A DNA stretch of 64,000 nt from Bacteroidota bacterium (lineage in GTDB: Bacteria; Bacteroidota; Rhodothermia; Rhodothermales; UBA10348), in assembly GCA_029262855.1 (NCBI GenBank), contig JAJCYP010000008.1, forward strand, positions 1 through 64,000. The letters run 5' to 3'. Made by a program: the position numbers and the translations under genes. This document shows positions 1 to 64,000 of the stretch, one piece after another (the stretch's first letter is position 1; each line of letters starts with the position of its first letter). Below the pieces are notes generated by a model. It did no database searches, had not been told where the DNA came from, and saw only the letters and a program-made list of their open reading frames with translations.

Positions 1-95
1 GCCACTGCGTCCGCCCCCGATTCGGGGAGCCGCGCTTCCTGACCAAGCAGGTTGGCGAGCTTCAGATCCCGGTCAGTTGGTAGCGAATCGCTCAT
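1..95 (-). CDS. Truncated gene of unknown function (N-terminus only)
   Basis: A reading frame starts at the ATG complementary to 93-95 and runs off the left edge. The 31 visible residues begin MSDSLPTDRDLKLANLLG and are hydrophilic, with no signal peptide or membrane segment so far. It lies on the same strand as the sigma factor and Spy-like lipoprotein genes upstream, but a probable terminator (133-157) separates it from them. An anti-sigma or other regulatory partner would fit this position, but nothing visible establishes that. Too little is present to assign a family. Confidence 0.45.
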   Translation of the reverse strand, partial: MSDSLPTDRDLKLANLLGQEARLPESGADAV

Positions 96-132
96 GGGTC
101 AAAAGGTAATGCAATTGACGGTTAACAAGATG

Positions 133-157
133 GCGGGACCCCTTCAAGGGGCCCCGC
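133..157 (-). terminator. Probable intrinsic terminator after the Spy-like lipoprotein gene
   Basis: Two 10-base arms, GCGGGACCCC and GGGGCCCCGC, flank a 5-base loop and pair at nine of ten positions. The hairpin sits about 23 bases past the stop of the lipoprotein gene and before the start of the truncated gene. On the minus strand a modest T-rich stretch (CATCTTGTT) follows rather than a strong U-run, so termination may be partial. Confidence 0.6.
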
Positions 158-179
158 CGGTCTTGCACGCTTTGGAAGA

Positions 180-1193
180 TCAGCCCCCGGCTCCCCCACC
201 AGCGGGACGGCCTCCAAAGCCTCCTCCGACGCGACCCCCCTGGCCGCGTCTTCCTTTGCCACCCTGGTGCTTGCGGGCCTTGCGGGCCAGTGCTCCGTGG
301 ATCTGCCAGATCTCAAACGAGGCATCACTGTTCAGGGTGGCGGAGACGCCAGCCTCCAGGTCCGTCCGCAGTGCTTCCATCTGGGCTGGCACATCTCCAT
401 CCCGATCGATGCCCTGCAGGCCATCGCGGAAGGTGTCCTGCGCCGCCATCAGTTCGTCGGCCTGCGCATCCGTTATGCCCAAGACCTCGATCATCACAGC
501 ACGCTCAGCAGCCTGATACTCGGCACGCGCGGCTTCCCGCTCGGCCTGCGCCGCGGCGATGGCATCCTTCTGCTCCTGTGTAAGGTTCGCATCCAGATAG
601 GCCTCTACTTCAGCTTTCACAGCATCATGAATGGCCTGGATCGCCTCGTGAGCAGCCTCGGCAGCCCCCGTATCGCCCGCCTCACGGGCTGCGCGGATGG
701 CAGCGAACAATTCTTCCAGCTCGCCCCTGCGGGACTCCCGGATGGCCTCAAGATCGGCCTTCTGATCGTCAGTCAGGATGTCCCGGAGACCCTGGCCACG
801 ACTCCCGTCATCACGCTGCGGCGGGCCCATGGGGCGGTCGCCAGATTGACGATCGCCAAATGCGTTCCGAAGTGCATCGCGAGATCCCCTCCCGTTGATC
901 AGGCTGTCTATCTGCGCGTCAGAGAGCGTTGTGGACAGTTCGGCAGCCAGACGCCAGAGGAAACCGGGGTCCATGGCACCAGCAGCGCCGTGCTGAGCGA
1001 TGGATGCTGACAAAGCGACCTGCTGGTCGCTGGAAAGTGCAAGTTCGCTCGAGAGCTCGGCTGCGAACAGCTCAAGCGTTTCGTCGGAGGTCGTGCCCTC
1101 TTCGAGCGCAGAGGTGGAGTCACAGGCGGCCAGGCTGCCGGCCAGAATCAGCGCGACGAATAGTCCGCGAGCCATTTGGATGAAAGTGTTCAT
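180..1193 (-). CDS. Spy/CpxP-like periplasmic lipoprotein
   Basis: The 337-residue product starts MNTFIQMARG and has a lipoprotein signal peptide with lipobox LAAC (Cys24). The mature part is almost entirely helical and carries several LTxxQ-like motifs (LSSDQQ, LTDDQK, LTQEQK, ITDAQ), the signature of Spy/CpxP-type chaperones and heavy-metal sensor proteins. The C-terminus is a basic, glycine-rich tail (GGRVGGGFGGRPAGG). It is about twice the length of Spy or CpxP. A longer upstream start is possible but would bury the signal peptide, so the ATG at 1193 is preferred. The gene lies 129 bases downstream of an ECF sigma gene on the same strand, which suggests the sigma factor controls it or responds to the same envelope stress. 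Confidence 0.7.
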   Translation of the reverse strand: MNTFIQMARGLFVALILAGSLAACDSTSALEEGTTSDETLELFAAELSSELALSSDQQVALSASIAQHGAAGAMDPGFLWRLAAELSTTLSDAQIDSLINGRGSRDALRNAFGDRQSGDRPMGPPQRDDGSRGQGLRDILTDDQKADLEAIRESRRGELEELFAAIRAAREAGDTGAAEAAHEAIQAIHDAVKAEVEAYLDANLTQEQKDAIAAAQAEREAARAEYQAAERAVMIEVLGITDAQADELMAAQDTFRDGLQGIDRDGDVPAQMEALRTDLEAGVSATLNSDASFEIWQIHGALARKARKHQGGKGRRGQGGRVGGGFGGRPAGGGAGG

Positions 1194-1322
1194 GACTGGA
1201 TATCGATTGGATTTGTTTTCGGTGTGTGGACCCTGCCGGCCCTCCCTTTCAACTCCACTACACAGGCCCGGCCGCGGCACCCCCAAGCACCCTCGGAATA
1301 TTTTGAAGGCCGCCGCAAACCT

Positions 1323-1907
1323 CTACGATTCGCGAAGCCCCGCCAGGCGCTCGCGAACAGCCTTCAGCGCGTAGCCCATGTGGTTCTCGACCGTCTTACG
1401 GGAAATGTCCAACGCGTCGGCCGCCTCCGCGTACGTCAGCCCCTGCAAGATGCACAGTTCGAAAACGGTCCGCCGACGCTCCGGCAGGCTCTCGACGGCC
1501 GCCTGGACCAACATCCGGACCTCATCGCGCTCCGCGGGGTCCTGAGATTCCGCCGCTGCAGATACTGGAGCATCCTCGGGAGCGACATCGGCGAAACGGG
1601 CCGTATCACGAAAGTGATTGAGTGCGCGGGTGTAGCCGATCCGAAAGAGCAGGCCCCGCAGAGAACCCCCGGGCTTGATGCTCTCCCGGCTTTCCCAGAT
1701 ATGCACGAACGCATTCTGAACGAGGTCCTCTGCTATGTCTGGCGATACCCGCCGGTGAATCAGATAGCGCAGCAGGGCCTCGTGGTTGGCCTGAAAAAAA
1801 CGCCGAAACGCTGTTCGGTCGCCGCTCCTGATTGCACTGGCCAGCTCTTCCTCGTCCTCGGCCGGGATGGCGACAGCCAGGAGCAACAACAATTCCAGGA
1901 GGGGCAA
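1323..1907 (-). CDS. ECF-type RNA polymerase sigma factor
   Basis: This is a short sigma-70 family protein of about 194 residues. A region 2 (AFRRFFQANHEALLRYL, then AEDLVQNAFVHIWE) is followed by a typical region 4 helix-turn-helix (LPERRRTVFELC, LTYAEAADALDISRKTVENH). Regions 1 and 3 are absent, as expected for an ECF factor that directs RNA polymerase to envelope or stress genes. No ATG lies upstream of region 2; the first candidate is a TTG at 1907, with further in-frame TTGs just downstream and no convincing ribosome site, so the exact N-terminus is uncertain. It is divergent from ppc and leads towards the Spy-like lipoprotein. No classical anti-sigma gene is visible next to it. Confidence 0.88.
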   Translation of the reverse strand: MPLLELLLLLAVAIPAEDEEELASAIRSGDRTAFRRFFQANHEALLRYLIHRRVSPDIAEDLVQNAFVHIWESRESIKPGGSLRGLLFRIGYTRALNHFRDTARFADVAPEDAPVSAAAESQDPAERDEVRMLVQAAVESLPERRRTVFELCILQGLTYAEAADALDISRKTVENHMGYALKAVRERLAGLRES

Positions 1908-2000
1908 GGGACGAACCGCTAGGGCTGGGACATGGCCAGGACGACAATCGGCGCAAGATACAGTCGCGGATCAGCCCTTGAAACCGCGCTATATTGAAAC

Positions 2001-4718
2001 ATGGAATCCAGACACCCCTGGCCCGACACGGCCGTCGAGGCCGGAGCCTCAGCTGCGCTTTCGGCCGGCATCTCGCGACTGACCGCTGATCTCGAAGCGG
2101 CCGTTTCTGACGATCTCGCTGCGAACCTCCGGCGCCTGCACCACGAAGACGCTGAGAGCGTGCGTCTGTGGTTGTCGGAATTGTCCGACCAGGAGATTGA
2201 ACAACTGCTCCGGACCGACACCGCCCTGTTTCACCTGTTGAACCAGGCCGAGAAGAGTGAAATCGTACGGATTAACCGCGAGCGTTCCCTGGGCGTAAAG
2301 CCGGGCGAAGGCAGGCCGGAATCGCTGATGGACGCCGTCAGGAGGATGAAGGCCTCCGGCATGACGCGCGAGACATTTGGCGAGTTGGCCAACCGGCTAG
2401 ACATCCGCCCTACCATAACGGCCCACCCAACCGAGGCGCGCCGGCGAAGCATCCTCTATCACCAGCAGGCCATTGGCGAAGCCCTCGCCCGACTCAACCG
2501 GGAGCAGCTGACGAGTCGGGAGTTGGAAGATGTGGAGATTGGGCTGGCCAGGAATATCCACCTGCTCCAGGTAACGGACGAGGTCAGACCGCGGAGACTG
2601 ACGGTGGCCGATGAGGTGGAGTATGGGCTCTACTTCCTGAAGGAGACCATTTGGGATACGGTTCCGGCCATAACCGAGGACCTCAGACGAGCGGCGTCAT
2701 GGCATTTCGGGACGCTACTGCCCGACATCGCACCAATCCGCTTCCGGAGTTGGATCGGCTCCGACCGGGACGGGAATCCGTTCGTGACTCCCGAAACAAC
2801 CATCTCGACCTTTCACAGGCAACGCGCGACGGCCATCAGCGCATTCATGGCCGAGCTTCGTGCCGTGCGGCGGGTTCTGTCCGTTTCGGAGAGGCAGTGC
2901 GAGACGCCCCAGTCTCTGGTTGACGGTATCGCCCGCGATGCGGCAGAGATCCAGCTTCCGGAGATCGTCACCCAGCAGTTCGAGCGCGAGCCCTATCGCC
3001 TCAAGTTGTCCTTCATGATGGCCCGGCTGCACGCGCTGAAGAACGACCCGGACAGTGCAGAGGCCTACTCGGGCGCGGCCTTTAATCAGGACATCGCCGA
3101 GATTCAGAACGCCTTGACCGAGGCGGGCCTTGCGGATGCCGGATGGTCCGGGCCGCTTCAGAGTCTTGCGGACCGCGCGCGCGCCTTCGGACTTCATCTT
3201 GCGGCGCTCGACGTGCGGCAGCACAGCAAGGTCCACGAAGCCGCGGTGGCGAGTCTACTCAAGGCAGCCGGCGTGGATGGCGCCTACGAGACGCTGGGTG
3301 AAGAGGAGCGCCTCACGCTTCTCAGTGCCGAGTTGGCGAATCCTCGCCCCCTCCTGCCTCCTGGGGCTCCGCTGGACGAGACGGCGACGATGGTCCTGGA
3401 GACCTTCAGGGCCATCGGGCGCATACTGGAGATTGAGCCAGACGGGTTCGGCACCTTCGTTGTCAGCATGACCCATACGGTGAGCGACATCCTGGAAGTG
3501 ATGTTGCTGGCCAAGGAGGTCGGGCTTGCCCGGGTCTCAGAGGGGCGATTTGATTGCCCGCTGGACATAGCTCCGCTGTTCGAGACGGTCAATGACCTGG
3601 CGCACTGCGGCGAGTTCATGGAGGCGCTTTTCGCGCATCCCACCTACTCGGCGCATCTAAAGAGTCGGGGCCGTTTTCAGGAGATGATGCTCGGCTACTC
3701 CGACTCCAACAAGGATGGCGGTTTTTGGATGGCGAATTGGGCGCTCCACGGTGCCCAGAAAACGCTGGGCAACGTCTGCCGCAAGGCCGGGGTGGACTTC
3801 CGGCTCTTTCACGGTCGCGGTGGGACCGTGGGCAGGGGTGGCGGGCGCGCCAATCGGGCGATTTCGGCCATGCCTCAGGCCTGTCGAAACGGACGGATTC
3901 GGTTCACCGAGCAGGGCGAGGTCATCTCGTTTCGCTACGCCCAGCCCGACATTGCGCATCGGCATCTGGAGCAGATCGCCAGTGCGACGCTCTCAACCAG
4001 CACGCAATCGGTCGAGGTTGAGTCCTATCCCGCCATGTGGACCACAGCCATGGACCTCATCTCGGGGACGGCCATGAAGGCCTACAGGGACCTCATCGAC
4101 CATCCTGATTTCTGGGCCTGGTACACGAAAATCACGCCGATCGAACACATCAGCCGACTCCCGATCGCCTCGCGCCCGGTGTCGCGAAAGGCCACCGGAC
4201 AGGTGGACTTTGACGGTCTGCGTGCCATTCCATGGGTGTTCGCATGGACGCAGACGCGGTATACGATCCCAGGTTGGTTCGGGACTGGCGCTGGGCTTGG
4301 AGCGGCCATGTCCGCACACGAGGGTACCCTTAAGGACATGTATCGCGAGTGGCCCTTCTTCAACGCGTTGATGGATGCCGTACAGCTCGAAATGGCGCGC
4401 GCCAGGCTGGACATCGCGGAGGCCTACTCGCGGCGGTCGGACGATCGGCGCTTCCACGAGGCTATCCGTGCTGACTACGAGGGTGCCGAGGAGGCGGTCC
4501 TTCGCATAACAGGGCGCGAAGCTTTGCTGGACCACAGTCGCGCGGTGCGAACCTCCATCGCCTATCGCAATCCGCTGACCGATCCGTTGAATCTCATGCA
4601 GCTGGAACTGCTTGAGCGGTATCAGGCGGACAGTGATGAGGACAGACGAACGCGGCTTCGTGGTCTGCTTTTTCTGTCGATCAATGGCATCGCCGCTGCC
4701 ATGCAGAGCACAGGCTGA
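2001..4718 (+). CDS. ppc: Phosphoenolpyruvate carboxylase
   Basis: This cytosolic enzyme carboxylates PEP with bicarbonate to oxaloacetate, replenishing the TCA cycle. The 905-residue protein is full length and has the family motifs: TAHPTE with the catalytic His (about 140-145), GSDRDGNP (about 253-260), GYSDSNKDGG (about 565-574) and the loop FHGRGGTVGRGGG (about 603-615). The C-terminus ends MQSTG, a variant of the conserved terminal xxNTG. The ATG has no Shine-Dalgarno sequence, but a TATATT element ends only five bases upstream, which allows a leaderless transcript. Its stop codon directly abuts the stop of the convergent ATPase gene. Confidence 0.97.
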   Translation: MESRHPWPDTAVEAGASAALSAGISRLTADLEAAVSDDLAANLRRLHHEDAESVRLWLSELSDQEIEQLLRTDTALFHLLNQAEKSEIVRINRERSLGVKPGEGRPESLMDAVRRMKASGMTRETFGELANRLDIRPTITAHPTEARRRSILYHQQAIGEALARLNREQLTSRELEDVEIGLARNIHLLQVTDEVRPRRLTVADEVEYGLYFLKETIWDTVPAITEDLRRAASWHFGTLLPDIAPIRFRSWIGSDRDGNPFVTPETTISTFHRQRATAISAFMAELRAVRRVLSVSERQCETPQSLVDGIARDAAEIQLPEIVTQQFEREPYRLKLSFMMARLHALKNDPDSAEAYSGAAFNQDIAEIQNALTEAGLADAGWSGPLQSLADRARAFGLHLAALDVRQHSKVHEAAVASLLKAAGVDGAYETLGEEERLTLLSAELANPRPLLPPGAPLDETATMVLETFRAIGRILEIEPDGFGTFVVSMTHTVSDILEVMLLAKEVGLARVSEGRFDCPLDIAPLFETVNDLAHCGEFMEALFAHPTYSAHLKSRGRFQEMMLGYSDSNKDGGFWMANWALHGAQKTLGNVCRKAGVDFRLFHGRGGTVGRGGGRANRAISAMPQACRNGRIRFTEQGEVISFRYAQPDIAHRHLEQIASATLSTSTQSVEVESYPAMWTTAMDLISGTAMKAYRDLIDHPDFWAWYTKITPIEHISRLPIASRPVSRKATGQVDFDGLRAIPWVFAWTQTRYTIPGWFGTGAGLGAAMSAHEGTLKDMYREWPFFNALMDAVQLEMARARLDIAEAYSRRSDDRRFHEAIRADYEGAEEAVLRITGREALLDHSRAVRTSIAYRNPLTDPLNLMQLELLERYQADSDEDRRTRLRGLLFLSINGIAAAMQSTG

Positions 4719-6632
4719 TCATTCGGATCCGGTGACTCTCACCATCTCATCCACGGTCGTCTCTCCCATCATGACGATTTCGCGGGCGGAATCGCCGAGC
4801 GTGAGCATCCCCTCTTTGATGGCTGTCACTCTGAGCGCTTCCTCGTCAATCATGGTCTCAGACTCCATCACCAGCTTGCGGATGGCGGGGGTGAAGGGCA
4901 GCACTTCGGCAATCGCCCGGCGGCCCTTGAAACCGGTTCCCTTGCAGGTAGAGCAGTTCGAATCAGAACCCGCGATCTGGAGAGTCTCCGCTGTGGCGGC
5001 GCCGCCGTCGAATCCCAGAAATTCTAGCAGGTCCTCATCCGGAGCCGGGTCCGTGCGTTTGCAGGTCGGGCAGAGTTTGCGAACCAGTCGCTGAGCGACA
5101 ACCAGATTGATGGCGTAGGCTATCAGAAAGGGCTCGACTCCCATCTTGAAGAGTCGCGACACGGCGCTGGGGGCGTCGTTCGTGTGAAGCGTCGAGAAGG
5201 TCAGGTGACCGGTATTGGCGAGTTTCACGGCGAGTTCGGCCGTTAGCTGGTCGCGCATCTCTCCCACCATCACAATGTCAGGATCGTGCCTCAGAATCGC
5301 GCGAAGCGCCCCCTCAAGGTCCAGCTTGTGACTGAGTTTGATCTGGCGGACCCCCCTGATGATGTACTCCACCGGGTCCTCCACGGTCAACACATTGACC
5401 TTGGGGGTCACAACCTGATGCAGTGCCGCAACCAGCGTGGTGCTCTTTCCCGAGCCCGTAGGCCCCGTGAGGATTACCATACCGTGGGGTTGGCGGATGG
5501 CCATGTCGAACCGCTTCATTGCGGTTTTCAGGAGGCCGATTTTTGCAAGGTCGGTGAGCACCTTCCGGTCATCGAGGACACGGATGACGATGCTCTCGGC
5601 GCTGATCTCCTGTCGGGCCGTCGCAATCGGGAGAATCGAGACGCGGAATCGAATCAGGGCGTCATCGATCCATCGCTGGATGAATCCGTCCTGCGCCCGG
5701 TCCCGCTCGAATCGGTCCACGTTGACTGCATTGTCCTTGACCACAGCCAGGAAGGCCTCCGCGCGGACATTCTCCTCGCGATACCAGAGATCCAACTCGC
5801 CGTCGACCCGGAAGTGGATTTCAATCTTCCCGTCCGGGTTGGGAAAAATGTGGATGTCCGAAGTGCCGGACTTGACGGCTTCCACCAGCGAGGCCTCAAA
5901 GAGGTTGATCAGCTTGGATCCCTTGATCTCCGCTTCCAGCTTGTCGTCACTGATCAGGTCATCGGAATTCGCGAAGTCGCCGCCTCCTCCCAGATCGAAG
6001 ACATCCTCGGCGGCTTCCAATCGCTCCAGGTATTCGTTGCGGCTGACGAATGACTCGGTCACGAGAGCCGCCAGCGCCGACTCCGCACAGTATTTCACCT
6101 CAAAGCGCCGAATGTCCATGCGCTTGAGCAGTTGATGGATCTCCGGCCGCGTCGGGTCATGCGTGGCGAACGTCCATCGCGGCTCGCCCGAGAGGGGTTC
6201 GGTGTCAAGCGAGATCGGGATCAGGAACAGCTCCAGCATGCCGTCCCAGGAGGCCTCATCGAAGAATTCCCGGTTGATCTCCAGGAATTCGAGGATGGCC
6301 TTCTCGTCGAGTTCGGCGGGTTCAAACGCGTAGACCCGCGAGGCCTCGTAGAAAATGCTCTCGGTGTCCACGCCGGCGGATAGCGTGAGCATGCGCCAGA
6401 GTGGCACCCGGACGCCGTTCTCCCGCTCGGCCACCCACTCCGTGTAGGAGGACCGAACATCTTCCTCGGTAATGATGCCTTTATCCAGCAGTCGATAGAC
6501 CACGCGGTCGTTCCGACAGGCCGACTCAAACGTGACCTCCGGCAGCTGCGCGTCGGACTCGTCTGGCTGCGATTCGCGAGTCCCCCGAGTACGCGATAGC
6601 CGATTTCCAAAAGTGAAGTCGCCGGTTGCCAT
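4719..6632 (-). CDS. GspE/PilB-type secretion or pilus assembly ATPase
   Basis: This is a cytoplasmic hexameric ATPase of the type II secretion/type IV pilus family, 637 residues long. An N-terminal GspE/PilB-type N-domain (about 35-195) is followed by the ATPase core with Walker A GPTGSGKST (390-398), the Asp box/Walker B segment DPDIVMVGEMRD (about 450-461), a His box with LHTND (about 482-486), and two CxxC pairs (Cys521/524 and Cys560/563) that should bind zinc. It lies five bases downstream of a second gene holding only the N-domain. No other pilus or secretion genes are in the window, so the machine it powers cannot be named. Confidence 0.93.
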   Translation of the reverse strand: MATGDFTFGNRLSRTRGTRESQPDESDAQLPEVTFESACRNDRVVYRLLDKGIITEEDVRSSYTEWVAERENGVRVPLWRMLTLSAGVDTESIFYEASRVYAFEPAELDEKAILEFLEINREFFDEASWDGMLELFLIPISLDTEPLSGEPRWTFATHDPTRPEIHQLLKRMDIRRFEVKYCAESALAALVTESFVSRNEYLERLEAAEDVFDLGGGGDFANSDDLISDDKLEAEIKGSKLINLFEASLVEAVKSGTSDIHIFPNPDGKIEIHFRVDGELDLWYREENVRAEAFLAVVKDNAVNVDRFERDRAQDGFIQRWIDDALIRFRVSILPIATARQEISAESIVIRVLDDRKVLTDLAKIGLLKTAMKRFDMAIRQPHGMVILTGPTGSGKSTTLVAALHQVVTPKVNVLTVEDPVEYIIRGVRQIKLSHKLDLEGALRAILRHDPDIVMVGEMRDQLTAELAVKLANTGHLTFSTLHTNDAPSAVSRLFKMGVEPFLIAYAINLVVAQRLVRKLCPTCKRTDPAPDEDLLEFLGFDGGAATAETLQIAGSDSNCSTCKGTGFKGRRAIAEVLPFTPAIRKLVMESETMIDEEALRVTAIKEGMLTLGDSAREIVMMGETTVDEMVRVTGSE

Positions 6633-6637
6633 GTGGA

Positions 6638-7408
6638 TCAGGCGGCTCTCCGGAGCGTGTCGTCAGCGTGTTTACCCAGCGTGCCAATCGTGCGGATTGA
6701 CTTCGGAAGGGCGTTCGGAAGGAAGTCGGAAACAGCCTTGATGCACTGCTCTATTCCGGTCCGCGACAGATAGCGAATGGAGTGCGTCCCGGTGGCAACA
6801 GTCTCCACCATTCGGCGCACCTCAGACCGCGTTGGATCGTAGGCGGCAAAGGTGAGCGAGCCCTTTCGCCGGTTTGGCTCCGAGGGAATCACAGGCAGGA
6901 TCCCCAGTCCAATCAGCCGAGGCATTACGGTGTCGGGCCAGGACTTGGAGAGATGGTCGATGAGTCCGACCGTCTCGAGGAGCGAGACCTCCACCGGCAG
7001 AAATCCGTAGGCGGTCGCTGCAGCCTCGTACACCGCATCTTCAGCCAGTTCTTCCGTTCTCAGCAGTACCCGCCAGAGTCGGTCTTTTCGTCCCGTGGCG
7101 CGCCAGAGTCGCCGAGCCCGGTTGAGTGGTCCTGACGTCAGTGCTCCGGTGGCCTGCAGATAGGCGATGACTCGATCTGAGTCGGCACGTTTTTCCTCCA
7201 TGAGATGCAGGGTTGAGTCTTCGTAAACGCGTGTGATTGTGGCTTGCCCCGGCTGGACTCGCATGAGGCCGGCGGCCTCGGGCGGCGCCGGGGACTCGGA
7301 TGTGAGCAGCGTCAGCCCCCCCGCGGACTCTTCGTCCGGTGGCGAAATGGCGGAATCCTGAGTGGCTGGGCTCGATTGTCGTCGAAATCGGCTGAACAAC
7401 TGAATCAT
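6638..7408 (-). CDS. Stand-alone GspE/PilB N-domain paralog
   Basis: The 256-residue product has no Walker motifs. After a low-complexity N-terminus of about 75 residues, its body follows the same pattern as the N-domain of the adjacent ATPase, including a closely matching segment (TFAAYDPTRSEVRRM against TFATHDPTRPEIHQL) and the preceding helical part. It therefore looks like a duplicated, free-standing regulatory or docking domain of a GspE/PilB-type ATPase. It is the first gene of a two-gene unit and is divergent from the thioesterase gene. A partner or regulator role for the ATPase is inferred from the operon. Confidence 0.7.
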   Translation of the reverse strand: MIQLFSRFRRQSSPATQDSAISPPDEESAGGLTLLTSESPAPPEAAGLMRVQPGQATITRVYEDSTLHLMEEKRADSDRVIAYLQATGALTSGPLNRARRLWRATGRKDRLWRVLLRTEELAEDAVYEAAATAYGFLPVEVSLLETVGLIDHLSKSWPDTVMPRLIGLGILPVIPSEPNRRKGSLTFAAYDPTRSEVRRMVETVATGTHSIRYLSRTGIEQCIKAVSDFLPNALPKSIRTIGTLGKHADDTLRRAA

Positions 7409-7503
7409 TGTTGTCGGATTGGTCGCAGCTGGAAATTTGATCCTCTTCTTCCTGCGCGTCCGGTACGGTTTTGCAGGCGCGGTAAACGTAGTTTCGCCGC
7501 AGG

Positions 7504-8268
7504 ATGACTGAACGCAATAACCGGACCACCTGGCGACAGGTATATCACGTACGGGCCCACGAGGCCGGGCCAGGCGGGCAGCTACGCGCTGATGTCCTGT
7601 GCGACTACCTTCAGGACGCCGCAGCCAATCACGCCGACGCGCTTCAGCTCGGCGCTGACCAGCTGGAGGGCGATGGGCTGGCCTGGGTACTCGCCCGCCT
7701 TGTTGTGGAGGTTGACCGATATCCTAGTTGGCCGGGATCTGTCGGTGTCGAGACCTGGCCCTCTGGCAGGCAGGGTATCTTCGCCACGCGGGACTTTGTG
7801 GTCACGTCCGGCAAGACAGTGCTGGCGCGGGCCACGACAGCCTGGTTCCTCATCGACATTCGACGGCGAAAGCCGGCTCGCCTCCCTGAACGGGTGACGT
7901 CTCTTGAACTACCCGATCGAGCCCGGGCACTCGAAGACGACTTTGGGCGGGTCCCCAGAATTCAGGCAGAGACCGACCCGGCCTTGACCCGGGTGGCGGG
8001 ATTCAGCGAGATGGACATGAACCGCCATGTGAATCATGTCCGGTACCTCGCCTGGGCAGCGGACTCCATGCCCTCCGCCTGGCTGGCCAGGCACAGCGTG
8101 CGTCGCCTGGAGATGCAGTTCAAGAGCGAGGCCCTTGCCGGCCAGCAGGTTGCCATCCTGAACGCACCGGTTCCCGGGACAGACAGCGGCTGGCTGTACG
8201 AGATTCAGACGGATGAGGGCGCCCTGGTTGCGCAAGCCCGCATCGACTGGCGAAAGACTGCTGGCTAA
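7504..8268 (+). CDS. Acyl-ACP thioesterase (FatA/FatB type)
   Basis: The 254-residue protein resembles bacterial members of the plant-type acyl-ACP thioesterase family, which release free fatty acids from acyl carrier protein. Two hot-dog folds can be traced, about residues 8-135 and 150-250. The second begins with the Asn/His-containing active-site segment EMDMNRHVNHVRYLAW, characteristic of the family. The length matches bacterial homologues, which lack the transit peptide. It stands alone on the plus strand between a divergent secretion-ATPase unit and a convergent reductase, with no fatty-acid synthesis genes nearby. Confidence 0.87.
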   Translation: MTERNNRTTWRQVYHVRAHEAGPGGQLRADVLCDYLQDAAANHADALQLGADQLEGDGLAWVLARLVVEVDRYPSWPGSVGVETWPSGRQGIFATRDFVVTSGKTVLARATTAWFLIDIRRRKPARLPERVTSLELPDRARALEDDFGRVPRIQAETDPALTRVAGFSEMDMNRHVNHVRYLAWAADSMPSAWLARHSVRRLEMQFKSEALAGQQVAILNAPVPGTDSGWLYEIQTDEGALVAQARIDWRKTAG

Positions 8269-8381
8269 TCCTGGAATCGTGCGGGGGAAAAGAGGTCAGC
8301 CGCGTCATCGGAACCCGGCACCAACCACGCAAACGTCCACCGAGCGTGCGTCTACAGTGCGTGACTGCCAGACCGATCGCG

Positions 8382-9362
8382 TCACACCCGACATCGTACC
8401 ACCGTTCGTCCTTGCTTTCTGCCCTCGAGCAGCGAAACGGCCTCGCCATGGAGATGCTCCAGATCCGTTTCGGTGGCCAACAGGTCAAGCAGGTCCGCGT
8501 CCACCAGATCGGCCAATCGATCCCAGGCGGCCACTCGCATCTCGGCAGGGCACGTATTGCTGTCGATACCCAGAAGCGAAACACCTCGTAGAATGAACGG
8601 GAATACAGTGGTGGACACGTTCGTCCCTCCGGCCAGGCCACACGCCGCAATGGACCCGCGGACCCCGACCTGCGAGATCAACGCCTCCAGCGTCGTGCCC
8701 CCCACGCTGTCGACGGCCCCTCCCCATTTCGCGGAGTCCAACGCACGTCGGGCTCCTCCCCCAAGGTCTGATCGAGGAATAATGGCCCCCGCACCGAGAA
8801 GTCTCAAATACGACGACTCGCCCGATCCGGTGGACGCGACGACCTCGTGCCCGAGCCGGCTGAGAAGTGCAACGGCAAAACTGCCCACACCCCCAGACGC
8901 GCCGGTCACCACGATGGGGCCGGAGGCGATCCCTCCCTTTTCCAGCGCCTGAACCGAGAGCATGGCGGTGAAGCCCGCTGTGCCGATTACCATGGCATCC
9001 CGCATTGAAAGACTGTCGGGGACATGGACGAGATGGTCGCCCAGGAGGCGAGCGTTCGTGGCAAACCCGCCGAAGCGCGTCTCACCCAACCCCCAGCCCG
9101 TCTGAAGAACGCGGTCTCCCTCACGAAAACGATCGTCTCTCGATGCCGTCACTTTCCCGGCCAGATCGATGCCTGGAATGAACGGAAAGTCGCCCCGAAT
9201 GATGGGGCTTCGACCGGTCAGGGCGAGCGCGTCCTTGTAGTTGAGGCTGGACCAATCCAGCCTGACCTCCACATCGCCATCGGGAAGGTGCGACAGCGGT
9301 ATGCGTTCCAGGGAAACGCGAGGATTTTTGCCTTTTTCCTGGACCAGCAGGGCAGTTACCAT
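8382..9362 (-). CDS. YhdH/AcuI-type quinone oxidoreductase-like protein
   Basis: This is a medium-chain dehydrogenase/reductase of the YhdH/AcuI group, whose characterised members reduce acrylyl-CoA to propionyl-CoA with NADPH. From the ATG at 9362 it is 326 residues, the usual family length, and starts MVTALLVQEKG. It shows the catalytic-domain segment LNYKDALALTGR, a PGIDLAG motif and the nucleotide-binding motif TGASGGVGSFAVALL. No zinc-ligand cysteine cluster is visible, as expected for this subgroup. A second possible ATG is at 9386, and longer versions look spurious. The true substrate cannot be told from sequence. Confidence 0.85.
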   Translation of the reverse strand: MVTALLVQEKGKNPRVSLERIPLSHLPDGDVEVRLDWSSLNYKDALALTGRSPIIRGDFPFIPGIDLAGKVTASRDDRFREGDRVLQTGWGLGETRFGGFATNARLLGDHLVHVPDSLSMRDAMVIGTAGFTAMLSVQALEKGGIASGPIVVTGASGGVGSFAVALLSRLGHEVVASTGSGESSYLRLLGAGAIIPRSDLGGGARRALDSAKWGGAVDSVGGTTLEALISQVGVRGSIAACGLAGGTNVSTTVFPFILRGVSLLGIDSNTCPAEMRVAAWDRLADLVDADLLDLLATETDLEHLHGEAVSLLEGRKQGRTVVRCRV

Positions 9363-9474
9363 GTCGGGAAGATCTGCACCAACCATGGTGCGCTGCAACC
9401 TAATCCGGAGTCGAACGTGCCAATAATGAACGGTATCGTCGGTTCGGTATCCACCGCTGAGCACCCTCCCTTCC

Positions 9475-10182
9475 GTGACACCATCGCGATCGGTTCGAGA
9501 GCGAAACGAGGCCTACACACGTCGTTTCCTGGTGGCCCTGGCAACGTCCACGGCGCTGGCTCTCGTCATCACACTTCTGCCACTTCCCGGCCTCACGCCG
9601 GATCGCGTAGGATGGCAGGTGATCAAATCAGACCAGATCATTGCATTGGAGAACGTGCGCTTCGAAGAGGGGCTTTCGCAGATACCCGGCATTCTCTTCC
9701 CGGATGCCCCTCCGGTTATCAGAGAATCGGTGGTCCCTGTCTCTCCGGTCGACGGCGCCGGAATCGAAGACACGCAGGCCGACCGCCCGGGAGCCGAGTC
9801 GGCCAACCCCGCGCTCAGCCGAGTCCAGCGGGTTGAACGCCTGGTGCTGGCAGCAGCCGAGACGATGCCCGAAATCAAAGGGGGCCTGGGAGCCTACTAC
9901 ATCAATATCCAGTACCCCCAGAGCGCCATAGATGCAGGAGTTGAAGGCAGACTCGTCCTGGATTTCGTGGTCGAAGCGGATGGGCGGGCCACAAACGTTG
10001 AAATCTACAAGTCACTCCATCCCATGTGCGACTCGGCAGCTGTGAAGGCACTCCGCAAGACGACCTTCATGCCCGGCCGGTCAGGTGGAAAGGCTGTGGC
10101 AGTCAAGATGCGCCTTCCCGTGCTCTTTCAGATCCTGAATTCCACCTCGAGCGGACAGGACACGCTGACCGCGCCGCGATAG
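9475..10182 (+). CDS. TonB-family energy transducer
   Basis: The 235-residue protein has one N-terminal membrane helix (about 18-37, LVALATSTALALVITLLPL), a variable middle region and a C-terminal TonB domain (about 135-225) with the typical pattern YYINIQYPQSAIDAGVEG, then LDFVVEADGRATNVEI and AAVKALRKTTFMPG. It would link the inner-membrane proton motive force to outer-membrane receptors. The usual proline-rich spacer is poorly developed. The start is a GTG with no clear ribosome site, so the N-terminus is tentative. No exbB or exbD genes are in the window; a second TonB is at 56380-57129. Confidence 0.82.
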   Translation: MTPSRSVRERNEAYTRRFLVALATSTALALVITLLPLPGLTPDRVGWQVIKSDQIIALENVRFEEGLSQIPGILFPDAPPVIRESVVPVSPVDGAGIEDTQADRPGAESANPALSRVQRVERLVLAAAETMPEIKGGLGAYYINIQYPQSAIDAGVEGRLVLDFVVEADGRATNVEIYKSLHPMCDSAAVKALRKTTFMPGRSGGKAVAVKMRLPVLFQILNSTSSGQDTLTAPR

Positions 10183-10226
10183 CCGCGGTTGTCGTGAGGT
10201 GGCCACAGCGGTAACACAGCGCCCCC

Positions 10227-11330
10227 CTACCAGCCGTCGCGACCCGTCTCGCCCTCAGATTGGGACGGGTTCAAATCGTCCAGAGACAAGACGTCACCTG
10301 ACACCTCGCCCCGCCATCTCCGCTGGGCCTCGTCATTGGCCCGCGTCAGGGTGAATCTGGCGCGATCACCTTCCTCGCCCGTGTCCAGCTGACCGACAAT
10401 CTCGCGCCAATTTCGACGGCCCAGCGGTCTCCAGTGCAACTCGATCTCAGCCCGATATCGGCGGGTATCCGGCACGTACTCCCACTCGTTCACAAAGACA
10501 TAGGCCCGGCGTCCGGCCGCGGTTCCGGACAGCGTCCTGAGCAATCGGTTGCCCGCAGCCTCTGCCAATCGACTCACCTCGGACGCCTGCTCCTCCTCGG
10601 TCTTCCGGTTAACCCGTACCAGCTTCGACCCAACGGTCAACGGGCCATTCCGGTACTTGGTGACCAGTCGAAACTCCACGTTCGCCTCACCGCTCTCTCG
10701 AAAGGCAGACAGCAGATAGAACCGATAGTCCCGGTATCCTGGAGCCTGGCGCAGGTCAAATCGGCCGCCAGCCAGCCGCATCGGTATGCGGATGCCCTGA
10801 TCCTCGGTGTCCAGCACGCGAATCAGCGCTTCGACACTATCGGGAATAGTCCCCTCCAGGTCTTCCCAGTCACTGGCGCCGAACCGCGCCCGACGCAGGC
10901 GGGGTCTCAATTTGTACGACCCGCGTGCCATCTCAACGGGATCCAGGGGGTAGGTCACCTCCATCTCCGTGTCGATACGCTTTGGTGATGCATGGATCGG
11001 ACGCTGTTCGCAGACAGATCCTGCATCGAAGACCCCGCAGGCCTCCACCAGTACGGGTTCGTTAGAACCCAATAATCCGTCCGGCACGAACAAAATTGAG
11101 TCCTGGCCGGTGTGGAGGGTATCGTAGTTTGCGTCAAAGAGCGTGACAATCACGTGCCTCGGACGGAGCGGCGTGGCGGTGATGGACGCAGGCTCTTCGA
11201 AGCGGAGAATCACCAGCAGGGAATCCCACGAAGGCTGCTCAACCTGCAGGGACTCGACCTCCGGCAGGCGGGCACCACATCCGGCCATGGCCACAAAGAG
11301 CGCGGCGGCAATCGAAAACCTCCTAACCAA
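10227..11330 (-). CDS. Lipoprotein of unknown function
   Basis: The 367-residue product begins with a good lipoprotein signal (MVRRFSIAAALFVAMAGC, Cys18). The chosen start is a TTG at 11330, eight bases after AGAGGGG, overlapping the last codons of the NUDIX gene, so translation is probably coupled. The mature protein is mostly beta-rich and acidic, has few cysteines and shows no motif I recognise; the middle third reads like one or two immunoglobulin-like domains and the last third alternates strands with charged turns. Function is unknown; an outer-membrane or periplasmic location is likely. Confidence 0.72.
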   Translation of the reverse strand: MVRRFSIAAALFVAMAGCGARLPEVESLQVEQPSWDSLLVILRFEEPASITATPLRPRHVIVTLFDANYDTLHTGQDSILFVPDGLLGSNEPVLVEACGVFDAGSVCEQRPIHASPKRIDTEMEVTYPLDPVEMARGSYKLRPRLRRARFGASDWEDLEGTIPDSVEALIRVLDTEDQGIRIPMRLAGGRFDLRQAPGYRDYRFYLLSAFRESGEANVEFRLVTKYRNGPLTVGSKLVRVNRKTEEEQASEVSRLAEAAGNRLLRTLSGTAAGRRAYVFVNEWEYVPDTRRYRAEIELHWRPLGRRNWREIVGQLDTGEEGDRARFTLTRANDEAQRRWRGEVSGDVLSLDDLNPSQSEGETGRDGW

Positions 11331-11868
11331 CGAGTCCCCTCTTTTCCGCAAGCCAGAGGGCCGCGATGTGGACTCCGTGGATGATTCGATTGGAGGCAAT
11401 GGCGTGTTCCAGTTCTTCCCTTGTCAGTGTGAGAACGCGAAGATCCTCCCCGTCGTCCGGGGTGGGCTCGGCCGCGCGGTGCGCCTGGGTTGCAACGTAT
11501 AGGTGAGCAAAGTTGGTGTGTTTCGATGGGTCGGGCGCAAATGCACCGAGAAAATGAAATTCATCCGCCTCGTAGCCGGTTTCCTCGAGCAACTCCCGCC
11601 TGGCCCCGGACTCCGGAGACTCTCCGGGATCGATGGCGCCGGAGGCGAACTCAATGCTGTCCTGACCCACTCCATAACGAAACTGCTCCACCATTACGTA
11701 CTTGCCGTCCATTCGGATGCAGATGACCGCCGCCCAGTCCGGGTATTCGAGAACGTGGAATTCGGGCATCTCCGCCCCGGTGGGGAGTCGGACGTGATCC
11801 ATGCGGAGATTCATCCAGCGGCGCTTCAGGATATACCTGCTGGAGAGCGTGGTCCACTTGTTGGGCAT
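11323..11868 (-). CDS. NUDIX hydrolase (ADP-ribose pyrophosphatase-like)
   Basis: This 181-residue cytosolic hydrolase has a complete Nudix box, GAIDPGESPESGARRELLEE followed by TGY, that is GX5EX7REUXEEXGU. The upstream SRYILKRRWMNLRMDHVRLPTG segment and overall size fit the ADP-ribose/GDP-mannose pyrophosphatase branch, which hydrolyses nucleoside diphosphate sugars, but substrate is not certain. The gene is the first of a two-gene unit with the lipoprotein (8-base overlap) and is divergent from hppD. Confidence 0.9.
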   Translation of the reverse strand: MPNKWTTLSSRYILKRRWMNLRMDHVRLPTGAEMPEFHVLEYPDWAAVICIRMDGKYVMVEQFRYGVGQDSIEFASGAIDPGESPESGARRELLEETGYEADEFHFLGAFAPDPSKHTNFAHLYVATQAHRAAEPTPDDGEDLRVLTLTREELEHAIASNRIIHGVHIAALWLAEKRGLVG

Positions 11869-12105
11869 GTTGGTGAGGTTTCTTTGCCGAAGAATGTTTG
11901 CCGGGAAGGAAGCAGGTCATGCGGCCTCTGACTTTTACATAGACCCATGGGGCCTGAGCCGAACAATATTTATAGGTTCATCTTGTTCGCCGTACATATG
12001 GGCCGCGCGACGCCGCATCGCCCGTATCCGTTTGATGCCTCTGGAAACCTGAAGGTGTCAATCTGTGTGTAAATCACCGATCGTTCACCAAAGCATCCCG
12101 GCCCC
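11869..12105. promoter_or_regulatory. Divergent promoter region between NUDIX gene and hppD
   Basis: These 237 bases, among the longest gaps in the window, separate two divergent genes and hold no credible reading frame. The most AT-rich part, about 11964-11980, contains TATAAAT when read on the minus strand, a plausible -10 element for the NUDIX gene. I could not find a convincing -35 or operator. Control of hppD-hmgA would be expected to act here. Confidence 0.35.
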
Positions 12106-13242
12106 ATGGCGCACCCAGATACGCTCGCTCCCGCCGTACCAAGTACTGCCGAAGACTTCCTGCCGCTCAACGGCACGGACTACGTTGAGTTCTTCGTCGG
12201 CAACTCGCGACAGGCGGCCTACTACTACCAGGCCGCGTTCGGCTTTGAGATTGCCGGCTACCGGGGACTCGAGACCGGCGCCAAGGACGCGACCAGTTTT
12301 TTGGTACAGCAGGACAGGATTCGCTTCGTGCTGACGTCCGGGATGGACAAGCACAGCCTGGTTGGCCAGCACGTGCTGCGTCACGGAGATGGCATTCGGG
12401 ACATCGCCCTCTGGGTTGACGACGCCACCTATTCGTTCGAGGAGACCGTCCGCCGGGGCGCAAAGCCCGTGCGCGAGCCGTTTTCGATCGAGGACGAACA
12501 CGGGGTGGTGGTCATGGCCTCCATCGCCACGTACGGCGAGACCATCCACACCTTCGTGGAGCGCAAGAACTACCACGGCCTGTTTATCCCCGGGTTCAAG
12601 GCGTGGTTGAATCCCCATTGGAAGGCCGATCCCATCGGCCTGAAGTACGTCGACCACTGCGTCGGCAACGTGGAGCTCGGTGAGATGAACACATATGTGG
12701 ACTTCTACGGCGACGTAATGGGGTTCAAGAATCTGGTTTCCTTCGATGACAACGACATCTCGACCGAGTACACGGCCCTCATGTCCAAGGTCATGGCCAG
12801 TGGCAACGACCGCATCAAGTTTCCGATCAACGAACCGGCTCAGGGCAAGAAGAAGAGCCAGATCGAGGAATACCTTCAGTTTTACGACGGACCGGGTGTT
12901 CAGCACGTGGCCATGGCCACCGACAACATCGTGAAAACGGTGACCGAACTCAGGAATCGCGGCATCGTGTTTCTGCACGTGCCCACCACGTACTACGACG
13001 AGTTGCAGGATCGCATAGGCCCCATCGACGAGAACATTGAGGAACTCGGGAAGCTCGGAGTTCTCGTGGATCGCGACGATGAGGGCTACCTGCTGCAGAT
13101 CTTTACCAAGCCGGTTCAGGATCGGCCGACCGTGTTTTATGAGATCATCCAGCGCAAGGGTGCACGCTCGTTTGGAAAGGGTAACTTCAAAGCCCTCTTC
13201 GAAGCCATCGAGCGTGAGCAGGAATTGAGGGGGACCCTCTAG
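12106..13242 (+). CDS. hppD: 4-Hydroxyphenylpyruvate dioxygenase
   Basis: This non-heme iron enzyme converts 4-hydroxyphenylpyruvate to homogentisate in tyrosine catabolism. The 378-residue protein has the two glyoxalase-fold halves of the family. The three iron ligands can be placed at His184 (YVDHCVGN), His267 (VQHVAMAT) and Glu346 (FYEIIQRKG), and the C-terminal signature GYLLQIFTKP is present. It is followed after 43 bases by hmgA, which uses its product, so the two are almost certainly one operon. Confidence 0.97.
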   Translation: MAHPDTLAPAVPSTAEDFLPLNGTDYVEFFVGNSRQAAYYYQAAFGFEIAGYRGLETGAKDATSFLVQQDRIRFVLTSGMDKHSLVGQHVLRHGDGIRDIALWVDDATYSFEETVRRGAKPVREPFSIEDEHGVVVMASIATYGETIHTFVERKNYHGLFIPGFKAWLNPHWKADPIGLKYVDHCVGNVELGEMNTYVDFYGDVMGFKNLVSFDDNDISTEYTALMSKVMASGNDRIKFPINEPAQGKKKSQIEEYLQFYDGPGVQHVAMATDNIVKTVTELRNRGIVFLHVPTTYYDELQDRIGPIDENIEELGKLGVLVDRDDEGYLLQIFTKPVQDRPTVFYEIIQRKGARSFGKGNFKALFEAIEREQELRGTL

Positions 13243-13285
13243 ACTCCGGATACGTCACAAACAGTCCCAAGCAGACGGTAGCTAC

Positions 13286-14473
13286 ATGCCTTACTACGTC
13301 AGGATGGGCCGCGTCCCCCACAAGCGCCACACGCAGATGCGCAAGGACGACGGCTCGCTGTTCAGCGAAGAAGTGATTGGCGCAGAGGGTTTCAGCGGGA
13401 TCTCCTCCATCGCATATCACCTGCACCCGCCGACCCTGGTGGAGCGGACGCTTCCCTCGGTTCCCTACGACATCGAGTATTCCGATCTGAATTTCCTGCG
13501 CCACCGGCACATCCTGGGTGCACAGGTAGCCTCAGAGGGTGCCTGGTTGGAGTCGCGCACGTACATCATGGGGAATGCCGACGTGCAACTGGCCCTGGCC
13601 GGTCCCACCGAGGAAATGGACTACTTCTATCGGAACGCCCAGGCGGACGAGGTCGTGTTCGTGCACGATGGCGAAGGCGTCCTGGAAAGCCCGTTCGGTG
13701 AGCTTGAGTTTCGCGCCGGAGACTACGTCCATATTCCCCGGACCATCACTCATCGCTGGCGTTTCACAGGCGCCACGCGGCCTCGCCTTCTGGTGATCGA
13801 GAGCTTCTCGGAAGTCCGTTACCCCAGGCGATACAAGAACGACATGGGCCAGCTCCTGGAGCACAGCCCGTACTGCGAACGCGACATCCGCCCTCCGACA
13901 GACCTCGTCACCCACGACGAGCGCGGCGAGTTTGAGGTCCGGATCAAGAAGAACGGGTACCTGCATCCGCTCGTCTTCCGGTACCACCCGTTCGACTTTG
14001 TGGGCTGGGACGGCTACATGTATCCGTACGCCATCTCGATTCACGATTTCGAGCCGATAACAGGCCGGGTCCACCAGCCGCCGCCAGTGCATCAGATGTT
14101 TGCCGCACGCAACTTTGTGATCTGCTCCTTTGTGCCGCGCCTGTACGACTACCACCCGGACGCCATCCCCGCTCCGTACAACCACTCCAACATCGACTCG
14201 GATGAGGTCCTGTACTATGCCGAAGGCGAATTCATGAGTCGCAAGGGCATTGATCGGGGTTCGTTCACGCTGCACCCGGGGGGCATCGCCCATGGACCGC
14301 ACCCCGGAACCGCCGAGGCCTCAATCGGCAAGCGCGGCACGGAGGAACTGGCCGTGATGGTGGATACCTTCAAGCCGCTCAAACTGACGGCAGTGGCCCT
14401 CCAGAACGAGGACGAGGACTACATGCTCTCCTGGCAGCCCGAACGCCACGGCATTCGAAGCGAACGGGCGTAG
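13286..14473 (+). CDS. hmgA: Homogentisate 1,2-dioxygenase
   Basis: This iron enzyme opens the ring of homogentisate to maleylacetoacetate. The 395-residue cupin-like protein is of the shorter bacterial type. The ligand region is recognisable: NHSNIDSDE gives the first His and the Glu, and the segment PGGIAHGPHPG gives the second His, corresponding to the HRNxMSE and PHGP segments of animal enzymes. It is the second gene of the hppD-hmgA pair. The later enzymes, maleylacetoacetate isomerase and fumarylacetoacetase, are not in the window. Confidence 0.95.
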   Translation: MPYYVRMGRVPHKRHTQMRKDDGSLFSEEVIGAEGFSGISSIAYHLHPPTLVERTLPSVPYDIEYSDLNFLRHRHILGAQVASEGAWLESRTYIMGNADVQLALAGPTEEMDYFYRNAQADEVVFVHDGEGVLESPFGELEFRAGDYVHIPRTITHRWRFTGATRPRLLVIESFSEVRYPRRYKNDMGQLLEHSPYCERDIRPPTDLVTHDERGEFEVRIKKNGYLHPLVFRYHPFDFVGWDGYMYPYAISIHDFEPITGRVHQPPPVHQMFAARNFVICSFVPRLYDYHPDAIPAPYNHSNIDSDEVLYYAEGEFMSRKGIDRGSFTLHPGGIAHGPHPGTAEASIGKRGTEELAVMVDTFKPLKLTAVALQNEDEDYMLSWQPERHGIRSERA

Positions 14474-14494
14474 CCAACGTCCAACTGACTACGT

Positions 14495-15886
14495 CTAGCT
14501 CTTGCCGGCGACCCCCGGCTCTGCAATGGCCTCCTGAGCCTCATTGACCTCAGCCGGTGCCTGGGCCGGAATACCCTTCCTGGGCATGCAGTAGAACTCG
14601 CGTCCTGTGTCCTGCGCCGTGGCTGAGAAGCAGACCTGATCGCCGGGTGCCGGAGTCAGGTCGCCAGGATTGCTGCCGACCGGCCCGGGATAGAGGTCAG
14701 CCATCAGGGTGACAGAAATCCCATCGGTATAGCGAAGTTCGGCGCCTGTCGCCTCGTCACGCGCGGCGAAAAAGAGGCGATCGCCGATCACGGCAAAATC
14801 GGTGGGGTCGCTTCCCAGCGGTCCGGGGTTTACATCCGTCACCAGGAGGACGTCCGTACCATCGGTGCGGCGCAGCTCCATTCCGTTGGTTGCATCTTCG
14901 GCGGCAAAGAAGAGGCGGCCATCGAATTCCGTGAAGCCATACGGATTGCTCGAGGCAGGACCAGCGTTCAGGTCCAACATCATCGCTGCCCCGCCGTCGG
15001 GAGTAACCCGCCAGATCTCCGTCCCGTAGTCGGGAGTCGAAGCGGCGAAGTACAGCGTGCCGTTCCAGTTGTAGAGCTGGCGGGGATTGGATCCGCCTTC
15101 GCCCGGGTTGATATCGGCGATGAGGCTGATGTCCTCGCCGTCGTAGGCATAAAGCTCCGTTCCGCTGGCGGGCGAGTAGGCCCAGAAGTAGAGCCGGTCG
15201 CCAACTACGGTGAGCTCGGCGGGTCGCGATCCGGCGGGACCCGAGTTCAAATCGGCGACAAGACTTGCCCGGTTGCCAATCTTGCAGAAAAGCTCGGTCC
15301 CGGCGGCGGCCGTTTGAGCCGAAAAACAGAGCTGGTCGCCAAAGGGTGTGATCCAGCCGGGGTTGGAGCTGCCGGGACCCGGCTCCACGTCCAGAACCTG
15401 AGAGACAGTTCCGTTTTCCAGCTTCCAGAGCTCCACACCGGTCCGGCCGTCGTTCGCCTTGAAATAGAGCGTCCCCTGCCATTCCGTAAAGTCGGTTGGC
15501 ATCGCGCTGTCCGGGCCAGGGTTTATGTCGGTGATGCGCTCGACGTCCGATCCGTCAAAACGCCACAGCTCACGGCCGTGCGAGTCCTTCAGTGCGATGA
15601 AATAGAGGTCTCCGTCAAACTCGAACAAACGGGCCGGCGCGGAATTCCCGCTTTCGGGCTCAATGTCGCTGATACGTTCCAGTTTGCGGCCATCGTACCG
15701 CCACAATTCGCTGCCAAAGACCTGATCGGTGGCCTGCATGTAGACCATGCCGTCCCAGGCTACGATGTCGTCGGGATTGGACGCGTCGGGTCCGGGCATC
15801 AGATCCTGCACAAGGCCGATCGGCGCCTCTCCGGCGGGCCCGCACCCCGTAAAAAGGAGGAACGCTACGACTGCGAAACGATACAT
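14495..15886 (-). CDS. ELWxxDGT-repeat beta-propeller lipoprotein
   Basis: The 463-residue product starts with a lipoprotein signal (LLFTGC, Cys15) followed by about nine repeats of roughly 47 residues, each ending in a variant of GxELWxxDG (GSELWRYDG, GRELWRFDG, GVELWKLEN, GTELYAYDG, GMELRRTDG and others). Each repeat also has a NPGPxxSxP turn. The repeats should fold as a beta-propeller on the cell surface or in the periplasm. A short Ala/Glu/Pro-rich tail follows. It converges with hmgA, only 21 bases away, and is divergent from the acyl-CoA synthetase. Ligand and role are unknown. Confidence 0.85.
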   Translation of the reverse strand: MYRFAVVAFLLFTGCGPAGEAPIGLVQDLMPGPDASNPDDIVAWDGMVYMQATDQVFGSELWRYDGRKLERISDIEPESGNSAPARLFEFDGDLYFIALKDSHGRELWRFDGSDVERITDINPGPDSAMPTDFTEWQGTLYFKANDGRTGVELWKLENGTVSQVLDVEPGPGSSNPGWITPFGDQLCFSAQTAAAGTELFCKIGNRASLVADLNSGPAGSRPAELTVVGDRLYFWAYSPASGTELYAYDGEDISLIADINPGEGGSNPRQLYNWNGTLYFAASTPDYGTEIWRVTPDGGAAMMLDLNAGPASSNPYGFTEFDGRLFFAAEDATNGMELRRTDGTDVLLVTDVNPGPLGSDPTDFAVIGDRLFFAARDEATGAELRYTDGISVTLMADLYPGPVGSNPGDLTPAPGDQVCFSATAQDTGREFYCMPRKGIPAQAPAEVNEAQEAIAEPGVAGKS

Positions 15887-16005
15887 GAAGGGCAGATGCT
15901 TATGGTCGATGACGGCCCCTCAACGCCGCACCCAGCGACAGGTTTGGCGGTTGAGTCGGGACACGCGGCGGCTCACCCCTTTTTTCATCCGATCCCCTTC
16001 CACTG

Positions 16006-17961
16006 ATGACCGACTCATTCCCGTTTTCCGAGGCGGTGGCCTGGTATCCCGACCCCAAAACGCTGGGGCAGACCAACCTCTACCGCTTCATGGGCGAACA
16101 CGGAATTGACTCGCTGGAAAACCTGCAAAGGCGCAGCGTGGAAGACCGGGAATGGTTCTGGGACGCGGTGATCAAGGATCTGGGAATCCGATTCCGCACT
16201 CCGTACTCGACGGTGATGGATGCATCTGACGGCCCCCAGTTTCCGCGGTGGTGTGTTGGCGGCCGGATGAACATTGTGGACAGCCTGCTGGACCGCTGGA
16301 TTGACGAAGGCGCAGGCGGCCGCGTGGCTCTCCGGTACGAAGAGGAGTCGGGTGAAGTAAAACTGTTCACTTATGCAGAGTTGAACGCAGAGGTCTGCCG
16401 GGCCGCCAACGCGCTCACGGCGATGGACCTGGGCCGCGGTGATGCCGTGGGTCTCTTGATGCCCATGTGTCCGGAACTGGCCATTGCCTTCCTGGCGGTC
16501 ATCAAGGTGGGCGGGATCATCCTTCCCCTCTTTTCCGGATACGGCCCGTCCGCGATCGCGACGCGATTGAACGATGCAAGCGCCAAGGCCCTGTTTACGG
16601 CCGACGGTTTCCGGCGTCGAGGGAAGTCCGTGGACCTCAAGACCGTCGCAGACGAGGCGCTGGAGTCGTGTCCGACCGTCGAGCACGTGGTTCTGGTGAC
16701 ACACGCAGATCTTGAGGCGCCGTTCTCGCAAGGGCGGGACAGGCACTGGACTGACTTCATCGAGGGACACGGCCGGGCGGCCCAATCGGCCGAAATGGAC
16801 GCCGAAGACGTGCTGATGGTGATCTACACCAGCGGAACCACGGGCAGGCCCAAGGGCGCCATCCACACGCACTGCGGCTTTCCGATCAAGGCTGCCCAGG
16901 ACATGTCCCACTCGATGGACCTGAAACCGGGCGAGGTCATGTACTGGATGACCGACATGGGCTGGATGATGGGACCGTGGCTGGTGTTCGGCGCCCTGGC
17001 AATCGGCGCGTCCATGGTCTTCTATGACGGCGCGCCCAACCACCCGGCCCCCGACAGGGTGTGGGACATCATCGAGCGCCACGGGGTGACGCATCTCGGA
17101 CTGTCGCCGGTCCTCATCCGAGCCCTGAAGCCCGAAGGACCCGAGCACTTGGAGCGTCACGACCTGTCTTCTCTCCGGGCGATTGGATCTACAGGCAGCC
17201 CATGGGATCCCGAGTCCTGGAAGTGGCTCCACCAGCATGCCCTCCAGGGCACCAAGCCCATTCTGAATTATTCGGGCGGCACGGAAATTTCCGGCGGCAT
17301 CGTGTGCGGCAACTTCCTTCGGCCCCTCAAACCTTGCGCATTTTCAGGACCCGTTCCCGGAATGGACGCAGACGTGGTGGACGAGTCGGGCCAGTCCATT
17401 CGCGGGGCCGTCGGAGAGTTGGTCATCCGCGGACCCTGGATCGGGATGACCCGCGGATTCTGGAATGACCGGCAACGGTATCTGGATTCCTACTGGGGTC
17501 GTTTTCCCGGCGTCTGGGTGCACGGAGACTTCGCGGCCATCGACGAGGACGGCCTCTGGTACATTCTGGGTAGAAGCGACGACACCATCAAAGTGGCCGG
17601 TAAACGACTCGGCCCGGCCGAAGTGGAGGCCGTACTCAATGGCCACGACTCGGTCACCGAGAGTGCGGCAATTGGGGTTCCCCACGACATCAAAGGCGAA
17701 GTTGTGGTCGCGTTTTGTGTGCTTCGCCCCGGCGCCGAAGCCGGAGAGGAGCTGCGCGCAGCGCTCCTGGCCAAGGTCACGGCTGCACTGGGCAAACCCC
17801 TCAAGCCGAAGGCCATTTTCTTCGTGGACAAACTGCCCAAGACGCGAAATGCGAAGGTGATGCGGCGGGTGGTTCGCGCCACCCATCTGGGCCTGGACCC
17901 CGGCGACCTTTCCAGCCTCGAGGATCCCTCGACTGTTGACGCCATCCGCTCGGCGCGGTAG
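16006..17961 (+). CDS. AMP-forming acyl-CoA synthetase (acetyl/acetoacetyl-CoA synthetase-like)
   Basis: The 651-residue enzyme belongs to the adenylate-forming family: it activates a carboxylate with ATP and then transfers it to CoA. Visible motifs are the P-loop-like YTSGTTGRPKG (from about 273), the YSGGTEISGG segment, the hinge region GRSDDTIKVAGKR and the C-terminal catalytic Lys in KTRNAKVMRR. The N-terminal extension before the AMP-binding core is like that of short-chain synthetases. Acetoacetate, the end product of the homogentisate pathway encoded just upstream, is a reasonable candidate, but acetate or propionate are equally possible from sequence alone. Confidence 0.88.
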   Translation: MTDSFPFSEAVAWYPDPKTLGQTNLYRFMGEHGIDSLENLQRRSVEDREWFWDAVIKDLGIRFRTPYSTVMDASDGPQFPRWCVGGRMNIVDSLLDRWIDEGAGGRVALRYEEESGEVKLFTYAELNAEVCRAANALTAMDLGRGDAVGLLMPMCPELAIAFLAVIKVGGIILPLFSGYGPSAIATRLNDASAKALFTADGFRRRGKSVDLKTVADEALESCPTVEHVVLVTHADLEAPFSQGRDRHWTDFIEGHGRAAQSAEMDAEDVLMVIYTSGTTGRPKGAIHTHCGFPIKAAQDMSHSMDLKPGEVMYWMTDMGWMMGPWLVFGALAIGASMVFYDGAPNHPAPDRVWDIIERHGVTHLGLSPVLIRALKPEGPEHLERHDLSSLRAIGSTGSPWDPESWKWLHQHALQGTKPILNYSGGTEISGGIVCGNFLRPLKPCAFSGPVPGMDADVVDESGQSIRGAVGELVIRGPWIGMTRGFWNDRQRYLDSYWGRFPGVWVHGDFAAIDEDGLWYILGRSDDTIKVAGKRLGPAEVEAVLNGHDSVTESAAIGVPHDIKGEVVVAFCVLRPGAEAGEELRAALLAKVTAALGKPLKPKAIFFVDKLPKTRNAKVMRRVVRATHLGLDPGDLSSLEDPSTVDAIRSAR

Positions 17962-18077
17962 CCGCCGAGGACGGTTCAGCACGCCGTGTCCGGCATTCGG
18001 GCCGCCCTGTGGGCGATACAGCAGATTGGACCCGCTCTTGCAGGGACCCTTTGACCGCCAGCACCCTTCCACAGACA

Positions 18078-19250
18078 ATGAGATCCATCTGCCGCCCGTC
18101 AAGACTGTCAAGCCTGCCGAGCCTGTCAAGACTGCCAAGCCTGCCGAGCCTGTTCGCGATCCTGCTGCTTTGCGGCGGCGGCGCGGTTCAGGCCCAATCC
18201 ACTCGAATCACCGGAACAGTGACTGACGCCGAATCGGGCATCCCGCTGCCCGGAGCCCACGTCTTCATAGCCTCCTCACAGCGAGGCACCGTCTCGGATG
18301 AGAATGGCGACTATGCGCTGGAGGCCATTCCTCCCGGTGCCCACCGCCTCTACGTCTCCATGCTGGGCTACGAACCGGTGGCGGTGGACACCCTCTTCCG
18401 GGCCAGAGCGTACCGGTTCGACTTCGCCCTCCTCCCGAAGATCTTCGAGGTTGGCGAGGTGACTGTCGAGGCCGAGGGCGACCCCAACTGGGCCAAGCGC
18501 CTGGAGCGCTTCATTCGCCTCTTTATTGGCGAGTCGCAAAACGCGATGGAGGTCGAAATCGTCAACCCCGAGGTTCTGGACTTCTCCGACCGGGTCGGCC
18601 GGTTTTCCGCCACAGCATCCGAGCCGCTCGTTATCGAAAACCGGGCCCTCGGCTACCGAATCCAGTACTTCCTGAACGACTTCCAGGCCACCTCCGGAAG
18701 GACCCAGTACGATGGCGAGCCGCTGTTCTCGGAAATGGAGACAGAGGATCCAGAGCAGGCCGAACGATGGAAGACCAAGCGGCAGAGAGCGTTCACGGGT
18801 TCATTCCGGCACTTGTTGCTCGCCCTGTTGGCCGATCGTACGGACAGGCAGGGGTTCAAGCTCTACTCCAGGCCGAGCATTTCGGTCACCGGACAGACTC
18901 CGGGTGCTCGAACGCAGGAATTGCAGAGCCAGCAGCGCTTCCCGATAGACAATCCGGGGTCGATTTTTTCTCCCGGGGAAACGTCCGACGAACACATCCT
19001 GGACTTTACTGGCTTCGTCGAAATTGTGTATATGGGTGAGACCGAATCCGAAGCCTTCCTGAACTGGCAGCGACGCGGACGCCGCGCAAAGCCCAAGTAT
19101 CAGACCTCGTGGATCAATCTGGAGAATGGCCCGGCCGTATTCGACTACAAGGGCGACGTGGTGAATCCCTACGGCGTGACCTTCTACGGATACCTGGCCT
19201 TCGAGCGAGTCGCAGATCAGGTGCCCAAGGAGTATCGGCCCGGGCGTTAG
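18078..19250 (+). CDS. Carboxypeptidase-regulatory-like domain protein, copy 1
   Basis: The 390-residue exported protein begins with an unusual signal peptide containing two copies of a nine-residue SRLxSLPSL unit, then a hydrophobic core and an AQA cleavage site. Next is a carboxypeptidase-D-regulatory-like (transthyretin-fold) domain (ITGTVTDAESGIPLPGAHV, then VSDENGDYALEAIPPG), as on many Bacteroidota surface proteins. The C-terminal 270 residues carry motifs IENRALGYRIQY and YGYLAFERV, shared with the following gene. It is probably a periplasmic or outer-membrane-associated protein of unknown role. The ATG at 18078 is chosen because it sits directly before the signal sequence. Confidence 0.8.
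   Translation: MRSICRPSRLSSLPSLSRLPSLPSLFAILLLCGGGAVQAQSTRITGTVTDAESGIPLPGAHVFIASSQRGTVSDENGDYALEAIPPGAHRLYVSMLGYEPVAVDTLFRARAYRFDFALLPKIFEVGEVTVEAEGDPNWAKRLERFIRLFIGESQNAMEVEIVNPEVLDFSDRVGRFSATASEPLVIENRALGYRIQYFLNDFQATSGRTQYDGEPLFSEMETEDPEQAERWKTKRQRAFTGSFRHLLLALLADRTDRQGFKLYSRPSISVTGQTPGARTQELQSQQRFPIDNPGSIFSPGETSDEHILDFTGFVEIVYMGETESEAFLNWQRRGRRAKPKYQTSWINLENGPAVFDYKGDVVNPYGVTFYGYLAFERVADQVPKEYRPGR
18098..18151 (+). repeat. Two tandem copies of a 27-base unit inside a signal peptide
   Basis: Copies at 18098-18124 and 18125-18151 differ at one base (GTCAAGACTGTC against GTCAAGACTGCC, then AAGCCTGCCGAGCCT in both). The unit length is a multiple of three, so the repeat adds nine residues to the N-terminal region of the signal peptide without breaking the frame. 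Confidence 0.9.
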
Positions 19251-19267
19251 GATCCTTCCTGGCGTTG

Positions 19268-20365
19268 ATGATTTGCTGTGGTACTGCCGGTGGGACGCCA
19301 GCGGGATCCACGCTCCTGGTTCAGGACAAATCCGCGAGCGGCTTCTTCGGTCGGATTCGGGACAGTGATACAGGACGCCCACTCCCGGGAGCACACGTGT
19401 TCATTGCCGGCTCGCTCATGGGGACCGCAGCCGACAGCGATGGGCGCTATCTCCTCGACGAGGTCCCTCCCGGCAGTCACCGGGTCGTGGCTTCGATGCT
19501 CGGGTTTGAGACGGGCTCCGTGGACACCACCCTGACCGGGGGCCTTCTGGAGATCAACCTGTCTCTCCCTCCCCGTATTCTTGAGGCGGGAGCCATTGAG
19601 ATCGTCGCCCGTCAGGATGAGAAATGGAACAGGAATCTGCAGCGGTTCAGGCGCGAGTTTCTGGGTCAGTCTGAGGCGGCCACCGCTGGCGAGATCCTGA
19701 ACCCCGAGATTCTGGATTTCGAGTCGAGTTGGTGGGGTCGCCTGCGCGCCCGGGCATCGGCTCCCCTGTTGATTGAGAACCGATACCTGGGCTACCGGAC
19801 CACGTATCACCTGAAGGACTACGACTACACGCCCTCCGTACTCAGATATGACGGTGACCCCGTGTTCGAAGAACTCGCGCCGTTGAGCGCGGACGAAGCG
19901 GCCGCATGGATGTCAAACCGCCGGACCGCCTTCCGGGGAAGTTTTCGCCACTTTCTCCTCGCCCTGCTGGCAGACTCCATCGAGAGTCAGGGTTTCCGTC
20001 TGTTTCGACGGCCCTCACTGGACAGTCCCATCGGCTCCCCATACCGATTCGGAGTGACGCCGTCCCGATTGATCAGGGATCCCGACTCGGTGGGCGTCAC
20101 CCTCCAGTTCACCGGCTTCATCGAAATCATCTATGAACCTGAGATTGAGGAATCGGCGTTTCTGAAGTCGCAGGGCGCGTTCCGTCCCCCCGCCCCTCAG
20201 CAGTCCTGGATCAAGCTCACACACGGCCCGACCCGGGTCGACTGGCTCGGATCGGCGATTGATCCGTACGGCATCACGGTATACGGCTATCTTGCGTTCG
20301 AGCGGGTCGGGGATGAACTTCCCAAAGAATACCGACCTCCCGGCGTGGACCTGAAGCCTCGCTGA
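19268..20365 (+). CDS. Carboxypeptidase-regulatory-like domain protein, copy 2
   Basis: This is a tandem paralog of the preceding gene, with the same order: regulatory-like domain (GRIRDSDTGRPLPGAHVF, then ADSDGRYLLDEVPPG), motif IENRYLGYRTTY and the C-terminal YGYLAFERVGDELPKEYRP, against YGYLAFERVADQVPKEYRP in copy 1. From the ATG at 19268 it is 365 residues but then lacks a normal signal peptide; the frame is open upstream and reads like one (ARALGSFLALMICCGTAGG), without a usable start before it except CTG at 19259 or TTG at 19265. The N-terminus is therefore unresolved. It lies directly after the stop of copy 1. Confidence 0.75.
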   Translation: MICCGTAGGTPAGSTLLVQDKSASGFFGRIRDSDTGRPLPGAHVFIAGSLMGTAADSDGRYLLDEVPPGSHRVVASMLGFETGSVDTTLTGGLLEINLSLPPRILEAGAIEIVARQDEKWNRNLQRFRREFLGQSEAATAGEILNPEILDFESSWWGRLRARASAPLLIENRYLGYRTTYHLKDYDYTPSVLRYDGDPVFEELAPLSADEAAAWMSNRRTAFRGSFRHFLLALLADSIESQGFRLFRRPSLDSPIGSPYRFGVTPSRLIRDPDSVGVTLQFTGFIEIIYEPEIEESAFLKSQGAFRPPAPQQSWIKLTHGPTRVDWLGSAIDPYGITVYGYLAFERVGDELPKEYRPPGVDLKPR

Positions 20366-20416
20366 CTATCTGGCCACGGCCCGCCGCGATCACGGTCACG
20401 TCAACCAATTGCTTCC

Positions 20417-23400
20417 TTGAGCCGAACTTTTCCCCTTTGCCTGACCCTGTTTGTCGTACTCACCGTCGTGGGCTGCAGGGGCCCGGATATCCCTGAACCC
20501 GGAACGGAGGCGTATCTGGAGGCCTCTGGTGCGTTCTACAGCGGGGTAGCGGCCATGCAGATTGGAGACGACCTGAGGGCAAGGGCACGACTCGAACTGG
20601 TCACCGAACTCGTTCCGTCCGAGCAGGCGGCCTGGGCAAACCTGACCCTCTTGGCCCTTCGGCGTGGTGAGATTTCCGAAGCGGCACTCACGGCCGACCG
20701 CGCCTTGAAAGGAACACGCGGTACACCGGAAATCGTCCGGATTGGTGCACTCGCACGACTCGGCGCCGGAGATACGCTCCAGGCCCTCCGTCTGCTCGCC
20801 AGCGACGTGGACGCCCGTCCTGATGTCCGCAACCTGGTAGCCCTGGCTGATATTCTGGCCGCACAAGGCAGGTCCGCCGAGGCGCGCGAGTCGCTGGAGA
20901 CCGCCGCGCGCCTGATGCCCGGCAACGCGGCGCTGACCTACCGGCTGGCTTTGGCCCGTGCCCGCGACGCGAGCGGAGAGCTGGCCAGAGAATGGGCGGC
21001 CGGACTCCTCGAAGCGTCCCCACCGCATCCAAACCCGACGGCGCTGCGGTCGGCGCTGGAAGCCATCGTCCAAGCCCCCGATGACTCCCTGCTGGCGGCC
21101 CTGGAAAGGGCCCGCAATCTGCTGGTGAGGGCCGATTGGTTTCGTCGGGACCTGAACGCGCTTCAGGCTCCCCCCGAGTTGGTGGCCGACCCAGTGCAGC
21201 GCCCCGTGGCACTCAAACCCGTGCTGGACACGGCGGCGCCCGCCGATCGGGAGACCCGGCTGCTCCAGGAACCCATCCCCACCGAGCGACGGGACTGGAC
21301 CTGGGCGGGAGCCCTACATCTCGATGAGGATCCCCTCCCATCCATACTCCTGGCTCGGGGTTCAACCCTTCACTTTCCGGACGAGAGTACCATTGAGCTC
21401 CCGCAGCCCATCGTCAGCCGACGGTCAGTCGCGATTCAGGATTTGGACCAGGACTTTCGGCCCGACCTGGCCATCGCCGGCCCAAACGGGGTTCACATTC
21501 TCTTTCAGACACCTGAGGGATTCAGGACTCGGCCTGGTTCGGTGCCTGCCCTGCCCCCGGCCACGATGATCGAGGCCGTCGATTTTGATATGGAAGGCGA
21601 TCTGGACCTGATCGTAGGGCTACCCGAAGGTGACGCGCTGGTCCTCCGTAACAAGGGTGACGGCACCTTCCAGTTGGACCGTCGTCTGCCGGTCCGCGGT
21701 TTGACGGCCATGACCTGGGGAGACCTGGATGGCGACGGCGACCCCGACCTGACCACGCTAACCCAGGAGGGCGCTCTCACCTTCTGGTCCAATCTCCGGA
21801 ACGGACAGTGGTCAGAACCTGTCCTGATCGCTGAGGGCGTCAGGGGCGTTGCCATGGATGACGTGGATCGGGATGGGACGTTTGATCTCGCCCTTGTCCG
21901 CGCGGGCTCCGCGTGGAGTTATGCTTTGAGAGATGGGCAGTTTTCGGCCAGGGAACTCAGGATCGGGCCCGATTCCGGCTCAGGCTCCGATTCCGGCGCC
22001 GGCATTCCGACAGATGTTGATGGCCTGACGCTGACCGAACTCGACAACAACGGTGCACTGGACTGGGTGGTCTCCACCCCGGATTCCACGGTTGCCTACC
22101 TGGTGGATACGGACGGCGCGCTCGTGCCACTGCCCGCGCTGACCGGCTTCCGTCTGGACGGTATTGCGCCCCTGACAGATTCTGGTCCCCCTGAGTTGTT
22201 CGGACGGCTTGCCTCCGGGCAACCGACCGTCCATTTCGCCGAGGGCACGGCCGGCTATCACTGGAAACGAATTCGCCCCCGGAGCGCAGAAGTCCAGGGG
22301 GATCGCCGCATCAACACGTTTGCGGTGGGTGGCGAAGTCGAACTGAGATCGGGCCTGCTGTTTCAGAAACGGCCCATTTCAGGCGGCATCCTGCACTTCG
22401 GCCTTGGCGACAACCTCCTGACCGAGGTCGCACGCATCGTGTGGCCGAATGGAGACGTTCAGATTGAATTTGATCTCCTTTCGGATGAGACCGTACTGGC
22501 CCAACAGCGGCTCAAGGGCTCCTGTCCGTGGGTATTTGCAAATGACGGTTCGGGGCTCCAGTTCGTGACCGACTTTCTCTGGCGCTCCCCGCTCGGACTC
22601 AAGATCAACGCGCAGGAGACGGCCGGCATCGCGACCACCTCCGATTGGATTCGCATTCCGGGTGCGTCCCTGCCAGCCATTGACGGGCAATACGAACTTC
22701 GGATCACGGCCGAGCTGTGGGAGACTCATTTCTTCGATCACGTCGCGCTGATCGCTGTGGATCACGCCGACCACCTCGACGCACGGGTCGATGAGCGCTT
22801 TGCCTTCCCTCCGCCCGATGATCGCGTCCAGCTTTTCGAGCAATCCAGGCCCTTCGCCCGGGTCATCGATGCGTCCGGATCCCGCGTGGATGCGGCTGCC
22901 CTGGAGCGCGACGGGATCTACGTGGCGGGCTTCCCCCGCGGCCCCTATCAGGGCATCGCCGAAGAACACACCACCGAGTTGCTGCTACCCGAGGAGGCAC
23001 CCGACCGGGTCCACCTGCTGGGCTTTGGCTGGGTCCGTCCAACTGACAGCTCGATCAATGTGGCCATTGGACAGGGCGAGACACCCGCTCCGGTCAGCCT
23101 TCAGCTTGAGATTCCGGCGCAAGACGGGTCCTGGGAAGTGGCCAGGGCCGATCTCGGCTTCCCCTCGGGCAAGGAAAAGACGGTCTTGATTGATTTGTCG
23201 GGGCTGTGGGCACCGGGCGCGGAGCGCCGATTCCGCCTGCGCACCAATCTTGAGATCTACTGGGATCGGCTTCGTTGGGCGGCGCCCGCCGGTTCTGAGC
23301 CCGTCACCCAGCGGCTTGCTCCATCCACGGCCGAGCTGCGATACCGGGGCTTTTCGCGGGTGACGGCCGCGGACTCGCTGTCCCCCGAGATCCCCGAGTA

Positions 23401-23875
23401 CGATGCCTTGCTGGCCACGCACCCCGTCTGGCGAGATCTGGTGGGCTACTACACCCGGTTTGGTGACGTGCGTGCGCTGCTCTCGGATGTCGATGACCGG
23501 TACGTCATCATGAACGCGGGCGACGAGATGCTCCTCCGTTTTGACGCCTTGCCCCCTCCGCCCACCGGCTTCAGTCGCGACTTCGTGCTGGTCGGCGACG
23601 GTTGGGTCAAGGATGGCGATCTCAACACCGCATTTTCCACCACGATTCTCCCGTTGCCCACGCACGCTTCTACGACTTATTCGACGGCTCCATCGAGTCT
23701 GGAAAACGATCCCGTATTCCAGGCACACGCCGGCGATTGGGATCGCTACCACACCCGGTACATAGCCGCTGAGGGTTACCACCGGGCGCTCCGAGTGCCC
23801 GTGTTGGCGGTGCCGGTGCCCGCCCCCGGGCCGCCGACGCAGGCGCCGCCCGTGCCGGAGTTACCCGTCCCCTAA
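20417..23875 (+). CDS. Large lipoprotein with TPR, FG-GAP/VCBS and ASPIC/UnbV-like regions
   Basis: The 1152-residue product starts at a TTG with a lipoprotein signal ending VVGC (Cys20). Residues about 30-270 are TPR-like helical repeats, about 300-600 contain FG-GAP/VCBS-type calcium-binding repeats (DLDQDFRPDLAIAGPNG, DFDMEGDLDLIVGLPEG, DLDGDGDPDLTTL), and about 610-720 match the ASPIC/UnbV pattern (FGLGDNLLTEVARIVWPNG). The last 400 residues are beta-rich, with a proline-rich end. This is the CRTAC1-like family of surface proteins. It follows the two paralogous surface proteins and may be cotranscribed with them. Its stop overlaps that of convergent yraN. Confidence 0.85.
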   Translation: MSRTFPLCLTLFVVLTVVGCRGPDIPEPGTEAYLEASGAFYSGVAAMQIGDDLRARARLELVTELVPSEQAAWANLTLLALRRGEISEAALTADRALKGTRGTPEIVRIGALARLGAGDTLQALRLLASDVDARPDVRNLVALADILAAQGRSAEARESLETAARLMPGNAALTYRLALARARDASGELAREWAAGLLEASPPHPNPTALRSALEAIVQAPDDSLLAALERARNLLVRADWFRRDLNALQAPPELVADPVQRPVALKPVLDTAAPADRETRLLQEPIPTERRDWTWAGALHLDEDPLPSILLARGSTLHFPDESTIELPQPIVSRRSVAIQDLDQDFRPDLAIAGPNGVHILFQTPEGFRTRPGSVPALPPATMIEAVDFDMEGDLDLIVGLPEGDALVLRNKGDGTFQLDRRLPVRGLTAMTWGDLDGDGDPDLTTLTQEGALTFWSNLRNGQWSEPVLIAEGVRGVAMDDVDRDGTFDLALVRAGSAWSYALRDGQFSARELRIGPDSGSGSDSGAGIPTDVDGLTLTELDNNGALDWVVSTPDSTVAYLVDTDGALVPLPALTGFRLDGIAPLTDSGPPELFGRLASGQPTVHFAEGTAGYHWKRIRPRSAEVQGDRRINTFAVGGEVELRSGLLFQKRPISGGILHFGLGDNLLTEVARIVWPNGDVQIEFDLLSDETVLAQQRLKGSCPWVFANDGSGLQFVTDFLWRSPLGLKINAQETAGIATTSDWIRIPGASLPAIDGQYELRITAELWETHFFDHVALIAVDHADHLDARVDERFAFPPPDDRVQLFEQSRPFARVIDASGSRVDAAALERDGIYVAGFPRGPYQGIAEEHTTELLLPEEAPDRVHLLGFGWVRPTDSSINVAIGQGETPAPVSLQLEIPAQDGSWEVARADLGFPSGKEKTVLIDLSGLWAPGAERRFRLRTNLEIYWDRLRWAAPAGSEPVTQRLAPSTAELRYRGFSRVTAADSLSPEIPEYDALLATHPVWRDLVGYYTRFGDVRALLSDVDDRYVIMNAGDEMLLRFDALPPPPTGFSRDFVLVGDGWVKDGDLNTAFSTTILPLPTHASTTYSTAPSSLENDPVFQAHAGDWDRYHTRYIAAEGYHRALRVPVLAVPVPAPGPPTQAPPVPELPVP

Positions 23876-24264
23876 AACGTCCAGAAGGCGTTCTCGATGT
23901 GATGGTATTCGGGCTCCTCTCCGGGCGGAATCGTGATGGCGACGACATCGAACCTGCACGGAGTCCGGTCCATCCTGTTTTCGTGCATCCAGGCTTTTGC
24001 GGCCCGGATCAGGTGCTTCTGCTTCTCGTTTGTGACGGCCTCCTCCGGATGGCCGAATCCGGTACCGCGCCGGGTCTTCACCTCGACAAACACCATTTCG
24101 CCGCCGTCTTCCCACTTCTTGGCCGGGAGAAATGCGACGATATCGACCTCCGACCGCTGAAAACGATAGTTGGTGGCCATGATGCGAAATCCCTTCTCGA
24201 CCAGGAAGGCCTGCGCCAGCTCCTCTCCCTTTTGTCCGGTTTCAATATGTGCGCTTGTCGTCAT
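23872..24264 (-). CDS. yraN: YraN family protein (UPF0102)
   Basis: This 130-residue protein belongs to a widespread family with a restriction-endonuclease-like fold. The nuclease-like signature is present: GEELAQAFLVEKGF, then SEVDIVAF and VFVEVKTRRG, giving the E...D...ExK arrangement. The cellular role is not established; a DNA repair or processing function is usually proposed. Its start overlaps the stop of the GbsR gene by four bases (ATGA), so the two are translationally coupled. Confidence 0.92.
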   Translation of the reverse strand: MTTSAHIETGQKGEELAQAFLVEKGFRIMATNYRFQRSEVDIVAFLPAKKWEDGGEMVFVEVKTRRGTGFGHPEEAVTNEKQKHLIRAAKAWMHENRMDRTPCRFDVVAITIPPGEEPEYHHIENAFWTF

Positions 24265-24839
24265 TCGGGGCTGTCTCCAAGTCCTACCAGCTGCCTGAGC
24301 AATTCGACATTCTGTGCCTGAATAAAGGGCAGCAGGGTCTTGGACAGGCCCTCAAAGACTTCCATCAGTTTCATCAGATTATCGAGACGTTCGCTAAAGT
24401 GGCGCTCAGCATTGGACAGTTCGGCCGGACACGGGCCGCTCGGTTGGCCCACCAATAACTCTCGACACTCCTGAAGCTGCTGCATAACCGGCTGAATTTC
24501 TCGGCGCTCCCGCTCCCGAATGATCTGGAGAGTAATTTCCCATACATCCTTTTCGGCCAGGAAGTAGTCCTTCCTCGAGCCTGGGATGTGCACCTTCCGG
24601 ACCAGATTCCAGTTTACCAGGGAGCGCAGGTTCATGTTCGCGTTCCCACGGCTGATCTGGAGCCGATCCATGAGATGATCGGTATCGGCGGCTTCCTCCC
24701 TTGCGTAGAGGTAGGCGTGAATCTGGGCCATCGTCCGGTTGATACCCCAGTTGGACGCCATCTCGCCCCAGAACAGAATGAACTTGTTCAGGGCCTCCTC
24801 GTGCCGGTCTCGCTGCGCCTTGTCTGGAGAATCAATCAT
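24261..24839 (-). CDS. GbsR/MarR-type transcriptional regulator
   Basis: The 192-residue DNA-binding protein has a winged helix near the N-terminus (WGINRTMAQIHAYLYA, then DHLMDRLQISRGNANMNLRSLVNW and a basic wing VHIPGSRKDYFLAEKD), the pattern of the GbsR group, whose Bacillus member controls glycine betaine synthesis. A long helical C-terminus should form the dimer. The start is the ATG at 24839; a longer frame adds residues unlike the family. It is followed by overlapping yraN and is divergent from the SAM hydrolase gene. Its target is unknown. Confidence 0.87.
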   Translation of the reverse strand: MIDSPDKAQRDRHEEALNKFILFWGEMASNWGINRTMAQIHAYLYAREEAADTDHLMDRLQISRGNANMNLRSLVNWNLVRKVHIPGSRKDYFLAEKDVWEITLQIIRERERREIQPVMQQLQECRELLVGQPSGPCPAELSNAERHFSERLDNLMKLMEVFEGLSKTLLPFIQAQNVELLRQLVGLGDSPE

Positions 24840-24982
24840 GGATGGTCGCGGACATTCGCCGTCTGCAAGACGATCGCCGATCAAACTAGGTTTCCTACAC
24901 AGGATTTTGGATGGAGAGACTCAGCGGGTGATGGGATCTTCACTACCTTTTGCACCCGGCCGGCAGCCCCACCACCCACTCC

Positions 24983-25795
24983 ATGACGCCTCCTTCCGGC
25001 ATCATCACTTTTCTGACAGACTTCGGGACCCGCGACGCCTACGTCGCGGCGATGAAGGGCGTGGCCCTGTCCGTCAATCCGGCGGCAATGCTCGTGGACG
25101 TCAGTCACGACATCCCTCCTCAGGACATCATGCAGGCCGCCTTCGTGCTTCGGGACTGCGCTTCCTGGTTCCCCCCGGGAACCGTGCATCTGTGCGTTGT
25201 CGATCCGGGAGTGGGATCCGAAAGAGCCGCGATTGCCGTTCGAAGCGGCGGGCACTACTTCGTCGGTCCTGACAACGGCCTGTTCTCGTTGGTACTGGGT
25301 ACAGAGCCGGATGAGGCTGTCATTCTGGATAATCCGGACGCCTGGCAGAGGCCGGATGCAAGCACCACGTTTCACGGCCGAGACGTTTTTGCGCCGGTGG
25401 CCGGCCACCTTGCGTCAGGCCGCCCCTTGGCCGAACTGGGCAGCCCGCTTGATCGCCTCACGCCCCTCCATTGGGCGCTTCCGATCCACGATGATCAGGG
25501 CATTCGGGGCTGGGTAGTGCACGTAGACCGATTCGGGAATTGCATCACGAACATCACCGGGGATGAATTCGTGGAGGGGCGATCGCTGCGGCGCTTCAAA
25601 TGCTACGCAGGGACGGTCATTCTGGACCGCCTCAAGACCGCCTACGCCGACGTGGAAGGCGGAGACCCCCTGCTCCTCTTCAACAGTTCAGGTCTTCTGG
25701 AAATCGCGGTATCCCGCGGCAACGCGGCCGAGCTCTACGGACTTCGCACCGGCTCACCCATCAACGTGGTATTTCTAGATGGCCAAGCCGGATAA
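24983..25795 (+). CDS. SAM hydrolase (adenosine-forming, DUF62/fluorinase-like fold)
   Basis: The 270-residue protein belongs to the family that hydrolyses S-adenosylmethionine to adenosine and methionine using a water molecule. The N-terminal FLTDFGTRDAYVAAMKG and the triad Asp74 (VVDPGVGSER), Arg81 and His131 (TFHGRDVFAP) are present, with the Asp-Arg spacing of seven seen in characterised hydrolases. The C-terminal domain has DRFGNCITNI. Its physiological purpose is poorly known in general. It overlaps the next gene by 17 bases, so the two are probably expressed together. Confidence 0.9.
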   Translation: MTPPSGIITFLTDFGTRDAYVAAMKGVALSVNPAAMLVDVSHDIPPQDIMQAAFVLRDCASWFPPGTVHLCVVDPGVGSERAAIAVRSGGHYFVGPDNGLFSLVLGTEPDEAVILDNPDAWQRPDASTTFHGRDVFAPVAGHLASGRPLAELGSPLDRLTPLHWALPIHDDQGIRGWVVHVDRFGNCITNITGDEFVEGRSLRRFKCYAGTVILDRLKTAYADVEGGDPLLLFNSSGLLEIAVSRGNAAELYGLRTGSPINVVFLDGQAG

Positions 25796-26978
25796 GTCTG
25801 CGCGCCCGATTCCGTTTCTGAAAGAAGGCTATGCACTCGCGCAGGTGCTGGCGCCCGATGAGGAGACCGCCGGCCGGTTGACATTGGATGCCTACGCGGT
25901 AACGGCCGGCACCAGCCGGTTCGCCCTGCTCGCGGCCCTGCTCTCGGACACACACCTGCCTACACCGCCGTCCGTGCCGCCGTCCGGTCCTCCGGTACGG
26001 TGGGAGACCACCTCCGGATTCATGACTCCGAGTGTGTCCACGAGTCCTGCCCCCGCCGAAGTGCCGTCGTCGCTGATCGCCGATCGTCTGGCGGCCGAGC
26101 AGAGAGGGCAGGAAATTCTGGGGCGGTTTGCACGGCTCCCTGCCGCAGAACGGGGCGTCGCCTACCTGGGTCTGGTCCGCGGGTTGGCCACTGCTGATCT
26201 GGCCACCCTGTTCCGGGTCTCTCCCGAACACGTAGCAATTTTTCAGGAAGCGGCTGCTCAATCGCTTTTTGGGGATCCGACACGTCCGGGGGATCCTGAG
26301 CTGCTTGCTTCTTCGATGAAGCCTCTCCTGAGCCCTCCGGGAGATACCCTCAGAAAGTCGGTACGCGCCGCAATGACGGCCGCTCTGAAGGGATCGCATA
26401 GCGAGTTGGCGCGTCCGGCCCCCCGGGGTCGCCTGCTGCCGGTTCTGGGGATCCTGATGCTGAGCGTGATCGCTGCTCTGGCAGTGACGCGCCTTTTCCC
26501 GCGCTCCTCCGCCGGCCCCCCTGTTCAGGAGGCGGCGGATGCGCTGGAGGCGGCCGCCACCCAGTTGCCGCTCGAGCGTCACCAGATCACGTCCTCCGAC
26601 CCGCTTGAGATCGAGGCCTGGATGAATCAGCGGATTCCCTGGCGCTTCACAGTACCCACCGTTGAGTCCCTCCCCCTGGCCGGTGCAGGTCTTACGCGGC
26701 TCGTCTCAGGGGTTCGGATTCCGATCCTATTCTACGGCTCGCGCGAGACTGATCTCTCCATTGGCGTGATGAATTATGCCATCCTGCAGGCCTCGTCTGA
26801 CCGTCTCATGCTGGACCGGCCCACCATCGACCGGTTGGCCTCCGGTGAAACGCCCGTCCTACGTACCATCGATGGCCATTCGGTATTGGCCATGCGGCAC
26901 CGCGACGACATCTACCTGGCCGTTTCCCGGGAGATCGATGTGGCGCTGCCTTCGAGGATCACCTTCGGCACCGAGTAG
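25779..26978 (+). CDS. Membrane protein with sigma-like N-terminus and anti-sigma-like outer domain
   Basis: I see three parts in these 399 residues. Residues 11-60 (EGYALAQVLAPDEETAGRL) look like a degenerate sigma region 2, and 115-160 (RLPAAERGVAYLGLVRG, then LATLFRVSPEHVAIFQEA) resembles sigma region 4 including the helix-turn-helix. A single membrane helix lies at about 219-240. The remaining 155 residues follow the pattern of extracytoplasmic domains of some anti-sigma factors (TSSDPLEIEAWMNQRIPW, then LILFYG-like strands). It may be a membrane-tethered regulator, but the sigma likeness is by eye. It overlaps the SAM hydrolase gene and has no obvious separate promoter. Confidence 0.6.
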   Translation: MAKPDKSARPIPFLKEGYALAQVLAPDEETAGRLTLDAYAVTAGTSRFALLAALLSDTHLPTPPSVPPSGPPVRWETTSGFMTPSVSTSPAPAEVPSSLIADRLAAEQRGQEILGRFARLPAAERGVAYLGLVRGLATADLATLFRVSPEHVAIFQEAAAQSLFGDPTRPGDPELLASSMKPLLSPPGDTLRKSVRAAMTAALKGSHSELARPAPRGRLLPVLGILMLSVIAALAVTRLFPRSSAGPPVQEAADALEAAATQLPLERHQITSSDPLEIEAWMNQRIPWRFTVPTVESLPLAGAGLTRLVSGVRIPILFYGSRETDLSIGVMNYAILQASSDRLMLDRPTIDRLASGETPVLRTIDGHSVLAMRHRDDIYLAVSREIDVALPSRITFGTE

Positions 26979-27012
26979 CGAGAGCCTGGAGGGCCGGCCA
27001 GCAGGCGCGGCG

Positions 27013-27068
27013 TGGGTCAGGCTACGGCCACTGGGTCAGGCGCGGCCACTGGGTCAGGCTACGGCCAC
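27013..27068 (+). repeat. Three tandem 18-19-base repeats at the 3' end of the kinase gene
   Basis: Copies are at 27013-27031, 27032-27049 and 27050-27068, each reading TGGGTCAGGCxxCGGCCAC with small differences. The third copy contains the last codons and stop (TGA) of the histidine kinase on the minus strand; the first two therefore look like duplications of the gene's end into the spacer. Confidence 0.85.
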
Positions 27069-28445
27069 CTCGATGCGGAAGGTGGAGCCCTCACCGGGTC
27101 GCGATGCCAACAGCTCAAGCGACCCGCCATGGTAATCCTCCACGATCCGCTTCGCGAGACTGAGCCCCAGACCCCAGCCTCGTTTTTTGGTACTGTAGCC
27201 AGGCTTGAACACATGCTTCGCATCACGCCGGTCGATGCCTTTTCCGGAATCTGAGACGTCAATTCTGATGCGATCCTCGAACCGACGCGCCAACACCTCG
27301 ATCGACCCATCAGGCGCGTCAATGGCGTCCAGTGCGTTCTTGATCATGTTCTCGATCACCCACTCGAACAACTCGGGATTGAGGTTCGCGTTGAGTCCTT
27401 CAGGGACTTCCGAGGTCAGCGTGATCTTGCGGCCCTGCGTGGGCAGTCTCTGGCGCATATACGTCACGATGGTATCGACGACCGGCTTCACCGGCTGGAC
27501 CTCCAGGCGCGGCAGGGATCCGATGTCGGAGAACCTTGCAGTGACCCGTTCCAAGCGGGCGATGTCCTTCTCGATTTCGCCCAGCGCGGCCCGCTCCCGC
27601 ATGGGTTCGGAATCGGGCATTCGGAGCACCGCCAGCCAGCCCATCAGGCTCGAGATGGGCGTGCCCAGCTGGTGCGCGGCTTCCTTGGCCATACCGACCC
27701 AGAGACTGGTTTGCTCGCTGCGGCGCACGTAGGAGAACGTGAGGTAGCCGATCAGTACGAATAGGGCAACGAATATGAGTTGCACAAACGGAAACCGCCT
27801 CAGGTCCTGGACCAGCTCCGACTCGCCGTAGAGCATGTACTGAACAAACCGGTCCGGCGGTCCACCGTCGAGTGACGGATACGTCAGGTCGATGAGGATG
27901 GGCTCGTGTTGCCCCAGCATGCTCTCCTGAAGCCGTCGAAGTTTAGCGACCGTTCTTGCCGAGTCGGCCCCCGTGAGCCCGGCCAGTGATTCGACTTCAA
28001 TCGGGACGTTCTGCCAGATCACCGGCGTCGTCTTGGTTGAGTCCACGAGAATGGCCGGTATCCCAAACGCATTCGGCTCGAGAAACGCATCCTGGATGAA
28101 GGTCAGGTCGCTGGCTGGAGGCATCCCCATCGCCCAGACCACGGCCCTCCTCAGGTTCGCGAGCTCAGTCGCAGAGAGTGGAATTCCATTGCCGTCGCTC
28201 AGCGTTCCGGCCTGAAGAAACTGATCCAACTCCCTCAGTTCCGGGAGGTACGGATTGTTCGATCCCTGCGCGGCTGCCTTCGGGATCTGCGCGAGCGCCG
28301 TGGCCCAGAGCTGGATGATGGACTGCTCGCGCTCGCGAAGTTGCTCGGCGAGGGAATTCGTGTACCAGAGGGACGCAATTGCGATGCCCCCCGCGAACAC
28401 CACCAGTCCCAACTTCAGGTTTACCGAAAGTCTGTACGCCTTCAT
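27054..28445 (-). CDS. Membrane sensor histidine kinase
   Basis: The 463-residue protein has two membrane helices (about 11-29 and 219-239) enclosing a periplasmic sensor domain of about 190 residues, then a cytoplasmic kinase: His258 in AAHQLGTPISSLMG, N-box ENMIKNALDAI, G1 box DSGKGID and G2 box GWGLGLSLAKRI. It would autophosphorylate and pass phosphate to a response regulator. No response regulator gene is in the window, so its partner is elsewhere. The gene follows purA on the same strand after 79 bases. The GTP rather than RTP after the His is common in some kinase subfamilies. Confidence 0.93.
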   Translation of the reverse strand: MKAYRLSVNLKLGLVVFAGGIAIASLWYTNSLAEQLREREQSIIQLWATALAQIPKAAAQGSNNPYLPELRELDQFLQAGTLSDGNGIPLSATELANLRRAVVWAMGMPPASDLTFIQDAFLEPNAFGIPAILVDSTKTTPVIWQNVPIEVESLAGLTGADSARTVAKLRRLQESMLGQHEPILIDLTYPSLDGGPPDRFVQYMLYGESELVQDLRRFPFVQLIFVALFVLIGYLTFSYVRRSEQTSLWVGMAKEAAHQLGTPISSLMGWLAVLRMPDSEPMRERAALGEIEKDIARLERVTARFSDIGSLPRLEVQPVKPVVDTIVTYMRQRLPTQGRKITLTSEVPEGLNANLNPELFEWVIENMIKNALDAIDAPDGSIEVLARRFEDRIRIDVSDSGKGIDRRDAKHVFKPGYSTKKRGWGLGLSLAKRIVEDYHGGSLELLASRPGEGSTFRIEVAVA

Positions 28446-28524
28446 GCCTTGAGGTAGAATTCAGCCAGGCTCCCGTCCAACACCAGTTGGCAGAGCCGTC
28501 AAAACCGAGATCAACGTATCAAAT

Positions 28525-29817
28525 TCAGGCTGCGACTCCGTCTACTGCGATGGTTTGCGAACGCTTTGGACCCGTAGAAACGTACGAAATCGGCACGTTC
28601 AGGTTTTTTGATACGAAGTCGAGATAGGAGCGTGCGGCCTCAGGCAGCCCATCCAGTGTCTCCACTTGCGTCAGATTCTCACTCCATCCGGGTAGCGTCT
28701 CGTACAGCGGAGACGCCTTCTTGAGTCCCTCCAGGTGGCTGGGGAAACGGGTCGTAACCTTGCCACCCTCGACCTCGTAGCGCGTGGCCGCGCGCACCTG
28801 ATCGAGGCCAGACATGACGTCCAACTTGGTGATCGCGAGCTCTGTGAATCCGTTGATCCGGCTTGTGTAATTGAGCGCAACCAGGTCCAGCCATCCGCAC
28901 CGACGCGGACGTCCTGTGGTAGCTCCGTACTCATGCCCGATGTCCCGCAGATGCTGGCCAACTTCGTCGTCCAGCTCCGTGGGGAACGGCCCATTTCCGA
29001 CACGCGTCGTGTAGGCTTTGACGATGGCGATTATTCGGTTGATGGCTGTCGGAGGAATACCCAGACCCGTGCAGGCCCCGCCTGCGGTGGGGTGACTCGA
29101 TGTCACGAACGGATAGGTACCGAAGTCCACATCGAGCAATGAGCCCTGAGCGCCTTCGGCCAGGATTTCCTTCCCGTCTGCGAGCGCCTCTCCCAGGAGG
29201 GCCGTGGTGTCGGTGACAAAGGGATCGATCAGCTTGTCAAACTCGACGTACTCCTCCACGATGGCTTCAACGTCGAGCTCTTCCTCCTTGTAGACCTCTC
29301 GCAGGATGGCATTCTTCTCCTCGATGTTGAGTCGCAGCTTCTTGCGAAGCACGTCCCGATCCAGAAGATCCACCACGCGGATGCCCGTGCGGGCGAACTT
29401 GTCCACGTAGGCCGGGCCAATGCCCCGCCCCGTCGTCCCGATTGCCCCGGCATCCCGCGCCCGCTCACGCACCTCTTCGATGCGCTTGTGGTACGGCATG
29501 ATCAAATGCGCGTTGTGGGATATGAAGAGCCTGCCGGCCACGTCTATCCCCAACTTCCGGATCATGCGGATCTCTTCCATCAGGGCCACGGGGTCAATCA
29601 CGACACCGTTGCCGATCACGCACTGCGTGCCCTCATGAAAGATGCCGCTGGGCACCAGGTGAAGAACATGGGTCTCGTCGCCAATGCAGATGGTATGTCC
29701 AGCGTTGGCGCCGCCCTGATAGCGGGCCACGATGTCCACCTGCGCGGAAAGCAGGTCGACAATCTTGCCTTTTCCCTCGTCTCCCCACTGGCTCCCGATT
29801 ACTACGGTTACGGGCAT
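28525..29817 (-). CDS. purA: Adenylosuccinate synthetase
   Basis: This enzyme makes adenylosuccinate from IMP, aspartate and GTP, the first committed step to AMP. The 430-residue protein begins with the GTP-binding motif SQWGDEGKGK, followed by GGANAGHT and later TTGRPRRCGW, all family signatures, and is normal length. It lies between the STAS gene and the histidine kinase on the same strand; a terminator-like hairpin separates it from the STAS gene upstream, so it probably has its own promoter in 29818-29880. Confidence 0.97.
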   Translation of the reverse strand: MPVTVVIGSQWGDEGKGKIVDLLSAQVDIVARYQGGANAGHTICIGDETHVLHLVPSGIFHEGTQCVIGNGVVIDPVALMEEIRMIRKLGIDVAGRLFISHNAHLIMPYHKRIEEVRERARDAGAIGTTGRGIGPAYVDKFARTGIRVVDLLDRDVLRKKLRLNIEEKNAILREVYKEEELDVEAIVEEYVEFDKLIDPFVTDTTALLGEALADGKEILAEGAQGSLLDVDFGTYPFVTSSHPTAGGACTGLGIPPTAINRIIAIVKAYTTRVGNGPFPTELDDEVGQHLRDIGHEYGATTGRPRRCGWLDLVALNYTSRINGFTELAITKLDVMSGLDQVRAATRYEVEGGKVTTRFPSHLEGLKKASPLYETLPGWSENLTQVETLDGLPEAARSYLDFVSKNLNVPISYVSTGPKRSQTIAVDGVAA

Positions 29818-29880
29818 TCCTTACTCAACTGCTGTTGGTGATCGGCTAATCGCCACCTGACATGACGCCATTACACACGA

Positions 29881-29908
29881 AAGGCGGCGGGTTGGTGCCC
29901 GCCGCCTT
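29881..29908 (-). terminator. Intrinsic terminator after the STAS gene
   Basis: An 11-base perfect inverted repeat, AAGGCGGCGGG and CCCGCCGCCTT, encloses a 6-base loop, 23 bases past the stop of the STAS gene. Read on the minus strand the second arm ends in TTT, giving a short U-run. It should stop transcription before purA. Confidence 0.85.
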
Positions 29909-29930
29909 CATGTGTTCTTTGGAGGCGAGA

Positions 29931-30272
29931 CTACTCGGCGTAGCTCTCCACGGCCTCCTTAACTGTCTCAAAGTGCTTGAACACCGTGATCAATTTTGTG
30001 ATAACCAGAAGCGACTGAATACGATCGGCCACCTTCGCCAGGCGAAGGTCTCCCCCCGCGTTGCGCATGGTGGTCATGGCGCTGATCAGCATACCCAAAC
30101 CGCTCGAGTTCATGAACTTGACCTTGCCGAGATCAGCGACCACGTTGGTCTTGCCGGCTTCCTTCAGTTCGTGCAGCGTGTCATGGAGTTTGGACCCATC
30201 GGGTCCACCCATCACGTTGCCCTTCAGGGTGATGACGACGCAGTTGTACTGTTCGTCGAGGTTGTAATTCAT
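29931..30272 (-). CDS. STAS-domain anti-sigma-factor antagonist-like protein
   Basis: The 113-residue protein is a single STAS domain, as in SpoIIAA/RsbV. The phosphorylation site segment reads KFMNSSGLGML, with the likely regulatory Ser at about 56; the preceding Asn replaces the usual Asp, which is frequent in this group. Such proteins bind anti-sigma kinases or act as switch modules. The start follows an AAGGA site by six bases. No partner kinase or phosphatase is adjacent; secF lies upstream on the same strand. Confidence 0.9.
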   Translation of the reverse strand: MNYNLDEQYNCVVITLKGNVMGGPDGSKLHDTLHELKEAGKTNVVADLGKVKFMNSSGLGMLISAMTTMRNAGGDLRLAKVADRIQSLLVITKLITVFKHFETVKEAVESYAE

Positions 30273-30323
30273 GTGGATCCTTGCAGTGGGGTGAATAGGC
30301 GTGCTCCCGAGGGTCCGGCGCAG

Positions 30324-31238
30324 TTACTTCCGCGTCGGCTTTCCAAAGCGGTCCCGCAACTCGACTACCACGGGCGAGGCCACGTAGATGGACGAGTACG
30401 TTCCGATCAGGATTCCAATAATCAGCGCGAAAGCAAAGCCGCGAAGGACCTCGCCGCCGAATATAAACAGGACCATAACCACGAGCAATGTGGTGCTCGA
30501 AGTGATGATGGTCCGGCTCAGCGTGTTGTTGATGGACTTGTTCACAACCTTGTGGTAGTTCTCGGTCTTGAACAGCCCCGTGTACTCCCGTATTCGGTCA
30601 AAAACAACCACCGTGTCATTCAGGGAGTACCCGACAATCGTCAGGAACGCCGCGATGATGGTCTGGTCAATCTGAAGCGAGAACGGCAGGAACCCGTGCA
30701 GTGCCGAGAAGACCCCCAGGGTGATGATGACGTCGTGAAAGAGGGCAGCAACGGCCCCGACACCAAAGCGCCACTCAAACCGGAGCAGGATGTACACGAA
30801 GATGACCAGAAGGGAGCCGAACACTGAGTAGAGGGCTCCTCGCTTCAGATCCTGGGCAAACCGCGGCCCGACAATGTCGGTCTTCAGGACGGTAGGATTC
30901 GAATCCGGGTAAAGCGACCGGAAGGCGTCGATAATTTGGCCTTGAACGGCCGTGATGCTCTCGTTCGGCAGGGTCCGAACCAGCAGGGCATTCGTACCGA
31001 AGGTCTTCACTTCCGGCTCCGTCCCGAGAATACCTCCGAGCCCGGAGCGGACCTCGGTGGCGTCGAGGGGGTTGTCCGTCTGAATGACGAACTCCATTCC
31101 TCCCTGGAAATCGATACCCATTTCCAGGCCGTGAATGGCCAGGCTGGCAAAGCTGGCCAGCAGCAGGATCCCCGAGATAATGTATCCCTTCGTCCTGCTC
31201 TCTACGAACGCGAAGTTCGCATTTTCAAAAATACGCAT
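30324..31238 (-). CDS. secF: Protein translocase subunit SecF
   Basis: SecF works with SecD in the inner membrane, using the proton gradient to complete protein export. The 304-residue protein has the first helix, periplasmic P4-like domain beginning GIDFQGGMEFVI, and the five-helix C-terminal bundle with GYSLNDTVVVFDRIRE, a family signature. It lies 37 bases downstream of secD. Confidence 0.96.
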   Translation of the reverse strand: MRIFENANFAFVESRTKGYIISGILLLASFASLAIHGLEMGIDFQGGMEFVIQTDNPLDATEVRSGLGGILGTEPEVKTFGTNALLVRTLPNESITAVQGQIIDAFRSLYPDSNPTVLKTDIVGPRFAQDLKRGALYSVFGSLLVIFVYILLRFEWRFGVGAVAALFHDVIITLGVFSALHGFLPFSLQIDQTIIAAFLTIVGYSLNDTVVVFDRIREYTGLFKTENYHKVVNKSINNTLSRTIITSSTTLLVVMVLFIFGGEVLRGFAFALIIGILIGTYSSIYVASPVVVELRDRFGKPTRK

Positions 31239-31275
31239 GACTTGGTGTTTTAGTCGTGTTTGTTGATGGCGCCGA

Positions 31276-33126
31276 TCAGCCGTAGCTGACGGTCATTCGC
31301 CGATCAATCACGAGGTAATCGAAGATGATGCGTGTGAACACGATGGCCGTGAACATGGACGACAGGATTCCAGCCATCAGTGTCACGGCAAAACCCTGGA
31401 TGGGGCCGATACCGAACGAGTACAGAATCACTCCCACGAAGAACGTGGTGATATTCGCATCGAAAATGGCGGACAGGGCCTTAGAATACCCGCCCTGTAT
31501 GGCCGCCTTCAGGGTTCGACCCGTGCTTTGCTCTTCCCTGATTCGTTCGAAGATCAGCACGTTGGCATCGACGGCCATACCGATGGTGAGCACGATTCCC
31601 GCAATTCCGGGAAGCGTCAGGGTGGCGTTGAAGCCAGCCAGGATGCCCAGGACAAAGATCAGGTTCAGCACCAGCGCCAGATTCGCTACTACACCGCCCG
31701 TGCGGTAGTACATCATCATGAACAGCGCCACCAGAATGAGTCCGAGAATCACCGAGTTGAGTCCGGCGCTAATCGAGGCCGCACCGAGGCTCGGTCCGAC
31801 CGTGCGTTCCTGGATGATCTCGACCGGCGCCGGCAAGGCGCCAGACTTGAGGACCGTCACGATATCCTGGGCCTCGTTCCTCGAGTCCAGTCCCGAAATG
31901 TTCGAGCGGCCGCCTGTGATGCGTTGCTCAACGACCGGGTACGAATACACGACGTTGTCCAGCACGATGGCCACGTTACGGCCCACGTTCGCTCCGGTGA
32001 GGCGCGCCCACGTGCGGGAGCCTTCGGAGTTCATCGTCATGGTGACTTCGGGCACGTTCGTGAACTGGTCAAAGTCCACCCGGGCGTCGGTGATCGTCTC
32101 GCCTCCCAGTTCCACTTCGCCGCGGACACCCAGCAGATCGAAGACCTCAAAGCCTTCCTCTGTGGTGCCGATCGGGGAAGATGTGTACATCAGGGACACG
32201 CCCTGAGGCAGGAAGTCGCGGACCCTCGAGTCCTTCAGGAGTTGTGTGACGGCGCTCGTGTCCTGCTCGGAAACACGGCCGAAGGTCACGCCCTGCCCGA
32301 CGGGCTGCATCACATCAAGCAGTCTGTTCGTCGGTCCGGTTTCACCCTGTGCCAGCAACTGATCCACGCCCAGCGTGGTGTCGGCCGCGGCCGCGTCGGT
32401 CGTATCAACCTCCGGCTCGTAGTACTGGATGATAGACTGAAGCGACCGGGTCAACTCGGCCGGATCTCCCATCAGGCGAAACTCCAGGCGAGCCGTTCCG
32501 CGGAGGAGACCGCGAATACGTTCTTCGTCATCGATGCCGGGAAGCTCGACGACAATCCGCCGGGTCCCCTGCTTCTGGATGGAAGGCTCGGTCACGCCGT
32601 ACCGGTCAACGCGATCACGAATGATCTCGATGGCGCGGTCGACGGCCTCGCTGGCTTCGGTGCGCAGGTACGTCGCCACCTCATCGTTCGAGGAGCGGCG
32701 GGTGATCCCGAGATCGTCATTCCGGAAGTACCGCGATAGGCGGCCTTCGCTATCGCGTGCCTCGAACTCCGAGACAAACGCATCAATGATGGGTGTGCCC
32801 TCGGTATCAGCCTGTCTGCGGGCCTCCGCCAACACCTCGTCAAAGGTGGCGTCGGTGTCGGTGGCCAGTTCCCTGATAAGGGCTTCGACGCGGACCTCGA
32901 GGGTCACGTGCATGCCACCCAGAAGGTCAAGCCCAAGCTTGAGGGCCTTCTCGCGAACCTGGCGGATGTGGGCCAGGTTTTCCTGTTCGTAGTCGACCCG
33001 CTCCTCTTCTGTGAGCGAGTCCATTTCCCGGTTAATGAGGTAATTCTGGACGGACGGGTACAGGTAGTAGCCGGAGAGCGCCAGAAAAAATCCGATCAAG
33101 AAGATCTTGAATCCGTTTCCCTGCAT
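31276..33126 (-). CDS. secD: Protein translocase subunit SecD
   Basis: The 616-residue protein has an N-terminal helix, the LGLDLLGGMHVTLEV motif, a large periplasmic P1 domain and a C-terminal six-helix bundle including AVDANVLIFERIREE, all typical of SecD. Many Bacteroidota encode SecD and SecF as one fused protein; here they are separate genes in the same operon, with secD first. Confidence 0.96.
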   Translation of the reverse strand: MQGNGFKIFLIGFFLALSGYYLYPSVQNYLINREMDSLTEEERVDYEQENLAHIRQVREKALKLGLDLLGGMHVTLEVRVEALIRELATDTDATFDEVLAEARRQADTEGTPIIDAFVSEFEARDSEGRLSRYFRNDDLGITRRSSNDEVATYLRTEASEAVDRAIEIIRDRVDRYGVTEPSIQKQGTRRIVVELPGIDDEERIRGLLRGTARLEFRLMGDPAELTRSLQSIIQYYEPEVDTTDAAAADTTLGVDQLLAQGETGPTNRLLDVMQPVGQGVTFGRVSEQDTSAVTQLLKDSRVRDFLPQGVSLMYTSSPIGTTEEGFEVFDLLGVRGEVELGGETITDARVDFDQFTNVPEVTMTMNSEGSRTWARLTGANVGRNVAIVLDNVVYSYPVVEQRITGGRSNISGLDSRNEAQDIVTVLKSGALPAPVEIIQERTVGPSLGAASISAGLNSVILGLILVALFMMMYYRTGGVVANLALVLNLIFVLGILAGFNATLTLPGIAGIVLTIGMAVDANVLIFERIREEQSTGRTLKAAIQGGYSKALSAIFDANITTFFVGVILYSFGIGPIQGFAVTLMAGILSSMFTAIVFTRIIFDYLVIDRRMTVSYG

Positions 33127-33298
33127 GGGTCTGATGATGCTGGGTTAGTCGAAAAGAAACGCACGACGGTGCGTTCGAGAGAGCCCCTGAGGGGCAGGAA
33201 TGCAACAGGCGGGCGCACAGGCAGACGGTCTTGCGATGCCGATCTGCCCGATGTTACCGGGGCGGCCGTGCCGACCCTCGGAGACGCGCGCGAGGCGA

Positions 33299-33817
33299 CT
33301 AGGGCCCGAGCGCCTGGATCGAGGTCTGCAGGCCGAATGCGCTCAAGAAAGCCGGCGCATGGGGGCAGAGGGTTCCGGGAGTCAGCGGCAGACTGATGTC
33401 TGCGCCGGAGGAAAGGGGTGTGCGGGAGGCGAGAAGCCAGGCTCCCTGATCGCCTCCGGTCAGACGTGTCGTTGCGAGCGGCTCCTTGGGAGACAGGGCA
33501 CGAAGGTCGGCGAGGATGAGGGCAAGCAGATCGTCCGCCGACGCAAGTTGCGGGCCGCCGGTATCGAACAGGGTAAGTGCCCGCCCCAGCTCTCCTTCCG
33601 AGTCCAGGATCCGGACGAAGTCCCGCACGAATGACTCCAGTGAGCCGTGGCGTGCTCTGGCAGCCTGCTCCAGCGCTTCTTCCAGCGCTTCGTGGCTGCC
33701 CGTTACTCCACGATCCAGAAGCCACTCTCCGTACTCGGCTCCGGAACGAACTTCCGCGACCGCTGCCAGCGGCTGCACCAGCAGCTGCATCATGGCGAAC
33801 AGGCAGACCCATATCAC
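33299..33817 (-). CDS. Exported protein of unknown function
   Basis: About 172 residues. A signal peptide (MIWVCLFAMMQLLVQPLAAVAEV) precedes a helical, acidic domain with no motif I recognise (EEALEQAARARHGSLESFV, DLLALILADLRAL). The start is uncertain: GTG at 33817 follows an AGGAGG by 16 bases, further than usual, and a TTG at 33871 is an alternative; the rest of the longer open frame looks non-coding. It lies upstream of secD on the same strand and is divergent from ctaA. A conserved role in export is only suggested by position. Confidence 0.5.
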   Translation of the reverse strand: MIWVCLFAMMQLLVQPLAAVAEVRSGAEYGEWLLDRGVTGSHEALEEALEQAARARHGSLESFVRDFVRILDSEGELGRALTLFDTGGPQLASADDLLALILADLRALSPKEPLATTRLTGGDQGAWLLASRTPLSSGADISLPLTPGTLCPHAPAFLSAFGLQTSIQALGP

Positions 33818-34104
33818 AAAACGCGATATTCGGCCTCCTGGGGCGGAAACGGAGCGAAACGAGTGTAGCAAGTAGAGCGTGCGGGAGTGGCTGGCGGAAC
33901 CGGGCCCTTTCAGCCCATCAATATACGTTCCGTTCCCATTTTGGCGAAGATTGTTGAGTGATATCTGACCGGAAACGCAGCGTTCCGCACGGGCTGCGTA
34001 CTGGTTTGGCGCTGATTTCTCACATCGTCGGGAAACGATGACGATTTTATGGGTCAAAAGGCACCTCCCTTCCGGCCTGCCCTCCACCCGGCCCCCGCAC
34101 CATC

Positions 34105-34983
34105 ATGCGCGCTCGCTTCCGATTCACGCTTGTAACCATTGCCGCCGCGGTTGGCCTGCTCGCCTGGGGCGCCTTCGTCACGTCCATCGACGCCGGGCTG
34201 GCGGTTCCGGACTGGCCTTCGTCCTTCGATTCGTACGACCCGTTCAATCCCTGGCCGAATTGGTGGGAGGTGACGCCCATTCTTGCCGAACACGGACACA
34301 GGCTGGCCGGAGCCCTGGTGGGATTCCTGACGCTCATTCTTGCCTTCTGGACGTGGAAAGCCGATGATCGTGTTTGGATGCGGCGATTGGGATTCGGGGC
34401 CCTGGCGCTTGTCATTTTCCAGGGCCTCCTCGGCGGTCTCCGTGTGGTTTGGGTGTCTCTTGACCTGGCCGTTGTTCACGCCTGCGTGGCCCAGCTCTTC
34501 TTTGCCCTACTTGCGTCCATGGCGCTGTTTACCTCCGGGAAATGGAAAGACCCCGGTGCCCCGCCTGAACTCGCGATGAAGCAGGCGGGCTGGTTGGCCG
34601 CCGGTGCCGTCTTTGTCCAGATCATTCTGGGCGCCCTGCTTCGTCACCCGGGGACGGGCATTGATCCCTTGCTGGCGGGGCTTCACATAGGCTGGGCCTT
34701 CGTGGCGTTGCTCATGGTGTACCTGCATGTCCGTGTCCTGGCCTCGGCGCCCGCACTGCGCAATCTGGGGCGCGCGATCATGGGAATCGTGACTCTGCAA
34801 ATCACACTCGGGTTTGTCGCCTATTTTGTGCTGCTCGACGAGGCGGGAGTCCTTCAACCCAGCAATCTGCAGGTGGTCATCAACTCGCTACACCTTATTG
34901 TGGGAGCGGCGCTGTTCGCCACGAACGTCGTCGGTGCGCTCGCCACCAGGCGCGCCTACTCTCCTATCGCTTCAGGCGCTTGA
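34105..34983 (+). CDS. ctaA: Heme A synthase (CtaA/Cox15 family)
   Basis: This integral membrane enzyme oxidises the methyl group of heme O to make heme A for cytochrome c oxidase. The 292-residue protein has about eight membrane helices with the conserved heme-ligand histidines in EHGHRLAG, VVHACVAQ, GLHIGWAF and SLHLIVGA, found in pairs as in the family. The next gene makes its substrate and overlaps by four bases (TTGA), so they are translationally coupled. Confidence 0.94.
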   Translation: MRARFRFTLVTIAAAVGLLAWGAFVTSIDAGLAVPDWPSSFDSYDPFNPWPNWWEVTPILAEHGHRLAGALVGFLTLILAFWTWKADDRVWMRRLGFGALALVIFQGLLGGLRVVWVSLDLAVVHACVAQLFFALLASMALFTSGKWKDPGAPPELAMKQAGWLAAGAVFVQIILGALLRHPGTGIDPLLAGLHIGWAFVALLMVYLHVRVLASAPALRNLGRAIMGIVTLQITLGFVAYFVLLDEAGVLQPSNLQVVINSLHLIVGAALFATNVVGALATRRAYSPIASGA

Positions 34984-35924
34984 ACCGTAATTCAATTCAT
35001 TCCCCCGCTGTCTCCGCGACCGCAACGTCGGTGGCGGAGAGTCCCGCGGTGCCCCTGCGCGCGGCGTGGAAGGACTGGATCGAACTGACGAAGCCCGAGA
35101 TTTCCTTTCTCGTCGGGATATCCACCGTTGCCGGTTTCATGCTGGGCGGAACGGGCGGCGTGGCCTGGGCCACGCTGGGCTGGGCGGTGCTGGGTGTGAC
35201 GCTTGCGTCGGCCGGCGGCTGCGCCCTGAATCACTATCTGGAGCGGGACCTCGACACGCAGATGAAGCGGACGGCCTCGCGGCCCCTCCCTTCGGGACGA
35301 ATCGAGCCCACGCACGCCGCGTGGTTCGGCACTGCGCTGGTGGCTGCCGGTGTCTGCATTCTGTGTCCTCTCACGAATCCGCTCACAGGCATCATGGCGG
35401 GCGGCACGGTTGCGCTGTACCTGTTCGTCTATACCCCCATGAAGCGCTACACGTCGCTCAACACGTTTGTGGGGACGATTCCGGGGGCATTGCCCGCCCT
35501 CGGCGGGTACACGGCTGCCACCGGCACGTTCGGCGCCTCAGGATGGGTGATGTTTGCCATTCTGGTATGCTGGCAGATTCCGCACTTCTACGCGCTCGCG
35601 TGGATGTACCGCACAGACTATGCCCGCGGGGGGCATCAGATGTTGTCGGTCACCCGGCCTGACGGCAAGGCCCTGCTGACCAATGTCGTGGTCTTCACCG
35701 CGTTGATGATTGGCGCCTCCCTTCTCCCGTTCTGGCTGGGATCGGGCAGCGTCCTTTACCTGGCCGGAGCGGCCCTTCTTGGTCTTGCCTTTTCCAGGTC
35801 GGTCTACCGGTTTGGGATCCTGATGACCAACGCATCAGCCAGGCAGCTTCTCAAGGCAACGGTCTACTACATCCCGGCGCTCGTCCTGCTCATTGTCCTC
35901 GATCGACTGCTGATCCTGGCCTGA
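34980..35924 (+). CDS. ctaB: Protoheme IX farnesyltransferase (heme O synthase)
   Basis: This membrane UbiA-family prenyltransferase attaches a farnesyl group to heme B to form heme O. The 314-residue protein carries ELTKPE near the N-terminus and the Asp-rich motif NHYLERDLDTQMKRTASRPL, then a second motif YRTDYARGG, and about nine helices. It starts with a TTG overlapping the ctaA stop. Together the genes show that the organism makes an A-type heme oxidase; no oxidase structural genes are in the window. Confidence 0.95.
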   Translation: MNRNSIHSPAVSATATSVAESPAVPLRAAWKDWIELTKPEISFLVGISTVAGFMLGGTGGVAWATLGWAVLGVTLASAGGCALNHYLERDLDTQMKRTASRPLPSGRIEPTHAAWFGTALVAAGVCILCPLTNPLTGIMAGGTVALYLFVYTPMKRYTSLNTFVGTIPGALPALGGYTAATGTFGASGWVMFAILVCWQIPHFYALAWMYRTDYARGGHQMLSVTRPDGKALLTNVVVFTALMIGASLLPFWLGSGSVLYLAGAALLGLAFSRSVYRFGILMTNASARQLLKATVYYIPALVLLIVLDRLLILA

Positions 35925-35954
35925 GCGACCCCGGCCACCGCCTCTACGTCCATC

Positions 35955-37025
35955 ATGGAATTGACCCGGTTATCCCTGGATGGGATGCAGCAGTTGACCA
36001 CGAGTCTGGGCCATCCGGCCTACCGCGCCCGGCAGCTCTACCGGTGGGTCTACCACAGTCGCGTCGCATCCATCGACGAGATGAGCAACATGCCTGCGAG
36101 CCTTCGCGACGGGTTGGCGGCGGGGCACACGCTCGCCCGGCTGACGCTCCGTGAGCGTCAGCGATCCACGGATCAGACCATCAAGAGCCTGTACCAACTG
36201 GCCTCTGGCCGGTTGGTGGAGGCGGTGTTGATCCCGGACTTTGCGTCTGAGGACGATCGATACGGCGCGGGACCCGCCACGCGTTTGACGGTCTGTGTCT
36301 CCAGCCAGGTCGGCTGCGCCATGGCCTGCTCGTTCTGCGCGACCGGCCGAATGGGATTCCACGAAAACCTGAGCGCGGGCGAAATCCTGGAACAGGTGGT
36401 CCTGCTGAATGAACTGGGACAGGAGGAATTCGGGCGCCCGGTGACCAATGTGGTCTTCATGGGCATGGGCGAGCCGCTTTTGAACTACGACCAGGTGGTT
36501 CGGAGCGTGGATCTGATGCGAGACCCGGACGGGCTCGGCCTGTCCGGAAAGCGCATCACCATCTCGACAGTGGGTCTTGCGCGCCGCATCCGGAAACTGG
36601 CGGATGACGGTATCGAGGCCAACCTCGCCATTTCACTTCACGCGCCAGAAGACGCAAAGCGCTCCTCGATCATGCCGGTCAACCGGCACGAGAAGACCGA
36701 CCTTTCGGCGCTCAAGGATGCCGTGCAGTACTACTGCCGACAAACCTCCCGAAAGGTCACCTACGAGTACTGCATGTTCCAGGGCTTCAACGACGACCGT
36801 GAAGATGCGCGCAATCTGGTCAATGTCTGCCGATGGGCCCCGAGCAAGGTCAACTTGATCATGTATAATCCGGTCCCGGGACTGGGGTTTAATCGAACGA
36901 GTGAAGCGACGCTTGATGCGTTCATTCGCGAGGTCGTCGCCGGCGGGGTCCGCATCACGGTTCGCAGGAGCCGGGGACAGGACATCGCTGCAGCATGCGG
37001 GCAGTTGGCCGCTGACAACGGCTGA
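35955..37025 (+). CDS. rlmN: 23S rRNA (adenine2503-C2)-methyltransferase / tRNA methyltransferase RlmN
   Basis: This radical SAM enzyme methylates C2 of adenine 2503 in 23S rRNA and of adenine 37 in some tRNAs. The 356-residue protein has the CxxxCxxC cluster motif Cys121/125/128 (GCAMACSFCATGRMGF), the downstream GMGEPL motif and the HAPEDAKR segment. It begins 30 bases after ctaB. Confidence 0.96.
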   Translation: MELTRLSLDGMQQLTTSLGHPAYRARQLYRWVYHSRVASIDEMSNMPASLRDGLAAGHTLARLTLRERQRSTDQTIKSLYQLASGRLVEAVLIPDFASEDDRYGAGPATRLTVCVSSQVGCAMACSFCATGRMGFHENLSAGEILEQVVLLNELGQEEFGRPVTNVVFMGMGEPLLNYDQVVRSVDLMRDPDGLGLSGKRITISTVGLARRIRKLADDGIEANLAISLHAPEDAKRSSIMPVNRHEKTDLSALKDAVQYYCRQTSRKVTYEYCMFQGFNDDREDARNLVNVCRWAPSKVNLIMYNPVPGLGFNRTSEATLDAFIREVVAGGVRITVRRSRGQDIAAACGQLAADNG

Positions 37026-37089
37026 ATCCCAATCGGGCTGACACACCAGACCCCGCACTGCTTTACCGCTCACGCAACTTCGGCACACC

Positions 37090-37296
37090 ATGGCTTCGAC
37101 CCCATCGCGCAATCCCCTTCCCCGCTGGTTCATCGGATTTTTCGCATCCCTGATTGCGGTCGCGATTCTTCCGCGAACGGTTGTGCTGATATTCAGACGA
37201 ACCGCCGGCCGCATCCTGGCCGAGGCACTGGCCATCGCCCTCCTTGGATTCCTGAGCAATCGCGTGTCGTCAAGACCGCCACGCAGACGACGCTAG
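37090..37296 (+). CDS. Small hydrophobic protein of unknown function
   Basis: A 68-residue frame with ATG start encodes a basic peptide with two hydrophobic stretches (WFIGFFASLIAVAIL and LAEALAIALLGFL) and an Arg-rich C-terminus. It fits between rlmN and the convergent MFS gene, seven bases from the latter's stop, with coding-like base use. No ribosome site is clear, so it is only a probable gene. Confidence 0.45.
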   Translation: MASTPSRNPLPRWFIGFFASLIAVAILPRTVVLIFRRTAGRILAEALAIALLGFLSNRVSSRPPRRRR

Positions 37297-37303
37297 GCTT
37301 TGG

Positions 37304-38671
37304 TTAGGCTGCCGCTTCCGCGGGCTTCGGTGCCTTCTTCTTCAGGGCAAGCGCCGCCAACCAAACAACCAGTCCGGCCACTGCGACAGCCAGGAACCCC
37401 GTTCTGTAGCCCAGACCGCCCGGCACTGATGCGGCAACCGCACCCACGCCGGCGCCGCCGATGAGCTGGCCGACACTGATAAACAGCGTGATCAATCCCT
37501 GGGATACTCCCCGCTCCGCCACATTTGCGGCGGCGAGCAGGATATAGCTGAGCGCCGGCCCCATGATTCCCGCAAGCCCTGTGCCCAATAGAATGGTACC
37601 CAGATAGAAGAACTCGATGTCTTCTCCGCGCCAGCCAAGGATCGCGATGCCCGCGACGAGAATGGCCTGGCATACCAGGACCACCGGCCGCGAGCCCACT
37701 CTGTCCAGAACCCGTCCGGCCACCGGAGACGCGATGACGATGCTGACCACGAGCGGCATCAGCATGAATGAGGCGACCGATGTCGTAACCTGAAACGCTT
37801 CGATGGCAAGGGCCGGCAGAAAGATGAAGGCTGACTCGTGCAGCCCGGCGACAGCCGCGAGTGCACAGGCAATCACTACCTGTCGGTCCGAGAAGAGGCC
37901 CGGCCGGACGACCGGATCCACGGCTGTCCGCTCCAGTCGAATGAAGACGGGCAGGCCGATGGCAACCATCAGGAACGAACCCCAGACACGGGGATCAATG
38001 AGACTCGTTGCCAACTGCGATACGTCCAGCCGGTTGATGCCGTATGCCAGGCATACCAGGACCAGCCCGAGGAGCACAAGACCGCGGACATCCAGTGGCT
38101 TTCTCTCCTTACTTACCGAAGAGGGCAGTTGCCGTGCCCCCAGAAGCATCACAAGGATGGCCAGTGGCACGTAGGCCACGTAGATCAAGCGCCAGTCGAC
38201 CAGCAGTAGGAGACCTGCGAGAATGGGCCCGATAATGAACGCGACGCCAAAGACAGCCCCGAGTATCCCCAGTGCCTGACCCCGGCGTTCTTTTGGAAAC
38301 GCGTCTCCGACGACAGCCGCCGCGACCGGAAAGATGCCGGCGGCGCCCAGGCCTTGGAGCGCTCGCCCGACCAGCAGAATCGCAAAGGAGGGGGCGGCGG
38401 CAACAATCAGGGCGCCAATCGCGAAAAGCAACACGTCCATGACATAGATCAGCCGACGGCCATGACGGTCCGACAGCTTCGTCATAACGGGCACGCCAAG
38501 GAGATTGAAGAACACGAACGTGTTGAAGGCCCAGGCCACCGTGCGGTCATCGATGCCGTAGTGTGCCCGGATGGCGGGCAAAGCCGGGCCAAGCACCGCA
38601 ATGTCCAGGGCCGCGAGCAGAACGCCCAGAAAGAGCGTAATAAGGAGTCCGCGATTCGCTGGTTTGCTCAT
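37304..38671 (-). CDS. MFS transporter, DHA2-like drug:proton antiporter
   Basis: The 455-residue membrane protein has about 14 helices, with the MFS motif MTKLSDRHGRRLIYV between helices 2 and 3 and the antiporter-like LVGRALQGLGAAGIFP and GILGAVFGVAFIIGP motif C-like segment. These features are typical of EmrB/QacA-type efflux pumps. The start is the ATG at 38671 (MSKPANRG); the longer frame upstream is not hydrophobic and looks non-coding. The gene is divergent from the GH3 fusion, with a 175-base promoter region between them. Substrate unknown. Confidence 0.9.
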   Translation of the reverse strand: MSKPANRGLLITLFLGVLLAALDIAVLGPALPAIRAHYGIDDRTVAWAFNTFVFFNLLGVPVMTKLSDRHGRRLIYVMDVLLFAIGALIVAAAPSFAILLVGRALQGLGAAGIFPVAAAVVGDAFPKERRGQALGILGAVFGVAFIIGPILAGLLLLVDWRLIYVAYVPLAILVMLLGARQLPSSVSKERKPLDVRGLVLLGLVLVCLAYGINRLDVSQLATSLIDPRVWGSFLMVAIGLPVFIRLERTAVDPVVRPGLFSDRQVVIACALAAVAGLHESAFIFLPALAIEAFQVTTSVASFMLMPLVVSIVIASPVAGRVLDRVGSRPVVLVCQAILVAGIAILGWRGEDIEFFYLGTILLGTGLAGIMGPALSYILLAAANVAERGVSQGLITLFISVGQLIGGAGVGAVAASVPGGLGYRTGFLAVAVAGLVVWLAALALKKKAPKPAEAAA

Positions 38672-38846
38672 CCGGCCGGGTTGGGGGCAACGGGTTACGG
38701 TTTGGCGGGGCCTGCACAGACCGGGCCGTGGCCGAAGATCCGGCCTATCCCACTGGAAGGACAGTCCCGATTGCCGAAGATGCCGTGGAATGCGGATGGG
38801 CACATTTGATGAGCATGGGCGGCCTTTCAAGGACTATTTTTTTGTC

Positions 38847-41762
38847 ATGATGAAAAGCCTGCTCTCGCGCTTCTCCCTTTTTCTTTTTGCCGTGGCGATT
38901 GGCCTGCTGACTGGCTGCGACCCACCCCCAGAGTCCCCAGAAGAAGACCCATTCCCGGATCGCATTAATCTCGATCGGGCTGGGCAGACCTGGGCCGCCA
39001 ACACCCTGTCTCATCTGACGATCGAGCAGAAGGTCGGACAGCTTTTTTCTGTTCCTGCTCCGGTAGCGTTTGGGGCCAGCGATTCGCCTGCGAACCTGCG
39101 CGTGTTGGAGCTGGTCAGGGACCTTCAGGTCGGTGGTGTCATCTTCTTCCAGGGCACGCCCTTGTCGCAGGCCTCCTTCGTGAATGACCTGCAGGCCGCA
39201 TCGGCCATACCGCTCCTGGTCTCCCAGGACATGGAAACGGGGGCGGGAATGCGACTGACAGGGGCAACTCGTCTTCCTTCGGCGATGGCCATCGCGGCCT
39301 CCGGAGATCCCGACCTGGCCTACCTGGCGGGGCGCTTAACCGCAGCCGAGGCACGGGCTGTGGGCGTAAAGCAGGTGCTGGCACCCGTGGCCGACGTTAA
39401 TGCAAACGCAGGCAATCCGGTAATCGACACCCGGTCCTTCTCAGATCAGCCGGGGCTGGCTGCGGTGATGGTGGACGCGTTCGTGCGAGGCCTGCAACAT
39501 GGGGGGACGCTGGCGACTGCCAAGCACTTTCCTGGGCACGGCGCCACCAGCCGGGACTCGCATTTCAGCATGCCCGTCCTCGAAATGGACTTCGCGAGAC
39601 TGGACTCGGTCGATCTGGTCCCGTTTCGCGCTGCGATCGCGGCCGGTGCGTCGAGCGTTATGACCGCCCACGTGGCCTACCCGAATCTGGATGGCGGGCG
39701 CCGGAGACCGGCAACCCTGGCTCCACCACTGGTTAACGGCCTTCTGCGGGACAGCCTCGGGTTCGATGGACTGATTGTCTCCGATGCCCTGAATATGGCC
39801 GGAGTCAGGCGCGGGACGCCCGGGTCCGTCGCTGTCGACGCATTGCAGGCGGGTGTCGACATGCTCCTGATGTCCACCAACGTCAGAACGGCCCGGCGCG
39901 AGATTCTGGCCGCTGTAGCCTCCGGGACGATTAGCGTGGCAGATCTGGACGCCAAGGTCGGTCGCATCCTTCGCGCCAAGGCTGCCGCGGGATTGCATCG
40001 AGCTCGATTCACGCCGCTGGACGAGGTGAGACGGAACATTGCCAATGCGCAGCAGCGGGCCGTCACCGCCCGGATCGCCAGGGCGGGAATCACCCTGCTC
40101 GGCGATTCGACGTCCGCACCCGTCTCGGACCAACCCGGCCGGTCTGTCTTTGTGCTGGCGCTGTCTGACAGATCCGTCTCCGATCGGCATTTGGACTTCG
40201 TGAATGCACTGCGGGAGCGCCTGCCTGACGTCACCATTCGAACAACCCTCGTGGGCCCGGCCGAGGCCGCCACCGCACGGGATGCAGCGGTACGGGCCGC
40301 GCGCAATGCCGACGAGTTGGTCATCGTCGCTTATGCCTCGGCTTCCACTTGGCGACTCCGACCCCAGGCTGCTGCGCGCTTTCGTGGGCTCATGAGTGCT
40401 TCGGCTCGCGCCGCTCAGAGATCCCATCTAGTCGTGTTCGGAACCCCCTACGTCGCCGAGGACGCCCCAGTCGGCTCGACCGTCTATTTGGCCTACGGCG
40501 ATGGCCCGGCAGAGCAACGAGCGGCCGCCGACGCCCTGACCGGCCGGGCTGACGTTTCCGGCCGCACTCCGGTCCGGGTGTCCGCTGACCTCCCCGTCGG
40601 ATCGGGCGCTACCCGACTCGCCCGGTATCCTCGGGCGGCCGCTGCCGAGGAGGTGGGCATGGACGGTGTGGCGCTGGTGCGCATCGAGTCCCTGCTCGAA
40701 CGAGCGATCGACGACCACGCCTTTCCAGGCGCCGCCGTCGCCGTAGGGCGAGTCGGTGCGGTCACGCATCTTGCGGGGTACGGGACGCACACCTATGTCT
40801 CCCGGACACCCGTCACCGCCCTGTCGTCCTTCGACCTGGCGTCCCTGACCAAAGTGATTGCCACGACGACGGCCGTCATGCAACTGTATGAGCAGGGGCG
40901 AATTGACCTCGACGCCCCGGCCTCCCTCTACCTGCACGACTTCGGCAGGAATGGAAAGGAGGATATCACGATTCGGCAGCTTCTGACACACACGGCAGGA
41001 CTGACGCCCTTCAAGCCATTCTACTCGATGGGCCTTCGCTCCCGGGGCCGCGTCCTTGAGGCCATCTACAACGAACCTCTGGCCTACGAACCGGGGACGG
41101 ATTCCCGCTATTCGGATTTCGGCCCCATCATCCTCGCGGAGATCGTTTCCCGCATCTCCAAAATGGGCTTTGCTACCTATGCCCGGCGAAACATCTTCGG
41201 ACCCCTTGGGATGTGGCATACCGGATTCCGCGCTGTGGGTCGAGGCGCCCAACTCGACGCGGTTCCGACCGAGAATGACCAGTACTTCCGGTTTCGCGTT
41301 CTGCAGGGCGAGGTTCACGACGAAAATGCCTGGATCATGGGCGGCGTAGCCGGTCACGCGGGATTGTTCTCCACCGTGTCAGACTTGACGCGGTTCGCGA
41401 ACATGATGATCTCAGAGGGCCGCGTCGGGAGTGAGCAGTTCCTCAAACCGGCAACGATTCGCCTCTTCACCACGGCATTCGACACTACGGGCACCCACAC
41501 CCGCGCCCTGGGATGGGACACCAAGAGCCCCGAAGGGTATTCGTCTGCCGGGCACTCCTTCGGGCCAAGAAGCTTTGGCCACACCGGTTTTACCGGGACA
41601 TCCATCTGGTTCGATCCGGACGTGGCCCTCTTCGTGATCCTTCTCACAAACAGGGTCTACCCCACCCGCAACAACCGCGGACACATCCCTGTGCGACCCG
41701 CGCTGGCGGACCTGGTGCGGGAAACCCTCCTGGATCCCGCAGGCGCCAAAGTGACAGATTGA
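38847..41762 (+). CDS. Lipoprotein fusing GH3 glycosidase and beta-lactamase-like domains
   Basis: The 971-residue protein starts with a lipoprotein signal (LLTGC, Cys24). Residues about 50-390 are a GH3 N-terminal domain like NagZ, including KHFPGHGATSRDSH with the catalytic His region (from about 226). A second domain follows, about 400-600, and residues about 630-970 form a serine beta-lactamase/transpeptidase-like domain with SLTK (Ser666, Lys669), YSDFG in the YxN position and HTG (about 912). NagZ-type enzymes remove N-acetylglucosamine from peptidoglycan fragments. The fusion is consistent with cell-wall remodelling or recycling at the envelope, not drug hydrolysis. Similar two-domain proteins are known in Bacteroidota. 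Confidence 0.9.
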   Translation: MMKSLLSRFSLFLFAVAIGLLTGCDPPPESPEEDPFPDRINLDRAGQTWAANTLSHLTIEQKVGQLFSVPAPVAFGASDSPANLRVLELVRDLQVGGVIFFQGTPLSQASFVNDLQAASAIPLLVSQDMETGAGMRLTGATRLPSAMAIAASGDPDLAYLAGRLTAAEARAVGVKQVLAPVADVNANAGNPVIDTRSFSDQPGLAAVMVDAFVRGLQHGGTLATAKHFPGHGATSRDSHFSMPVLEMDFARLDSVDLVPFRAAIAAGASSVMTAHVAYPNLDGGRRRPATLAPPLVNGLLRDSLGFDGLIVSDALNMAGVRRGTPGSVAVDALQAGVDMLLMSTNVRTARREILAAVASGTISVADLDAKVGRILRAKAAAGLHRARFTPLDEVRRNIANAQQRAVTARIARAGITLLGDSTSAPVSDQPGRSVFVLALSDRSVSDRHLDFVNALRERLPDVTIRTTLVGPAEAATARDAAVRAARNADELVIVAYASASTWRLRPQAAARFRGLMSASARAAQRSHLVVFGTPYVAEDAPVGSTVYLAYGDGPAEQRAAADALTGRADVSGRTPVRVSADLPVGSGATRLARYPRAAAAEEVGMDGVALVRIESLLERAIDDHAFPGAAVAVGRVGAVTHLAGYGTHTYVSRTPVTALSSFDLASLTKVIATTTAVMQLYEQGRIDLDAPASLYLHDFGRNGKEDITIRQLLTHTAGLTPFKPFYSMGLRSRGRVLEAIYNEPLAYEPGTDSRYSDFGPIILAEIVSRISKMGFATYARRNIFGPLGMWHTGFRAVGRGAQLDAVPTENDQYFRFRVLQGEVHDENAWIMGGVAGHAGLFSTVSDLTRFANMMISEGRVGSEQFLKPATIRLFTTAFDTTGTHTRALGWDTKSPEGYSSAGHSFGPRSFGHTGFTGTSIWFDPDVALFVILLTNRVYPTRNNRGHIPVRPALADLVRETLLDPAGAKVTD

Positions 41763-41844
41763 TGCAGACGGAACCTCAGGCCAAGACCGGGGCTTGAAGC
41801 GCGGCGAGTTCCTTTTTCAGTCTACCCGAGTACACCCTCCAGTT

Positions 41845-42186
41845 ATGCCGACCTACACGTACAAACGCGAGGACGGATCTGTCTTTGAGATCGAGCAGCG
41901 CATCACGGCCGATGCGCTGGCCACCTGTCCCACAACGGGCCAGACGGTCACGAGAGTCATCACGGGAGGCACCGGCCTGCTTTTCAAAGGAACAGGCTTC
42001 TACCTGACGGACTACGCCCGCAAGAAGTCGACGGGCGGTCCGAGCGGGGAAGCTTCGGAGAGCAAACCGGCTTCGAAAAAAGACGGCAAGGAGGCCCCGT
42101 CCAAGAAGTCGGAATCGAAGGAATCGAAGGCTGTGCCCGCTTCGTCCTCGGACAGCAAGGGTTCGTCCGGGAGTAAAGACGAGTAG
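41845..42186 (+). CDS. FmdB-like protein with degenerate zinc ribbon
   Basis: The 113-residue protein begins MPTYTYKREDGSVFEIEQR, the FmdB/CxxC regulatory pattern, but the four zinc cysteines are reduced to one (Cys28, in ATCPTTGQ). The FKGTGFYLTDYARK segment is typical of the family. The last 55 residues are a Ser/Lys-rich, low-complexity tail, probably disordered. The start at 41845 is preferred to an upstream ATG because the family starts there. It follows the GH3 fusion by 82 bases. Confidence 0.82.
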   Translation: MPTYTYKREDGSVFEIEQRITADALATCPTTGQTVTRVITGGTGLLFKGTGFYLTDYARKKSTGGPSGEASESKPASKKDGKEAPSKKSESKESKAVPASSSDSKGSSGSKDE

Positions 42187-42220
42187 TCGCTTCCGGCCGG
42201 CAGCGTACCAGCCCGCATTC

Positions 42221-43561
42221 CTACCGCCCCCGCCCGCTCCTCCACCGCCGCACAGCCAATCGCCATTCCTGCTCCTGCTCCATGGACCGGCGGAGCACGT
42301 AGTGGGGCATCTCCAGTTCGTCTGGATATCCCTGAACCCGATCAAACACGAAGTACCGACCGGCGTTGCGTTCATCGTACGAGTAGAACCAGCGCAATTC
42401 GTCGATGGAATCTTCCTGGTACAGCGGTGGGCCCATGACGATGTAGATCATCCCACGGTCGGTCTTCCAGCCCTCCTTGAAACCGGAAAATGCCCGGTTG
42501 GCCTCCTCCACCCGGCCGTAGTACCGGGCGATGGCTCGTGAGGCAGCGACCGGGTCGCCCAGCGTCCGTCCCCAGAACGCGTCGAATGCCTCCTTTCGGG
42601 CGGCCGCCCCCGTGGCAGCCTCGACCCGGGCCAACTCATCCTCGGTCGCGATGTAGTCGAGCGCCTCGATCATCACGTCCAGGGACACGATCCTCGGAAA
42701 CCCCTCGGGCCGCACGATGAAGGATCGTCCGGTGCCTGTTCCGGAAGATCCGCACTCAGATGACCACGTGGCCGTCACCCGGTGTACCCCGAGTGATTGC
42801 GGCTCGGGCAGATCCCAGTCCAGGACTTGCCGCCCGGGTGCTTCGACGCGTCGATCGTGTACAGCCAACGTATCGGCGCCGTCATAGAGCGCCCCCCGGT
42901 AAACCCGCGAACCGAAAGGTGGCGTCAGTGTGAAGGGAAGCGATGGGACCAGGGTGTCGGTCGGGACCGACACGAACGTCCATCGCAGGCATCCAGGAAC
43001 GGAAGCGCGAACCATGAGACTGGCCCTGAAAGCCGGTACAGAACGCGCCATGTCAATCCCGACCAGCGGTTTATCACCTGTGCTGAGGTGCACCCGACCC
43101 ATCGAGGCTCCGTCGGCCTGAGTCCACGTCACGGCCTGCACCCGGGTCGCACTGCGATCACTCGAAACATCCCGAAGGACGACGCGGACCCGCGCGTCGG
43201 AATCCATCGAAACAGTTCGCGTCCGTACCACGCGCTCAAACGAGGTCAGGGTCTCCGGGGAGACGGCAACCAGCGAGTCGGTGTACTCCGAGACCAGGAC
43301 ATCGCCGATCTCGATCGTGTATTGCACGTGCGCCCGGTAGCCCCCCTCCGGCGCCGCCGAGAAGATCAGGGAGGCCGGTATCAGCCCAATCCGGACTTCG
43401 GCCTCGTTCGAATCTCCGGCCGGAACCACCTCGAGGTCAAAGGCAGGGACACCCTCCTCGAACGAGCGAGTCCACCCGTCTCCCTCACCCGTCGAGACCA
43501 GCCCCCCGCTGCAGGCTGCAACCGTCAGGGCCAGGACCAGGGCGATTCCCGTGCGGGTCAC
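42221..43561 (-). CDS. GWxTD-domain lipoprotein
   Basis: The 446-residue product begins with a GTG three bases after the tpiA stop, with an AAGGGG site in the end of tpiA, and a lipoprotein signal VAAC (Cys17). The N-terminal 250 residues are beta-rich. The C-terminal part has the GWxTD signature (EGWKTDRGMIYIVMGPP) followed by LRWFYSYDERNAGRYFVF, a domain common in Bacteroidota and related phyla; function unknown. Close coupling to tpiA is likely transcriptional only. Confidence 0.87.
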   Translation of the reverse strand: MTRTGIALVLALTVAACSGGLVSTGEGDGWTRSFEEGVPAFDLEVVPAGDSNEAEVRIGLIPASLIFSAAPEGGYRAHVQYTIEIGDVLVSEYTDSLVAVSPETLTSFERVVRTRTVSMDSDARVRVVLRDVSSDRSATRVQAVTWTQADGASMGRVHLSTGDKPLVGIDMARSVPAFRASLMVRASVPGCLRWTFVSVPTDTLVPSLPFTLTPPFGSRVYRGALYDGADTLAVHDRRVEAPGRQVLDWDLPEPQSLGVHRVTATWSSECGSSGTGTGRSFIVRPEGFPRIVSLDVMIEALDYIATEDELARVEAATGAAARKEAFDAFWGRTLGDPVAASRAIARYYGRVEEANRAFSGFKEGWKTDRGMIYIVMGPPLYQEDSIDELRWFYSYDERNAGRYFVFDRVQGYPDELEMPHYVLRRSMEQEQEWRLAVRRWRSGRGR

Positions 43562-43562
43562 C

Positions 43563-44315
43563 TCAGACCCCTTCTGCCGCTCGCACAATGGCCGCAAAGT
43601 CCTCTGCACTCAGGGCGGCGCCGCCAATCAGTCCGCCATCCACGTCATTGCGGGAGAAGAGCTCGGCCGCGTTCCCGGGCTTGACGGACCCGCCGTACAG
43701 AATGAAGATGTGGCGTCCGATCTCCTCACCAAACTGATCCACCAGCAGTCCACGGATGTGACCATGCATGGCCTCGGCCTGCTCGGGCGATGCGGTGCGT
43801 CCCGTTCCGATCGCCCAGACGGGCTCGTACGCTACCACGAGTCCGGACGGCCAGGCCGACGAAACGTCCTCCAACCCCTTTTTCAGTTGGGCGGAGACCA
43901 CATCATTCTGGACGCCGGCATCCCGATCTTCCAGCCTCTCTCCCACACAAACGATGGGGACGAGTTTGGCGGCGATGGCCTTGTGCACCTTGGCATTCAC
44001 CGATGCATCGGTTTCGCCGAAGTACTCGCGCCGCTCCGAGTGTCCCAGAATGACGTAGTGACAGCCAACCGAACGCAACATGGGTGCCGAAATGGCTCCC
44101 GTGAACGCGCCGGAGTCTTCAGCATGCATGTCCTGCGCCCCGACCCGAATCGTCGAGCCGTGAACCGCCGAAAACACGGCATCAAGACTGACGTAGGGCG
44201 GGCAGACGGCGACATCCACGCCTGAGGTTGCTCCCACGGCAGACACCACTGCCGAGGCCAATTGACGGGCGGCCGTCAAGTCGGTGTTCATCTTCCAATT
44301 TCCGGCGACTAGCAT
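43563..44315 (-). CDS. tpiA: Triosephosphate isomerase
   Basis: This glycolytic enzyme interconverts dihydroxyacetone phosphate and glyceraldehyde 3-phosphate. The 250-residue protein has NWKMN with the active-site Lys, ILGHSERRE with the catalytic His, AYEPVWAIGTG with the catalytic Glu and the phosphate loop YGGSVKPGNA. It lies in the middle of a long minus-strand gene chain. Confidence 0.97.
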   Translation of the reverse strand: MLVAGNWKMNTDLTAARQLASAVVSAVGATSGVDVAVCPPYVSLDAVFSAVHGSTIRVGAQDMHAEDSGAFTGAISAPMLRSVGCHYVILGHSERREYFGETDASVNAKVHKAIAAKLVPIVCVGERLEDRDAGVQNDVVSAQLKKGLEDVSSAWPSGLVVAYEPVWAIGTGRTASPEQAEAMHGHIRGLLVDQFGEEIGRHIFILYGGSVKPGNAAELFSRNDVDGGLIGGAALSAEDFAAIVRAAEGV

Positions 44316-44361
44316 GGCTCGAGATCTGGATTAGGTTTTCTTCAGGCAGGCAGGGAGCAGA

Positions 44362-45726
44362 CTACCGTCCACTCAGCGCCCGGAGTCTGGCGACAAGGTC
44401 GGCCTCCAGTTCATCCAGGGCAGCTCCTACGTATTTCTTGACGATTCGCCCTGACGGATCCACCAGAATCCGGGTGGGAATCAGATTCACATTGTAGGCC
44501 ACGGCCACCGCACTCTCCTGGCCGTCGGGTTCGAAAACGAAACGTCCCTGGAGATTCCTGCCATCGAGAAGCGCCTCGTTGTAGGCCGAATCGGGGTCCA
44601 CCGAAATGGAGATCGCCTCGAAAACATTCTCATCGAGCGCGTTGAGAATGGCCTGACGAAGCCCCAACTCCTCCTGGAATAGCGGGTGTGTCGGCGTGTA
44701 GAATTCGAGCATGTAGAACTGATCGGCGAAGGCCTCGCGGTCGATGACATCGCCGTTGACGTCAATGAGCGAGAACGCAGGAGCCGCCATGCCAGGCAAC
44801 AGGTTCTGACTTTCGTAGATGGCGCTGCCTGCCCAGTCCTTCCAGGCTGTGCCCGGATAGCTGGCCTGGAGTTCGCGGGCAGCCTGGATGGCCTCAGCCT
44901 GCTGGAGGCTGTCCATGTGAGCCACGACGACCTCCGCCAGCAGTGCCGCGTCCTTCTCGGGATCCTCCCCGTCGATGTGTGATCGGATGAAGGCCACCGC
45001 CGCGCCCTGCCCGCTCAGGCGGGCGACGGACCGCCGGACCGCCCTGACGATCTCCACCTTGCTCGGATGCGACCGGGACATCTCTGCGGCCCGGGCTACG
45101 GCCAGCGAATCGTTCCAACCCTCCATCATCACGACAGCCTCGGCATTGGCCACCAGAGACCCGAACGTACCCGGATAGGTCTGCTGCAGACTCCAGAGGA
45201 TCGAACTGGTCTGGCCCAGAAGGCGCCCCATGTCCTGCTCGGAGTAGTCGGGGTTCGACTGGACGAGTTCGAGCACCCCCCGGTTGTACTGTGCCTTGGT
45301 GTTCTTGTACGCGGACCATGCCGCGTTCTCCTTGGAGACGATCCGCACCGTCCGGCCGTCCAGCGGGAACGCCGCCGTCACACGGACCGAATCGCCATCG
45401 GCAATCACAATTTCCTCAATGGTCAGGGTCTGACCGCCGCGGGAGATCACGAGCGGGTAGATGCCCCTGTCCTGGGCCCGAACGCCCACCGCGAATCGAC
45501 CGTCGGCATCCGTCACGGCCAGGGCAAGGGTGTCGAGGTCGCCCTGCAGGTTGGACGCGATCACCACCTCGAAATCGGAATAGTCAGAGAGCGAGTCCGC
45601 GCGGATGGTCAAGCGCCCCGACACATGCGTGGACACTTGTGCCGTCGATTCAGCACCGCAGCCAACAAGCCACCCGGCCAGAGCAACAAGCACGACGGCA
45701 GAAAGTGACGGGGAAAGGAATCTCAT
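44362..45726 (-). CDS. Cysteine-less TlpA/AhpC-like lipoprotein
   Basis: The 454-residue product has a lipoprotein signal (LVGC, Cys23), an N-terminal beta domain of about 100 residues like those before many Bacteroidota thioredoxin-like proteins, a helical middle and a C-terminal thioredoxin fold (about 310-450). In the position of the redox CxxC the sequence is EFYTPTHPLFQEE, with no cysteine, and the cis-proline segment NLIPTRILVDPSG is intact. It cannot be a conventional thiol oxidoreductase. Its start overlaps the gatB stop by four bases (ATGA). Confidence 0.82.
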   Translation of the reverse strand: MRFLSPSLSAVVLVALAGWLVGCGAESTAQVSTHVSGRLTIRADSLSDYSDFEVVIASNLQGDLDTLALAVTDADGRFAVGVRAQDRGIYPLVISRGGQTLTIEEIVIADGDSVRVTAAFPLDGRTVRIVSKENAAWSAYKNTKAQYNRGVLELVQSNPDYSEQDMGRLLGQTSSILWSLQQTYPGTFGSLVANAEAVVMMEGWNDSLAVARAAEMSRSHPSKVEIVRAVRRSVARLSGQGAAVAFIRSHIDGEDPEKDAALLAEVVVAHMDSLQQAEAIQAARELQASYPGTAWKDWAGSAIYESQNLLPGMAAPAFSLIDVNGDVIDREAFADQFYMLEFYTPTHPLFQEELGLRQAILNALDENVFEAISISVDPDSAYNEALLDGRNLQGRFVFEPDGQESAVAVAYNVNLIPTRILVDPSGRIVKKYVGAALDELEADLVARLRALSGR

Positions 45727-47207
45727 TCGGAATCAGTGTTTTCTTGGGGGGCCTCGAGGCGGGCGAGGAAGAGCTCGCGAACGAGCTTCGGATCGGGAGA
45801 ACCGGGATACCGGCGCATCACCTGTCCGATGAAGAAGCCGATCACCCCGGTCTTGCCCGATCGATATTGCCCGACATGGTTGGGGTGCGCCTTGATCACC
45901 TCCTCCACGAACGGCTCAAGCGCCGATGCGTCTGAATCCTGGAGCAGGTTCTTCTCGGCAGCCAGAACGTCGGGAGCACGCGGATCATCCAGCATGACCT
46001 CAAACAGCTCCTGAAAGGCCGTCGAAGACAGCTTGTCCTGCACCCGCAGATCAACCAACGCGGCCAGCCGGGACGGTTCCAGGGGGAAGGCGTCAAAATC
46101 AACGCCCCGCTCACTGGCGGCCCGCAGCCCATCGGTCATGATCACATTGGAGGCGACAACGGCGCCCTCATCACCACTCAGGCACCCGACGACCGCCTCG
46201 AAGTAGTCGGCGGTGGCCCGCTCCTCTGTCAGGATGGTTGCGTTGTACTCCGGGAGTCCCCACCTGGCCAGGTACCGCTCAATCCGCGCCTCCGGCAGGG
46301 CGGGAATCTCGCTGCGAGTTTTTGCCAGCATCTCCTCGGTCACCACAATCGGACACAGGTCGGGGTCGGGGAAATACCGATAATCGTGCGCCTCCTCCTT
46401 GGAACGCATGGACCGGGTCTGACCCGCGTCCACATCCCAAAGCAGGGTCTCCTGCACGACCTCCCCGCCGGCCTCCAGGAGCGCGGTCTGCCGGGCAATC
46501 TCGTGCCCCAGCGCCCGTTCCACATTGCGGAACGAGTTCATGTTCTTCACTTCCGTCTTGGTGCCCAGCTCCTTTTGGCCTCGGGGACGGATGGAAATGT
46601 TGGCGTCGCACCGCAGCGAGCCTTCCTCCATGTTGCCGTCGCAGATGCCCAGATAGCGGACAAGCTGGCGAATCCGCCTCAGATACAGGTAGGCCTGACG
46701 CGGAGACCGGAGGTCGGGTTCGGAGACGATCTCGATCAGGGGCACTCCGCAACGATTGTAGTCCAGCAGCGTGGCGGTCGGGTCCAGATCGTGAACCGAC
46801 TTGCCGGCATCCTCTTCGATGTGGATGCGTGTGACGCCGATCTCGTAGGCCGTGCCCGCATCCGGTCCTTGATCCATGGTGATGACCACCCTTCCATCAC
46901 TGCAGATCGGCGTCTCGAACTGTGAGATCTGATAGCCCTTCGGCAGATCGGGGTAGAAGTAGTGTTTCCTGGCGAGGACAGAGCGAGGTGCAATCTTGCA
47001 CTCCGTAGCCAGGCCCATCCGGAGGGTATAGGCCACCACTCGGCTGTTCAACACCGGAAGCGTTCCGGGATGCCCGAGGCTGATGGGATCCACATGCTCG
47101 TTCGGTCCGGCCCCGAAGTTCGCCGGATCCGGACTGAAGGCCTTCGATTCCGTGAGCAACTGGCAGTGGACTTCCAGTCCGATTACGACTTCCCAGGGTG
47201 AATCCAT
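45723..47207 (-). CDS. gatB: Aspartyl/glutamyl-tRNA amidotransferase subunit B
   Basis: GatB activates Glu- or Asp-tRNA for transamidation in the GatCAB complex, giving correctly charged Gln- or Asn-tRNA. The 494-residue protein has VVIGLEVHCQL, the substrate segment DYNRCGVPLIEIVSEPD, CDANISIRP and the C-terminal YqeY-like helical domain. The ATG at 47207 follows GGAG by eight bases, so the frame's TTG at 47213 is not used. gatA and gatC are not in the window. Confidence 0.96.
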   Translation of the reverse strand: MDSPWEVVIGLEVHCQLLTESKAFSPDPANFGAGPNEHVDPISLGHPGTLPVLNSRVVAYTLRMGLATECKIAPRSVLARKHYFYPDLPKGYQISQFETPICSDGRVVITMDQGPDAGTAYEIGVTRIHIEEDAGKSVHDLDPTATLLDYNRCGVPLIEIVSEPDLRSPRQAYLYLRRIRQLVRYLGICDGNMEEGSLRCDANISIRPRGQKELGTKTEVKNMNSFRNVERALGHEIARQTALLEAGGEVVQETLLWDVDAGQTRSMRSKEEAHDYRYFPDPDLCPIVVTEEMLAKTRSEIPALPEARIERYLARWGLPEYNATILTEERATADYFEAVVGCLSGDEGAVVASNVIMTDGLRAASERGVDFDAFPLEPSRLAALVDLRVQDKLSSTAFQELFEVMLDDPRAPDVLAAEKNLLQDSDASALEPFVEEVIKAHPNHVGQYRSGKTGVIGFFIGQVMRRYPGSPDPKLVRELFLARLEAPQENTDSE

Positions 47208-47209
47208 AC

Positions 47210-49327
47210 TCAATACTCCAGCAGTCGTCTGAGGCTGGCGGGCACACGGGCCGCGGCCGAGTGGATATCCCGCTCGAGCGCCTTTGCGAACGGTATCGGC
47301 AGGTCTTCGGCTGCTTCCCGCATGGGCGGGGCGTCCAGGTGCCTGAATGCGAGTTCGGTGATTTCAGCACAGATCTCACCGCCGAAACCGCCTGTCCGGA
47401 CGGCTTCGTGGATGATCAGAAGACGTCCGGTCTTGCGAACCGACCTCAGCACCGCTTCCCGATCCCACGGGACGAGCGTGCGCAGATCAATCACCTCGAC
47501 GGAGAATCCCCGCCCCTCTTCTTGGGCGGCCGCCTCAAGGGCCCAATCAACGCCGACTCCCCAGGAGACGATGGTCGCGTCGGCGCCTTCCCGCACAACA
47601 GCGGCCTGGCCCAGCGGGACGCGGGCTGAGCCGTCGGGCACGGGTCCTTTCTTTTGGCGATAGAGCAGCTTGTGCTCAAAAAACAGAACCGGGTTCGGAT
47701 CGTCGATGGCGGACAACAGCAGTCCTTTCGCGTCAGCCGGTGTCGACGGTATCACAACCTTGAGACCGGGGACGTGACAGAACCAGGCCTCGATGGACTG
47801 GGAATGGAAGGGCCCGGCTCCAATTTGCCCCCCGAACGGCGCCCGGATCGTGACACCCAGAGGCGAACCCCACCGGTAATGGGTGGTCGCGAGGTTGTTG
47901 ACAATCTGATTGAAGCCGCACGTGATGAAGTCCGCATACTGGATTTCGAGGACTGGCTTGAACCCGGTCAGGGCCAGGCCGATGGCGGCGCCTACGGCAC
48001 CACTCTCGATAATCGGCGTGTTTCGCACGCGATCGCGGCCAAACTTCTCCAGCAGCCCGGCGGTAACCTTGAAAACACCCCCGTACTCCGCGATATCCTG
48101 TCCCATCAGGATGACGGAATCGTCTTCCTGCATGGCGACATCCAAGCCGGCTGAGACGGCGTCGATGAAGCGCAGCTGCGTTTCGCTGCCGGACACCGCA
48201 GCGGACGGCGCCGCAGCGGACCCAGCAGTGGACGCCCCCCCAGCGGACGAGGCGGCAGAGCCATCCTCTCGGCGGGCGGGAGCGAAAAGCGCGGCGCGCT
48301 CGGTATCACGCTCTCCCGAGACTTCCGGCTGGGTCAGCGCCCATTCGGCCAGGGCATCGATCTGCTGTTTGAGTTCCGCGTCGAGGCGGGCTGCGAATCC
48401 CTCGCCCTTCCGTTCGTCCAGTTTGCGGGCGAATGCAGCGACGGGGTCCTTGCCCTCCCACTCCTCGATGAGCTTCTTGGGGACATACTTGACGCCGGAA
48501 GCTTCTTCGTGGCCGCGGAGGCGGAAAGTCTTCATCTCCAGGAGCGTCGGGCCTTCGCCGGCACGGGCCCTCGCGGCCGCCTCGGAGACGGCCTCCATCA
48601 CGACCACGAGATCGTTTCCGTCCACCTTGACGCCCGGCATTCCGTAACCGGCGGCGGCATCGGCAATGTCCACGACCTTCATGGCCTCCGATGCGGGGGT
48701 CGAGAGTCCGTAGCCGTTGTTCTCCACCACAAACAGGACAGGGAGCGCCCAGGCGGCGGCCAGATTCAGGGCCTCGTGAAAGTCACCCTCCCGCGTGGCG
48801 CCTTCTCCAACCAGAGCCAATGCGACCGACCGGTCTTCATTCAGACGACCGCCCAGCCCAAGACCGCAGGCCACGGGCAGCATGGCGGCCAGATGCGATA
48901 TCATCCCTATGATTCGGTGCTGCGGGATGCCGAAGTGAAAGGTTCGATCGCGTCCTCCGGTGAAGCCACCCTCCCGCCCCATCAGTTGGCAGAACAGAGG
49001 TTTCAGTGGAACACCGCGTGTGGTCCAGAGCCCCATATTCCGGTGCATGGGAAGCAACCAGTCCTCCTTCTCGAGGGCGGCCGCACAACCCACCGCGATG
49101 GCCTCCTGGCCGAATCCGCTGAACCACTTGGCCAACCGGCCTTGCCGAATCAGCAGCAGCATCTTGTTCTCGATGGCCCGCGGGAGGGCCAGCGCCCGAT
49201 ACAGGCCCTCAAGATCGTCTGGCGCGATGGTCGGGGCTGCTGTCATTCGGGCAGTGGTTGTCCGGGCGGTGGTCATTCGGGCAGTGGTCGTCCGGGCAGT
49301 AGTCAAGGTAACCGAGTCGTCGGCCAT
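47210..49327 (-). CDS. 2-Oxoacid dehydrogenase E1, alpha and beta subunits fused
   Basis: The 705-residue enzyme contains a complete thiamine-diphosphate E1 alpha part (about 40-340; GEGATREGDFHEALNLAA and NNGYGLSTP) joined by an Ala/Ser-rich linker of about 45 residues to a complete E1 beta part (about 390-705; DIAEYGGVFKVTAG, ESGAVGAAIGLALTG, PFGGQIGAGPFHSQSIEAW). This is the layout of branched-chain 2-oxoacid dehydrogenase E1 fusions, which feed the E2 lipoyl component. The N-terminus has four TTAR[TM] repeats. The ATG at 49327 is chosen, but ATGs within the repeats are alternatives. E2 and E3 are not in the window. Confidence 0.9.
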   Translation of the reverse strand: MADDSVTLTTARTTTARMTTARTTTARMTAAPTIAPDDLEGLYRALALPRAIENKMLLLIRQGRLAKWFSGFGQEAIAVGCAAALEKEDWLLPMHRNMGLWTTRGVPLKPLFCQLMGREGGFTGGRDRTFHFGIPQHRIIGMISHLAAMLPVACGLGLGGRLNEDRSVALALVGEGATREGDFHEALNLAAAWALPVLFVVENNGYGLSTPASEAMKVVDIADAAAGYGMPGVKVDGNDLVVVMEAVSEAAARARAGEGPTLLEMKTFRLRGHEEASGVKYVPKKLIEEWEGKDPVAAFARKLDERKGEGFAARLDAELKQQIDALAEWALTQPEVSGERDTERAALFAPARREDGSAASSAGGASTAGSAAAPSAAVSGSETQLRFIDAVSAGLDVAMQEDDSVILMGQDIAEYGGVFKVTAGLLEKFGRDRVRNTPIIESGAVGAAIGLALTGFKPVLEIQYADFITCGFNQIVNNLATTHYRWGSPLGVTIRAPFGGQIGAGPFHSQSIEAWFCHVPGLKVVIPSTPADAKGLLLSAIDDPNPVLFFEHKLLYRQKKGPVPDGSARVPLGQAAVVREGADATIVSWGVGVDWALEAAAQEEGRGFSVEVIDLRTLVPWDREAVLRSVRKTGRLLIIHEAVRTGGFGGEICAEITELAFRHLDAPPMREAAEDLPIPFAKALERDIHSAAARVPASLRRLLEY
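49242..49301 (-). repeat. Four 15-base repeats coding TTAR[TM] in the E1 N-terminus
   Basis: Two near-identical 30-base units (49242-49271 and 49272-49301) each consist of two related 15-base halves. On the minus strand they encode the pentapeptides TTART and TTARM in alternation. Length changes by whole units would keep the frame, and each TTARM copy supplies an in-frame ATG that could also act as a start. Confidence 0.9.
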
Positions 49328-49356
49328 TGCTGTCAATTGGTGTTCAAGCCCGAAGG

Positions 49357-50745
49357 CTACTGACCGGAGCCCCGAAGTGCCGTGGTAATCGTGCGAAAAA
49401 GGATCTGCAGATCGCGTCGGAGTCCCAGATTTTCGATGTAGAAGAGGTCGTATTTCACCTTCTGCCGGACATCGTCCATGGAGGCATCATACTTCCACTT
49501 GACCTGCGCCCATCCCGTAATGCCCGGCTTGACGCGGTGCCGGCGATTGTAGAGTGGAATTTCAGCCGCCAGCTTCTCCACGAAGAACGGGCGCTCGGGT
49601 CGTGGTCCCACGAGACTCATGTCCCCCTTGAACACGTTCCAGAATTGGGGAATCTCGTCCAGGCGAGTCTTCCGGAGCCAGCGCCCGACGGGCGTGTAGC
49701 GCGGATCATTCTCCGTGGCCCATACCGGACCGGTCTCGGCCTCCGCATCCAGACGCATGGTCCTGAACTTGTACATCGTGAACACCTTGCCCAGACGGCC
49801 AACCCGCTCCTGCCGATAGATGGCGGGTCCTCGGGAAGTGAGCCGAATAACAAGGAGCACGGTCAACCATACGGGAAGCCCCATCACAAGGACAAGGCCC
49901 GAAACCACCAGGTCGAGCAGGCGCTTGGAACTCTCTTCCCAGGCCGGCATGGGCTCCGGCATCACCTCGATCAGGGGCAATCCATACATGTGCTCGGTCC
50001 TGGCCATGCCGCCAATGACCGAATAGAAGTCCGGCACGAGCTTGAGTCGCACCGGCTTGCCATCACAGTACCGAAGAATCTCCAGGAGGGGCTCCTGGTC
50101 GCCGGGACCCAGCGCAATCAGCACGTCCTGAACGTCCAGATCCTCAATGAGCCGAGGCAGATCCGCGATGCTTGATCCGGTAGCCGATGCCCCGTTACCA
50201 CCCGGACTCAGGCGGATGGCGCCGACGATTTCGAGACCGGCCTCGGGATAGGCGGCCACGTCACGGTGCAACTCCTCGAGGCGGTCGTCCCAGCCCACCA
50301 CCAGGGTTCGATGGAGCCCACGGCCGTGCAGGATCAACCACTTCTGTATGGATCGGACCACGAATCGACCCGCGAAGACGAGTCCGAATAGGGCCAGCCA
50401 GTAAAAGAGCAGGTTGCTCTTGGCGGCATATGGGTCGAGTTGGTCTATGAACAAGAGAAAGAACATCACCAGAATCCCGATGGTGATGACCTTCGCCAGC
50501 GACACGAACTCGTCAAACCGGCTGGAGGCGTACCGCTCCCGGTACATTCCGAAGAAAAGGAAGACCACCAGCCAGGCGCCTGTAAGGGCAAGAACCACCA
50601 CCCAAACAAGCGACGGCACAGGCAGATTGACCGGATCCGAGAACCAGCCCCAATCGAACCGAGCCTTGTGCCACAGCAGGTTGGCGCCGAACAGCGCAAC
50701 CGCATCGGCCAAGAGAAGAGCAAGAAGTTCGACGCGTCTGGTCAT
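49357..50745 (-). CDS. Polyprenyl glycosylphosphotransferase (WcaJ/WbaP-type)
   Basis: This membrane enzyme transfers a sugar-1-phosphate to undecaprenyl phosphate to begin exopolysaccharide or O-antigen units. The 462-residue protein has four N-terminal helices, a nucleotide-sugar-like middle (VVGWDDRLEEL), a fifth helix (about 270-290) and the catalytic C-terminus with KFRTMRLDAE, RKTRLDEIPQFWNVFKGDMS and VGPRPERPFF. The gene heads the minus-strand chain down to the GWxTD gene and is divergent from a Wzi-like surface protein, which fits an exopolysaccharide role. Confidence 0.94.
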   Translation of the reverse strand: MTRRVELLALLLADAVALFGANLLWHKARFDWGWFSDPVNLPVPSLVWVVVLALTGAWLVVFLFFGMYRERYASSRFDEFVSLAKVITIGILVMFFLLFIDQLDPYAAKSNLLFYWLALFGLVFAGRFVVRSIQKWLILHGRGLHRTLVVGWDDRLEELHRDVAAYPEAGLEIVGAIRLSPGGNGASATGSSIADLPRLIEDLDVQDVLIALGPGDQEPLLEILRYCDGKPVRLKLVPDFYSVIGGMARTEHMYGLPLIEVMPEPMPAWEESSKRLLDLVVSGLVLVMGLPVWLTVLLVIRLTSRGPAIYRQERVGRLGKVFTMYKFRTMRLDAEAETGPVWATENDPRYTPVGRWLRKTRLDEIPQFWNVFKGDMSLVGPRPERPFFVEKLAAEIPLYNRRHRVKPGITGWAQVKWKYDASMDDVRQKVKYDLFYIENLGLRRDLQILFRTITTALRGSGQ

Positions 50746-50849
50746 GGGGAGTGGGCCAATCTATCGGTGCCTCCCACCGGAACGCAACCGAGCTGGGCGT
50801 CGCTTATGGGCGGGCGAGAGGCTAATTTGGCACCGCCGCCGTCGACCCC

Positions 50850-52376
50850 ATGCCATCCATCGTGTTCCGGGCCCTCGCCTGTTTATTTCTCGGTCTGTTG
50901 CCGCTGCTGCCCCATTCGGCACGCGGCCAGGCGTCCTTGTTCATCCCTGCGGATGACCCGTTGTATGAGGACATCTGGAGTGCGATGCTGCAGGGTTTTC
51001 TCCCTGACCTGAACCCGACGGCGCGACCCTACACCTACGCGGAAGTGCTGAGCGCGCTGCCGGAAGTGTCGCAACGCACCCCTCTCCTGGACCGTATCGC
51101 CTTGGGTGTTTCGCGGTTCGCGGCCACCCGTGGTACGGGCTACACCGGACGGGCCGGCCTGAGGGCTACCGCCAACGGTAGGATGGATCCCGTCCGCCTG
51201 CGGGATGGTGGCTCCGTGCTTTTCCCCTATCTGGAGTCCGGCCTTCACTGGATGGACGGGCCCGTCGTCGCGCGCGCGGGCTTCCGCTTTGACTCCTACT
51301 GGGACGTGGATCCAGACGGTATGGACTCTGTGCTTCGGGCGTTCATGCGCAACGACCAGTCCTACGCGGGCGTGATGGGTCGACACGGCTCGGCAGTCAT
51401 AGGACGGGTCGGCAGTCGATGGGGCAACAACTCCGCACTCCTCGTCAGCGACAATCCCAGGAGCTACGATGCACTCCACATCCGACTCGGCTCGTCGAAG
51501 CTGAGCTTCCGCTCCGTGATTGGCGAACTGGATTCCATTACAGGGGACGGCCGATTCACCGGGACGGCCGGAGACGATTCGGTGGCATCGGGCAGCGAAC
51601 GTCGATGGATGGCCGCGCACCGACTCGATTGGCGCCCCTCGCCCCGACTCCAGATCTCGGTTCAGGAGGCGGTGCTGTATTCCGGTGCAGGCACCGGACT
51701 GTCCCTGAAGTACCTGAACCCCACCCAGTTCCTCATTCTGGCGGTAGACAATCGTCCGAAGAACGACGAAAACAACGGAATCGTGGGGGTGTCCGTCTGG
51801 GCGCAGTCGGCTGGCTGGACCCTGGAGTCCCAGTTGATGTTTGACGACTTTGATCTCTTTTTTGGTGACGAGCCGGCATCGTTCGCGACGTCTGCCGACC
51901 TCACGAAGGTGCTGGGAACCCGAACGGCACTTTCAGGCCGCGTGGAGGCGGTAGCAAGCCGGACCTACAACACCTTCCAGCCAGAAGGACGCTGGACCTA
52001 TCTCAATCGTGGTCTTGCCACGCAGTACTCGGACTACGTGGTGAGCGAGGTCGCGGCCACCTGGTTGGACGCCACGCGTGGCCTGCGCGTCGAGCCGTAC
52101 GCAATCGCCCTTTGGCAGGGGGAACGAGACCTTCGGGCTCCCTACCGCTTCGGTGATTCCTTCGACACCATCCTGGTGGGCACGGTGGAGCGGACGCTTC
52201 AGGTTGGGTCCCGCGTTCGGTACGATCATGCGGGATGGGCCTACCTCGCCGTCGATGCCGGGATCAACAGGGTTGAGAACGCCGGGCACCAACCTGGACG
52301 GTCGAGAACCCGGGCGGCCCTCCTTTTGGGATTCGGCATGCGCTGGAGCATCGCAGGCAGTCGGAAGAACGATTGA
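50850..52376 (+). CDS. Wzi-like capsule assembly outer-membrane protein
   Basis: The 508-residue protein has a signal peptide (ACLFLGLLPLLPHSARG) and then alternates strands and turns throughout, as in an outer-membrane barrel with aromatic girdles. The segment LLVSDNPRSYDALHIRLGSS and other strand spacing resemble capsule assembly Wzi proteins, which hold capsule at the cell surface in Proteobacteria. The family match is by pattern. It begins a four-gene chain of overlapping starts and stops and is divergent from the polyprenyl glycosylphosphotransferase. Confidence 0.6.
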   Translation: MPSIVFRALACLFLGLLPLLPHSARGQASLFIPADDPLYEDIWSAMLQGFLPDLNPTARPYTYAEVLSALPEVSQRTPLLDRIALGVSRFAATRGTGYTGRAGLRATANGRMDPVRLRDGGSVLFPYLESGLHWMDGPVVARAGFRFDSYWDVDPDGMDSVLRAFMRNDQSYAGVMGRHGSAVIGRVGSRWGNNSALLVSDNPRSYDALHIRLGSSKLSFRSVIGELDSITGDGRFTGTAGDDSVASGSERRWMAAHRLDWRPSPRLQISVQEAVLYSGAGTGLSLKYLNPTQFLILAVDNRPKNDENNGIVGVSVWAQSAGWTLESQLMFDDFDLFFGDEPASFATSADLTKVLGTRTALSGRVEAVASRTYNTFQPEGRWTYLNRGLATQYSDYVVSEVAATWLDATRGLRVEPYAIALWQGERDLRAPYRFGDSFDTILVGTVERTLQVGSRVRYDHAGWAYLAVDAGINRVENAGHQPGRSRTRAALLLGFGMRWSIAGSRKND

Positions 52377-52948
52377 TTCGTACCGGAGTTTTCTTGATGC
52401 TCGTGCTCTTGACGCCGTGCCGCCCCGCGCACGGCCAGCCCGAGCCCTTCTCAGAAATGGAGGCGTGGGCCGGACCCGTCCTGCCTGGCCAGCATGGCGC
52501 CCTCGCGGATTACTGGGACCCCGGCATCGGCGCGGCTGTCGGGCTGGCGACGCCGTTTTTCACGGGTCGGCTCACGGGAAGCCTTCGACTGGTCCCCTAC
52601 TCGCCCCGCCAGAGCGTGCCGTCCTTCCGGGCACTCAATCTTCGCGCGGGATGGGACAGATCACTGCTGGCGTATGGCCCGGCCACACTTCGGGGTTCAT
52701 TTCACCTCGGAAACCTGCGCATGTCCTTTGATGACAGCGGCTCAGAGCCAGGCATCCGAAACGAAAGCGAGTTCGCCGCCGGGTACGGGGCCGGCCTGTT
52801 CATCAAGCTGGGCGCTTCATCAGGGATGGCACTCACGGTCACGCAGGAGCGTGTGTTCACCAGCAAGCCGCTCGACCTCCGACACTGGGCGCTTGCGTAC
52901 ACCCGCCGATTCGCGACTTCGGGCTGGGTCAGGAGGTGGATCGAGTGA
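52373..52948 (+). CDS. Small outer-membrane beta-barrel-like protein
   Basis: The 191-residue product starts at a TTG overlapping the stop of the Wzi-like gene (TTGA). A signal peptide (GVFLMLVLLTPCRPAHG) precedes about eight amphipathic strands with many aromatic and glycine residues. It resembles no specific family I can name. Its own end overlaps the next gene's start (GTGA). Confidence 0.62.
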   Translation: MIRTGVFLMLVLLTPCRPAHGQPEPFSEMEAWAGPVLPGQHGALADYWDPGIGAAVGLATPFFTGRLTGSLRLVPYSPRQSVPSFRALNLRAGWDRSLLAYGPATLRGSFHLGNLRMSFDDSGSEPGIRNESEFAAGYGAGLFIKLGASSGMALTVTQERVFTSKPLDLRHWALAYTRRFATSGWVRRWIE

Positions 52949-54942
52949 GGTTCTTTTTCCTCTTGATCCTCGTCCTCGCGGGGGTGGGTCCGGTCTGGGG
53001 CCGCCAGGACATCAGTGTTTCGATGAAGCCCCTTTCCAGTCAGGACCACGTCATTTCCGGCCAGGAAATTCGGGACTGGGGATTGATCCGGATTGCCGAC
53101 ATTCTGGAGCTGGCGCCTGGGTTTTCGGGGTGGTCCGCTGACGGATTCCGCGCAGACGGTTTTGTCTTTGGCGCCGGACCGGCCGGGAGCCAGCAGTGGC
53201 GCATCGCAGTCGATGGCCAGGAAGTCGACGCCCGATTCGTGGACGGCTTCCACAGCGAAGCCCTGCCTGTTTCGACGTCATCCATCAAGAGCGTGCGGCT
53301 GCGCCCGCCGGGGGCAGGACCCGGCGGACTGTCGTCCAGTGGATGGATTCTGTTCGAAACGAACGCCTCCGACTCCCTCGGTGCGACCGCAACCGTCTCG
53401 GTCGGCAACGAAGCTGGCGATCCCGGACCGTACCGGTACACCGAGCTGGCCACCCCCAACGTGGACCGGGACGGCCCCTCAGCCGATGTCCAACTGATCA
53501 TCCCCTTTGCCGCCGGCCGAGGGGACGGCGCTTTTTTCGAGCCCCGGGATGGAGGCCCCCTGCGCCTCTCCTTGGGCGTCCGCGCTGATCAGGCCCACCT
53601 CACTAACGAGGCGATTCTCGACCGTGTCTATGTACTCTTCGACGGTGTTCGAAAACCCCGGATGACTCTGATCCAGCCCCGCCTCGGAATCGAACTGCAG
53701 AGACCCGGCGGCCTCCACCGCGTAACCTGGACCCAAACGACGTTGCGAGACCTGCCCTTTCTGGAGGCGATGGGCTCTGAACTGCCGGTCAGCCGGCACA
53801 GCCGGTCCCTCAGGGCGTCGGGGCGGCAGGTCGCGCGCGGCCTGGCAGTGACCTACAGTGTCTCGGCCAGCCGATCCAGCATGCCGGAGCGCTCGAACGG
53901 CGAGGACCTGTCGCTGGACTGGGCGGAGAGCCTGATGAGGCTTCGGCTGGAGATTGCTTCCGCCGGGGCAGATCCGGTCTGGTCGCTGGGTTATTCGATG
54001 CTGAAAAGGCGGCCGAACAGTCGCGGATTCGAACCCTTCCTCCCCACAGTCCCACACGTCGATTTCAGGGTGACCCGTTCGCTCGCATCAGGCTGGAGCC
54101 GGGTGTGGTCAGGACAGATAGTCCTGGGACGGTATCCGACCACACGGGTTCTTCCCGGTCTGTACATGGACATGGTCCGGACCGAGGGGCCATGGACCTG
54201 GTCCGCCAGAGCAGGCTTCGTGGCCGAAACCCCGGAGGATTCGGGCGTGGAGGCACTCTGGCTTGCCGGCGGGTGGGACTATCCGGGCGACGGCGCCGGG
54301 CGGAGCCTGGGGCCCGATCGCGCACACGATGTCCGGACAGGGAGCCTGGACCTCGAGGCTCGACAAACACGGGGTGATGTAGAATGGGCAGTGGCCCTCT
54401 ACGGACGGTCCGTTCACGGGTTGAATGTCCCTGCCGGTCGTCTTGAACCGGACTCGCTGTTTGAGGCCAGATACCTGTCCGAGCGCGTTTTCCGAGCCGA
54501 CGTCAGTGGCACTCTGGTCGGTGTCCGTGCCTGGGCCTCCCAGCGAGTGGGCGAGTACCTGAGCCACCGTCTGGACTACGGGTTCGCGCACACTGCCAGA
54601 GGCGATGAGGCATTCCGACAGGCCGTATCGGGGCTGCCGCAGGTACGCGCCCGCTATTCACTGCGGGTCTCGCCCTATCCCAGAACGTTTTTCGGACTCG
54701 TCGCCCGATTCGATTCAAGGACGGAGTGGTCGCGCTACCGGACCGTGAGTGGAGGGGAAGATGTCGTACGCCTTCCGGCCAGAGTCACCGTGGACGCCAC
54801 GTTCTCGAAGCAACTCGCCGGCAAACACCTCAGACTGCACGCGACGCTCAAGAACCTGACCCGGGGCCTCACCTCCAGCCATCCGGCCGGACCCCTGCAG
54901 GATCTGGTTTTCGTGGTTGGGTTGAGAGCCTCACTCCGTTGA
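52945..54942 (+). CDS. TonB-dependent receptor-like outer-membrane protein
   Basis: From the GTG at 52945, eight bases after an AGGAGG, this is 665 residues with a signal peptide (MRFFFLLILVLAGVGPVWG). Residues about 25-160 resemble a TonB-receptor plug domain (VISGQEIRDWG, ADILELAPGF, VDGQEVDARFVDGF), then about 500 residues of strand-rich barrel follow. It is shorter than most receptors of this type and has no obvious TonB box or carboxypeptidase-like N-domain. Ligand is unknown. It overlaps the small barrel gene and the methyltransferase gene by four bases each. Confidence 0.7.
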   Translation: MRFFFLLILVLAGVGPVWGRQDISVSMKPLSSQDHVISGQEIRDWGLIRIADILELAPGFSGWSADGFRADGFVFGAGPAGSQQWRIAVDGQEVDARFVDGFHSEALPVSTSSIKSVRLRPPGAGPGGLSSSGWILFETNASDSLGATATVSVGNEAGDPGPYRYTELATPNVDRDGPSADVQLIIPFAAGRGDGAFFEPRDGGPLRLSLGVRADQAHLTNEAILDRVYVLFDGVRKPRMTLIQPRLGIELQRPGGLHRVTWTQTTLRDLPFLEAMGSELPVSRHSRSLRASGRQVARGLAVTYSVSASRSSMPERSNGEDLSLDWAESLMRLRLEIASAGADPVWSLGYSMLKRRPNSRGFEPFLPTVPHVDFRVTRSLASGWSRVWSGQIVLGRYPTTRVLPGLYMDMVRTEGPWTWSARAGFVAETPEDSGVEALWLAGGWDYPGDGAGRSLGPDRAHDVRTGSLDLEARQTRGDVEWAVALYGRSVHGLNVPAGRLEPDSLFEARYLSERVFRADVSGTLVGVRAWASQRVGEYLSHRLDYGFAHTARGDEAFRQAVSGLPQVRARYSLRVSPYPRTFFGLVARFDSRTEWSRYRTVSGGEDVVRLPARVTVDATFSKQLAGKHLRLHATLKNLTRGLTSSHPAGPLQDLVFVVGLRASLR

Positions 54943-56360
54943 GCCGACCCCATCCGCCGAAGCCCACCCTGGAAGAGGCGCTCAGTCGCTATCGTCCCCT
55001 GCACTCGGATTGGGCCGGATTTCTCCAGGCATGCAGGAATCCCCTTGGTACGACGGGTTGGTCCCACCCCATTCGATCGGGTGTCGAGAGGCTTCGGGAG
55101 GCGGACGGCATCTCCGTTGAAGCCATGGGATGGCGTCCGAACGGACTGAGGATGCCCGACGGGCTCTCCCCTTCGACCTCGCTGTCCTACCGGGCCGGAT
55201 TGATTCACGTTCAGGAAGAGGCCTCCCTCCTGCCGGTTCGCATGCTATGCCCGAAGCCCGGCGAGCGAATCCTGGACCTGTGTGCCGCACCCGGCAACAA
55301 GACCGCGGAAATCGCACTGGCCCTGGAGGGCCGCGGAACGGTGATTGCCAACGACGTTTCCTCGGGCCGCCTCAACGTGCTCAGGACCACCCGCGATCGA
55401 CTCGGACTGCCGAACATCACGACGACCCAGGTGAACGGGACCTCCGCGGCCTGGCCGTCCGCACATTTCGACGCCATCCTGGTGGATGCACCGTGTTCGT
55501 GCGAAGGCACCTTGAGACGGCACCCGAGGGCGGTTACGCGGTCCTCGCCGGACGACCGGACACGCCTGGCTGACACGCAGCGGGCCCTGCTCTCGAATGC
55601 CCTGCGCATGGTCCGACCCGGAGGCCGCGTGGTCTACTCCACCTGTACGTTTGCACCGGAGGAAAATGAACGGATCATCACCGAGACGCTTGCGACGCAC
55701 CCGGATGTTGCCATCGGGGAATGTCACATTCCGGGCCTCGACTCCGCCCGCGGCCTGCCCTCCTGGGACGGGGTCAGCTTTCATCCCGACATGCACCGGG
55801 CGGTCAGGCTATGGCCCGGCCTGACGGACACGGGCGGGTTTTTCTCCGTTCTGCTGCTCAAATCGGGAATCGGAGAGGCGGTCGTGCCGCCCTCGCCCCC
55901 CTGCTCCGGCCAGGAGGACCTGGAGCCCATCCTGCGATTCCTGACGGACTCATTCGGACTCGCGCCCGACTGGACCGACGGATGGCGCTTCAGGCTGCGG
56001 GGCCGCTCAATCGACATCGCCCCGGATAACCACAGACCGGAGCTACCGTTTGCGGTGGACGACCGGGGTTTCAGCCTGGTCCGCATCAACGGGCGGATTC
56101 CCAAGCTTTCTACGCAGGGAGCTCTCTGGCTTGGATATCGCGTGACCCGCCAAATTGTCAACCTCGGTCAGGATCATGCCTGGCGATACATCCGGGGGCA
56201 ACCGGTTGTTGTGCCAGCCGGCAATGATTCCAAGTTCGGCTATGTGCAGATCAGGTGCCTGGGCGTACCCCTGGGTGTCGGGCTCTTTCGGCCGAATTTG
56301 GCCGAACTCGAATCCCTGTATCCACGCCAGTGGGCCGGGATGCATTGTCCGGCGGAATGA
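54939..56360 (+). CDS. RsmF-like rRNA (cytosine-5)-methyltransferase
   Basis: The 473-residue enzyme carries a SAM-dependent m5C methyltransferase domain: VDAPCSCEGT with the catalytic-cycle Cys, LDLCAAPGNKTAEIAL, and the second Cys in YSTCTFAPEEN. The C-terminal region (about 330-470) resembles the RNA-binding extension of RsmF rather than of RsmB. It starts with a TTG overlapping the preceding stop (TTGA); the longer open frame upstream is a shadow of the receptor gene. A separate RsmB is at 59335-60678. Confidence 0.88.
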   Translation: MSRPHPPKPTLEEALSRYRPLHSDWAGFLQACRNPLGTTGWSHPIRSGVERLREADGISVEAMGWRPNGLRMPDGLSPSTSLSYRAGLIHVQEEASLLPVRMLCPKPGERILDLCAAPGNKTAEIALALEGRGTVIANDVSSGRLNVLRTTRDRLGLPNITTTQVNGTSAAWPSAHFDAILVDAPCSCEGTLRRHPRAVTRSSPDDRTRLADTQRALLSNALRMVRPGGRVVYSTCTFAPEENERIITETLATHPDVAIGECHIPGLDSARGLPSWDGVSFHPDMHRAVRLWPGLTDTGGFFSVLLLKSGIGEAVVPPSPPCSGQEDLEPILRFLTDSFGLAPDWTDGWRFRLRGRSIDIAPDNHRPELPFAVDDRGFSLVRINGRIPKLSTQGALWLGYRVTRQIVNLGQDHAWRYIRGQPVVVPAGNDSKFGYVQIRCLGVPLGVGLFRPNLAELESLYPRQWAGMHCPAE

Positions 56361-56379
56361 ACCGCCACCTCACCGCCGA

Positions 56380-57129
56380 CTACCTCAGTTGGAAGCGGAA
56401 CGTCACCACACCCGTCTGCTCTTCCTGGGGCGCATTGGGAGGCAGCGGATTGAATCGCCAGTTGAGCAAGGCATTCATCACGGCCTGTTCCAATGCCGGA
56501 TTGCCCTTGATTAGAGGAATCCTGCGCGTCACACGACCCGACGGCGCGACTGTAATCCGCACGCGAATCATCGCGTTGACCTGCTCCGTGTACTCCGGAA
56601 GCACCGTTTGCACAGCCTGACGGTTCAGGCCCTCAATCTGGAACGGCGCGCGTCGCGTTTCTTCCAGACCCGTTCCGTCCTCTCCCTGTTGGGGATTGGT
56701 GGCGCCTTTAGGATCCCCAGAACCCAGCGGTCGAATGGGCTCAGGCGGGGCGGGCTCCGGAGCACGCTCGACCTCCGGCGTGTTGTCCTGTGCGACCGGC
56801 GATACGACCTCGGCATCATTGCGCTGAACCGTCTCGGGATTCAGCGGCGTGGCCTCAGGCAGCGATACGGGCCGGGCCCGCTCCGGCGGCGCCGCCGGGC
56901 GTTCCTCTTGGGCGGCCTCCTCAGGTTCCGGGCGCGGCGGAACAGGCAGTCGGGTGACCGCCCGGCTCACGGGTCGCCCGTCGGAAAAGCTCCCGAAATC
57001 GACCTCAACGAATCCCATATGGGGCTCCTCGACCGCGGCCACCGTCATGATGGACAGCCCGAAGAGCACCAGCGCGTGCAGGAGCACGCTCACGGAAATT
57101 CCTATCCAGTCGTCCCGATCCATGCGCAT
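56380..57129 (-). CDS. Energy transducer TonB
   Basis: The 249-residue protein has an N-terminal membrane helix (about 10-30, ISVSVLLHALVLFGLSIMTV), a long Pro/Glu/Arg-rich spacer (about 55-150) and a C-terminal TonB domain (about 165-249; LPEYTEQVNAMIRVRITVAPSG, ALLNWRFNPLPP). It should energise outer-membrane receptors. Two close ATGs, at 57129 and 57123, are possible starts; the former is used here. It is the last gene of the minus-strand chain and converges with the RsmF-like gene. Confidence 0.9.
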   Translation of the reverse strand: MRMDRDDWIGISVSVLLHALVLFGLSIMTVAAVEEPHMGFVEVDFGSFSDGRPVSRAVTRLPVPPRPEPEEAAQEERPAAPPERARPVSLPEATPLNPETVQRNDAEVVSPVAQDNTPEVERAPEPAPPEPIRPLGSGDPKGATNPQQGEDGTGLEETRRAPFQIEGLNRQAVQTVLPEYTEQVNAMIRVRITVAPSGRVTRRIPLIKGNPALEQAVMNALLNWRFNPLPPNAPQEEQTGVVTFRFQLR

Positions 57130-57163
57130 CTGTTGGTTCAGAGAATCAACGCACGCTCCGACA

Positions 57164-58126
57164 TCAGGATTCCGGACCGGACTCACCCGGCCGCCACACG
57201 TCCCGAACCACGTATCGGGGACGGCCCTTCACCTCTTCGTAGACACGGGCGAGATACGACCCCACGACCCCAAGAAAGAAAATCTGGAGCCCCCCGAAAA
57301 AGAATCCCACGAACAGGATGGATGACCATCCCGGGACCGTGGTGTCTGTGAAAAACCGGGCGATGAGCACCCAAACCAGCCCGATGAGCGAGAGGAGTGA
57401 AACACCGAGGCCGATCCGGACAGCCAGCCTGAGCGGCCTTCCCGAGAAAGACGCGATCCCGTCCAACGCCAGTCTCATGCGATCCCGCCACGCATATTTG
57501 CTGGACCCGCCCGCCCGGGGTGCCCGGTCATACACGACGCCCGTCTGATTGAAACCGAGCCAGGAGATCAGGCCACGGACGTAGGGCTGCTGCTCGCCAA
57601 GTTCGCGATACGCATCCAGGACGGCCCTTGAGACCAGGCGGAAATCGCCCGTATCCAGTGGTGCATCCACCTCGGACATCCGCCGGAACACCCTGTAGAA
57701 GGCGCTGGCCGTGGCTCGCTGCAGGAGCGAATCGCCGTCCCGCTGACGCCTCACGCCGTAGACCACGTCGAATCCCTGCCTCCACGTGTCGATCATTTCA
57801 CCGACCACGGGGAGTGGATCCTGCAGGTCGGCATCAAGGATTACCGCGGCGTCGCTGGTGGCGAAATGCATGCCGGCCGTGACCGCCAATTGGTGGCCGA
57901 AATTCCGCGAGAACTGGATCAGAACGTAGCCCTCGAGCCCTGACACCAGGTCCCGCGCCACGCGCGCCGTCTGATCGGTGGAGCCATCGTCCACGAAAAC
58001 CACCTGCTGCACCTCGGGACGCCCTTGCCGAAACGACTCGATCTCGCGCACCAGTGCTGGCAACATCGCCTCTTCGTTGAAGAGTGGTATTACCAGGCTG
58101 ACGGAATCGTGCGCGGGGATGGGCAT
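57164..58126 (-). CDS. Family 2 glycosyltransferase, polyprenyl-phosphate sugar transferase-like
   Basis: The 320-residue enzyme has a GT-A domain with DDGS (46-49), DAD (98-100) and LQDP, the pattern of dolichyl-phosphate mannosyl/bactoprenol glucosyltransferases, then two C-terminal helices (about 235-300). It would charge a lipid carrier with a sugar for later transfer, for example to surface glycans. It starts at the ATG at 58126, eight bases after the PorV-like stop; a longer upstream frame is a shadow of that gene. Confidence 0.92.
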   Translation of the reverse strand: MPIPAHDSVSLVIPLFNEEAMLPALVREIESFRQGRPEVQQVVFVDDGSTDQTARVARDLVSGLEGYVLIQFSRNFGHQLAVTAGMHFATSDAAVILDADLQDPLPVVGEMIDTWRQGFDVVYGVRRQRDGDSLLQRATASAFYRVFRRMSEVDAPLDTGDFRLVSRAVLDAYRELGEQQPYVRGLISWLGFNQTGVVYDRAPRAGGSSKYAWRDRMRLALDGIASFSGRPLRLAVRIGLGVSLLSLIGLVWVLIARFFTDTTVPGWSSILFVGFFFGGLQIFFLGVVGSYLARVYEEVKGRPRYVVRDVWRPGESGPES

Positions 58127-58134
58127 CCCCAAAT

Positions 58135-59238
58135 CTAGTCCACGGACGGCCGTCTGTAGGCCTCTTTTCGGAATTCGTACGAGACCGAGATCCGGTGCGA
58201 GAATCCCAGTTCGGAGGCCAGGCCGGCAAAATCGCCGAATCCGTAATCGATCGCGATCCCTCCGTACTTGAGTCCGGCTCCAACGGTAGGCGTCATGTCG
58301 AGCCCTTCCCCGCGAACCTGCCGGATGCGGGCCAGGCCGAGGCGGATGGATGCAACATCCAGGTGGGTGTACTCCGCTCCAAGCCTCGGATGAAAGGAAA
58401 TGTTGGCCAGGTCGAAGGCATTGGCGTCCTGTCCGTCGAAGGCCAGATCCAGGTCGGCGGCGAAGGTGAACACGCCTTGACCCGTGGGTTGGACACGGGC
58501 GATTCCGAGCCTTGCTACGGGAAGTACGAGCTCGGTGCCGCCCGAGGGAAGATCGTCGCCGAAGACCGTCTCCAGATTCGCCAGATTCCCGGCGTCGACA
58601 CTCCAACTCTGCAGCATGGTGGTGATGTCCTGGAGATTGATACCGAATCGGTATCGCTGCCCGACATAGCGTGCCGAGGCGTCGACAGAATAGCCCCACG
58701 CCGAGGCAAAGGAACCGATGCTGCGCCGAATGAGCTTGGCGGAGACCCCCACCGCCAGGGCCGGGCGCACCTGGCGCGCGTACCCGACGAAGAAGGCATA
58801 GTCTGCGGCGGAGAACGACGTCACAAAATCGCCGGGGTTCGCCTTGGGCTGATCGCGTTCAGCGTCCCATGCATCGAGCGTGTTCTTGATGTCGTTCACC
58901 CCGCTGCGAAAGAAGGCGAAGGCGACCGTGGACCGGTCGGTCAGCGGCATGGCGGCCGAACCGTAGTCGAAAGATACAGAGCCTGAGAAGCGCTCGGCGT
59001 GCATGTAGGATGCCTCCGGGAACTCCATCGCCATGAGCCCCGCGGCGTTCCAGTAGACCGCGTCCGCGTCTGAGGCGACCGCAACGTGCGCTCCTCCCAT
59101 CGCCAGTGCCCGCGCTCCGACGCCACCTGCCAGGAAGTCGGCGCCATACTTGGCCACACGTTGGGCATCGGCCTGCGTGCTGCTCAGGAGCAGGGCCACG
59201 AGCAGGAGAAAGGCGGACAGGCGGTTCGGGAGCGGCAA
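58135..59238 (-). CDS. PorV/PorQ-family outer-membrane protein
   Basis: The 367-residue protein has a signal peptide (AFLLLVALLLSSTQADAQ) followed by the family hallmark KYGADFLAGGVGARALAMGGAHVAVASDADAV (shortened: GADFLAGGVGARAL) and YWNAAG, then a strand-rich barrel. PorV is an outer-membrane component of the type IX secretion system, and the wider family includes non-secretion proteins; no other T9SS genes are in the window. The start is a TTG at 59238 because no upstream ATG is in frame. Confidence 0.85.
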   Translation of the reverse strand: MPLPNRLSAFLLLVALLLSSTQADAQRVAKYGADFLAGGVGARALAMGGAHVAVASDADAVYWNAAGLMAMEFPEASYMHAERFSGSVSFDYGSAAMPLTDRSTVAFAFFRSGVNDIKNTLDAWDAERDQPKANPGDFVTSFSAADYAFFVGYARQVRPALAVGVSAKLIRRSIGSFASAWGYSVDASARYVGQRYRFGINLQDITTMLQSWSVDAGNLANLETVFGDDLPSGGTELVLPVARLGIARVQPTGQGVFTFAADLDLAFDGQDANAFDLANISFHPRLGAEYTHLDVASIRLGLARIRQVRGEGLDMTPTVGAGLKYGGIAIDYGFGDFAGLASELGFSHRISVSYEFRKEAYRRPSVD

Positions 59239-59334
59239 AACGTCGGTGTTAGGCGGTGAGGACCAAGAAGCGAACTCCGTGCCGGAATGCAGGGCGCTGC
59301 CATTGGTTTCGGGTCCGGCCCAGAACAGGCTGAA

Positions 59335-60678
59335 TCAATCTGCCAGTTGCCGAAATCGGACGCCGAACGCCCCGTCCACCCCATCACGATGAGGAAGGGT
59401 CTCCATATAGCCTTCCGGAGTCACCAGGGCCTCGTCCAACCAGATGTCGGCCGGCTCGACCTGAAAATCGGGGTGGGCCTCCAGGAAGGCATCGGCGCGG
59501 GCCTGATTCTCTTCCGGCGCGATCGAACAGGTTGAATACACGAGCACGCCTCCGGGCCTCACGGCCAGGGCAGCGGCATTCAGCAACTCCGTCTGAAGCG
59601 GGATCAACTCGTCGAAATCCTGAGGTGTTCGGTGCCACCGCAGATCTGCCCGACTGCCAAGGACGCCCAAACCGGTGCACGGCGCATCGACGAGCACCCG
59701 GTCGGCCGACTCTGGATTTGCCGTGGCCCACTCCCGGAAATCGGCGGCCTGGGTCTGAAGCACCGGCGATTCGTCCAGTCCCTCCAGCAACCTGAGCCGT
59801 GTCTCACTGGCGTCTACCGCCATCAGCAGGCCCTTTCCTGCCATGCGTTCGTGAATGTACCTGGATTTGCCACCGGGAGCGGCACAGCCGTCGACGATGC
59901 GCTCACCCGGTTGGGGGTCCAGGAGGCGGACCACCAGCCCGGCACTCTCATCCTGCACCGAAACCGACCCGCCCTTGACCCACTCGCCCCGAATCACGGG
60001 CTGCAACCGCTCGACCCGGATATAGTCGTCCAGCCATGATGACGGGGTCCATCTCACGTGAGCATCCGAGAGAAACTGTTCAAACTCCTCTCGGCGCTCT
60101 GCCACGCGGAGACTGAAAATGGGAGGGCGGTTGTTGTGCTCCAGAAGCTTCTTGGTGTCCTCGGGACCGAATCGTTCGAGCCAGCGCTCCACCATCCACT
60201 GCGGGTGCGACCAGCGAACGGCCAGCTCCGCGGGGAGGTCGCGTGTCAGATCGGTCTTCCAGGGCTTCTTCCTGTCCAACGCGCGCAGGACGGCATTGAC
60301 CAGCTTTGCTGCGCCCGGCCTGACGGTCTTGCCCGCGGCTTCGACCGCTTGATGCACGGCTGCATGGGGCGCGGTTCCGGCCACTGCCAGGTCGTAGGTG
60401 CCGATCCGGAGCAACTCCTTGATGGGCGGCTCAAGGGAATCGAAGGGCCCCCGGTAGCAGGTGGCCGCCAGGTAGTCCAACCAGGCCCGCCAGCGTGTTA
60501 CGCCGCCCACCAGTTCCGTCGCCACACGCTCAGCGGCAGGGTTGAGTCGGCGCTCCCCTCCAACCAGACTGGCGAATGCCCCATCCTCCGAGATTCGAAC
60601 CAGACGATGAACCGCGGCAATTCGGCCTTCCACGCCTGCGGTACCCCGCGACTTGGGGTTCTTGCTTTCAACGGTCAT
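59335..60678 (-). CDS. rsmB: 16S rRNA (cytosine967-C5)-methyltransferase
   Basis: This enzyme methylates C967 of 16S rRNA. The 447-residue protein has an N-terminal NusB-like RNA-binding domain (about 15-150) and a SAM methyltransferase domain with VDGCAAPGGKSRYI, VDAPCTGLGVLGS and the Cys in YSTCSIAPEEN. Its start overlaps the stop of the CoA-disulfide-reductase-like gene (ATGA). Confidence 0.95.
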   Translation of the reverse strand: MTVESKNPKSRGTAGVEGRIAAVHRLVRISEDGAFASLVGGERRLNPAAERVATELVGGVTRWRAWLDYLAATCYRGPFDSLEPPIKELLRIGTYDLAVAGTAPHAAVHQAVEAAGKTVRPGAAKLVNAVLRALDRKKPWKTDLTRDLPAELAVRWSHPQWMVERWLERFGPEDTKKLLEHNNRPPIFSLRVAERREEFEQFLSDAHVRWTPSSWLDDYIRVERLQPVIRGEWVKGGSVSVQDESAGLVVRLLDPQPGERIVDGCAAPGGKSRYIHERMAGKGLLMAVDASETRLRLLEGLDESPVLQTQAADFREWATANPESADRVLVDAPCTGLGVLGSRADLRWHRTPQDFDELIPLQTELLNAAALAVRPGGVLVYSTCSIAPEENQARADAFLEAHPDFQVEPADIWLDEALVTPEGYMETLPHRDGVDGAFGVRFRQLAD

Positions 60679-62048
60679 CGATCGAGCTCCTTTTGAAGTG
60701 AGCGAGCCGCAACCAGGAGCGGATCCAGGCTCGGTGCGACAGGCGGTGTATAAATCAAGTCCAGGTCATAGAGGTCCTCGACAGTGGCCCGCTCCCTCAA
60801 CAGCGGCACGAGCACGTTCGCCCGGAGGGCAGCACCGTCCTGACCGACCACCTGGCCGCCAAGCAGCCGGCGGCTTTTTCGATCGGCTATCAGATGTATC
60901 TCGACCGGACTCCGCCCCGGCATGCGCGCGGCCCGACTGGAGTGCGTTACGTCCACACTCACCGGGTCAAATCCGGCCGTCCTGGCCTCCTCGTCAGACA
61001 AGCCTGCGATGGCGATTTCCAAACCCGCCACCTTCAGGGCGTAAGCCCCCACTGAACCCCGAAACCTCTCGGGAGCCCCCCGGCCCCTGCGGGCTGCGTT
61101 GGTCCCGGCCACCCGGGCCGTTCGAAAGGCGTTCGGCGACAGAGGGACGTAGGCGGGTGCGTCCGTCACCAGATGGTGTACCTCTGCACAATCGCCGCAG
61201 GCCCAGATGCTCGAGTTCGAGGTGCGCATATTCTGATCGGTGGCGATGGCCCCGGTTGCCCCGATTCGCAGACCTGCTGCGGCGGCCAACTCCGCACGGG
61301 GAGCAGTCCCGGTTACCACAAGCACCTGCTCGGCTCCCACCAACTCGCCGTCGTCCGTCCGGACAGCGATCGGAGCGCCGGGGGCACCGTGCCGAATGCC
61401 GGTGGCGCGAGTGTCTCGAATTCCCACTCCGATTCCTCTCAGGACATCCTCGACCACTCGCTGAAGAGACGGGGCAAGGCGGCTTCCCATGGCCCCTCCG
61501 GGTGCCAGCACGGTGACTCGGTGGCCGGCCAGGGCCAGTTGCTCCGCCACCTCGAGACCGATGAACCCCCCTCCGAGAACCACCCATCGCGAGCGTCCAC
61601 CTCTGGACACCGCGTCTACGGTAGATGCATCCGCCAGCGTCCGAAAGGCATGAACCCGGTCTCCCTCCAGGCCCTCAATGGCGGGCATCCGAACCTGGGC
61701 TCCCGTGGCCAGAACAAGCTTGTCGTACCGCTCCTCCCGGGTTTCCAGCGTGGCGATGTCCTGCACCCGGAGACGACGCCGTCCGGCATCGACAGCCTCG
61801 ATGCGCTGCAGAATGCGGGCATCAACGCCACGGGTCCGCTGAATCTGGTCGGGGGTCAGAAGAATCAGGTCATCGGGCTTGGCCACGACGCCGGTCAGCA
61901 GGTAGGGCATCTCGCAGGCACCGTAGGAAATCGTGGTCCCCTGTTCGACAAGAATGACCTCCGCCTCGGGATCTACCCTTTTGGCCTGTGCCGCGGCGGC
62001 GGGCCCAGCCGCGACGCCGCCAATGACAAAAATTCGCTGTGAAGCCAT
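60675..62048 (-). CDS. CoA-disulfide-reductase-like flavoprotein
   Basis: The 457-residue FAD enzyme has an N-terminal FAD motif (IGGVAAGPAAAAQAKR), the redox Cys45 in ISYGACEMPYLLTG, an NAD(P)H-binding motif (VVLGGGFIGLEVAEQLALAG) and the FAD site NPNAFRTARVAGTNAA. This is the layout of CoA-disulfide reductase and related NADH oxidases with a single active-site Cys; there is no C-terminal rhodanese domain. The ATG at 62048 precedes the FAD motif directly. It begins a five-gene chain and is divergent from the GMC gene across 42 bases. Confidence 0.88.
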   Translation of the reverse strand: MASQRIFVIGGVAAGPAAAAQAKRVDPEAEVILVEQGTTISYGACEMPYLLTGVVAKPDDLILLTPDQIQRTRGVDARILQRIEAVDAGRRRLRVQDIATLETREERYDKLVLATGAQVRMPAIEGLEGDRVHAFRTLADASTVDAVSRGGRSRWVVLGGGFIGLEVAEQLALAGHRVTVLAPGGAMGSRLAPSLQRVVEDVLRGIGVGIRDTRATGIRHGAPGAPIAVRTDDGELVGAEQVLVVTGTAPRAELAAAAGLRIGATGAIATDQNMRTSNSSIWACGDCAEVHHLVTDAPAYVPLSPNAFRTARVAGTNAARRGRGAPERFRGSVGAYALKVAGLEIAIAGLSDEEARTAGFDPVSVDVTHSSRAARMPGRSPVEIHLIADRKSRRLLGGQVVGQDGAALRANVLVPLLRERATVEDLYDLDLIYTPPVAPSLDPLLVAARSLQKELDR

Positions 62049-62090
62049 GGCACAAGTTACCTTGGCCCGACCGAACACACCCTACCTCAT

Positions 62091-63821
62091 ATGGCTTTCA
62101 TCCAATCCGCGAACCCCTACGACGTATGCATTGTCGGCTCGGGGGCCGGCGGCGGGATGAGCGCCTTTGTGCTGGCCCGGGCAGGCCTGAACGTCCTGCT
62201 GCTGGAAGCCGGACAGGACTGGGACGCTGGCAGGGACGGTCACATGTTGACCTGGAATCACGAGTCCCCGCGGCGCGGAGCCGGCACGCCGGACATGCCT
62301 TTCGGGGAGTTTGACGGATGCATCGGTGGATGGAATCTGGACGGCGAGCCCTATACCAAGGCCGAGGGCACGGAGTGGGACTGGTTTCGTGCCAGGATGC
62401 TGGGTGGTCGGACCAACCACTGGGGACGCATTTCGCTGCGATTCGGCCCCGACGACTTTCGGCGAAAGACGCTGGACGGTGCCGGGGATGACTGGCCCAT
62501 CGGCTACGATGACCTGAAGCCCTACTACGACCGACTGGACCGGACTATCGGGCTGTTCGGAAGCATGGAGGGCATGGAGAACGAGCCCGACGGCATTTTC
62601 ATGCCTCCCCCGGCACCCCGATGCCACGAACGCAAGATCATGGAAGCCGGCGGCAAACTGGGGATTCCTGTCGTGGCCAATAGGCTCTCGGTGATCACCG
62701 AGCCCATTGGAGGCCGTCCGGCCTGCCACTACTGCGGCCAATGCGGGCGGGGCTGCTCCTCCCGATCCAATTTCTCGGTGCCCTCGGTGCTCCTCCCCGA
62801 GGCGAGGGCCAGTGGCAACCTGACCATCCGGAACGGAGCCATGGTGCGCCGGGTGCTGACCGATGACGAGGGCCGCGCACTCGGCGTTTCGTTCGTGGAT
62901 CGCAATACGCTGGTCGAGGAGGAGGCGGCCGCCAAGGCCGTGGTGCTTGCGGCATCGGCCTGTGAGTCTGCCCGACTCCTCCTCAATTCGAGTTCACGCC
63001 AGCACCCGAACGGACTCGCGAACTCATCTGATGCGGTGGGACGATATCTGATGGACTCCACCGGAGCGGATGTAATGGGTTTCGTTCCGGAATTGGCCGG
63101 GCGGACTCCGGAAAACGAAGACGGCGTCGGCGGCGCACACGTCTACATACCCTGGTGGCTGAACGGCCAGAAGACTGACTTCAAGAGGGGCTATCACATC
63201 GAAGTGTGGGGAGGCCGCGGAATGCCGGGATACGGATTTGGAGGCGGCATTCATCGGATGAACGGGACACACAACGCAGCGGGTATTGTCAGCAGCCGAG
63301 GAGGGGGTGGATACGGGGCGCAACTGAAGGCGGACCACCGGTACCATTATGGCGCGACAGTTGGATTCTCGGGCCGGGGCGAAATGATCGCCCGCCGAGA
63401 GAATCACTGCGCCATCGACCCGACCACCGTCGACCGATACGGTATCCCGGTCCTCCGCTTCGACGTCACCTGGAGTGACGAGGAATTGCGCCAGGTCAAG
63501 CACTTCCAGGAGACCGGATACGCCATGCTTGATGCCATGGGCGCCGAGCCCTACTGGGAAATGCCGCGCGCCGACGCCAACTACGGGATTACCCGTCCTG
63601 GCCAGATCATTCACGAGGTAGGCACCACCCGGATGGGAGATGACCCCCGGACCTCGGTCTTGAACGCGTTCTGTCAGGCACACGACGCCGACAACGTGTT
63701 TGTGGCCGATGCGGGGCCGCTCGTTTCGCAACCTCACAAGAACTGTACGTGGACCATTCTGGCGCTGGCCGCGAGAACCTCTGAGTACATCGTCGAGCAG
63801 TTTCGGCTGCGCAACATCTAG
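62091..63821 (+). CDS. GMC-family FAD dehydrogenase
   Basis: The 576-residue enzyme belongs to the GMC oxidoreductases, which oxidise alcohols or sugars. The N-terminal FAD motif is IVGSGAGGGMSAFVLARAG and the C-terminus has GTTRMGDDP with the conserved His/Asn region QPHKNCTWTILALAA. Four cysteines, at about 212, 215, 218 and 222 (ACHYCGQCGRGCSS), form a C-x2-C-x2-C-x3-C motif. It has no signal peptide; the next gene begins with one, so the pair probably leaves the cytoplasm together. Confidence 0.92.
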   Translation: MAFIQSANPYDVCIVGSGAGGGMSAFVLARAGLNVLLLEAGQDWDAGRDGHMLTWNHESPRRGAGTPDMPFGEFDGCIGGWNLDGEPYTKAEGTEWDWFRARMLGGRTNHWGRISLRFGPDDFRRKTLDGAGDDWPIGYDDLKPYYDRLDRTIGLFGSMEGMENEPDGIFMPPPAPRCHERKIMEAGGKLGIPVVANRLSVITEPIGGRPACHYCGQCGRGCSSRSNFSVPSVLLPEARASGNLTIRNGAMVRRVLTDDEGRALGVSFVDRNTLVEEEAAAKAVVLAASACESARLLLNSSSRQHPNGLANSSDAVGRYLMDSTGADVMGFVPELAGRTPENEDGVGGAHVYIPWWLNGQKTDFKRGYHIEVWGGRGMPGYGFGGGIHRMNGTHNAAGIVSSRGGGGYGAQLKADHRYHYGATVGFSGRGEMIARRENHCAIDPTTVDRYGIPVLRFDVTWSDEELRQVKHFQETGYAMLDAMGAEPYWEMPRADANYGITRPGQIIHEVGTTRMGDDPRTSVLNAFCQAHDADNVFVADAGPLVSQPHKNCTWTILALAARTSEYIVEQFRLRNI

Positions 63822-63829
63822 CCTTCTCC

Positions 63830-64000
63830 ATGGACAGACGAGAATACCTGAAGCTCCTGGGTGCGGCCTCTGTCGGTGCAACCCTGCCCGGCTGCGCCCC
63901 TGCCGATGAGGCGGAGCGGGCCGCACGCGCCTCGGCCGGCCTCGACCCTGCCGATCCTCCCGGTGACTTCGCCGGGTACGAACCGCGGTTCTTTACGCCC
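63830..64000 (+). CDS. Gluconate 2-dehydrogenase subunit 3-like protein (N-terminus)
   Basis: Only 57 residues are inside the window. It starts MDRREYLKLLGAASVGA, a twin-arginine-type signal with a lipobox-like LPGC (Cys22), and lies eight bases after the GMC gene. That arrangement is typical of the small subunit of membrane dehydrogenase complexes, which carries the Tat signal for the FAD subunit. Confidence 0.7.
   Translation, partial: MDRREYLKLLGAASVGATLPGCAPADEAERAARASAGLDPADPPGDFAGYEPRFFTP

Follow-up and report, generated by a model that had tools for sequence, protein, structure and literature searches.

Fusions of an ECF sigma factor with an anti-sigma factor have been described for IutY (ECF243), ECF48, ECF52 and ECF53, and IutY and ECF52 are precedents for tethered fusions (PMC8999054). 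The decoy principle has its precedent in PhyR of the alphaproteobacterial general stress response (PMC8103513). Known already are sigma decoys as soluble response regulators and sigma/anti-sigma fusions as tethered active sigma factors. The family described here unites a decayed sigma factor with the membrane sensor of an anti-sigma factor in one conserved gene.

The gene is positioned at 25779-26978 on the forward strand of the window, by which we mean the whole stretch of 64,000 nucleotides that was analysed. It starts with ATG and encodes 399 amino acids, and this start is conserved within the genus (MAKPDK, MAKNDA and MAKRDN). The original prediction placed sigma region 2- and 4-like parts, one membrane helix and an outer domain in a single 399-residue chain, and the structure model of the window protein (mean pLDDT 77.5, pTM 0.45) matched this order. 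Region 2-like helices (residues ~12-58, 25812..25952; modelled as H14-24, H28-42 and H47-55) are followed by a disordered linker rich in proline and serine (residues ~59-96, 25953..26066; pLDDT <50 at 64-92) and by region 4-like helices (residues ~97-165, 26067..26273; modelled at 97-164) from which the recognition-helix residues are gone. Two modelled juxtamembrane helices with no detectable anti-sigma domain (residues ~173-205, 26295..26393) lead into the single transmembrane (TM) helix (residues ~219-239, 26433..26495), supported by the sequence and by the modelled helix H219-239. The periplasmic domain (residues ~250-399, 26526..26975) is modelled as a mixed alpha/beta fold at 255-393. All these segments lie on the forward strand.

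We found a match to the 399-aa protein in 48 of 60 related genomes, and these orthologues, together with a fixed neighbourhood, establish that this is a genuine gene. Named records, including Rhodothermus species and Roseithermus sacchariphilus, locate the family in Rhodothermales. In the fetched loci with sufficient flank, on which synteny was judged, the conserved order is YraN, an HTH gene (in most), SAM hydroxide adenosyltransferase (SAM-HAT), the fusion gene, a convergent kinase, PurA, STAS and SecF. The end of the SAM-HAT gene (24950..25795, forward strand; PF01887 1.7e-59, PF20257 3.1e-24) and the start of the fusion gene share a 17 nt overlap. Downstream, on the reverse strand, are a sensor histidine kinase-like gene (27054..28445) and the adenylosuccinate synthetase gene PurA (28525..29817), both of them syntenic. 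The fusion protein is fast-evolving, with ~36% identity to its counterpart in the genus mate G001; the proteins of the syntenic block around it, YraN through SecF, have 72-92% identity between the same two genomes. Further upstream in the window, 20417-23875 encodes a 1152-aa protein which, among the fetched loci, was seen at this locus in the same genus only (G001 and G002).

Some orthologues showed irregularities. The reading frame is broken close to C-rich runs in R. sacchariphilus (L071, ~8500-8760) and in G048 (L056, ~8550-9100), in each case after the sigma-like part and before the periplasmic domain. These are probably sequencing or assembly indels, although the shifts might be real, given that two genomes show them independently at comparable positions. 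A same-genus orthologue (L031, 8339-9667) carries a degenerate DAATSSPSE-type repeat run that separates its region 2-like part from its region 4-like part.

Searched alone, the window protein gave no match in Pfam or NCBIfam and no convincing match in a PDB sequence search, so the sigma likeness was not resolvable from such searches with this one sequence. A contig scan with this single protein likewise returned no relatives, while a profile query succeeded. The N-terminus of orthologue L058 matched PhyR_sigma2 (PF22029, 1.8e-7) in the region 2-like part and Sigma70_r4_2 (PF08281, 1.3e-6) in the region 4-like part, both above the Pfam cut-offs; its best NCBIfam match was the PhyR family (2.4e-13, far below the curated cut-off of the model). 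A profile of 12 orthologues (A1) aligned with Mycobacterium tuberculosis SigE at 1.9e-11 across regions 2 and 4. With a profile built from 20 intact ECF sigma factors, residues 1-170 of the window protein scored 13.7 bits, a score reached by 0 of 2000 shuffles (top reported 6.7), and residues 170-399 scored -1.9. In the model, the N-terminal fold (residues 3-169) matches sigma factors bound by anti-sigma factors: SigW with RsiW (Z 8.5, 115 aligned, 4.1 A), RpoE with NepR (Z 8.6, 120 aligned, 3.9 A) and PhyR with NepR (Z 8.0). The structure model of the orthologue concurs on the sigma fold. Since these Z values are moderate, the weight rests on the sequence profiles. Profiles and model agree that regions 2 and 4 are present in ECF order, and the sigma fold expected in residues 1-165 is thus there.

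Next to this stands the membrane half. Outside the order, a search with the periplasmic domain as a profile (A4) gave one homologue each in many genomes of the class and phylum (8e-29 to 2e-4), several of them canonical anti-sigma factors. The zinc-binding zf-HC2 domain scored above its cut-off in the three homologues tested (L104, L116 and L117), and an ECF gene lies directly upstream of the homologue in L103, L104 and L115-L118. The ECF adjoining L104 scored 193.8 bits to SigH_actino, below the family cut-off of 251.55. In hhalign, the fusions and the homologous anti-sigma set aligned over 229 columns (6.5e-25) covering the TM and periplasmic parts. The fusion therefore shares its TM helix and periplasmic domain with zf-HC2 membrane anti-sigma factors. 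The proposal of a degenerate sigma factor joined to the outer part of an anti-sigma factor holds for both halves, by profile homology and predicted fold, and the C-terminal part turned out to be related to anti-sigma factors rather than to have an unrelated fold. The C-terminal domain of RseB/MucB also has some likeness in fold to the modelled periplasmic domain (Z 7.6, 94 aligned, 3.2 A; no sequence match); this is suggestive only, as a Z below 8 can reflect a common arrangement.

The zf-HC2 domain was found neither in the window protein nor in the fused orthologues. We also considered an anti-sigma domain retained in the linker, but the hhalign probability was 12.8% and the profile scores were within the shuffle range, so this is unsupported. 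A receiver domain gave no match in the window protein or its orthologues, whose C-terminus consists of the TM and periplasmic domain.

Two further arrangements were seen among the homologues. Those of L103, L104 and L115-L118 are membrane-anchored RsrA-like anti-sigma factors paired with a SigH-like ECF; characterised RsrA is soluble. In other class relatives (L105-L111, L113 and L119-L121) the homologue stands alone, with an anti-sigma-like N-terminus lacking the zinc cysteines and no ECF gene directly upstream, and these are apparently orphan anti-sigma factors.

We counted functional residues of the sigma-like part in 15 better-aligned fusions, using only the rows aligned at each column. 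Six of the 15, the window protein included, do not align in region 2, so the losses there are counted on <=9 rows. D81 and Q84 of region 2.2 are kept in 2/9 and 1/9 fusions, and N113 in 0/5. In region 4.2, T198 is kept in 4/12 and S201 in 0/10. In the cognate ECFs, those next to L103, L104 and L115-L118, each of the five residues is found in 6/6. Within region 4 the window protein has EHVAIFQEA opposite GTVRSRLHR. The structural residues L167, R172 and L177 are kept in 14/15 fusions. As read from this alignment, the residues with which ECFs bind core, melt DNA and contact the -35 element are mostly gone and the fold positions remain. This makes an active sigma factor released by cleavage unlikely.

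Many fused orthologues (L038, L039, L044, L045, L058 and L061) have gained a cysteine (LSC) in the region 4-like part, shortly past a conserved LC. The two cysteines may possibly form a redox pair.

The best scores against the profile of the fused sigma part are those of the six cognate ECFs (40.8-51.1 bits), and the 14 ECFs found in the genome of the window all score <= 37.2 bits. No standalone SigH-type ECF above the family cut-off was found in the 60 genomes of the order (best about 106 bits, compared with 193.8 for the ECF adjoining L104). Most likely, the fusion gene is a joined sigma/anti-sigma pair at one fixed locus, and the simplest account is that the pair fused in the ancestor of Rhodothermales. 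There, a SigH/SigR-like ECF gene and the neighbouring gene for a membrane zf-HC2 anti-sigma factor would have become one gene. The sigma half would then have shed most residues that bind RNA polymerase and the promoter and retained its fold, an order of events that we infer. Relatives preserve the steps: the separate pair, the fusion, the loss of sigma contacts and the loss of the sigma part.

Our best reading is that the product is a membrane-tethered sigma mimic and not a working sigma factor. That fusion and decay led to such a mimic which binds a protein is, in our estimate, an evenly balanced proposition. The periplasmic domain would receive a signal and the cytoplasmic sigma-like domain would bind a protein partner, acting either from the membrane or following proteolysis. 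The most plausible partner would be an anti-sigma domain belonging to a different ECF pair, in the way that PhyR binds NepR, and four zf-HC2 matches above the cut-off in the window's own genome are candidate targets. Our preference among the possible roles is a sigma decoy. More specifically, it might be an anti-anti-sigma factor of the PhyR kind that is anchored in the membrane, with the periplasmic sensor controlling how available it is to anti-sigma factors, a role that we propose tentatively. Equally tentative is the idea that such a decoy arose when a sigma factor was joined to the membrane half of its cognate anti-sigma factor. Our literature search on Rhodothermus ECF systems found nothing relevant. 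A sigma mimic of this kind would show how a transcription factor can come to serve in signalling or binding, and the cultured genus Rhodothermus offers a test case.

The main rival is that the sigma-like domain is a relic in the course of erosion, and that the protein works through its TM and periplasmic domain in a role outside transcription, perhaps connected with SAM-HAT or with the cell envelope. We mapped the sigma-like part on a family tree built from five syntenic proteins, in which deep nodes are poorly supported. The sigma part is absent in the sister families f9 and f12 (support 1.0) and in f14 (sister to Rhodothermus, 0.998), and in f4 all that is left of it, by visual inspection, is a stretch resembling region 4; all of them keep the TM and periplasmic parts. 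The sigma part is therefore dispensable in some lineages. The genomes sampled from f15 gave no match whatever. In most pairs the N-terminus has also changed more quickly than the periplasmic part. However, ten sampled families retain the sigma-like part together with the residues of its fold core. Most Rhodothermus pairs, and likewise the L081/L082/G016 group, give a dN/dS (omega) of 0.11-0.15 for the sigma-like part, so it is constrained by purifying selection in those lineages; the exceptions are one nearly identical Rhodothermus pair (0.35) and one f11 pair (0.45). In the window's genus the omega values are unreliable, since synonymous sites are near saturation. The sigma-like part is thus useful in many lineages and inessential to the order, and we regard a mere relic as possible but rather doubtful.

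Another explanation is an anti-sigma factor whose zinc-binding domain was replaced by a sigma-like bundle, and which inhibits a sigma factor or binds the polymerase directly. The outer half does belong to an anti-sigma factor and an anti-sigma domain is undetectable in the linker. Nevertheless, the N-terminal helices match sigma factors rather than anti-sigma domains, and this analysis turned up no known example of a sigma factor being inhibited by a sigma fold, which makes this explanation improbable. A further possibility is a functional ECF sigma factor that is tethered to the membrane and becomes active through regulated proteolysis, as in the case of IutY from Pseudomonas putida. It would fit the order of parts in ECF243 (IutY), ECF48, ECF52 and ECF53 (PMC8999054), but we set it aside as very unlikely since most alignable orthologues have lost the conserved residues of regions 2.2 and 2.3/2.4 and of the recognition helix in region 4.

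The proposed membrane-tethered sigma mimic can be compared with four kinds of known systems. SigH/SigR-type ECFs with a membrane zf-HC2 (RsrA-like) anti-sigma factor, found in the same class and phylum, are the likely parents of the fusion; they differ in being two separate genes elsewhere in the genome, with an intact sigma factor and a zinc-binding anti-sigma domain. RseB/MucB is a separate periplasmic protein, and its likeness to the outer domain of the fusion is by fold alone. IutY, ECF48, ECF52 and ECF53 share the N-terminal ECF sigma part, the TM helix and the outer part in one chain, but their sigma part is active or expected to be so, whereas the fusion described here has lost most of the residues on which sigma function depends. 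Moreover, ECF48, ECF52 and ECF53 carry a zinc-finger anti-sigma part, and none is detectable in the Rhodothermales fusion. PhyR has a similarly degenerate ECF fold that lost its promoter and core contacts. Unlike the fusion, PhyR has a receiver domain, and the place of that domain is taken in Rhodothermales by the TM helix and the periplasmic domain.
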